Part shown: positions 1-36,582 of the stretch, piece by piece | Layout of the letters: each line of letters opens with the position of its first letter | How positions within the stretch are numbered: the first letter of the stretch is position 1 | DNA from: Protofrankia sp. CiT1 | GTDB lineage: Bacteria > Actinomycetota > Actinomycetes > Frankiales > Frankiaceae | Length of the DNA: 36,582 nt | Direction: 5' to 3' | Assembly: GCF_917627385.1 (NCBI RefSeq) | Contig: NZ_CAKJTL010000041.1 | Coordinates: 54,191 to 90,772, forward strand | Program-made: the position numbers and the translations under genes | The notes under the pieces: model-generated | Database searches by the model: none | Seen by the model: only the letters and a program-made list of their open reading frames with translations | Told to the model about the DNA's origin: nothing

Positions 1-10
1 CCGGGCGCTC
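1..10 (-). repeat. terminus of a dispersed palindromic repeat copy cut by the window edge
   Basis: The first ten bases, CCGGGCGCTC, are the reverse complement of the left end of the complete repeat at 31189 (GAGCGCCCGG). They are followed by TTA and then by the start of another copy at 14. The rest of this copy would lie outside the window. Ten matching bases alone would be weak; the position beside a second copy and the TTA/TAA junction make it credible. Confidence 0.5.
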
Positions 11-13
11 TTA

Positions 14-175
14 GAGGCTCCGGCAACAGGACTGTCCGGCTCGCGGCGTCCGGGCGGCGCCTCGCGTCGTCGTCGTTGTCGTCGGTCGACGCCCAGCACC
101 AGGGATGCACGGGGAGCGATGACACGAGCCGCGTGCCCCAGCCCCGCGACGCCGCGTCCCCTCGTGCCGGTCGCT
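14..175 (+). repeat. decayed copy of the dispersed palindromic repeat
   Basis: The left end GAGGCTCCGGCAACAGG (14-30) resembles the left terminus of the complete copy at 31189. Bases 104-175 resemble its right arm over about 65 bases, including the shared block GCCCCGCGACGCCG and a degenerate right terminus. It is preceded by TTA, as the complete copy is preceded by TAA. The copy runs up to the ribosome binding site of the first gene and may contribute to its 5' leader. An upstream ATG at 119 lies inside the repeat and is probably not a real start. Confidence 0.6.
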
Positions 176-193
176 TTCACCTGGAGGTCAACG

Positions 194-1615
194 ATGGCAC
201 CACACAGCCCCGGCGCTACCGCTGTCGCCGCTGACCGGGCCGGCGTCACGCACCGGCGACCGCGTGGGCTCGCCGCCCGCGCCGAGCTGTCGGACCGCCT
301 CCGATCCCTGTTCCCGCTGGACTCCGGATCGCCGATCCGTCCTGGCAAGGTGCTGCTCGCGCTGGTGGCGCTGGCCGTCGGCACCCTGGTCTCGCTCGTC
401 CGCCAAGGCGGGATCGGCGCGCTCGACACCATGTGGGCCGAGGACGGGCACATCTTTCTGGAACAGTCCGTGCGTATGTCCGTGCTGGACGCGTTCACCA
501 CCACATATGCCGGATATCTGCATGTTGTGCCGAGGACGATCGCGGCGCTCACGGCTTTGTTGCCGGTGCGGGACGCGGCGGCGAGTTTCGCGGTCCTCTC
601 GGCGCTGCTGCTTGCCGCCACCGCTGTCTTCGTTTATGTCGCAAGCGGTGCCACGCTGCGGCACCGTCCGGTGCGGCTGGTGTTGGCCGCTTCCTTCGTT
701 GTCCTGCCGATCGGCCAGGGCGAGGTCCTCAACAATGTTGCCGCGAACCTTCACTTCCCGTTGATGGCAGCGAGCTTGTGGGCATTGTTGTGGAATCCGC
801 GCAGGCGGGTTTTTGGCGCGGTCGCCGCACTTGTGCTGGCTCTTGCCGTGCTCTCCGACCCGACCATGATTCTGCTCGCTCCGGTTGCGGTGCTACGGGG
901 AGTGCTGTTGCGCGGGGTCCGCGGCTGGGGCCCTGGCGGCGTGCTGCTGGCCGGAGCCGTCATCCAGATGATTCCCCGGGTGACTGGTCACACGGACCGC
1001 GCGTTCGCGCCGCTGGCGCTCAGCCCGTTGAAGATCCCGATTTACTTTGCGCACAATGTGCTGGCTGGTGGGCTGTTCGGGGACAGGTTGCCAGGCCGTT
1101 CGGTGACATCCCCCCGGGCAGCGCTGTTCATGCTGCTGGCGCTCATGGTGCTTGGCCTGCTGGTCGCCCTCGCCTGGAAGCGCCGGCGGGCGCCATCCAG
1201 CTGGCTGGCTTTGATCATGGTGGGGCAGAGCGTGCTGTTTTATGCCGGGCCGGTGCTGCTCGCCGGTGCGGCAACCCCGCGCTACGCACTCGCACCGGCG
1301 CTGATGCTTCTGTCGGCGGCCGCTGTCGTTGTGGACGCGGCTGCCGACGATGGTGGCGACCTGCTTGCCGGCACATCCCGGCAGGCTGGACTGCGCCAGT
1401 ACTCCTTCGTGCTGCTGCTGTTGCTCGCTATGGCAAGCGGGTTCCGGATGGACAACGCGCGTGGTGCCGGCCCCCGCTTCAGCCAGGAGCTGAGTACCGG
1501 CCGAGCGCGTTGTGCGGTCGCCCTGCCCGGCTCTGACTCTGCCTCGGTCACGGTCCGTGTCAGCCCGCCAGGATGGTCGGCGAGCCTGCCCTGCCAGGCC
1601 GTGCTGACCCGTTGA
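194..1615 (+). CDS. polytopic membrane protein, GT-C-like glycosyltransferase candidate
   Basis: The 473-residue product has a hydrophilic N-terminus, a first membrane segment near residues 52-69, then about nine to eleven further hydrophobic segments. The motif WAEDG (about 81-85) follows the first membrane segment, placing an acidic pair in the first outer loop as in GT-C polyprenyl-phosphate-sugar-dependent transferases. The family assignment is inferred from topology and motif, not from a clear match. The ATG at 194 is chosen because GGAGG at 183-187 lies six bases upstream; the in-frame ATG at 119 lies in a repeat and lacks a good site. It is the first gene of the polysaccharide locus and would act at the membrane on lipid-linked sugar. 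An O-acyltransferase or uncharacterised polymerase is an alternative. Confidence 0.7.
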   Translation: MAPHSPGATAVAADRAGVTHRRPRGLAARAELSDRLRSLFPLDSGSPIRPGKVLLALVALAVGTLVSLVRQGGIGALDTMWAEDGHIFLEQSVRMSVLDAFTTTYAGYLHVVPRTIAALTALLPVRDAAASFAVLSALLLAATAVFVYVASGATLRHRPVRLVLAASFVVLPIGQGEVLNNVAANLHFPLMAASLWALLWNPRRRVFGAVAALVLALAVLSDPTMILLAPVAVLRGVLLRGVRGWGPGGVLLAGAVIQMIPRVTGHTDRAFAPLALSPLKIPIYFAHNVLAGGLFGDRLPGRSVTSPRAALFMLLALMVLGLLVALAWKRRRAPSSWLALIMVGQSVLFYAGPVLLAGAATPRYALAPALMLLSAAAVVVDAAADDGGDLLAGTSRQAGLRQYSFVLLLLLAMASGFRMDNARGAGPRFSQELSTGRARCAVALPGSDSASVTVRVSPPGWSASLPCQAVLTR

Positions 1616-1667
1616 CTGTCGAAGGGCTGGCGAGCTGGCACGGGGCCATGATCCAAGCATTATGCGG

Positions 1668-2321
1668 TCACCATCGTGCGACGACCTTTCGGGCCTCGAA
1701 ACCCTCAGCGTAGCGAGTGCCGCACTCGACTCCGCGTAGCCGCAGTACCGAGCGGAAGGTCTCCTCGTCGAACCAGGGCTTCGCCTTCTGGCTGGGGAAG
1801 TGCTCGGTGATGTGGGCGAGCTTCGCCGCGACGGTTTTTGCCGACAACGGTACGTACAGCGTGGGGCGCATCGTGTTGCCATCCCACTTCGGGATCTCGT
1901 AGCCGAGAATCAACGCTCCGCGAAACGCCTGCCAGGCAAGATCGCCGATAGTTCGATGGTCCTGATGCGCATCGGTCAATGACGGCGCGAACACCACATC
2001 CGGCTGGACCTGCCGCGCGATCTGGAGCAGCACATCCTTGACGCCGCCCCATTCCCGGGGGAGGAAGCCGTCCCGGACATCATGCAGATGCAGGGAGCCG
2101 AGCGAGCCGCCCCCCAGGTTCCGGGCGCTCGTCTCGGCTTCGGCGCCGCGTTCGCCTGATCCGGTGAAGACGACCCAGTGCACGGACGCTGTGGGGTACC
2201 GGGCGAGGAACTGGATGATGGTGCCGCCTGCGCCGATCTCCACGTCGTCCGCGTGCGCCCCGAGGGCGAGTATCTGGTAGCCGTGCCCATCGGCGGGCGG
2301 CGCGGCCGTCATTTCCAACAT
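1668..2321 (-). CDS. PIG-L (LmbE) family deacetylase
   Basis: The 217-residue protein has the PIG-L zinc signature AHADDVEIGAGGT near residues 22-34 and the second metal motif HQDHR near residue 120. Family members hydrolyse N-acetyl groups from sugars such as GlcNAc-PI or mycothiol precursors. Here the context is a polysaccharide locus, so the likely substrate is an N-acetylated sugar or sugar nucleotide, but that is inference. Length is normal for the family and no signal peptide is seen, so it should be cytoplasmic. It lies downstream of the GT2 gene on the same strand with a 171-base gap, possibly in one transcript. An ATG nine bases downstream is an alternative start. Confidence 0.88.
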   Translation of the reverse strand: MLEMTAAPPADGHGYQILALGAHADDVEIGAGGTIIQFLARYPTASVHWVVFTGSGERGAEAETSARNLGGGSLGSLHLHDVRDGFLPREWGGVKDVLLQIARQVQPDVVFAPSLTDAHQDHRTIGDLAWQAFRGALILGYEIPKWDGNTMRPTLYVPLSAKTVAAKLAHITEHFPSQKAKPWFDEETFRSVLRLRGVECGTRYAEGFEARKVVARW

Positions 2322-2492
2322 CGGCGATTACCCTCGCGTCATGCGAAGGCGACCATGCATGCGCCAACCGTAGCCAGCCAGTCCGCCGAAGCGTTCAACC
2401 TCCACCAGCGCGCACCTTTCATCGCCCAGCATCCGGGTCGCCGTCGGCCGTGTCTACGATCATGATTGTGCGGTGCGCGGCCGGTTGGCACA

Positions 2493-3863
2493 TCAGCTTC
2501 CCCTCCTGGGAGTACCCGGCCACGACAGCCGAACACCCAGGGCGGAGCGGGAAAATCTGTCATAATACCGCCGAACGGGCGCGCGGCGACAGCTATCGAT
2601 CATGTCGCGTGATCTCGGACCGTGCTGTTCGCGGACCGTGCGCGGTGCGGCGGCCGCGCCCTGCTCGACGGCGACAGCCGGGTGCGACGGGAACGAGCCC
2701 GCACGGTCGGGTTTCGGCCAGGCCACGGGCCGTTCTCCCCGGAGAAAACGCCGGATCCCGCCGAGTGCCACGGCTTGCAGGAAGAACACCTGGGCCGCGA
2801 GGCGTACCGGCGCGGGTGGGTCGCCACCATGGATCATCGTCGCCAGGCTGCCCGCTCCAGCGATGTTGCCGGCCAGGAACAGGCGTGCGGCCCAGCTGCG
2901 CCGGGCCGCGGGAACGCTGACCCCGATTAGCATGACGTGGGCTATCGGCCCGAACGAGGACCGCACCAGCCGGTGTCCCCACAGCTGTGGAGTGACGGGC
3001 AGAGCACCTGGCAGCAGTGCCTCCCTGCGGCGCCAGAGCATGTCGAGGTTGCCGGCCACCACCCGGGTCCGCCGTTCCCATTCCTCGCTGTACGTGGGGC
3101 TGGCGGTCTCGACCGAGTAGGCGGACGGCTCGTAGACGACCCGCAGTCCCGCCTCGGTGATGTCCAGAGCGAGCCAGGCGTCGTCCACCGCGACGTCCGG
3201 GGGCAGTGCCCGAAAGGCGTTCCGGCGGAACGCGAGCATCTCGCCGACGACTCCGATGGTCTGGCCGATGGCCGACTCGCACTGTTTCAGCCAGGACTCG
3301 AACCGCCAGTAGAAGCCCTGGACACCAGCGGGGTCGTCGACCCGCTTCTCGCCGGCGACCGCACCGACTGCCGGGTTACGGAAATGGCGCGCCGCTGCCC
3401 GCAGGGAACCGGGGGCCAGGTGCGCGTTCGCGTCCGAGAGCACCACGATGTCGTGGTTCGCGGTGGCGACCCCCCGGTTGACAGCCTCACATTTGCCCAG
3501 CCGCATCCCGGCCGACAGCACCGTGACGCCGGGGCGTCGAGCCGCTTGCGCGGTGGCCGGGTCATCCGCGACAACAATGATCTCAAGCGGGCCTGGGTAT
3601 CCGGTGGCGGATAGCTCGTCGATTTTATTTTTGATCACTGTCGCCTCGCGGTACGCCGAGATGACCACGGACATTGACGGCCAGGCGTCAGGATCTTCCG
3701 GCTCCTCAGCCGGGTGGCCACGGCTTTTCAGTGCGACGTATAGCGGATACAGGGCGTGGCCGTACATGGCTGTCGCTCCTAGTGAGAATATCATTGCTTT
3801 GCGTCCAATGCTGCGTGCTCCCATCACGGAGGACACCGTAGTCTGTGTTCGTGGAATAACCAT
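2493..3863 (-). CDS. membrane-associated family 2 glycosyltransferase
   Basis: The 456-residue protein has a short hydrophobic N-terminus, then a GT-A fold: MSVVISAYRE (about 64-73), an SDAN metal-binding motif (143-146), a VDDAW acceptor-site motif (about 226-230) and ERRTRVV (263-269), a variant of the Q/RxxRW motif of processive GT2 enzymes. Hydrophobic segments follow near 305-370. This is the architecture of IcaA/hyaluronan-synthase-like transferases, so it probably extends a glycan at the membrane. The last 60 residues are basic and low in complexity. No Shine-Dalgarno motif was seen at 3863; in-frame ATGs at 3824 and 3794 are alternatives. It diverges from the GT4 gene across 78 bases that must hold promoters for both. 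Confidence 0.88.
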   Translation of the reverse strand: MVIPRTQTTVSSVMGARSIGRKAMIFSLGATAMYGHALYPLYVALKSRGHPAEEPEDPDAWPSMSVVISAYREATVIKNKIDELSATGYPGPLEIIVVADDPATAQAARRPGVTVLSAGMRLGKCEAVNRGVATANHDIVVLSDANAHLAPGSLRAAARHFRNPAVGAVAGEKRVDDPAGVQGFYWRFESWLKQCESAIGQTIGVVGEMLAFRRNAFRALPPDVAVDDAWLALDITEAGLRVVYEPSAYSVETASPTYSEEWERRTRVVAGNLDMLWRRREALLPGALPVTPQLWGHRLVRSSFGPIAHVMLIGVSVPAARRSWAARLFLAGNIAGAGSLATMIHGGDPPAPVRLAAQVFFLQAVALGGIRRFLRGERPVAWPKPDRAGSFPSHPAVAVEQGAAAAPRTVREQHGPRSRDMIDSCRRAPVRRYYDRFSRSALGVRLSWPGTPRRGS

Positions 3864-3941
3864 TTGAAGTCAGGATGTCATTGCCCGTTGCGCTAGGGCG
3901 CAGGCTGGGCGTCCGGGGGAGCGCATGCGGGAGAGCGGCTG

Positions 3942-5174
3942 ATGGCTGACGCGGAGCGTTGGATTGTCGCGGTCGAAGAGCCGTTCCTGCCCGCTGACGC
4001 CGGTGGCCGGGTGGAGACGCTGACCTTTCTAGCCGCCGCGGCGGCGGCCGGAATCGGGCTGCGGGTGCTTGTCCCGACGCCCACCGCGCTCGACCTGGCC
4101 ACCTATCAGGCCGCGGTGCCCGGTGCCGTGGTCATCGAGCTACCGCGTGACCTGAGCGTGTCAGCGCATCTGGGGCTGGCGCCGTACGCCTATGCCTCAC
4201 GCCCGATCGGCGCCCTGCGGCGTGTACTCGCTGTCACGCCGCCCTGTGCCGAAGCTGTGATCAGCTACAGCTGCCGGGTTGCGCATGTGGGCGAACAGAT
4301 TGCCCAGGCCTGGCGCATTCCGCACCTTGTCCGCGCCCACAATATCGACTCCCAGTACTTCCGGGAACTGGCGGGCGCGGCCTCGTGGATGCGTTCGGTG
4401 GCCTATGGCATCGAATACCGCAAGCTGCGCAGAGCTGAACGCGTTCTGCACCGCTCGCCGACTGTCACCTGTATCGCGGACATTTCCGCGGAGGACCATG
4501 CCTGGCGCAGAGCGCGTTGTGGTACGCGCGCAATGCACCTGCCCCCGTTCCTGCCTGCCCAGGTGGGCACGGCGTCCGCCGAGGCTGGAATGATCAAGAG
4601 AGACCCCGGCCGGTTGTTGTTCGTCGGCTCCCTGGACACCCCGACCAACACCGAGGCGCTGCGCTGGTTTCTCGCCCACTGCTGGCCGGCCGTGCGTGCC
4701 CGCCATCCGTATGCCTCGCTCCAGGTCGTCGGGCGCCGGGGAGAAGCCGGTCTGGTGGCCTGGTTGCGGGGTCATGAGCAGGTCAGTGTCCACACCGATG
4801 TCACGAGCGTGTGGGGATACGTCACCAGCGCGGCAGTGTCGCTGAACCCGATGCGTTCGGGCTCCGGGGTCAACATCAAGGTGGTCGAGGCGATGGGAGC
4901 TGGTACCGCGGTGGTAAGCACGGGGGTCGGCAGCCGTGGCCTCGGCTGGATACCCGGGCGTGACCTGCTCGTGGCGGACGACGCGCGCGGGTTCACCGAC
5001 GCGGTCTGCCGGCTCTTGGACGCGCCCGGACTGGCTGTGCGGATTGGTGCAGCTGGGCGCGCGTTCGTCTCCCGTGAGCTCGACCGGGACGTGCTGCTGG
5101 AGCGGGTGCGGTCCGCGCTGGACCCGGCGCGTGGGGGCCATGAGCCCGGGGGCTGTGAAGTCCGGGGGCTGTGA
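3942..5174 (+). CDS. family 4 glycosyltransferase (GT-B fold)
   Basis: The 410-residue protein has two Rossmann-like halves. The N-terminal half contains RAHNIDSQYF (131-140), typical of acceptor-side GT4 domains; the C-terminal half begins at LLFVGSLDTPTNTEAL (about 225-240) and holds SGSGVNIKVVEAMGAG (306-321), the nucleotide-sugar binding segment with the conserved glutamate. It should transfer a sugar from a nucleotide donor to a lipid-linked acceptor in the cytoplasm. GGGAGAG lies a few bases before the ATG. The 3' end runs into a 16-bp tandem duplication that also contains the stop codon, so the last residues may vary between strains. It converges on the next gene with a nine-base gap. 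Confidence 0.9.
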   Translation: MADAERWIVAVEEPFLPADAGGRVETLTFLAAAAAAGIGLRVLVPTPTALDLATYQAAVPGAVVIELPRDLSVSAHLGLAPYAYASRPIGALRRVLAVTPPCAEAVISYSCRVAHVGEQIAQAWRIPHLVRAHNIDSQYFRELAGAASWMRSVAYGIEYRKLRRAERVLHRSPTVTCIADISAEDHAWRRARCGTRAMHLPPFLPAQVGTASAEAGMIKRDPGRLLFVGSLDTPTNTEALRWFLAHCWPAVRARHPYASLQVVGRRGEAGLVAWLRGHEQVSVHTDVTSVWGYVTSAAVSLNPMRSGSGVNIKVVEAMGAGTAVVSTGVGSRGLGWIPGRDLLVADDARGFTDAVCRLLDAPGLAVRIGAAGRAFVSRELDRDVLLERVRSALDPARGGHEPGGCEVRGL

Positions 5175-5177
5175 AGT
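5146..5177 (+). repeat. 16-bp tandem duplication at a gene end
   Basis: CCGGGGGCTGTGAAGT occurs twice back to back (5146-5161 and 5162-5177). The unit is not a multiple of three, so gain or loss of a copy changes the reading frame at the end of the GT4 protein; its stop codon lies in the second unit. It looks like a slippage product. Confidence 0.85.
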
Positions 5178-5183
5178 CCGGAG

Positions 5184-6212
5184 CTATGGTGCGGGCGGGC
5201 CGGCTAGGAGCCCCTTGAGGTATGAGCGATGTTCAGCCGCGGCGGCAGTGTCGCGCAGCGCCCAGGACAACACCGCGCGGCCCGTATATCCGGCCACGAG
5301 CATCGCGCGCATCTGTCGTACCCGCGCCGGGGGGTTGTACAACGCCAGGTAGTTCACCATGGACGCGCCGCGCATCCGCAGCATCCAGGTCCTCGGCGCG
5401 CCTGAGCTGCCCGAGCCGTGCGGCACCAGCAGGTCCGTCCGCAGCCGTTGCCGCAGGCCGGCGTCACGAATCCGGCGCCCCAACGCCATATCCTCGTTGT
5501 AAACGAAGAAATTTTCGTCAAATCCACCTAGCGAAAGAAATGTTTCGCGGCGGACGGCCATGCAGGCTCCGGTGAGCCACTCGACGTCTATCGGTTGGCC
5601 GACCTTCGGGCGAGCGAACAAACCGGCGGTCGGGACGATTTTATGCGCTCCAAGCACATGTATGAGGACCCGGCGCCGGGTCGGTTCCCAGCCCCCGTTG
5701 CCCAGCTCCGGCCGGTTGTCCGGGCCGATCGTCGTAGCGGCGCTGGTGGCGAGACCCGGATCGGTACGGACATCCGCCACGAGCCAGGTGATGACCTCGA
5801 TCGTCGGCCGGCTGTCCGGGTTCCCGAAGAGCACGTAGTCGTAGCGCGACGTCCGTACTCCGATGTTGGCGGCTTTGGCGAATCCCTTGCCGCCACCGGA
5901 GTCCACGTAACGACCATGTGGCATGTCGGCGATGAGTTCGTCGACGCGGTCCGCGCCGGCGGCGTTGTCGACGATCACGATCGGGATGTCCGCGGGGAGC
6001 CCGGCCAGCATCCGTTCGAGCTGATCTCGGCTGTGATAGCTGACGACCACGAGCTCGAACGGCCATGTCTGTTGACTACTGGAGTGGGTTGTCGTTACTG
6101 ACCGTAGTTCGCGCACGTTGTGAGTGTGCCAGGTTGCCGTGCGCGGCTGGCGGGCTCTCGCGTCCGTGGGCGGTGTGATGATCCGATTGAAGTGGGTATC
6201 CCACAAGGGCAT
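5184..6212 (-). CDS. family 2 glycosyltransferase, rhamnosyltransferase-like
   Basis: From about residue 52 the protein is a standard soluble GT2: FELVVVSYHS, IVIVDNAAG (about 78-86), GKGFAKAANIG (109-119), an NPDS metal motif (131-134) and GACMAVRRE followed by GGFDENFFVYNEDMALG near 215-242. This set matches WbbL/RfbN-like rhamnosyltransferases; donor and acceptor cannot be read from sequence. The first 50 residues are unlike the family and include a hairpin (GTGGG TAT CCCAC, 6192-6204), so the true start may lie downstream; a GTG at 6116 is one candidate but has no clear ribosome site. It is divergent from the epimerase gene. Confidence 0.87.
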   Translation of the reverse strand: MPLWDTHFNRIITPPTDARARQPRTATWHTHNVRELRSVTTTHSSSQQTWPFELVVVSYHSRDQLERMLAGLPADIPIVIVDNAAGADRVDELIADMPHGRYVDSGGGKGFAKAANIGVRTSRYDYVLFGNPDSRPTIEVITWLVADVRTDPGLATSAATTIGPDNRPELGNGGWEPTRRRVLIHVLGAHKIVPTAGLFARPKVGQPIDVEWLTGACMAVRRETFLSLGGFDENFFVYNEDMALGRRIRDAGLRQRLRTDLLVPHGSGSSGAPRTWMLRMRGASMVNYLALYNPPARVRQMRAMLVAGYTGRAVLSWALRDTAAAAEHRSYLKGLLAGPPAP

Positions 6213-6334
6213 CCCGACCCGGTGCCGGGCCGCGCACGCTGGCCGGGCAGCCGGGTGGGATGGGTGCGGTCTGCTGTCAACGGGTGGCTGATAGCAGCCG
6301 TCGCGTTCCAGATCCGGCAGAGGAGGACATGTGG

Positions 6335-7360
6335 ATGAAGGTGCTCATCACCGGTTCTGAGGGCTACCTGGGCGCACTGGCCGCGCCCGAGCTGATGCGT
6401 GCCGGCCACGAGGTCCTCGGTCTGGATACGGGTTACTACAAGTCCGGCTGGCTCTGCCGGGGCGCCGATCGCAGCCCGCAGACCCTGGACCGGGATCTGC
6501 GCCGTGTCACGATCGACGACCTGGCCGGCATGGACGCGATCGTGCACATGGCTGAGCTGTCCAACGACCCGCTGGGTGAGCTCTCGCCGGAGGTCACCCA
6601 GCGGGTGAACCATGGGGGTTCCGTCCGGCTCGCGGCGCTCGCGAAACAGGCTGGCGCGTCCCGGTTCGTCTACATGTCGTCGTGCAGTGTTTACGGCATC
6701 GCGGTGGGCCGCGGCGTCACCGAGAGCGCCGCGCTCAACCCGCAGACCCCGTACGCGCGGTGCAAGGCTCTGGTCGAGCGTGACGTCGCGGCCCTGGCGG
6801 GCGAGGATTTCTCACCCACGTTCCTGCGTAACGCCACCGCGTACGGCGCGTCCCCGCGGATGCGTTTCGACATCGTGCTCAACAATCTTTGTGGACGTGC
6901 CTGGACAGCCGGTGAGATCGCGATGACAAGCGATGGGACGCCATGGCGTCCCCTGGTGCATGGCCTGGACATCACGAAGGCCATCCGCTGCGTGCTTGCC
7001 GCGCCCCGTGAGGTTGTTCACAACGAGGTGTTCAACGTCGGCAGCGGTGCGCAGAACTACCAGATAAAGGAGATTGCTGACCTGGTCGCGAGCGTCTTCA
7101 CCGATTGCCGCCTGAGCTTTGGGGACAGCGCTGGGGACAATCGCAGCTACCGGATCGACTGTGACAAGATACATTCTGTTCTGCCGGGTTTTTCGTGCGA
7201 CTGGGACGCGCGGCTGGGGGTCCGGCAGCTTTACGATGTCTTCGCGCGCGTCCAGCTTGCCGGCGAGACCTTCACCGGCCGCGACCACAACCGGCTCAGG
7301 CAGCTCCAGTACCTGCTTGACACCGGCCAGGTCGATGCCGATCTTTTCTGGACGTATTAA
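6335..7360 (+). CDS. NAD(P)-dependent sugar epimerase/dehydratase (extended SDR)
   Basis: The 341-residue protein starts MKVLITGSEGYLG, the glycine-rich nucleotide-binding loop of extended SDR enzymes. Catalytic residues are visible: SSCSVYG (115-121) and YARCK (Tyr140, Lys144). It probably epimerises, reduces or dehydrates a nucleotide-activated sugar. The ATG at 6335 is preferred over 6329 because AGGAGG (6321-6326) is eight bases from it. The stop overlaps the start of the 3,5-epimerase gene by one base, so the two are translationally coupled. With the downstream C-methyltransferase this forms a deoxysugar module. Confidence 0.9.
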   Translation: MKVLITGSEGYLGALAAPELMRAGHEVLGLDTGYYKSGWLCRGADRSPQTLDRDLRRVTIDDLAGMDAIVHMAELSNDPLGELSPEVTQRVNHGGSVRLAALAKQAGASRFVYMSSCSVYGIAVGRGVTESAALNPQTPYARCKALVERDVAALAGEDFSPTFLRNATAYGASPRMRFDIVLNNLCGRAWTAGEIAMTSDGTPWRPLVHGLDITKAIRCVLAAPREVVHNEVFNVGSGAQNYQIKEIADLVASVFTDCRLSFGDSAGDNRSYRIDCDKIHSVLPGFSCDWDARLGVRQLYDVFARVQLAGETFTGRDHNRLRQLQYLLDTGQVDADLFWTY

Positions 7361-7908
7361 TGATCATTACGCCGGCCGCGCTGGCCGGGGTGTTCGTGGT
7401 GGATGTCGAGCCCGTGGCGGACGCCCGCGGCTTTTTCGCCCGGACCTTCTGCGCGCGCGAGTTTGCCGCGGCGGGCCTCGCGCCCGAGACGGCGCAGTGC
7501 GGCGTCGCCTTCAACCGCGTCGCCGCGACGATCCGTGGGATGCACTGGGCTGCCGAGCCAGTGCGGGAGACCAAGCTCGTGCGCTGTACGCGCGGGGCCG
7601 TGCTCGATGTTGTCGTGGACGTCCGTCCCAGGTCGGGGACCTATCTTCAACACGTCGCGGTCGAGCTGACCGCGGACAACCGCCGAGCGCTCTTCGTCCC
7701 GGCCGGGCTGGCGCACGGGTACCAGACGCTTGTCGACGCCACCGAGGTGACATACCAGATGAACGTGCCGTTCGAACCCGGCCATGAGCGCGGTGCCTGC
7801 TACGACGATCCCCGCCTTGGGATCAGTTGGCCACTGGCCGCCACAGCCGTGTCCGCCAAGGACCGTGCCTGGCCGCCGCTCGAGGCATCACCGGCTGCCA
7901 CCGGCTGA
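7360..7908 (+). CDS. dTDP-4-dehydrorhamnose 3,5-epimerase family protein (RmlC-like)
   Basis: The 182-residue protein is a full-length RmlC-type cupin: DARGFFARTFC (21-31), RGMHW (59-63, with the conserved catalytic histidine at 62), VRCTRGAVLDVVVDVRP (about 74-90), PAGLAHGYQTL (114-124) and TY at 131-132. The family epimerises C3 and/or C5 of 4-keto-6-deoxy sugar nucleotides. Since a C-methyltransferase follows, the product could be a 3- or 5-epimerised precursor of a branched sugar rather than rhamnose. It overlaps the epimerase stop by one base (TAATG) and belongs to the same operon. Confidence 0.9.
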   Translation: MIITPAALAGVFVVDVEPVADARGFFARTFCAREFAAAGLAPETAQCGVAFNRVAATIRGMHWAAEPVRETKLVRCTRGAVLDVVVDVRPRSGTYLQHVAVELTADNRRALFVPAGLAHGYQTLVDATEVTYQMNVPFEPGHERGACYDDPRLGISWPLAATAVSAKDRAWPPLEASPAATG

Positions 7909-8249
7909 CCAGTGGCTCGCGTCCACACGGCCGCCGGCCTGGCCGCCTCTCCCGGGTAAGCCTCTACCATGGGGCACTGGCCAGGTTCCGCCACGGCCCG
8001 CGGGTGCGTGGAAAGAACGTGATTGCGTGCTTTTCGCCTGCTGGGGAGGCGATGAGCACGCGGCACACCGGGCGGTGGAAGTAGCCACCCAGGGCAGGCG
8101 GTGTGCCGCGCGCGTGGAAGTCGGCACAGCCATCGCAGGTGCCTCATCTCGATCTGGTTGGGTCATCGATCAGTTCGGGCAGCGGGCCAGCGGCGGCATA
8201 ACCATGATTTATGCGTCCCGCCGGGGCCGCAGGATTCACGAGGGAGCGC
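7909..8249 (+). other. 341-base spacer/leader upstream of the C-methyltransferase
   Basis: No convincing gene is seen on either strand here. The stretch contains a strong nested hairpin at 8060-8109 (listed separately). Its length contrasts with the tight overlap of the two genes before it, so a promoter or a structured leader for the methyltransferase is plausible but unproven. Confidence 0.5.
8060..8109 (+). promoter_or_regulatory. nested hairpin in the methyltransferase leader
   Basis: GCGGCACACCG (8060-8070) pairs perfectly with CGGTGTGCCGC (8099-8109). Inside it GGTGG (8074-8078) pairs with CCACC (8085-8089). There is no T-run after the stem, so it is not a classical terminator. It could act as a terminator without U-tract, an RNA processing site or a structured leader. 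Confidence 0.5.
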
Positions 8250-9533
8250 ATGTCAATCGAGCACGCCGGCCAGTCAGGGACCCGCGGGCAGGCCGCGGCC
8301 GTACCGGTCGCGGCCTGCCGCTCGTGCGGTGGGCCGCCGCCGCGCCCGTTCCTGATGCTTGGACACACCCCCATCGCCAACAGGCTGTTGCGGCCGGATG
8401 ACCTGGCCGGGCCTGAGCCGGTCTTCCCGCTGGAGATCGGTTTCTGTAGTTCCTGCACGCTGGTCCAGCTCACCTACGCCCTGCCGGCTGAAGAGATCTT
8501 CAATGCGGACTATCCGTATTACTCGTCATTCAGCGACACGCTCTGCCGGCACGCTGAAAAACACGTCATCGATCTGATAGCAAGTCGCAATCTCGGTCCC
8601 GACAGCCTTGTCGTGGAGATCGCAAGTAATGACGGTTACCTGCTGCGGGCGTTCATCGAGCGGGGGATCCCGGTGCTCGGTATCGAACCGTCACCCGGGC
8701 CCGCGGACGCGGCCCGTAAGGCTGGTGTGCCGACCCGCACGGAGTTCTTCGGCGCCGACCTCGCCCAGGCACTGGTTGCCGACGGGCTGCGCGCGGATGT
8801 CATCATCGCGAACAACGTGCTTGCGCACGTACCCGATCTGAACAGCTTCGTGGCGGGCATGTCAATTCTGCTCGCGGACGATGGGATCATCACCGTGGAG
8901 AACCCGGGTGTGGGGGCGTTACTGACAAACACCGAGTTCGACACGGTTTACCATGAACATTTCTGCTATTTTTCCACCATCGCGGTGGAGGCCCTCATGC
9001 GTCGGCACGGTCTCAGTATTGTCGGGGTGACGGAGTTTCCCGAGCTCCACGGCGGCACGCTGCGCTGGCGGATGCGGCGGGCCGCGGCCGATTGTGACGT
9101 GCCGCAGGTCCGCGAGCGCCTCGACAGGGAGCGCGCGGCCGGCCTGGACACCTTCGAGCGCTATGCCGGCTTCGGTGCTGACGTGCGTGAACTGCAGGCG
9201 GAGCTGCTTGCGCTCCTGCGGGAACTGGCCGGGCACGGCCGGACGGTGGCCGGCTACGGTGCCGCGGCAAAAGGCGCCACCCTGCTGAACTCGAGCGGTA
9301 TCACCACCGACCTTGTCCAGTACGTGGTTGACCGCAACGTCCACAAGCAGGGCAAGTACATCCCGGGCGCGCGGATGCCGATCCTTTCTCCGGCGGTCCT
9401 GGCCCAGCGCCGCCCCGACTACTTGCTGTTGCTGGCCTGGAATGTCCGGGATGAGATCATGGAGCAGCAGACCGCGTATGCCCGCCGCGGCGGCAAGTTC
9501 ATCGTGCCGGTTCCTCGGCCGGTCGTTTGCTGA
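8250..9533 (+). CDS. sugar C-methyltransferase (TylC3/NovU-like, class I SAM-dependent)
   Basis: The 427-residue protein has the three parts of deoxysugar C-methyltransferases. An N-terminal zinc site uses CRSC (Cys23, Cys26) and CSSC (Cys66, Cys69). A central SAM fold contains VVEIASNDGYLL (121-132). A C-terminal Rossmann-like part contains VAGYGAAAKGATLL. The conserved YHEHFCYF segment is present. Family members methylate C3 or C5 of 4-keto sugar nucleotides. The ATG at 8250 follows GAGGGAG closely; 8211 is an in-frame alternative without a site. One rare TTA codon is present (8919-8921). With the SDR and RmlC-like genes it points to a C-methyl-branched sugar. Confidence 0.92.
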   Translation: MSIEHAGQSGTRGQAAAVPVAACRSCGGPPPRPFLMLGHTPIANRLLRPDDLAGPEPVFPLEIGFCSSCTLVQLTYALPAEEIFNADYPYYSSFSDTLCRHAEKHVIDLIASRNLGPDSLVVEIASNDGYLLRAFIERGIPVLGIEPSPGPADAARKAGVPTRTEFFGADLAQALVADGLRADVIIANNVLAHVPDLNSFVAGMSILLADDGIITVENPGVGALLTNTEFDTVYHEHFCYFSTIAVEALMRRHGLSIVGVTEFPELHGGTLRWRMRRAAADCDVPQVRERLDRERAAGLDTFERYAGFGADVRELQAELLALLRELAGHGRTVAGYGAAAKGATLLNSSGITTDLVQYVVDRNVHKQGKYIPGARMPILSPAVLAQRRPDYLLLLAWNVRDEIMEQQTAYARRGGKFIVPVPRPVVC

Positions 9534-9537
9534 CGTT

Positions 9538-9559
9538 CGGACGCGGCCTGCCGCGTCCG
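9538..9559 (+). terminator. perfect hairpin after the methyltransferase stop
   Basis: CGGACGCGG (9538-9546) and CCGCGTCCG (9551-9559) pair perfectly around a CCTG loop, five bases after the stop codon at 9531-9533. No T-run follows, as is common for actinobacterial terminator hairpins. Termination is inferred from position and stability. Confidence 0.6.
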
Positions 9560-9647
9560 GTGAAGCTGGCGGTCGACGAATATTTGATTATGGAATTTTC
9601 CGTGCGCTCGACGGCCCTGGGAGAACCGGGAAGCGTGGTGGCGGCCG

Positions 9648-11279
9648 ATGGATGATCCTGTTGGCCGCCGGCCCGTGGCAGGGCGCGGACCGGCGGAGGA
9701 GGGGCACATCGAGACGGTTGGGCGGATCGACTACAAGCCACGCCGGTACGGTCATCCACGTGAACATCCACCGAATGACTCTGACGGCACCCGGGCCATT
9801 CGGTATGTTCCCGCCCGCCCGCGCCTTGAGGGGCTGGTCGATCTTTCGCGGCCACGGGCCGAGGACGGGCGGGAGCCCATGGTCCGCCGCGGCCGGCGCC
9901 AACGGGGCACCGGTCACGCCGGCGGCCGCTCGAAGGCCCTGTGGACGCTGGGCGACCAGGTCCTTTCCAGCGCTACCAACGCGCTCATCGCCTTCACGGT
10001 CGCCCGGCAGGTCTCGGCGAGCCAGTTCGGTGCGTTCTCGATCGCCTTCGCGCTGTTCGCACTGATCATCGGCTTTTCCCGGGCGGCCAGTACGGCACCC
10101 ATGGGTATGAAGTACGCCGATGCCTCCCCTGGGATCTTTCGGGCGGCGACCGCCGCGGCGACCGGTACGGCGCTGGTTCTCGGGATAATCGCTGGCGGGT
10201 GCCTGGTTGCCGTCGGCACGGTACTGGGCGCGACGGTCGGTCTGACGGTGGTCGCGATGGGCCTGGTCATGCCAGGCCTGCTCCTGCAGGATGCCTGGCG
10301 TTACGTCTTCATCGCCCAGGGAAAGCCCGTGAAGGCCGCGGTGAACGACGCGGTGTGGACTGTGATCCAACTGGGCGGCGTGTTCGTTCTCTGTCAGCAC
10401 GGCGTCCACTCGTCCGCGACATTCGTGCTTGTGTGGGGCGCGGCCGCCGCGGTGGCCGCGGTGGGAGGCGCGGTCCAGGCCGGCTGCCGGCCCGCGCCGC
10501 GCAGGTCCCGTGAATGGATCACATGTCACCGGGAGGCCGCGGGTTACCTGAGCGCCGAGTACATCACCGTGCAGGGCGCCCAACAGGGGTCGACGCTGCT
10601 GATCGGTGTATTCGGCACCGAGCTCGCGGTCGGTGCGCTGCGGGGGGTGCAGACCCTTCTCGGCCCGACCACGATTCTTGCCGTCGGAATCATCAGCTTC
10701 GCGGTTCCGGAGTTCTCCCGCCGACGGGAGATGCCCGCGCGGGCACGTATGCGCTCGGCAACCATGCTTTCCTGCCTGGTTGTCGGCGCCGGCGTGCTGT
10801 GGGGTGTGTTGTTCCTGTTTGTTCCCGATCGCGTTGGTATTGCGCTGCTCGGTGACACCTGGGCACAGACCCGCGGAATACTCGGTTTGACGATTATTCA
10901 GCAGGCGGGCGCGGCCGCCACAGTCGGCCCGGCGTGTATGCTTTACGCACTTGGCCAGCCAAAGATCACTTTCCGCGTTCACTGTGTGCTCGCGCCGGCT
11001 TTGTTCGTGTTCCCGGTGGCCGGTCTGGCGTGTTGGGATCTGCGGGGGGCTGTTGTCGGGTACATCGCCGCGTTCTGGCTGACCGTGCCGTTGTGGTTCG
11101 TGCTGCTGCGCCGCGCAGCCTACCAGGCTGAGGCGTCATCCCGCGGCAGGGCCGGATCTCCCAGCGGGGCGGTGGCTCCAGCCACGGCACAGCACCCGGG
11201 CAAAGCGGATGATTTGCTGGGTGATTCATCGGCTGGCCGGCATCGTCGGGGCGGGCGGCGGATGCGGCAGATATCGTGA
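9648..11279 (+). CDS. Wzx-like polysaccharide flippase
   Basis: The 543-residue protein has a basic N-terminal stretch of about 90 residues followed by roughly twelve hydrophobic segments. The first is LWTLGDQVLSSATNALIAFT, the opening seen in PST/MOP-superfamily flippases, and QFGAFSIAFALFALIIGFSR follows. The family moves lipid-linked repeat units across the membrane for Wzy-dependent polymerisation. Long unconserved N- and C-terminal tails are cytoplasmic and of unknown role. An internal ATG at 9879 preceded by GGGAG would remove most of the N-terminal tail and may be the true start. It lies between the sugar module and the assembly genes, as expected. Confidence 0.85.
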   Translation: MDDPVGRRPVAGRGPAEEGHIETVGRIDYKPRRYGHPREHPPNDSDGTRAIRYVPARPRLEGLVDLSRPRAEDGREPMVRRGRRQRGTGHAGGRSKALWTLGDQVLSSATNALIAFTVARQVSASQFGAFSIAFALFALIIGFSRAASTAPMGMKYADASPGIFRAATAAATGTALVLGIIAGGCLVAVGTVLGATVGLTVVAMGLVMPGLLLQDAWRYVFIAQGKPVKAAVNDAVWTVIQLGGVFVLCQHGVHSSATFVLVWGAAAAVAAVGGAVQAGCRPAPRRSREWITCHREAAGYLSAEYITVQGAQQGSTLLIGVFGTELAVGALRGVQTLLGPTTILAVGIISFAVPEFSRRREMPARARMRSATMLSCLVVGAGVLWGVLFLFVPDRVGIALLGDTWAQTRGILGLTIIQQAGAAATVGPACMLYALGQPKITFRVHCVLAPALFVFPVAGLACWDLRGAVVGYIAAFWLTVPLWFVLLRRAAYQAEASSRGRAGSPSGAVAPATAQHPGKADDLLGDSSAGRHRRGGRRMRQIS

Positions 11280-11335
11280 GTTCTCGGCGGAGCACGTTCT
11301 GTTCTGATCATGTCGTTGTGGCAGCGATGACCGTG

Positions 11336-11398
11336 GAACGCCCGGCAGCAGGGGCGTGGATCAAGGAACAGGGCTGGGGCGCGTGCATCGCGAGGCGG
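11336..11398 (+). repeat. solo left arm of the dispersed palindromic repeat
   Basis: These 63 bases match the left arm of the complete copy (31189-31251) at 55 positions; all eight differences are transitions. Both contain GTGCATCGCGAGGCGG. No right arm follows. It lies between the flippase gene and the next glycosyltransferase gene, and a potential ATG at 11356 lies inside it. Confidence 0.8.
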
Positions 11399-11433
11399 AA
11401 GATCTGGAGGAAACGCGTCGAGATGGTTTCGCG

Positions 11434-12354
11434 GTGAGACTGCACATCGTTTACCGATCCGTCGGCAGCGAGAATCGCAAGGATCGGCCGGGTTTTTACA
11501 ACAAGTCACTGGCCCTGGCCTCGCTGTTGCGCGCGGTGGATAATGTTGATATTGAGACCGAACTTGTCTTTGTCAACGACGGGCCCATCCCCGCCGGCCG
11601 TCTGGAGATGATGGCCGGGGCCGGCGAGGTTCTCGGCGTTCGTTGCGGCAGCAACCGAGCGTCGTATCGATGGGCGCTGCGACTGCCCCGGCTGCGCGGC
11701 TGGTCGCCGGCTGATCTCGTCTGGTTTTCCGAGGACGACTACCTGTATACGGCCACCAGCCTGCGCGGTCTCATCCAAGCCGCGAATGAGCTGGCCGTCG
11801 CCGATTATTTCACCCTGTATGGTTCGACGCGTTTCGCTCCGGCGGCCACCCGGCGCTCACCACTGATCGATGCGCGGGCCCGTTCCCAGGGGGATCCTGA
11901 AGCCGTACTCTTGGGCACAGCGCGTTGGTACCGGGCGGCGAGTTGCACCAGCACCTTCGGTGCGCGGATCGGGGCGCTGCTTGCCGACGAGCGGCTGTTG
12001 CGTAGCTGCCCGTTCGTCGGTGAGGCCTGGGACCACGCCACCTGTCTGGCCTACCAGGGATACCGACCGTTCGGCCTGCGGGAGCTTGCCGGTGGCAGGC
12101 CGGATCCCGGGCATATGGGCCGGCCGCGGGCCGCGGTTCGTCGAGGCGCGCTGGTCTGCGTGCGCAGCGTCGCCAACGCTGTTGCCTTGGCCCGGCCACA
12201 GCGCGCGCGGCGGACCCTGGTGGCACCGGATCCAGATCTTGTCACGCATATGGAGCAGCGGTTTCTTGCGCCGGGCACCGACTGGGCCGCCGCGGCCGCC
12301 GCGGTCACGCAGTGGTCGCGCAGCCGTGATCAGGAGGGGCTGTGGGTCCGTTAG
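11434..12354 (+). CDS. GT-A-like glycosyltransferase of unknown specificity
   Basis: The product begins MRLHIVYRSVGSENRKDRP and continues as a small alpha/beta protein with ETELVFVNDG (about 41-50) and FSEDDYLY (98-105), the latter resembling a GT-A metal-binding acidic cluster. It has no membrane segments. The GTG at 11434 is chosen because the fold begins there; the in-frame ATG at 11356 lies inside the solo repeat and would add 26 residues encoded largely by the repeat. A weak purine-rich stretch (GAGATGG) precedes 11434. The stop codon TAG (12352-12354) touches the start of another solo repeat. Function is inferred from motif and context; I do not recognise a named family. Confidence 0.7.
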   Translation: MRLHIVYRSVGSENRKDRPGFYNKSLALASLLRAVDNVDIETELVFVNDGPIPAGRLEMMAGAGEVLGVRCGSNRASYRWALRLPRLRGWSPADLVWFSEDDYLYTATSLRGLIQAANELAVADYFTLYGSTRFAPAATRRSPLIDARARSQGDPEAVLLGTARWYRAASCTSTFGARIGALLADERLLRSCPFVGEAWDHATCLAYQGYRPFGLRELAGGRPDPGHMGRPRAAVRRGALVCVRSVANAVALARPQRARRTLVAPDPDLVTHMEQRFLAPGTDWAAAAAAVTQWSRSRDQEGLWVR

Positions 12355-12384
12355 AGCGACCGGCAACAAGAGTGTGGATCAAGA
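12354..12384 (+). repeat. short solo left end of the dispersed palindromic repeat
   Basis: GAGCGACCGGCAACAAG and the following GTGTGGATCAAGA match the left terminus of the complete copy at about 24 of 31 positions, most differences being transitions. TTA precedes it, as at the copy at 14. It overlaps the stop of the preceding gene and lies 47 bases before the Wzz-like gene. Sequence beyond 12384 is unrelated. Confidence 0.6.
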
Positions 12385-12430
12385 CGATCGTCGATCTGCC
12401 GATCTCACCTGACTCGAGGGGAGCGCGCGG

Positions 12431-14065
12431 GTGACCCCGGTTGTCCAGCCGTCCGCTGAGCTGCCCCGGGGCACTGCGGGGGCGTCACTGTTGCGGATCC
12501 TGGGGCGTCGCTGGCTGGCGATTGTCATAGCGGTGGTCATCGGCGCGGCGCTGGCGCTCATCCTCGCCAAGCGACAGGCCCCGGTCTTCCAGGCGACGGG
12601 CCGGGTGTTCCTGAACACCTCGAACGCGGCGCTCGGCGCGGGTTCGGTCGACGCGAGCAGAGCCGTCCAGACACAGGCCCAGTTCGCCGGCTCCACCGCA
12701 GCCCTGGACCTGATCGCTGAGCAGCTCAAGGTGCCGCGGCTCTACGTGGCCAGACGGTTGAAGGTAACGCCGTCGGGGGAGGGCTACTTCTTCACGATCG
12801 TCGGCAGGGACAGCACCGCGGAGCGGGCGACACAGCTCGTCCAGTCTACTGAGACCGCTTACCAACAGCTACTTTCCCAGTACGGAAACGACAGTAGTGG
12901 TACCGTCCAGCGACTGACAAGCCTGCGCGATGAGATCTACAAAAATCTTCAGAAGCTACAGGCCCAGCAGGCCGCCCTGCCTCGTAACGCTGACGATCAG
13001 GTTCTTGCCAGCCAGATCAGCAATCTCAACTCACAGCTCGCGGACCTCAACCGGCGGATTCCCGAGGCGCAGGTCAACGCCGCGTTGACCGCCGGTTCGG
13101 TGACCCTGGCGGAGCCCGCGCGCGCTGATGGCCAGGTCGCACCGCACCTGTTCCGTAACACGCTGGTCGGCGCGCTGGTCGGGCTGTTCCTGGCGGCAGC
13201 GGTGGTCTGGTGCGCCTACCTGCGCAGGCCAACGGCGCTCGACGGGCGTGGTGCGGCAGCCGTGCTGGATGCTCCTCTGATCGCCGCGGTTTCCGGGAAG
13301 CGGGGCGGTGGGCTGCCGACCGACACCCTTGTCTCCGCCATGTCAGCGGTGTTGTCGCCCGCTGTCACAGTGGTGGCCCTCGCTCCGGTGACGCGGGGCG
13401 ATCTGAGCGCGGACCTGGTGGCGGCCGTTTCCGCAAGCTGGTCAGACGACCAGGGCGTTGTGTTGATCATTGATGCCTCCGCGGAATCGGAGGTTCGTGC
13501 GCCGCTGGAGCGGTTGCCTCGGGCGGTCTCCGGCGAGCTGCCCCGCTGGGCGCACGAGCCGACCTGCCTGGCCCGCTCATCCGGTACCGGACGGGGGCAT
13601 CTGCTGTACAACCGGGTCGCGCCGGCACGAGCCGCCCGTCCCGGTGGCCTCGCGCCCATCCTGGCGGACCGTGCTCCCGCGGTCGATCTCGTCATTCTGC
13701 TGGCCCCGGCGCTCGACGAGCTTCCGATGACGGCGGTGCCCGCCACGCAGGCGGATGCCATCATTGTTTTCGCCAGCGGCGACTCCCCGCTCAAGGAGCT
13801 GTCGCGGATCCCGCGGCACTGGCCGGCGTTGGCCGAGCGGATTGTGGGCGTGGTCTTCGACGGGCGATCCGCTGTCCGGCGGTCCGCGCATGACGTGGCG
13901 CCCGTGAGCGCCACTGACGACCTTGTCGGTCCGGTCATGGGCGCAAGCGGCCGTGCCGCTGCCGCACCGGGCACCTCATCGAGGCCGTCGAGGGATGCTG
14001 GGCGTCGCAGGAGTGGCAACAAGGAGGTTACGGACCGCTACCTTCGTCCCATGGGCAAGCGCTGA
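12431..14065 (+). CDS. Wzz-like chain-length determinant with a degenerate kinase-like tail
   Basis: The 544-residue protein has two membrane segments (about 28-47 and 244-264) bracketing an outer domain with a coiled coil (about 157-207), the plan of polysaccharide co-polymerases. After the second segment comes a cytoplasmic alpha/beta domain (about 273-440) placed like the bacterial tyrosine kinase of Wzc/CpsD proteins. Where a Walker A loop would be expected, VALAPVTRGDLSADL lacks the GKS/T core, and the C-terminus has no tyrosine cluster, so kinase activity is unlikely. It starts at GTG with GAGGGGAG about seven bases upstream. It probably sets chain length with the adjacent Wzy-like protein. 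Confidence 0.85.
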   Translation: MTPVVQPSAELPRGTAGASLLRILGRRWLAIVIAVVIGAALALILAKRQAPVFQATGRVFLNTSNAALGAGSVDASRAVQTQAQFAGSTAALDLIAEQLKVPRLYVARRLKVTPSGEGYFFTIVGRDSTAERATQLVQSTETAYQQLLSQYGNDSSGTVQRLTSLRDEIYKNLQKLQAQQAALPRNADDQVLASQISNLNSQLADLNRRIPEAQVNAALTAGSVTLAEPARADGQVAPHLFRNTLVGALVGLFLAAAVVWCAYLRRPTALDGRGAAAVLDAPLIAAVSGKRGGGLPTDTLVSAMSAVLSPAVTVVALAPVTRGDLSADLVAAVSASWSDDQGVVLIIDASAESEVRAPLERLPRAVSGELPRWAHEPTCLARSSGTGRGHLLYNRVAPARAARPGGLAPILADRAPAVDLVILLAPALDELPMTAVPATQADAIIVFASGDSPLKELSRIPRHWPALAERIVGVVFDGRSAVRRSAHDVAPVSATDDLVGPVMGASGRAAAAPGTSSRPSRDAGRRRSGNKEVTDRYLRPMGKR

Positions 14066-14157
14066 ACGCCGGGGCGGTCACGGGAGGCGCTTGTGGCTGA
14101 CGCCCGGACCGGCCATGCGCTCGGGGCTGTCCCACGGAGCAACCTGGATGGCCGCCT

Positions 14158-15465
14158 ATGGCAACAAGCCTGACAATCCGCATCCCACGGAGCTGGGCGA
14201 TCCCCGATCCGGATGCCGCGGTTACCGACCCGGCCGCGGCGCGCCGGCCGCTACGGCTGCTGACCATGTTGCTGTTCGGGGAGGTCTTCCTCCAGCGGCT
14301 GGCGGTCCCGGTCGGTTCCGCCCAGGTGCCGCTGATGCTGCCCGGGGTCCTCGGTGGCGCCGCGGTGTTGCTCGCGCGGGGTGACCTGGTGGCCGACATG
14401 GGCCGTACCCAGGCATATCTGGTCGCTATGGCGGCATGCGTCAGTTCGGCGCTGGTTGTTTTCACCCGGGGCCTCGATGGCAACTCGCTCACATCGCTGC
14501 TCTTGCTGGTGGTGACCTATGCGCCGTTCTGTTGTCGCCTGCGTGCTGACACGTCGGTGGCGCTCTTCCCTCGGCTGCTCGACCGTTTCGCGGTCATGAC
14601 GGCAGTGCTGGCCGGCTTCGCGGTGGCGCAGTTCGGCCTGCAGCTGCTGGGCTGGCACTACAGCGACATCATCGGCGGGATCGTGCCACCCGAGCTGATT
14701 ATGCGGAACTTCAACACATCGTATCCGGTGGCATACGGCTCCAGCCTGTACAAGGCGAATGCGTTCGTCTGTCTGGAGCCGTCCTTCTGCTCGCAGTTCC
14801 TCGCTATCGGTCTGGTCGTCTCGATATTGCGGGGTGTGCGCCGGTGGCGTTTGCCGCTCCTCGTGGTGGCGATACTGACCACGGTCTCGGGGACTGGCGT
14901 GATCCTGCTCGCCGCCGCGCTGGTACTGCTCGCGGTCCATAAAGGACCTCGGTTCGCGGCAACGGCGGTGGCTGGTCTCGCGCTGGTGGTGACCGCCGTG
15001 AGTTTCACCCCGGCGGCGGACGTATTCGCCGAACGCGCCACCGAGACAGCCACGAGCAGTTCCAGCGGCAGCCTGCGTTTCGTCCAGCCCTACACCCGGA
15101 CCTACGACCGGCTGGGCGGTGATCCGCTGACCGTGCTCTTCGGCTCCGGGCCGGGCTGGTCTGACCGGGATGCCGACGAGTTCATGCACAGCACCGGCTT
15201 GCCGTTGAACTACGCCATGCTGCCCAAACTTGTCCTCGAGTACGGTCTCGTCGGTGGGGCGGCTTTCCTGGTCCTGATCGTGTGGGCGTTCGTGTGCGGA
15301 TCCCCGTCGTTCGTCCTCTCCGGCGCGCTGCTGGTCTTCTACATGGTGTTGTCGAGCAGCCTGCTCAGCCCGGTTGTGGTTTACCTGGGGCTGCTTCTGC
15401 TGACCTGGTACGCACGTGATATCTGGTATGTGCCCCAGCGGGGCTTTGGCGGCTCTTCGGTTTAG
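14158..15465 (+). CDS. O-antigen polymerase/ligase-like membrane protein (Wzy/WaaL type)
   Basis: The 435-residue protein has about ten hydrophobic segments and one long outer loop (about 285-350) containing SLRFVQPYTRTYDRLGGDP and FGSGPGWSDRD. Wzy/WaaL-family proteins have a large periplasmic or outer loop with an arginine-rich segment before the last membrane helices. It would join flipped repeat units outside the membrane. It lies directly after the Wzz-like gene, the usual pairing. No strong ribosome site is seen at the ATG. The stop overlaps by four bases the stop of the convergent DUF4910 gene (TTAG shared). Confidence 0.83.
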   Translation: MATSLTIRIPRSWAIPDPDAAVTDPAAARRPLRLLTMLLFGEVFLQRLAVPVGSAQVPLMLPGVLGGAAVLLARGDLVADMGRTQAYLVAMAACVSSALVVFTRGLDGNSLTSLLLLVVTYAPFCCRLRADTSVALFPRLLDRFAVMTAVLAGFAVAQFGLQLLGWHYSDIIGGIVPPELIMRNFNTSYPVAYGSSLYKANAFVCLEPSFCSQFLAIGLVVSILRGVRRWRLPLLVVAILTTVSGTGVILLAAALVLLAVHKGPRFAATAVAGLALVVTAVSFTPAADVFAERATETATSSSSGSLRFVQPYTRTYDRLGGDPLTVLFGSGPGWSDRDADEFMHSTGLPLNYAMLPKLVLEYGLVGGAAFLVLIVWAFVCGSPSFVLSGALLVFYMVLSSSLLSPVVVYLGLLLLTWYARDIWYVPQRGFGGSSV

Positions 15466-16919
15466 GCCAACAGGCCCACCGCCGCGAGGGCGTCTGCCGC
15501 GTCCGCGACTGTGTTGAACGGCAGATCCGCGCGGTCGGCTATGTCGATCATGCTGTGGCTGCCGTCAGCGAGGTTGAGGACCCACAGCAGACCCATTTCG
15601 ACAGCCTCGCGGTCCAGGGTGGCGCCGATCGAGCGATACAGACCGCGCCGTCCCAGCTGTGGTTCCCCGAACGGGGATGTGCTGGTCCAGGTCCGGTCCC
15701 GTTCACAGATCTCGATCGTGCGCAGGATGATTGCAAAGGAGTCGTTGAGACCTGTGGCTGTCACGAAGCCCAGATTGTCGGCGGACGTGTGATACTCCGC
15801 GTACGTGCCATGTGGGCTGCGGCCGAATCGACCCACCGGCAGATTGAAACCAGGGGAGCAGAACTGGCGCTCGTCATAGCCGTAGGGCGAGAAATCGATC
15901 ACGTTGTACGGCCGGCCTGTTTCCTTCAGCGCCCGCGTCACGGCCCGGTCGATGCCGGCGTCACCGCGCCGGCTGCGTTTGTATGTCGGCTGCCCACGGT
16001 CGCCGAGCCCGGTCAGCACGAGGCCGTGCTCGATACCGTCGACGCTCTCACGGTTGTGGGCAAGCCAGGTGATTGCCCCGATTGTTCCGGGAATGAACAG
16101 GAACCGGTAGCTCAGCCGCCGGGGCCGGTCCGCGAGCGCCGCGGCAAGCAGTGTGGCCGTGGCGATGCCGGAGGCGTTGTCGTTGGCCATGCCGGGGTGG
16201 CAGACATGAGTGGTGACAAGAAATTCCCGCGGGCTGCTGCCGGGCAGCGCAATCTCGGCGAAGGTCAGCGAGCCGTCGGTGAGCGTCGTGTCGATATGTA
16301 CCTCGTACTCACCGTCCGGCAGCTCGCGGCGCTGCCGGTCGCTCAGGCAGAACCCCCAGGCCTCGTGGTAATAGGAGGTGCGGTAGGGCACCCAGTCGGG
16401 GTGGTCGGGCAGGGAGTGCAGGCGCGGTAGCAGGTCAGGCAGAGACAGCCGGGTGTGCGTGGGTATGCTGTAGTTAAGCAGGTGCAGCGGGTTGTCCGCG
16501 GCGTCGAGGACGCGCTGGCCGTCCGGGCCGGCCAGCCAGGCCTGCGAGACGTTCCACTCCTTCGGTACCGTCCAGTCGAGTACCGGTGTCCCGGTGGGCA
16601 CCTCGCGCACGGCGAAGGGAACCGCCGGTTCGAGAGCTCCGCGGACCGTTGCCAGCGTCTTGCGGACGCCGTCGCCGGTGATGCTGCGCATCATGGGAGT
16701 GAGTTCGGCGACCAGATCGTACAGGCGTGTCCCGACAGCCCGTGCCCCGCCATCATGGCTCGCCTCGCCAGGGGAGCGCGGCATGCGGCCAGGGCGTGTT
16801 TCGAACGTCTCGCGCAAGCTGGCTCCCATGCCACCGCACAGAATGACGACTGGTAGATCCGGTATGGGAAGATTTATTGCTTGTTGTCTTTTTTCGGCGG
16901 GCCTGGTGCCCGCCATCAT
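15462..16919 (-). CDS. DUF4910 / M28-like aminopeptidase-fold protein with a foreign N-terminus
   Basis: From about residue 62 (VGTRLYDLVAELTPMMRSITGDG) the protein is a full-length DUF4910 family member. It carries the zinc-type motif THVCHPG (237-243) followed by ANDNASG (245-251) in an aminopeptidase-like fold. A C-terminal segment (about 430-485) resembles a winged helix. The family is often found in glycan loci; its substrate is unknown. The first 50 residues contain PVVILCGGMG and LRETFETRP, which resemble the start of a sugar-1-phosphate nucleotidyltransferase (see separate entry). The true start is uncertain: 16919 has a distant purine-rich stretch, and an ATG at 16784 would give a product near the normal family N-terminus. 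Confidence 0.8.
   Translation of the reverse strand: MMAGTRPAEKRQQAINLPIPDLPVVILCGGMGASLRETFETRPGRMPRSPGEASHDGGARAVGTRLYDLVAELTPMMRSITGDGVRKTLATVRGALEPAVPFAVREVPTGTPVLDWTVPKEWNVSQAWLAGPDGQRVLDAADNPLHLLNYSIPTHTRLSLPDLLPRLHSLPDHPDWVPYRTSYYHEAWGFCLSDRQRRELPDGEYEVHIDTTLTDGSLTFAEIALPGSSPREFLVTTHVCHPGMANDNASGIATATLLAAALADRPRRLSYRFLFIPGTIGAITWLAHNRESVDGIEHGLVLTGLGDRGQPTYKRSRRGDAGIDRAVTRALKETGRPYNVIDFSPYGYDERQFCSPGFNLPVGRFGRSPHGTYAEYHTSADNLGFVTATGLNDSFAIILRTIEICERDRTWTSTSPFGEPQLGRRGLYRSIGATLDREAVEMGLLWVLNLADGSHSMIDIADRADLPFNTVADAADALAAVGLLA
16776..16856 (-). other. nucleotidyltransferase N-terminal remnant fused in frame to DUF4910
   Basis: Residues 22-48 of the upstream part read PVVILCGGMGASLRETFE and then TRPGRMPRSPG. 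Glucose-1-phosphate cytidylyltransferase and thymidylyltransferase proteins begin with V-I-L-C/A-GG-x-G-T-R-L-R-E followed by K-P-M. Here TR is replaced by AS and KP by GR, and nothing of the remaining enzyme follows. It is therefore a relic, not an active domain. The alternative is chance similarity in a 5' leader. Confidence 0.5.
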
Positions 16920-16931
16920 GATTTTCTTCGT

Positions 16932-16957
16932 CTCCCATGGCTAACTCCCATGGCTAA
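16932..16957 (+). repeat. 13-bp tandem duplication
   Basis: CTCCCATGGCTAA occurs twice in a row (16932-16944 and 16945-16957), just upstream of the minus-strand DUF4910 gene. It lies in its presumed leader or promoter region and is probably a slippage product. Confidence 0.85.
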
Positions 16958-17315
16958 TCAGCTGACCCGGCCAGGATGGAACGTGACAGGTTGTTCCCCC
17001 GCGGAGTGGGCCGCATTCCTGGCGGCGCTCGCTGGGGCGGGCCGGGCGGGTGCTCGGATGTCTGTGCGGCCGGTTCCCATGATCATTGTGGGTATCGGTA
17101 GGGGCGGGTTCGGTTGGACTGCCCGCCGCCGGTCGGATCTCCTTCGTTACAGTTCGTCGGGGTATCCGAGATCGCGGCTGGTTTACGTCAGCCGTGCCGA
17201 TCTTTGGTGCTCCGCGGCCGTGCCATCGAAGATCCTTGCATGGTTGGGGGTGTGCGGTCGTGATTTTTTCATGCGCCCGAGGGCCCGGTGGCCCGGCGGT
17301 ATGGGGGGTGGCTGA
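16958..17315 (+). other. intergenic stretch between divergent DUF4910 and GH26-like genes
   Basis: Open frames cross this stretch on both strands, but their translations look like shadow frames (arginine- and proline-rich, no recognisable domain). It should contain the promoters of both divergent genes. I could not assign boxes with confidence. Confidence 0.5.
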
Positions 17316-18533
17316 GTGCGGCGCCTTGGCCGACAGCGTGTCGGGGCGGCGGGGCCAGCGCGATCGGGACCGCGCCGTGCTCGCTGGGGCCGCCGGCTGC
17401 TGCCCGGCACGGGCATCGTCATCGCCGTGCTTCTCGCGTTGATCGCCTGGCGGCTGACTCCGGTTGGAGCGAACCAGACCGGAGCAGGCCCGCCAGCCCC
17501 ACCGCTGGTGCCCGGCGGCGGTATGGACGGCATTCCCACGGTAGTGGCCACGGCAATGGCCACAGCGGATGCGTCCGTGGGCGCCGCTGCCGTCGGTGAC
17601 GAGACGGCCGCGGCGGGGATACCGCGGGTCGCGCCGGCATCTCATGCGGGGCGCTTCCCAAGTGGCGTGGCCGCCGGGACGCTTGCCGAGGCGGACGCCT
17701 GGGCGGGCTTTCGCGGGCGACCCAACGATGTGGTGGTCACCTACACCGATCGGTCAGGCTGGCGGACAATCGTCCGGCCGTGGATCGGGAACGACCGCGC
17801 CCACTTCGCGGGCTTTTCCGGCACGTGGGTCATCAGCCAGCCGCTGTTCCCGGAGTCCGGACCGGACCGGGGCAACCTGGCGGACTGTGCTGCGGGCGGG
17901 TACGACGGCTACTGGCGCGATTTCGGGCGCTGGCTCGTGGCCGAGGGCCGCGGCAGTTCGTTCGTCCGGCTGGGATGGGAGTTCAACGGCACGCGGTTCG
18001 CGTGGTCCGCGTCCAACCCGGCGTTATGGATCAGGTGCTACCGCAACGCCGCAGCCGCGATCCGCCGGGCCGACCCGCGGGTTCGTCTTGACTGGAACTT
18101 CGGCGCGCACGGATCGGTCGGGACGGTCGACGCGTTCGAGCTGTATCCCGGGGACGCCTACGTCGACGTCATCGGCATTGATATCTACGATCAGTATCCG
18201 CCGAGCGTGGATTCGGCGACTTTTGACGCTCAGTGCGATGGTCTGGACGGGTTATGCCGGGCGATCCGTTTCGCCCGGCTGCACAACAAGCTGTTTTCAG
18301 TGCCGGAGTGGGGCGTGGTGGCGAAGGAGGGAACGAAGGCCGGGGCGCTTGGTCAGGCCGGTGGCGACAACACCCTGTTTGTGGCGAAAATGCACGAGCT
18401 GTTCGTCAGTAATGCCGACATACTCGCCTATGAGGCTTACTCCAACGAGGACCGGGCCGGCGATGTCCGGCCGGCATTGATCAACCCGACGATGAGCCCG
18501 CTGGCTGCCCGCGAGTACCAGCGCCTGTGGTGA
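17316..18533 (+). CDS. membrane-anchored GH26-like glycoside hydrolase
   Basis: The 405-residue protein has a basic N-terminus and a signal anchor (about 31-48), a low-complexity linker to about residue 120, then a (beta/alpha)8 glycosidase domain. RLGWEFNG (218-225, Glu222) and VPEWGV (329-334, Glu331) match the acid/base and nucleophile positions of GH26 mannanase-like enzymes. It should cut or trim a beta-linked glycan outside the membrane. At the end of a polysaccharide locus, such a hydrolase commonly releases or shortens the product. Two rare TTA codons are present (18024-18026 and 18252-18254). Start GTG follows a G-rich stretch. Confidence 0.85.
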
Positions 18534-18660
18534 CGCGGTACCCACGGGAGGCAACCTCCGGCCCCGGGAGGGGCTTGCGGGGGCCTGGCGCGGCCGCCGC
18601 CTGCGGGCAGGGACCGGGCCGCACGGCGGGCCGGGGCGCCCGACGCGTAAGGTTGGGCAT

Positions 18661-18691
18661 AACACCTCGCGTGCCGGCGTCGCGGGGTGTT
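18661..18691 (+). terminator. hairpin between the polysaccharide locus and mfd
   Basis: AACACCTCGCG (18661-18671) pairs with CGCGGGGTGTT (18681-18691) over 11 positions with one G-T wobble, around a nine-base loop, followed by TGTGGG. It lies 128 bases after the GH26-like stop and 96 before mfd. The surrounding 253-base gap has no gene. It could end the polysaccharide transcript or fold in the mfd leader. Confidence 0.5.
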
Positions 18692-18786
18692 TGTGGGAGA
18701 TCTCCGGTACGCCGTCGGCGACCGGGTTCGCGACGTCGTGTCCGTCCGTAGATTGCGCCGTTCTTCGAGAGGCTCGGGACGCACCT

Positions 18787-21700
18787 ATGACCCTCGCCCC
18801 GCTGTTGGACGTCCTGACCAGCAGTCCGGGTGCTGATCCGGCCCTGGCCCGAGCGCTTGCCTCGGTCGGTGACCTCCGGCTTGACCTGTCGGCTCCGGCC
18901 GCCCTGCGGCCGTTCGCCGCCGCCGCGCTCGCCACCCGGGGCGGCCGGACGGTGCTGGCGCTGACCGCGACCGACCGGGAAGCGGAGGATCTTGCCGCCG
19001 CGCTGTCGAGCATGATCGACCCGGCCACGGTCGCGGTCTTCCCCAGCTGGGAGACCCTGCCGCACGAACGGTTGTCCCCGCGGGCCGATACGGTCGGGCT
19101 CCGGCTTGCCGTGCTGCGCCGCTTGGCGCACCCGTACAGCACCGGCCTGCCGCCGCTGTCGGTCGTGGTCGCGCCGGTCCGTGCCGTTTTGCAGCCGCAG
19201 GTCGCCGGGCTCGGCGACCTGGAACCGGTGTCGCTGCGGGTCGGTGACAGCGCTGACCCGAGCGGCGTGGTGGAAAAGCTGGTCGGGATCGCCTACCACC
19301 GGGTCGATCTGGTGGAGCGGCGTGGCGAAATCGCGGTCCGTGGCGGCATCCTCGACATTTTCCCGCCCACAGAGGAACATCCGCTACGGGTTGAGTTCTT
19401 CGGCGATGAGGTCGAGGACATCCGGGCGTTCTCCGTGGCGGATCAGCGGGCACTGACCGACACCGCGGACACCGCCGAGGGCGGCCGCCGTCAGCTGTTC
19501 GCGCCGCCATGTCGGGAGCTGCTGCTCACGCCGGAGGTCCGGGCCCGCGCCCGGGAACTGGCGGGCACGCACCCCGAGCTCGTCGACATCCTTGACAAGA
19601 TCGCGGACGGTACTCCGGTGGATGGCATGGAGGCGCTCGCGCCGGTGCTGTCCGACCGGATGGTGCTGATGCTCGACGAACTGCCCGCTGGAACGCACGT
19701 GCTGGTGTGCGACCCGGAACGGATCCGCACCCGCGCCGCCGAGCTGGTGCGGACGAGCCAGGAGTTCCTGGATGCGTCCTGGAGCACGGCGGCGCTCGGC
19801 GGCAGCGCCCCGATCGACCTCAGCGCGGCTGCCTACCGCTCGATCGCGCAGGTCCGTCAGCGTGCCGCCGAGATCGGGCTGCCGTGGTGGTCGGTCAGCC
19901 CGTTCAACGCCGGCGCCTCGGCCGTGGCTTCGGCCACGGCCGCAACCGGTGGCGATCGGTTCGCGGCTGGCGACCGGTCAGAAGGCGTTGCCAGCGAGGA
20001 GGATCTCGACGAGAACTCGGTGGTCTCCAGCCTGCGCCCGGCGACCGCTTACCACGGTGACACCGCGCGCGCGCTCGCGGACATCAAGGGCTGGCTGGCG
20101 GACTCCTGGCGCGTCCTGCTTATCACGGAGGGGCACGGGCCGGCCCAGCGGCTGGTCGAGCTGTTGCGGGACGCTGATCTCGGCGCCCGCCTCAGCGAGG
20201 AGGCCAGGCTGTCCCGCGGTGTCGCCACGGTCACCTGCGGCCAGCTGGGGACCGGCTTCACCAGCGACCTGCTTGGCCTCGCCGTCCTGACCGAGGCGGA
20301 TCTCGCCGGCCAGCGGGGCGTGACCACCAAGGACATGCGCCGGATGCCGCACCGCCGCCGCAAGGGCATCGACCCGCTGGCACTGCGTTCCGGTGACCTG
20401 GTCGTCCACGACGCCCACGGGGTCGGCCGCTACGTCGAGATGGTCACCCGGACCGTTGCCGGCGCGACCCGGGAGTACCTCGTCCTGGAGTACGCCAAGG
20501 GCGACCGCCTCTACGTCCCGACCGACCAGCTCGAACAGGTCACCCGTTATGTCGGTGGCGAGGGCCCGAGCCTTGACCGCATCGGCGGCGCGGACTGGGC
20601 CAAGCGCAAGGGACGCGCCCGCAAGGCCGTCAAGGAGATCGCTGGCGAGCTGATCCGGCTGTACAGCGCACGGATGGCCGCGCCGGGATACGCCTACGGA
20701 CCGGACACCCCGTGGCAGCGGGAGCTGGAGGATGCCTTCCCCTTCCGGGAGACTCCCGACCAGCTTTCGGCCATCGAGGAGGTGAAGGCCGACATGTGTA
20801 AACCCGTCCCCATGGACCGGGTCATCTGCGGCGATGTCGGCTACGGTAAGACGGAGATCGCGGTGCGGGCCGCGTTCAAGGCGGTACAGGACGGCAAACA
20901 GGTTGCCGTTCTCGTCCCCACCACGCTGCTCGTCCAACAGCATTTCCAGACGTTTTCCGAGCGGTATGCGGCATTTCCGGTGACCGTCCGTGCGATGTCG
21001 CGGTTCAATTCCGCGGCCGAGCAGAAGGCCGTGCTGGAAGGACTCGCCAAGGGCGGTGTCGACGTGGTGATCGGGACTCACCGGCTGCTGTCCTCCGCGT
21101 CCCACTTCAAAGATCTAGGCCTGGTGATAATCGACGAGGAACAACGGTTCGGCGTCGAGCACAAGGAATACCTGAAGAAAATGCGGACCGCGGTGGACGT
21201 GCTCACCATGAGCGCCACCCCGATCCCTCGGACGCTGGAGATGTCGATCACCGGGATCCGGGAGCTGTCGACGATTGACACCCCGCCGGAGGAGCGGCAC
21301 CCGGTACTCACCTTTGTCGGCCCGAGTGACAGCCGGCAGGTCACCGCCGCGATCCGGCGTGAGCTGCTGCGGGAGGGCCAGGTCTTCTTCATCCACAACC
21401 GGGTGGAGTCGATTGACAGGGCCGCGGCGAGGCTGCGCGAGCTTGTCCCGGAGGCGCGTATCGCCACGGCCCACGGCCAGATGGGCGAGGACGCCCTCGA
21501 GCAGGTCATGGTCGCGTTCTGGGAAAAGCAGTTCGACGTCCTCGTCTGTACCACGATCGTCGAATCCGGGCTTGACATCTCCAATGCCAACACCCTCATC
21601 GTGGAACGTGCCGACGTGTTCGGCCTCTCCCAGCTGCACCAGTTGCGGGGACGTGTCGGCCGCGGCCGGGAACGCGCTTATGCGTATTTTCTCTACCCGC

Positions 21701-22419
21701 CGGACAAACCACTTACCGAAACCGCGCACGACCGGCTTGTCACCATCGCCCAGCACACCGACCTCGGCGCTGGCATGGCCGTCGCCATGAAGGATCTGGA
21801 AATACGCGGAGCGGGTAACCTGCTCGGCGGTGAACAATCCGGGCATATCGCCTCGGTCGGGTTCGACCTCTATGTGCGGATGGTCGGCGAGGCTGTCGCG
21901 GATTTCAAGGGGACGGCGGTCGAGGAGCTGCCCGACGTCAAGGTGGAGCTCCCGGTGAACGCGAGTCTCCCGCACGACTATGTTCCCAGCGAACGGCTGC
22001 GCCTGGACGCCTACCGACGGCTGGCCGGTGCCGCGGGTGATGACGACATCGCCGAGGTGCGCGCCGAACTGCTCGACCGGTTCGGCGCGCTGCCAGAGCC
22101 CGCGGAGAATCTGCTTGCGGTGGCGTCGCTGCGCGTGCTTGCCCGTCGTTACGGCGTTACCGAGATCACGGTGCAGGGCCGCCAGGTGCGGTTCGCTCCG
22201 CTGGAGCTGCGCGAAAGCCAGGCCATGCGTGTGCAGCGCCTGTACAAGGGGTCCGTGGTCAAGCAGGCGGTGCGCACCATTCTGGTGCCGGCACCGGCGG
22301 AATCCCCGCGGATCGGTGCCCGGCCGTTGCGCGACCGCGCCGTCCTCGTCTGGGCCGCGGGTGTGCTGGATGCGGTCGTCGGTGATTCCGTCGCGGCGGC
22401 CGCCGCCGCGCCCCGCTGA
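18787..22419 (+). CDS. mfd: transcription-repair coupling factor Mfd
   Basis: The 1210-residue product has the complete Mfd plan. It starts with a UvrB-like region, followed by a CarD-type RNA-polymerase interaction domain near residue 535 ([17 protein letters not shown]). The translocase has Walker A GDVGYGKT (682-689) and Walker B DEEQ (783-786), plus the later motif [13 protein letters not shown]-terminal TRCF domain ends the protein. Mfd removes RNA polymerase stalled at lesions and recruits UvrA. The ATG at 18787 gives the normal N-terminus; an in-frame upstream extension to 18691 would begin inside a hairpin. A loosely conserved insert rich in Ala/Gly/Asp occurs near residues 375-415. 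Confidence 0.97.
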
Positions 22420-22498
22420 TTTTTCTCGCGTTGCCGGGCAGGACTTTTCCCGGGGGCGGCGTGTGCGCGGCAGACGGTAAGCCGATACGGTCACAGCC

Positions 22499-23275
22499 GT
22501 GAAGACCCGCTCTGCCGTCCGCCGTGTTCTGGTCAGCGTCGCGCTGGTCGTTGTGACCTCATCCGCCTGTACCACGCACGCGGGGTCTGCCGCGCAGGTA
22601 GGCGACGAGATGATCCAGACATCGACCCTGCGCGGGATCGTCGACCGCGGCATGGCCGCCGTCCAGGCGGTTGGCCCCGCCCAGGACGCGCAGACCGGGC
22701 AGAGCGCCGCGCCGATCGAACGCAGTGATCTTCAGCGGCAGGTGCTCACCGAGCTTGTCCAGACCAGCCTCGCCGAACAGCGGGCCCGCCAGCTCGGGGT
22801 GACGGTCACCGGCCAGGATGTTGACGCCTATTACCAGACCTTCGGGGTGCTGCGGTACGGCAGCGTCGCGGGTTTCGAAAAGGCGGTGGCCCAGAGCGGG
22901 TTCGCTCGTGAGGATCTACAGATGCTGGTCCGCGCCAGGGCTCTTGACCTCGCGCTCGCGGACCGTCTCGCGCCGAACGCCCTCGCCTCCGACACAGCTG
23001 CCCGCGAGGCCTATGATCAGTCCGTCGCCCAGTTCGGCTCCCTCCCACTGAGCTTCGACCAGGCCAAGCCGTTCCTCACTCGGCTGCTCTCCACGGAGCG
23101 GGCCGCGGCCGTGGAAGCGCAGCTCCGCCAGATTTCGCAACGGGTGAACATTTCGATCAATCCCAGGTTCGGTGTCTGGTCGCCATCCCAGCTGACGGTG
23201 CTCGCCGCCGCTGGCTCGGTCGCGACCACCCCCGCGCCGGAGCCGTTGGGCCGGACAGGCGCGATGGCCCAGTGA
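22499..23275 (+). CDS. SurA-N-like lipoprotein
   Basis: The 258-residue protein starts with a signal peptide and a lipobox ending TSSAC (Cys24), so it should be a lipoprotein outside the membrane. The rest is mostly helical and resembles the SurA N-terminal chaperone domain without an obvious parvulin isomerase domain. A GTG start is used. It lies between mfd and mazG, a position occupied by such a lipoprotein in several actinobacteria. A role in folding exported proteins is inference. Confidence 0.8.
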   Translation: MKTRSAVRRVLVSVALVVVTSSACTTHAGSAAQVGDEMIQTSTLRGIVDRGMAAVQAVGPAQDAQTGQSAAPIERSDLQRQVLTELVQTSLAEQRARQLGVTVTGQDVDAYYQTFGVLRYGSVAGFEKAVAQSGFAREDLQMLVRARALDLALADRLAPNALASDTAAREAYDQSVAQFGSLPLSFDQAKPFLTRLLSTERAAAVEAQLRQISQRVNISINPRFGVWSPSQLTVLAAAGSVATTPAPEPLGRTGAMAQ

Positions 23276-23297
23276 GCCGCATGATGGCCCGTCGGTC

Positions 23298-24593
23298 ATG
23301 ACGGCGAGAATCGTCGTCCTTGTGACCAGCCCGCGGGTCGCGCCCGGGTTGTTGGGCGTGGCCGCGTGGGACCTGCTGCGGGCGGCCTCCGCCGTCCACT
23401 GCGGGCTGGCGGCGCATCCGCAGCGCGACGCGCTCGCCGCGGCCGGCGTACCGGTCGAGGTCCTGGCGGGTCCGGATGCGTCCGCCGTTGTCGAGGAGCT
23501 GTGTGGCCGGGCCCGCGCCGACTCGTCCCGGCCGGTGGTGTGGCTGGCCGCCCCGACCGGCGGCCCGGGAGCGGCCGGCGAGGCGGACCTGGTTCGCGAG
23601 CGGGAAACGCTGGCCGCGCTCGAGGCCGCGGCAGGCCCCGGCCTCGCCGTGTCCGTCGTCGAGGGCTCACATGACCTGCGCGGGGCGAAGCTCCTGGACG
23701 CCGTTGCCGTGATGGACCAGCTGCGCTCACCCGGCGGCTGCCCGTGGGACGCGGCGCAGACCCACACCTCGCTTGCGTCCTACCTGCTGGAGGAGGCCTA
23801 CGAGGCGTTCCAGGCAATCGAGGACGGCAACCACGCCGAGCTGCGCGAGGAGCTTGGCGACGTACTCATGCAGGTGCTGTTCCATGCCCGGATCGCCGCC
23901 GAGGGCGACGGCATGGGTGTTCCCGCGGGCGTCAGCGCCCCCGCTGGCAGAGCCGCCGGTGACGGAGCCGCCGGTGACGGAGCTGCCGGTGACGGAGCTG
24001 GGATCGGCGGCCGCGCGATGGCCTGGGACATCGACGACGTGGCCGCTGGGCTCACGGAGAAGCTCGTCCGGCGTCATCCCCATGTCTTCGGATCGGTGAC
24101 GGTGGACGGCCCCGCCGCGGTCGAGACGAACTGGGACATAATCAAGGATGCTGAGAAGGGCCGCCGGTCGGTCACCGAGGGCGTCCCGCTGTCCCAGCCG
24201 TCGCTGGCGCTGGCCGCGAAGCTGCAGAAGCGTGCGGTGAAGGTCGGGGTACCCGAGGACGTTGTGCTCGGCGCGGGTCGGCTGTCGTCGCCGGCCGAGG
24301 TCATCGCCGGGCTGCTCGTTCCGGTGGACCTGCCCGCCGCCGTGGACGTACCCGCCGCCGCGGCGGAGCGGACCGTGGGTGACCTGCTGTTCGCCGCGGT
24401 AGCACTGGCCCGGCAGGCCGGCGTCGATCCGGAGGCGGCGCTGCGGGCCGCTGCCCGCCGGTTCCGGGACACCCTCGCCGCTACCGAGGAGGCCATCCGC
24501 GCCGCCGGTGCGGACCCGCGGGCCGCGGGCGCGGACTCCTGGCGCGCCCACTGGCGGTCCGCGGGCGAGATCCCACCCGGCGCCGCACGCTGA
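23298..24593 (+). CDS. mazG: MazG-type nucleoside triphosphate pyrophosphohydrolase
   Basis: The 431-residue protein has an N-terminal alpha/beta region (about 1-125) followed by a MazG domain starting LLDAVAVMDQLRSPGGCPWD (132-151). The metal-binding acids are visible in EEAYE (165-169) and EELGD (184-188), and a second MazG half continues around 243-340. MazG converts NTPs to NMPs and pyrophosphate and removes aberrant nucleotides. A Gly/Ala/Asp linker (about 219-234) between the two halves is encoded by a 15-bp tandem repeat. No clear ribosome site is seen, and the gene may be coupled to the lipoprotein gene 22 bases upstream. Confidence 0.93.
   Translation: MTARIVVLVTSPRVAPGLLGVAAWDLLRAASAVHCGLAAHPQRDALAAAGVPVEVLAGPDASAVVEELCGRARADSSRPVVWLAAPTGGPGAAGEADLVRERETLAALEAAAGPGLAVSVVEGSHDLRGAKLLDAVAVMDQLRSPGGCPWDAAQTHTSLASYLLEEAYEAFQAIEDGNHAELREELGDVLMQVLFHARIAAEGDGMGVPAGVSAPAGRAAGDGAAGDGAAGDGAGIGGRAMAWDIDDVAAGLTEKLVRRHPHVFGSVTVDGPAAVETNWDIIKDAEKGRRSVTEGVPLSQPSLALAAKLQKRAVKVGVPEDVVLGAGRLSSPAEVIAGLLVPVDLPAAVDVPAAAAERTVGDLLFAAVALARQAGVDPEAALRAAARRFRDTLAATEEAIRAAGADPRAAGADSWRAHWRSAGEIPPGAAR
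23952..23996 (+). repeat. three 15-bp tandem units inside mazG
   Basis: Three near-identical units of GCCGCCGGTGACGGA run from 23952 to 23996, the third with one C to T change, followed by the start of a fourth. They encode repeated AGDGA in the linker between the MazG halves. The unit keeps frame, so copy number could vary without disrupting the gene. Confidence 0.9.
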
Positions 24594-24650
24594 CCGACTC
24601 GGCCAGCGGCCCCTTGCTCGTTCGGGCCCCTGGGCTTCCGGCCGCGCATT

Positions 24651-24700
24651 GTCATCGGTGTTCATCGGTGTTCGTCAGGGTTCGTCGGTGTCCGTCGGTG
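24651..24700 (+). repeat. five 10-bp tandem repeats upstream of sppA
   Basis: Five consecutive units with consensus TTCGTCGGTG lie at 24651-24700: GTCATCGGTG, TTCATCGGTG, TTCGTCAGGG, TTCGTCGGTG, TCCGTCGGTG. The period is about one helical turn, so each unit shows the same face of the DNA. The block lies between mazG and sppA, about 100 bases before the sppA start. Confidence 0.85.
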
Positions 24701-24802
24701 AAAGGCGGGTCATGCTCAGAAAACAGGATGATGGTCGCTGTTGGTGATGCATCGGACCGATGCGGGCGGAACGGGGCGGACTGTCGCGCGTAGCCTCGTT
24801 CC

Positions 24803-26752
24803 ATGGCAGAAGGCACTCCGCGACAGGCGCTGGCAAGCATCCACCGCCTGTACGCACGACGGTTCGAGCCGATCGTCCTTGAGCTTGATCTGACCGTCGA
24901 TCCGCTCGAGGGGATACCCGCCGACCCGCTGGCCGCGGCGTTGGCGCGCCGCCAGCCAACGTTGCGCGCCATGGTGGACGGACTGCGCCGGGCGGGTTCG
25001 GATGACCGCGCGTCCACGCTCATCGCGCGGATCGCTCCCTGCGGGATGCCGCTTGCGCGCGCCCAGGAGATCCGTGACGCGGTGCTCGCCTTTCGCGCGG
25101 CCGGTGGCAGGGCCTTTGCCTATGCGGACGCGTTCGGCGAGTTCGGCGGCGGGACGATCCCGTACTACCTCGCGTCCGCCTTCGACGAGATCTGGCTCGC
25201 GCCGCCGGGGGAGCTGGGCGCTACCGGCGTGGCGCTGGAAACGCCGTTCCTGCGCGACGCCCTGGACCGGCTCGGGATAGAGATCCAGGCCGGCCAGCGC
25301 CACGAGTACAAGAATGCCGTCAACACGTTCGTCGAGCGTGATTTCACCGACGCGCATCGTGAGGCGAGCGGCCGGATCGTCACCTCCAGCCTGTCTATGA
25401 TCATTGATGGCATCGCCACTGGGCGCGCCCTGCCGCCGGACCGGGTCCGCGAACTGATCGACAGCGCGCCGCTGTCCGGTGCGCAGGCCCGGGAGGCGGG
25501 CCTCGTCGATCGGCTGGGTTACCGGGACGAGGTGTACGCCGCGGCCAAGACCCACGCCCGCCAGGTCGGGACCGGCGCCGCGCCCAGTCCGGGTCCCAGC
25601 ACTGCCGAGAGCGGTGCTGCCGAGAGCGGTGCTGCCGAGAGCGGTGCTGACCGGGACGACGGCGTGACGCTCCAGTACCTGTCCCATTACCGCCGCGTGT
25701 CGCTGCGGCGGGAGGCCTCCCGGCCGCGCGTCCCCGCGCTCGGCGCGGCGCGCTCCGAGCGGCGCCGGGTGATCGCGGTCATCCATGGGACCGGGCCGGT
25801 GGTCCTCGGCCATCCGGGCCGGTCGCCGCTGGCGGGTCCCGTCATGACGGCCGACGCGCTCACCGCGGCTTTCCGCGCCGCCGGCCGGGACGACGATGTC
25901 GCTGCGGCCGTGTTTCGCGTCGACAGCCCCGGCGGCTCGTATGTGGCTTCCGACCTGATTCGCCGGGAGGTTGAACGGTTCCAGGCGACCGGCCGTCCGG
26001 TCGTGGTGTCGATGGGTTCGGTTGCCGCGTCCGGTGGGTACTTCGTCGCGCTTGGCGCGGACGTGATTGTGGCGAACCCGGGGACCCTCACCGGTTCGAT
26101 CGGGGTGTTCGGCGGCAAACAGGTCGTCCGTGCGCTCCTGGACAAGGTGGGGGTGCGTTTCGGCGCGGTCGCCGAGGGGGAGAACGCGCTGATGACCTCA
26201 CCGCGGCGCGCGTTCAGTCCGGCCGAGCGGGAGAAGCTGGAGGAGTTCCTCGACCGGGTGTACGACGATTTTGTCACCAAGGTCGCCGCCGGCCGGGGCA
26301 TGTCGTTCCAGGAGGTGCACGAGGTCGCCCGCGGTCGGGTGTGGACCGGCACTGACGCCCGCGAGCGCGGCCTCGTGGACGAACTGGGAGGTTTCTCCCG
26401 CGCCTGCGAGCTGGCCTGGGAGAAGGCCGGCCGGCCAGGGGCGGACACCCCGCGGCTGCGTGTCCTGCCGAGGTCCGGCCTGGTCGACAGGGTGCGCTCG
26501 GCACGGTCGAGCGAGGATGCCGCCGCCGGAGCGGGCGTTATGGGTGGGCTGGGGGCGCGTCCGGCCGGTTCTCTCGTCGGTGGCCTTGCCTCGTCCGCTG
26601 TGTCCGCCGCGGCGGCTGTGTTCGGGGGGCCGGCGTTGTTCGCGGACACGGCGTTCACCGGTGGTTGGGGCCCGCTGGCGGCGGCCGCGGCACGGGCCGG
26701 GCTGCCGCTGGGCGGTCCGCTGCTGATGCCGCCGATCGGCCGGCTCAGCTGA
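24803..26752 (+). CDS. sppA: signal peptide peptidase SppA, 67-kDa type
   Basis: The 649-residue protein has two SppA/ClpP-like domains. The N-terminal half carries the presumed catalytic lysine in HEYKNAVNTF (Lys170); the C-terminal half carries the nucleophile in SVAASGGYF (Ser410), matching the E. coli arrangement. It would degrade cleaved signal peptides in or at the membrane. Unlike E. coli SppA, no N-terminal membrane segment is obvious. A linker around 268-282 is encoded by a 15-bp tandem repeat, and the last 80 residues are low-complexity Ala/Gly-rich. No good ribosome site precedes the ATG. Confidence 0.9.
   Translation: MAEGTPRQALASIHRLYARRFEPIVLELDLTVDPLEGIPADPLAAALARRQPTLRAMVDGLRRAGSDDRASTLIARIAPCGMPLARAQEIRDAVLAFRAAGGRAFAYADAFGEFGGGTIPYYLASAFDEIWLAPPGELGATGVALETPFLRDALDRLGIEIQAGQRHEYKNAVNTFVERDFTDAHREASGRIVTSSLSMIIDGIATGRALPPDRVRELIDSAPLSGAQAREAGLVDRLGYRDEVYAAAKTHARQVGTGAAPSPGPSTAESGAAESGAAESGADRDDGVTLQYLSHYRRVSLRREASRPRVPALGAARSERRRVIAVIHGTGPVVLGHPGRSPLAGPVMTADALTAAFRAAGRDDDVAAAVFRVDSPGGSYVASDLIRREVERFQATGRPVVVSMGSVAASGGYFVALGADVIVANPGTLTGSIGVFGGKQVVRALLDKVGVRFGAVAEGENALMTSPRRAFSPAEREKLEEFLDRVYDDFVTKVAAGRGMSFQEVHEVARGRVWTGTDARERGLVDELGGFSRACELAWEKAGRPGADTPRLRVLPRSGLVDRVRSARSSEDAAAGAGVMGGLGARPAGSLVGGLASSAVSAAAAVFGGPALFADTAFTGGWGPLAAAAARAGLPLGGPLLMPPIGRLS
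25604..25648 (+). repeat. three perfect 15-bp tandem units inside sppA
   Basis: GCCGAGAGCGGTGCT occurs three times in a row without mismatch (25604-25648), encoding AESGA repeats in the linker between the two SppA halves. The same unit length and copy number occur in the neighbouring mazG, with a different sequence. Confidence 0.92.
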
Positions 26753-28354
<1,602 letters not shown>

Positions 28355-28355
<1 letters not shown>

Positions 28356-28765
28356 TGCCAGAAGCGCGCCGTAGCGCCTTGACCACCCGTATGACCCTGC
28401 TGGTGGTGGTGATCTGCGTGCTCATACTGACCCTCGCCTATCCGTTGCGGCTGTATCTCCAGCAGCAGAGCCAGCTCAACGAACTGGCCGCGCAAAACGC
28501 TGAGCAGCGCAAACGGGTGGAGGCTCTGAAGACCGCGGTGGCTGGTTACGATGATCCTGAATGGACTCGGGATGAGGCCCGGATGAGGCTGCACTTCACG
28601 CAGCCGGGGGAGAAGGTCTATCTGGCACCGGCTGCGATATCCCCGTCGGCGGCGCCGTCCGCGGGCGCCGCCGCCGCGGGGCAGCCCGCGACGGGTGCGC
28701 GGACCGGCCTTGGCCAGCCGGATTCCCGCCAGCCGACGCAGACCTCCCTGGCTGCGTCACGATGA
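28355..28765 (+). CDS. DivIC/FtsB-family septum formation initiator
   Basis: The 136-residue protein has one membrane segment (about 14-31) followed by a coiled coil (QQQSQLNELAAQN onward, about 36-62) and the conserved segment DPEWTRDEARMRLHF and PGEK. This is the plan of DivIC/FtsB, which joins the FtsL/FtsQ complex at the septum. The C-terminal 45 residues are low-complexity Ala/Gly. Start overlaps the eno stop by one base and its stop overlaps the next start by four bases (ATGA), indicating translational coupling. Confidence 0.92.
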
Positions 28766-29295
28766 GTGACGATCTCGTCGGCCCCGAGGATTGCGCGGTT
28801 GTGGCGTGTCAGCTCGGCCGGCCGCCCCGGGCGATGCACCGGGTTGCCCATCGTTGCTCCTGCGGCCTGCCCGACGTGGTCGAGACCTGGCCGAGATTGG
28901 ACGACGGCACGCCGTTCCCGACGCTGTACTACCTGACCTGTCCGCGAGCGGCGTCGGCGATCGGGCGGCTGGAGGCGTCCGGGCTGATGCGGGAGATGAC
29001 CGAGCGGCTCGCCGCCGACCGTGCCCGCGGCGGGGATCTTGCCTGTCGCTACGACGACGCGCACCGGGACTACCTGGCCCGCCGGGCCGCCCTTGCCGAA
29101 CTGCCCGGCATGGTGAGTGCCGGTGGCATGCCGACCAGGGTGAAATGCCTGCACGTACTGGTCGCGCATAGTCTGGCGGCTGGTTCGGGAATCAACCCGT
29201 TCGGGGACGAGGCGCTGGAACTGCTGGCGGACTGGGGCGCCCGCGGCCCATGCGTCGCTGTCGGCACCAGCCCCACCACCGAACGAGAGGTCTGA
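28762..29295 (+). CDS. DUF501 domain protein
   Basis: The 177-residue protein shows the DUF501 pattern: HRCSCGLPDVVETWPRLDDG (about 31-50), TPFPTLYYLTCPRA and KCLHVLVAHSLAAG-type ending (about 129-140). The cysteines could bind metal. The function of the family is unknown; its position between a DivIC-like gene and a Ppx/GppA gene is conserved in actinobacteria. It overlaps the preceding gene by four bases. Confidence 0.92.
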   Translation: MSDDLVGPEDCAVVACQLGRPPRAMHRVAHRCSCGLPDVVETWPRLDDGTPFPTLYYLTCPRAASAIGRLEASGLMREMTERLAADRARGGDLACRYDDAHRDYLARRAALAELPGMVSAGGMPTRVKCLHVLVAHSLAAGSGINPFGDEALELLADWGARGPCVAVGTSPTTEREV

Positions 29296-29300
29296 TCGAC

Positions 29301-30302
29301 ATGACCCGCGTGGCCGCGGTCGACTGCGGTACCAATTCGATCCGGCTGCTGGTCGCGGAGGCGGTCAGCGATGCGGGCACCATGCCCGCGGCAGCCGGTC
29401 AGCCGGCGGATGGTCACCTGGCAGCCGGGCAGCCCTTGGTGGGGCGGACCGCTCCGCTCCTGCGCGATCTGACCCGCCGGATGGAGATCGTTCGGCTGGG
29501 AGCCGGGGTCGACCGGACCGGTGAATTGGCGCCCGACGCGCTGGAACGGACGTTCGCGGCGTTACGTGACTATGCCAAGGAGATCGACAGACTGGGCGCT
29601 GTCAAGGTCCGGATGGTGGCCACCAGCGCGACCCGGGACGCCCGCAACCAGGATGTGCTGGTGGCCGGCGTGCGTTCGATTCTCGGCGTCGACCCTGAGG
29701 TGATCACTGGCGAGGAGGAGGCCGCGCTGTCCTACGCCGGTGCCACTCGGGAGCTGCGTGGGTACCCCGAGCCGTTCCTGGTGGCCGACATCGGTGGTGG
29801 CTCGACGGAGCTGGTCTTGGGCGACGCCGAAAACGTGCATGCGGCGAGGTCGGTGAACGTCGGGTGCGTCCGGCTGGCCGAGCGGCACCTGCACGACGAT
29901 CCGCCCACAGCCGCGCAACTTGCCTCCGTGGCAGCCGACGCCCACGCCGCATTCGACCTGGCTGAGCGGACCGTGCCGATCCGTTCGGCCGCGACGCTCG
30001 TCGGGGTGGCCGGAACAGTCACGACGGTGGCCGCTCTTGCCGCCGATCTGCCCGGTTACGACCCGGGCCGCATCCACCTGTCGGCGACCGCGGCCGCGGA
30101 CGTTGCCGCTGTGGCCGGCCGGCTCGCGGCGATGTCGCACGCGCAGCGGGCCGCGCTCCCGGTGATGCATCCCGGCCGGGTTGACGTGATCGTCGCGGGG
30201 GCGTTGGTGCTGCGCACGCTGATCGAGCGGGTCGGCGCCGCCGGGGTGATCGCCAGTGAGCATGACATCCTCGACGGCATCGCCTTCTCGCTGCTTGGCT
30301 GA
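29301..30302 (+). CDS. Ppx/GppA-family exopolyphosphatase
   Basis: The 333-residue protein has the ASKHA fold of Ppx/GppA phosphatases: VAAVDCGTNSIRLLV at the N-terminus, TSATRDARNQ, ITGEEEAALSYAG and the second phosphate loop VADIGGGSTELVLG. It probably hydrolyses polyphosphate or pppGpp; short actinobacterial members resemble Ppx1-type enzymes. The ATG at 29301 is preferred because it gives the normal start and follows GAGAGGT; an in-frame ATG at 29250 would overlap the DUF501 gene. A rare TTA codon occurs at 29562-29564. Confidence 0.92.
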   Translation: MTRVAAVDCGTNSIRLLVAEAVSDAGTMPAAAGQPADGHLAAGQPLVGRTAPLLRDLTRRMEIVRLGAGVDRTGELAPDALERTFAALRDYAKEIDRLGAVKVRMVATSATRDARNQDVLVAGVRSILGVDPEVITGEEEAALSYAGATRELRGYPEPFLVADIGGGSTELVLGDAENVHAARSVNVGCVRLAERHLHDDPPTAAQLASVAADAHAAFDLAERTVPIRSAATLVGVAGTVTTVAALAADLPGYDPGRIHLSATAAADVAAVAGRLAAMSHAQRAALPVMHPGRVDVIVAGALVLRTLIERVGAAGVIASEHDILDGIAFSLLG

Positions 30303-30322
30303 GCACCTCTACGGTTGTCAGC

Positions 30323-31204
30323 GTGGACGGGATCCGCGCTGACAGGAGTGATGTTCATGCGGTCGATGATCGCCGGCCGGTGCTGCCCGGTTCGGGCTGG
30401 CCGGATGATCCCGCGTCGGCTGCGACCGCGGTAGCGGTCACCGCGGCCGATGTCGAACGGCTGGCCGCCAGCGCGGGTGACACGGCCGAGCTGGACGCCC
30501 GTATGTCGGTGTGCCGAGCCTGCCCCCGCCTGGTCGGCTGGCGCGAGGAGGTCGCGCGGGAACGGCGGGCTGCCTTCGCCCATGAGCGTTACTGGGGCCG
30601 GCCGGTGCCCTCATTCGGTCCGGCCGACGCCCGGGTGCTCATCGTGGGGCTGGCACCGGCGGCGCACGGCGGCAACCGTACCGGACGGACATTCACCGGA
30701 GACCGCAGCGGCGACTGGTTGTTCGCATCCCTGCACCGGGCCGGGCTGGCGCGGCTGTCAACGTCGATATCGGCCGGTGACGGTCAGCGTCTTGTCGCCA
30801 CCCGTATCGCGGCCGCGGTCCGCTGCGCGCCACCGGCGAACAAGCCGACCACAGCCGAGCGGGACACCTGCCGCTCCTGGCTCGTCCAGGAGCTCGCGTT
30901 ATTGCGACCCACCCTGCGCGTGCTCGTGGTGCTGGGCGGCTTCGCGTGGACGGCGCTGTGGCCGGCGCTGGCGCGGGCAGGCTACTCCGTACCGTCGCCC
31001 CGGCCGGTGTTCGGACACGCCAGCCGTGTCGTTCTCGAGGCCGCGCATGAGGAGGGGCTGGTTGTCCTCGGTTGCTACCACCCGAGCCAGCAGAACACGT
31101 TCACCGGACGGGTCACGGCGGGGATGCTCGACGCGGTGCTCGGCAAAGCGGCGGCTACGGCCGGCATGGGACCGGCGGCTGATGATAAGAGCGCCCGGCA
31201 ATAG
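30323..31204 (+). CDS. family 5 uracil-DNA glycosylase (UdgB-like)
   Basis: The product is 293 residues. From about residue 58 it shows the family-5 plan: CRACPRL (Cys64, Cys67) as part of the iron-sulfur site, GLAPAAHGGNRTGRTFTGD as the active-site loop, a further RCAPPANKPTTAERDTC segment, and GCYHPSQQNTFTG. It removes uracil and other deaminated bases from DNA. It starts at GTG. The last codons and the stop (AGC GCC CGG CAA TAG) lie inside the inserted palindromic element at 31189, so the native C-terminus was probably replaced by it. A rare TTA codon is at 30899-30901. Confidence 0.92.
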   Translation: MDGIRADRSDVHAVDDRRPVLPGSGWPDDPASAATAVAVTAADVERLAASAGDTAELDARMSVCRACPRLVGWREEVARERRAAFAHERYWGRPVPSFGPADARVLIVGLAPAAHGGNRTGRTFTGDRSGDWLFASLHRAGLARLSTSISAGDGQRLVATRIAAAVRCAPPANKPTTAERDTCRSWLVQELALLRPTLRVLVVLGGFAWTALWPALARAGYSVPSPRPVFGHASRVVLEAAHEEGLVVLGCYHPSQQNTFTGRVTAGMLDAVLGKAAATAGMGPAADDKSARQ

Positions 31205-31387
31205 GGGCGTGGGTCAAAGAGCGGGGCTGGGGTGCGTGCATCGCGAGGCGGCGCGGGGAGCCACCGGAGATGTTGGTGGCGACCGGCGAGCCGGGGCACC
31301 CGCGCATCGCGCGCCGATGGATGGGGAGTGATAACGCGAGGCGCGTGCCCCCGCCCCGCGACGCCGTGTCCCTATTGCCGGGCCCTC
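31189..31387 (+). mobile_element. complete 199-bp palindromic, MITE-like element with TAA flanks
   Basis: The ends are 18-bp inverted repeats with one mismatch: GAGCGCCCGGCAATAGGG (31189-31206) and CCCTATTGCCGGGCCCTC (31370-31387). TAA stands immediately outside each end (31186-31188 and 31388-31390), which fits a target duplication. The two arms remain complementary for about 55 bases, often through G-T wobbles, so a transcript could fold into a long imperfect hairpin. No transposase is encoded. Related sequences lie at 14-175, 11336-11398 and 12354-12384. It could be a non-autonomous transposon or a REP/BIME-like structured repeat. Confidence 0.75.
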
Positions 31388-31490
31388 TAACTGAACCACG
31401 ATCGTCGTAAGTATCACTATGTTGATCTCTGCGTGTTGCATGTCACTCTGCTGCCTGCCGTACCGATCGTGTATCAGGAGGCATAGCACC

Positions 31491-31517
31491 GTGGCGACGG
31501 GTACCTTTTTTGTATGA
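31491..31517 (+). CDS. eight-codon leader minicistron overlapping the ndh start
   Basis: AGGAGG (31476-31481), the best ribosome site near ndh, is nine bases before a GTG that opens VATGTFFV and ends at TGA (31515-31517), overlapping the ndh ATG as ATGA. ndh itself has no comparable site, so it may be translated by coupling. A run of six T (31506-31511) lies in the minicistron; a -1 shift there would join it in frame to ndh. Confidence 0.45.
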   Translation: MATGTFFV

Positions 31518-32986
31518 GCTTTGGACATCCTCCGCACATCCTTGTTGTGGGCGGCGGTTACGTCGGTATGTACACGGCTTTGCGTCTTCAGCGGCGGCTT
31601 CGTCAGGGCGAGGCGACTGTGACGGTGGTCGAACCCAACTCGTACATGACATATCAGCCTTTTTTGCCGGAGGCGGCGGCGGGCAACCTCGAACCGCGTC
31701 ATGTCGTTGTACCACTACGTAGCGTGCTGAATGGCTGCAGGGTTGTCAGTGGCAGTGTGACTGGCCTCAACCACGCCCAGCGACGGGCGTACATCGCGCC
31801 GAACCAGGGCACACCCTACGAACTTCACTATGACGTCCTCGTCGGCTGTCCCGGGTCTGTCGCGCGGACGCTGCCGATTCCCGGTCTCGCGGAGCTGGGC
31901 ATCGGTTTCAAGAGTGTGGCCGAGGCGATCCACATCCGAAACAAGGTCATCGAGCGGATGGACTCCGCCGCGTCCAGCAATGACCCCCAGCTAAGGCGCC
32001 GAGCGCTTACATTTGTGTTCATCGGCGGTGGGTTCGCGGGTATTGAGGCGATCGCCGAGCTTGAGGACATGGCGCGCGACGCCTGTAAATTCTATCCCGA
32101 GCTGTCGCCGTCGGATATGCGTTGGGTCATGGTCGAGGCGAGTGGCCGGGTCCTGCCCGAGGTTTCGCCGGCGATGGGTCTGTACACGCTGAAGCAGCTC
32201 GAGCACCGCGGTATTGAAATGAAAATCAACACCCGGGTGAAAAGTCTTGTCGATGGACACGTCGTGCTTGACAGCGGCGAGGAGTTCGACGCCGAGACCA
32301 TTATCTGGACGGCCGGGGTCAAGGCTCACCCGCTGCTTGCCAACACCGACCTGCCGCTGGACGAGCGAGGCCGCATCAAGGCGACGGCGTTCCTTCAGGT
32401 GGATGGCGTTGAGCAGGCCTGGACCGCGGGCGACTGCGCCGCGGTCCCTGACCTCACCAGGGGCGAGGGGGCGACCACCAGCCCGTCGGCGCAACACGCG
32501 GTTCGTCAGGCTCGGCTCCTGGCAAACAACATTCTCGCCGATCTCCGGGGCGAACCGATCGCGCCGTACGAGCATCGCTACGCCGGCAGCGTCGCATCGC
32601 TGGGCCTGCACAAGGGTGTCGCGGACGTGTACGGGATGAAACTGCGTGGCTGGCCCGCGTGGTTGATGCACCGCACCTACCACCTCAGCCGAGTGCCGAC
32701 CTTCAACCGCAAGGCACGGGTGCTCGCCGACTGGACGCTCGCGCTGTTCTTCCGACGGGAGATCGTTTCGCTGGGAGCCTTCGCCGATCCCCGAGCGGGG
32801 TTCCGCGAGGCCGCGAGCCCGTCCGCCGCGCCGGCGGCACAGGTGTCCACGGCGTCAGCCCCGGTCCTTTCCTCGAAGAGCGCCGGGCACGGCGAGCCGA
32901 ATGCTTCCGTGACGGGTGGCCGCAAGCCCGCCGCCACCCGGACGGTGGGGCCGGCCAAGCCGTCCGGAGAAACGTCGGTGGCGTGA
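31514..32986 (+). CDS. ndh: type-II NADH dehydrogenase-like FAD oxidoreductase
   Basis: The 490-residue protein has two Rossmann dinucleotide sites: ILVVGGGYVGMYTA near residue 9 for FAD and FVFIGGGFAGIEAI near residue 168 for NADH. WTAGVKAHPL and the FAD-contact segment AWTAGDCAAVPD follow, all typical of NDH-2. Such enzymes pass electrons from NADH to quinone without proton pumping; the C-terminal segment (about 370-420, KLRGWPAWLMHRTYHL) would provide the membrane anchor. The last 55 residues are low-complexity. Translation may depend on the leader minicistron just upstream. A strong terminator follows. Related quinone reductases cannot be excluded. Confidence 0.9.
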   Translation: MSFGHPPHILVVGGGYVGMYTALRLQRRLRQGEATVTVVEPNSYMTYQPFLPEAAAGNLEPRHVVVPLRSVLNGCRVVSGSVTGLNHAQRRAYIAPNQGTPYELHYDVLVGCPGSVARTLPIPGLAELGIGFKSVAEAIHIRNKVIERMDSAASSNDPQLRRRALTFVFIGGGFAGIEAIAELEDMARDACKFYPELSPSDMRWVMVEASGRVLPEVSPAMGLYTLKQLEHRGIEMKINTRVKSLVDGHVVLDSGEEFDAETIIWTAGVKAHPLLANTDLPLDERGRIKATAFLQVDGVEQAWTAGDCAAVPDLTRGEGATTSPSAQHAVRQARLLANNILADLRGEPIAPYEHRYAGSVASLGLHKGVADVYGMKLRGWPAWLMHRTYHLSRVPTFNRKARVLADWTLALFFRREIVSLGAFADPRAGFREAASPSAAPAAQVSTASAPVLSSKSAGHGEPNASVTGGRKPAATRTVGPAKPSGETSVA

Positions 32987-33035
32987 CCTGCCGACCAGGT
33001 CCGCCATTGCGCCTGCGCGATGGAAGATTAGTACC

Positions 33036-33070
33036 AAATGCCCGCTGTAGACGACTACAGCGGGCATTTT
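33036..33070 (+). terminator. strong intrinsic terminator after ndh
   Basis: AAATGCCCGCTGTAG (33036-33050) and CTACAGCGGGCATTT (33055-33069) form a perfect 15-bp stem with an ACGA loop and a T-run at the end. It is 50 bases after the ndh stop and is the clearest rho-independent terminator in the window. Confidence 0.95.
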
Positions 33071-33406
33071 CGTGAGCGGATTTTAGGTTAAAAAGTCACT
33101 TTAAGTAACGATCAGATGTGGCTGGTGGGCGGATACCGGGATAGTGCTGGTATTGGCCACGGGGCCGGGACGGTTGTGTGATCAACGGAGATCGCGGCCG
33201 GGCTTCAGTCGCTGCCCGAGGCTCTCCGGGGGCGATCGTGGGCGTGGTTGCGCGCCCTTCGCTTTTCGCGGCACGCGACTTCACCAGCCGGCGATCTCCA
33301 TGGCCACGGGTATCGCTGTGATCCGCCGTAGCCTCGCCCTTCGGGCTGACCGGCTCCGTCGTGATCCGGAATTCCGGACGCCTTCAGCTGGGGGGCGTGC
33401 GATAGC
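33071..33406 (+). other. intergenic stretch without a gene
   Basis: No convincing protein or RNA gene is visible. The decamer GTAACGATCA (33105-33114) recurs in the dyad at 33407-33453. A 14-bp perfect palindrome TCCGGAATTCCGGA lies at 33365-33378. The stretch begins with an AT-rich patch, unusual for this genome. Frames reading antisense to the tRNA-like gene are shadows. Confidence 0.5.
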
Positions 33407-33453
33407 GTGACGATCATCAAACTTTACGTAGGTAAACTGGTTGTGATCGTTAC
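33407..33453 (+). promoter_or_regulatory. 47-bp nested inverted repeat
   Basis: The outer arms GTGACGATCA (33407-33416) and TGATCGTTAC (33444-33453) are complementary at nine of ten positions. The inner arms TTTAC (33423-33427) and GTAAA (33432-33436) are perfect, and both pairs share one centre near 33430. The octamer CCTACGTA is on the minus strand at the centre and on the plus strand again between the promoter boxes at 33521-33528. This fits an operator with a repeated half-site or a recombination site. Confidence 0.55.
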
Positions 33454-33511
33454 GATGTGTCGTGGGGTGGGATGGTTCAGTCACTCCGTACATTTTCTCC
33501 ATGTTGTCTCT

Positions 33512-33540
33512 TTCACAAATCCTACGTAGCGTGGTAGAAA
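33512..33540 (+). promoter_or_regulatory. promoter of the tRNA-like gene
   Basis: TTCACA (33512-33517) matches the -35 consensus at five of six bases, and TAGAAA (33535-33540) is a plausible -10 box after a 17-base spacer. The start of the tRNA-like gene is 18 bases downstream. The spacer contains CCTACGTAG, related to the centre of the upstream dyad. Confidence 0.55.
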
Positions 33541-33558
33541 CATCTCCGATGTAGTCCA

Positions 33559-33633
33559 GCCGGTGTATCCCAACAGGCAGAGGAGGCTGTCCTAAAAACA
33601 GCTCGAGTGTCGGTTCGACTCCGACCACCGGCA
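33559..33633 (+). tRNA. unusual tRNA-like gene, apparent anticodon UAA with C33
   Basis: A 75-base cloverleaf can be drawn. The acceptor GCCGGTG (33559-33565) pairs with CACCGGC (33626-33632), discriminator A. A three-pair D stem (TCC/GGA) has GG in its loop, the anticodon stem is GCTGT/ACAGC (33586-33590, 33598-33602), and the T arm is GTCGG-TTCGACT-CCGAC. The anticodon loop is CCTAAAA, giving anticodon UAA (codon UUA), but position 33 is C instead of U. The variable loop is only about six bases, unlike leucine tRNAs. CCA is not encoded. It may be a non-standard, suppressor-like or non-translating tRNA; identity is open. Confidence 0.75.
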
Positions 33634-33658
33634 CATTCGCGTGCTCTCGGCACCTGGT

Positions 33659-33700
33659 TGTCGGGATGGCGGCTGGATCATCCCGGCTGGCATCCCGACA
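33659..33700 (+). terminator. hairpin downstream of the tRNA-like gene
   Basis: TGTCGGGATG (33659-33668) pairs perfectly with CATCCCGACA (33691-33700) around a 22-base loop, 26 bases after the tRNA-like gene. No T-run follows. It may terminate or protect the tRNA transcript. Confidence 0.55.
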
Positions 33701-34015
33701 GTCCGATATACCATCAGGCTATTCAGCTGAATACCCAGCGGTCCGCTGGCGTGACGCGCTCATGTCCCCGGTTTCGGGTTTGCGGCCTCGCAGCCCCGCG
33801 GTCTCGCGGGGGAGGCCTGATATTCGCTTCCCCGTAACCGCGTAACCGCGCGGGACCGGGAGGAGGAACGCGGCGGCCGCACGGAACGTTCTACTCTTGC
33901 CTCGGACAGGTCTGTCGACCAGGTTGGCCCGCGTGTGCCGTGGTCGGCTGATCTCGATGGCACTTACGATCTATGCGCCCGGCTGGCTGCGGGTGGTGGA
34001 AGGAGTCGTGTCCTG
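33701..34015 (+). other. spacer upstream of the BI-1 gene
   Basis: No gene is supported here. An in-frame upstream ATG at 33935 would extend the BI-1 protein by 27 residues that do not resemble the family. GGAAGGAG close to 34000 serves the chosen start at 34016. A promoter is expected but I could not assign boxes. Confidence 0.45.
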
Positions 34016-34855
34016 ATGGCAGAGATGCGTTCGTCAAACCCGGTGTTCAGCCGGGGCGGGTTCACCGGTCGGCACCCGCAGCCGGCGCCCGTGCCCGTGC
34101 CCGTGCCCGAGTACGGTGCCGGTGGGCATCCGCTGCCAGGAGCGGGAGCCCCCCTGACGCCGACGCCGGAGCAACTCGCTGGGCTGTACCGGGCACCGAG
34201 CGGGCTGACCGTTGACGACGTTGTCATACACACGCTGGGGCTGTTCGCTGTCACCGCCATCACCGGGGTGGCCGGTTGGGCCATCGCGCCGGCCGCCCCC
34301 ATGGTCGGGTTCGTGGCGATGTTCGCCGCGCTTGCGCTCTCCTTCGTGATTTCATTCAGTCGGCGGCTCCGGCCTTCGTTGATCGTTGTTTTTGCGGCGC
34401 TTGAAGGTCTGTTCGTCGGCGCGGTGTCACGGTACTTCGAGGACGCCTACTCCGGTATCGTGCTCCAGGCGCTGCTGGGAACCGGTCTCGTTTTTGTGGC
34501 GATGCTCGTGGCCTACCGTAGCGGCCGGCTCCGAGCGACGCCTCGAATGGCCCGGATTGTCTACGGGTCACTACTTGGCGTGATCTTGCTTGGCTTGAGT
34601 GACCTGGTGATCAGAGCTGTGTCCGGTAGCCATCTCCCGGTCATCAATGACGCCTCCCCGCTCGGCATCCTCTTCAGCGTGGCTGTGCTCGTGGTCGCGA
34701 GCCTCCAGTTCATCCTCGACTTCGACTACATCGAGCGGGCGATTGCCAGCGGTGCGCCCCGCGAGGAATCCTGGCGGGCCGCTTTCGGCCTGATTGTCGG
34801 CTTTGTCTGGGTGTACCTGGAGATGCTCCGTCTGCTGTCGAAACTCCGCGCTTAG
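34016..34855 (+). CDS. Bax inhibitor-1/YccA family membrane protein
   Basis: The 279-residue protein starts MAEMRSSNPVFSRGGF, the RSSNP-type opening of actinobacterial BI-1 (DUF4870/YccA-like) proteins, with a proline-rich stretch (about 22-60) before the membrane part. Seven hydrophobic segments follow. Near the end, FDYIERAI and the final EMLRLLSKLR match the family's conserved tail. These proteins are small ion-channel-like or stress-associated membrane proteins; the bacterial role is unclear. The ATG at 34016 follows AGGAG by ten bases. The stop shares four bases (TTAG) with the stop of the convergent PPOX gene. Confidence 0.92.
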   Translation: MAEMRSSNPVFSRGGFTGRHPQPAPVPVPVPEYGAGGHPLPGAGAPLTPTPEQLAGLYRAPSGLTVDDVVIHTLGLFAVTAITGVAGWAIAPAAPMVGFVAMFAALALSFVISFSRRLRPSLIVVFAALEGLFVGAVSRYFEDAYSGIVLQALLGTGLVFVAMLVAYRSGRLRATPRMARIVYGSLLGVILLGLSDLVIRAVSGSHLPVINDASPLGILFSVAVLVVASLQFILDFDYIERAIASGAPREESWRAAFGLIVGFVWVYLEMLRLLSKLRA

Positions 34856-35262
34856 CCGGAGTGGTCGGGACCGGCGCTGTCGATCTCAATGCTGATCACG
34901 CAGCGCTGGTCGCGGATCATGGCGGCGCGATAGTCGTCCCAGTCGGGATGTTCACCGGACAGTGAGCGATAGTAGTCGATGAGGCTCTCCATAGCCGCGG
35001 GCAGTGAGATGATCATCGCTCGGCCGCTCACCTGAACCCACGGTCCGTAGAAGGCGTCCGGGAATACGCACAAAGTCGCGCGTGGATCCCGGTACAGGTT
35101 GTGGACCTTGTAGGCCGTTTCCCTGCTGCTTATGATGAGTGCACCACCGGTGCTCACGCCGACTACGACCGGTGACATTTGAAGGGTACTGTCCCGGCGA
35201 AACGTCGCAAGAACGGCGTGCTGATTGTCGCGGATGTAGGCCCGCGCCGCTTCGATGTCCAT
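34852..35262 (-). CDS. PPOX-class flavin/F420-dependent oxidoreductase
   Basis: The 136-residue protein has the split-barrel fold of pyridoxamine-5'-phosphate-oxidase-like enzymes: AARAYIRDNQHAVLATFRRD at the N-terminus, SPVVVGVSTGGALIISS, KVHNLYRDPRATLCV and WVQVSGRA. Actinobacterial members usually bind F420 or FMN and reduce small molecules. The ATG at 35262 gives the normal family start; an upstream ATG at 35295 adds 11 residues. The ribosome site (GAGAA) is weak. It is convergent with the BI-1 gene. Confidence 0.88.
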   Translation of the reverse strand: MDIEAARAYIRDNQHAVLATFRRDSTLQMSPVVVGVSTGGALIISSRETAYKVHNLYRDPRATLCVFPDAFYGPWVQVSGRAMIISLPAAMESLIDYYRSLSGEHPDWDDYRAAMIRDQRCVISIEIDSAGPDHSG

Positions 35263-35529
35263 AGATTGATTCTCGTTCAAACGGCCTGACGCCACCGCGC
35301 CTGTTACTCGCCATCCTGGCGAAAGGCGATCTGACTCCGGTGACTGGCGACCCGGCCGCCCCCTGCGCGGTGGTGCGGGAGCCGTGTAGAACTCAGCAGC
35401 CCAAAGGTCACGGGCTCACGGTTCTTCGTGCGTCCGGCAACCAGGGAGAAGCACAGGCGGTGCGGATCTGGCCGCGGGCGCCGCGCGGCGGCTGGGTCGC
35501 TGGCAGGCCGGACCGGGCGAGTCCGCCGG

Positions 35530-35757
35530 TCATGTACGGATTGCCCGTCGGCGCAGATCAGCCTCGTGAACGACGGCCGCCGCATAGCAGTGCGGAAGGC
35601 CATGTTCATCCTGCAGCCAGTTCACGCGTTCGGAGAAGCGCAGGAGGCCTGGTCCGCGGTCGAGGCATCCCAACCAGTGGCCGACGTCGTGTCCGGTGAT
35701 TCTGGGAATTCGTTCGATAAGGCTGTGGTGGGTCTCTTCGGAGCGTTGTTGTGACAT
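35530..35757 (-). CDS. small DUF4287-like protein
   Basis: The 75-residue protein reads MSQQRSEETHHSLIERIPRI and continues TGHDVGHWLGCLDRGP, LLRFSERVNWLQDEHGLPH and YAAAVVHEADLRR. The pattern of a T-G-x-x-x-x-W-L segment, an R-x-x-W-L-K/R/Q-x-E-H-G-L motif and a terminal I/V-V-H-E resembles DUF4287. The start is well supported by GGAGG (plus strand CCTCC at 35763-35767) five bases from the ATG. Function is unknown. Upstream frames on the plus strand are shadows. Confidence 0.8.
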   Translation of the reverse strand: MSQQRSEETHHSLIERIPRITGHDVGHWLGCLDRGPGLLRFSERVNWLQDEHGLPHCYAAAVVHEADLRRRAIRT

Positions 35758-35861
35758 TGATGCCTCCAGTACGCACTGGTCAACGAACCATGGAAGGAGC
35801 GTGCACCACCAGTCGGACAACGGCAAGACCCGCCACGGCTGTTACGGGATAACCTTCGTCC

Positions 35862-36257
35862 GTGACCGATACGGACCTCATGTTCACCGGGGATCTGGTT
35901 CAGGAGGTGAGCCGATTGTACGACCGGATCCACGGGTGGACGCCGGGCTCTTGGCGGCGGCGGTCAGCTCTCCAGGGCACCCGCGCCGATCGGGTGCGTG
36001 CTCTTGCCGCTGACCTCGCGGACCTGGGCCATCAGGCAGGCTCTGGCGCGCCGGCCGATGTCACCCCACAGCGGCTGGCCGACCATGCGCTTGCGGACCA
36101 GATCGTTGTGCTGGCCGCTGACCTGGTCGAGACGTTGCTCCAGGACAATTCTGGTCATGTCGGCGAGGATGCCGTGAATCCTCGCCGTGATATCGCGGAG
36201 CGGGCTCGGTCGGCGGTACGGGCCGCTCGCCTGGACCTCGATGGGCCCCGGTTCTGA
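35862..36257 (+). CDS. hypothetical protein, helical
   Basis: The 131-residue product begins with a GTG start (MTDTDLMFTGDLVQEVSRLY) and is predicted mostly helical, with ADRVRALAADLADLG and DQIVVLAADLVETLL as two alike helices. No family is recognised. The ribosome site is weak. The opposite strand also has an open frame (35964-36266), which I judge a shadow because its composition is less protein-like. Confidence 0.6.
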   Translation: MTDTDLMFTGDLVQEVSRLYDRIHGWTPGSWRRRSALQGTRADRVRALAADLADLGHQAGSGAPADVTPQRLADHALADQIVVLAADLVETLLQDNSGHVGEDAVNPRRDIAERARSAVRAARLDLDGPRF

Positions 36258-36322
36258 AACAGGCACCTGAGTTCACCATAATCGGGCCTTCCAGGTAGGG
36301 GTAGCCATCCCGGGAAGATGTC

Positions 36323-36582
36323 TCAGGATATCATGTGCCAGTCGGTGTTGATCTCTTTTATGAAGATATTGGCGACGATGCGGGCGCCATCAAGGGTCAG
36401 ATGCACACCATCGGTGGAGCGGGCCAGCACGGTCTGTCCGCTGTCGTCGGCGAGGTAACTGGTATAGGCGCCATTGTTTGACATACGGTTGTTGATGTTG
36501 ACAAAACGGACGCCCGGAACTCTCCGGGCGGCATCCGCGGCGGCGTCCCCGAGCTGGCGGTAATAGCCGTTGAGGGTGGGCT
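36323..36582 (-). CDS. C-terminal part of an SGNH/GDSL-family hydrolase
   Basis: Only the last 85 codons are in the window; the 5' part lies beyond 36582. The visible protein reads LNGYYRQLGDAAADAARRVP, then VRFVNINNRMSNNGAY and STDGVHLTLDGARIVANIF. DGVHLT is the SGNH catalytic Asp-His block, like that of DUF459-type acetyl hydrolases. It may be an esterase that deacylates a glycan or other exported substrate; that is inference. Confidence 0.75.
   Translation of the reverse strand, partial: PTLNGYYRQLGDAAADAARRVPGVRFVNINNRMSNNGAYTSYLADDSGQTVLARSTDGVHLTLDGARIVANIFIKEINTDWHMIS

Follow-up and report, generated by a model that had tools for sequence, protein, structure and literature searches.

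A gene for a tRNA-Leu(UAA) that carries C rather than U at position 33 (C33) and has a short variable region lies on the forward strand at positions 33559–33633 of the window, the whole 36,582-nt stretch of DNA analysed here. The assignment is based on ARAGORN, the Rfam tRNA family RF00005, covariation and the presence of the gene in 32 of 35 Frankiaceae genomes. We judge it very probable that the product works as an elongator tRNA and is the one leucine tRNA with which the Frankia lineage can read UUA codons. U33 makes the U-turn of the anticodon loop, and for this reason elongator tRNAs are taken to carry it almost without exception; some tRNA tools assume it. For example, the profiling rule TXXX(A/G) builds in U33 (PMC6297222) and would therefore discard this RNA.

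Identity and structure of the tRNA gene

A first-pass annotation had described a complete tRNA-like gene with C33, the anticodon UAA and a short variable arm, all of which are confirmed by the sequence, by ARAGORN and by RF00005. Within the window, ARAGORN predicts a single tRNA (33559–33634, anticodon TAA), and the covariance-model check proposed earlier gives 47.2 bits for 33559–33633, well above the RF00005 gathering score of 29, such that the RNA belongs to this family. A separate Rfam scan of the whole window at the gathering threshold missed the tRNA, apparently because of the speed filters of that scan; the scan of the short sequence is 18 bits above the cut-off.

All stems of the RNA are closed, including the acceptor stem (GCCGGTG/CACCGGC), and the T arm reads GTCGG-TTCGACT-CCGAC. 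The positions that form tertiary contacts are U8, A14, A15 with U48, and G18G19. A73 follows the acceptor stem at 33633, and CCA is not encoded. The anticodon stem-loop (33586–33602, forward strand, as for all features given here) consists of the stem GCTGT/ACAGC (33586–33590 and 33598–33602) and a 7-nt loop, CCTAAAA (33591–33597), which comprises C32, C33 (33592), the anticodon TAA (33593–33595), A37 and A38. This loop is identical in all Frankiaceae copies of the gene, so that none has the U33 of a canonical elongator, and the anticodon UAA within seven loop nucleotides is that of a tRNA-Leu(UAA). The variable region is the six-nucleotide, class I sequence TCGAGT (33603–33608), located where a leucine tRNA usually has a long arm; in class II tRNAs this region exceeds about 10 nt and forms a stem.

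The RNA folds better than shuffled sequences (z −2.4), but conservation and covariation are the decisive evidence, more so than this score. An alignment of 18 short UAA tRNAs, including examples with C33 and with U33, has 99.7% of its cells paired (shuffled mean 79.5%), and 14 of 20 pairs exhibit changes on both sides (shuffled mean 7). Because all five anticodon-stem pairs are among these 14, the loop boundaries are secure. A shifted anticodon, CCU (Arg), was rejected on the same grounds, since covariation in the stem leaves CCTAAAA as the seven loop nucleotides.

These data also bear on the proposal that the locus is a decaying pseudogene or gives rise to a tRNA-derived RNA that acts outside translation, which we regard as very improbable. 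The altered U33 is the one feature in its favour. Against it are the retention of U8, A14, G18G19, the T loop and A73, the strong covariation, the near-identity of the gene across the family and the fact that no other UAA tRNA was found. The broken stems and sequence divergence of a pseudogene are absent, given 97–100% identity in 32 genomes and 99.7% of alignment cells paired. The earlier suggestion of a non-translating RNA is likewise disfavoured, given that no other UAA tRNA turned up and that conserved genes contain UUA codons.

Conservation and genomic setting

A DNA search of 97 relatives recovered the gene at 97–100% identity in 32 of the 35 Frankiaceae genomes, with C33 and the loop CCTAAAA every time, so that the search for conserved orthologues proposed earlier is answered in the affirmative. 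The three other genomes comprise one with a long-armed UAA tRNA carrying U33 (G010, locus L152), one with a UAA tRNA fragment that has U33 and fits the short-armed pattern (G006), and one fragmented assembly (G003). A sequencing error concealing a normal tRNA had been raised as a concern, and an assembly error was rejected, since the identical C33 occurs in dozens of genomes, complete ones included. The same C33 gene, with a conserved promoter-like sequence in front of it, recurs in 32 of 35 genomes, which excludes both a pseudogene and a sequencing error.

The promoter-like sequence consists of a −10-like hexamer, TAGAAA (33535–33540), within the conserved block CCTACGTAGCGTGGTAGAAA, and a −35-like hexamer, TTCACA (33512–33517), which reads TTCCCA in most other genera. 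The block and the TTCMCA hexamer 17 bases before TAGAAA are kept across genera, whereas the 3′ flank of the tRNA diverges. Judged from this pattern of conservation, the upstream block is a putative sigma-70-type promoter with a predicted start a few bases 5′ of the tRNA.

The source genome (5.02 Mb) is distributed over 191 contigs, and the window spans positions 54191–90772 of contig C41. Upstream of the tRNA gene lie eno, divIC, a DUF501 gene, ppx/gppA, a uracil-DNA glycosylase gene and an NADH dehydrogenase-like gene, and the downstream neighbour is a Bax-inhibitor-like gene. A plasmid search gave no match.

ARAGORN, applied to all tRNA-like loci of the source genome, yields 41 distinct tRNAs on the bacterial contigs, of which exactly one has the anticodon UAA and the other 40 all carry U33; this set is incomplete because some expected tRNAs (for example, Asp and Phe) were not recovered. 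In four complete Frankia genomes (G012, G008, G009 and G016), a pattern search (TAAA or TTAA, then a T loop) recovered no second UAA tRNA. The comparison with a standard tRNA-Leu(UAA) that had been proposed therefore takes another form: the source genome has no separate standard gene, and the gene at 33559–33633 is that tRNA.

Two contigs of the same assembly, C139 and C140, carry plant-organelle-type tRNAs (L022, L023, L028, L029, L065, L066, L068, L070 and L074) at about 48–50% GC and are probably leftover host plant DNA.

The short variable arm is class-wide

In Actinomycetia, UAA tRNAs are either long-armed (bldA-like) or short-armed, the latter normally with U33, and tRNA-Leu(CAA) is short-armed in many members of the class, including the source genome (L078). 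The first-pass annotation considered the variable loop too short for a leucine tRNA, a view that does not hold for a class in which short-armed tRNA-Leu is widespread. Alignment with other short-armed tRNA-Leu(UAA) and tRNA-Leu(CAA) of Actinomycetia (L163, L142 and L078) reveals a common D arm (CCCAA..GGCAGAGG), variable regions of 5–6 nt, and a common T arm and A73. The difference resides in the anticodon loop: these three RNAs have U33 (CTTAAAA/C or CTCAAAC), whereas the tRNA described here has C33. In a class sample of Leu(UAA) and Leu(CAA) tRNAs, all non-Frankia copies exhibit U33, with loops CTTAAAA/C and CTCAAAC. The short variable arm was thus rejected as the main oddity of this RNA. 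It is ordinary because it occurs throughout the class, usually together with U33, and C33 is the departure.

The bldA tRNA has a long variable arm and U33, a form that is also seen in other class members (for example, L152 and L161) and that differs from the short arm and C33 observed here. Like the Streptomyces bldA tRNA-Leu(UAA) (PMC2000904, PMC4255298), the Frankia RNA carries the anticodon UAA and would be the only reader of the rare UUA codon in a high-GC actinomycete.

The source genome also contains a second short-armed leucine tRNA (L078, C98:991–1063), which has the anticodon CAA, an ordinary U33 and class-wide conservation. No long-armed Leu(CAA) tRNA was found in this genome.

C33 in other lineages

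A pattern scan of 394 genomes of the class uncovered C33 in 32 genomes of Frankiaceae (family f1) and in 24 genomes of a second family, f17; three further C33 matches were judged to be chance. Within f17, 114 of 121 genomes matched, 64 with C33 and 50 with U33. In a named collection, C33 carriers among the matches listed include Nocardiopsis, Thermobifida, Streptomonospora, Actinomadura, Thermomonospora, Actinoallomurus, Trebonia and others. The C33 tRNA-Leu(UAA) of Nocardiopsis, Thermobifida, Actinomadura and relatives has the same loop (CCTAAAA), short arm and T stem (GTCGG) as the Frankia RNA, but differs in its anticodon stem (GGCCC/GGGTC and variants), its acceptor stem and its own-family history.

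On a LeuRS tree of f17, C33 occupies the deepest branch, an Actinomadura-like clade and a Nocardiopsis-like clade, and U33 is present in one large clade and in G377, which adjoins two C33 congeners. On this distribution, C33 probably arose early in f17 and has since reverted to U33 at least twice, or else was gained repeatedly. C33 in f1 and in f17 may have one shared origin. A sample of 396 genomes from the phylum adds two isolated cases, each in another class, with the anticodon stems GCGGT/ACCGC (G673) and GGCGG/CCGCT (G789), and these look independent. The outcome is a natural bacterial series in which the sole tRNA found for one codon has C33 and close relatives, even congeneric species, have U33. 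With such a series one can test directly what a non-U33 elongator costs, how the cost is compensated and whether the elongator has a regulatory use, and one f17 genus, g136, provides a natural test pair (U33 in G377, C33 in G478 and G459).

A search of the open literature found no report of a bacterial tRNA-Leu(UAA) with C33, and the nearest published statement concerns C33 in tRNA-Cys of Sulfolobales (PMC7668247). That RNA, tRNA-Cys(GCA), is likewise an elongator with C33 fixed in a clade, but it is archaeal, carries another amino acid and has no tie to a rare codon. Eukaryotic initiator tRNA-Met is also functional with C33 (PMC9023262), although as an initiator rather than an elongator.

Three further loci (L282, L309 and L310) in Rhodococcus sp. 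RD6.2, Rhodococcoides fascians A44A and an Actinophytocola metagenome-assembled genome consist of UAA tRNA 3′ halves with CCTAAAA and a degenerate 5′ half. These are possibly attachment sites of integrated elements.

UUA still aligns with leucine

UUA is very rare in these organisms, as was noted earlier, with a frequency of about 0.09 per 1000 codons in a Frankia sample. At all six Frankia TTA sites that can be aligned with homologues, leucine is the majority residue, although at two of them the comparison is solely with another TTA. Coverage is highest at ppx codon 104, which aligns with 32 Leu and 11 Met. Among f17 members with C33, two well-covered TTA sites are mainly Leu, and four other sites have only one to four homologues each. 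As read from these alignments, UUA still appears to specify leucine.

A tRNA of new specificity, as was suggested initially, would imply reassignment of UUA away from leucine. The short variable arm combined with an altered position 33 invites this reading, and the reassigned Ser(CAG) tRNA of Candida has G33. We nevertheless consider such reassignment extremely improbable: the UUA sites align with Leu, the short arm is common to tRNA-Leu(CAA) and tRNA-Leu(UAA) throughout the class, and A73 and A14 are kept. Nor is the RNA suppressor-like, as had also been proposed, because UUA, the codon complementary to its anticodon, is a sense codon rather than a stop codon.

LeuRS and the predicted route to decoding

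LeuRS proteins (L451, L456–L459) form two deep lineages. The long form is found in crown Frankia, Streptomyces and Mycobacterium, and the short form in G010 of Frankiaceae and in family f17, with G418 having both. No tie between C33 and LeuRS type was seen, given that C33 occurs with the long form (crown Frankia) and the short form (f17), and that U33 also occurs with the short form.

The tRNA belongs to the short-armed leucine tRNAs (anticodons UAA and CAA) that are spread across the actinomycete class; in crown Frankia, U33 gave way to C, which has since been kept. In the most likely scenario, a promoter of its own drives transcription, the CCA-adding enzyme supplies CCA, the LeuRS of the cell attaches leucine and the tRNA decodes the very rare UUA codons. 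Leucylation is a prediction, given that short-armed leucine tRNAs are without the long arm traditionally associated with leucine. C33 is the mildest substitute for U33. It would retain a pyrimidine at the U-turn and lose the U33 N3–H contact, and decoding would probably be slower. A slow UUA decoder should be cheap where UUA is nearly absent, and this low cost can account for both the tolerance and the long persistence of C33.

In the source genome, the sole LeuRS found in the assembly (L440, C42:17043–19478) has 818 amino acids and is 48% identical to the Streptosporangiales type. Four congeners encode LeuRS on frames of about 1026–1181 amino acids, situated about 20–27 kb from the tRNA gene when both are on one contig. 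L440 represents either a LeuRS replacement or a contaminating contig.

Possible consequences of C33 for UUA decoding

In yeast, a change at position 33 is reported to degrade translation markedly (PMC3664417), an effect difficult to reconcile with this tRNA being the sole decoder, except if UUA is rare or the RNA is modified at C33 once it has been transcribed. Editing of C33 to U, or another post-transcriptional alteration, would give the mature tRNA an ordinary loop and would account for a sole decoder encoded with C33. Bacterial precedent comes from TrcP, which converts C32 of Vibrio tRNA-Tyr (PMC9553926). We find this explanation quite improbable, at about the level of a long shot, as C33 occurs in four families and an editor would be needed in each.

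An unlikely alternative, though one that we take more seriously than editing, is that C33 is a selected brake, wherein slow reading of UUA throttles the genes that contain it, a counterpart to bldA control that operates through tRNA quality rather than supply. Consistent with selection, C33 is present without exception in crown Frankia and recurs in several lineages. Codon usage in f17 also points in this direction: TTA occurs at 0.070 per 1000 codons in C33 genomes and at 0.198 in U33 genomes, with similar GC3 (0.934 and 0.926, respectively). The TTA/CTA odds ratio for C33 versus U33 genomes is 0.34 (p 1e-4; bootstrap over units 0.15–0.62), and the corresponding values are 0.40 for TTA/TTG and 0.98 for CTA/CTG. 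UUA thus seems to be 2–3 times rarer in the C33 genomes, a difference that is no more than suggestive, because a simple GC-frame rule defined the ORFs and the C33 and U33 genomes form related clades.

Plain avoidance of a poorly read codon, however, predicts the depletion equally well. Furthermore, the ratios for ATA, GTA and AGA are also about 0.6, an earlier and smaller per-genome test (17 genomes) was not significant (p 0.11), UUA is present in housekeeping-type genes such as ppx, and according to the literature there is no UUA regulatory pattern outside Streptomycineae (PMC4255298). The preferred reading is still that of a working, probably slow, leucine elongator. A role as a regulator of UUA codon use, also suggested initially, is hypothetical. 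A wider possibility, which we rate as rather unlikely, is that position 33 of tRNA-Leu(UAA) serves as an evolved tuning knob in actinomycetes. Repeated changes from U33 to C would then slow UUA decoding or make it conditional, either directly or through regulated editing of C33, and so constitute a form of UUA expression control distinct from that of bldA.
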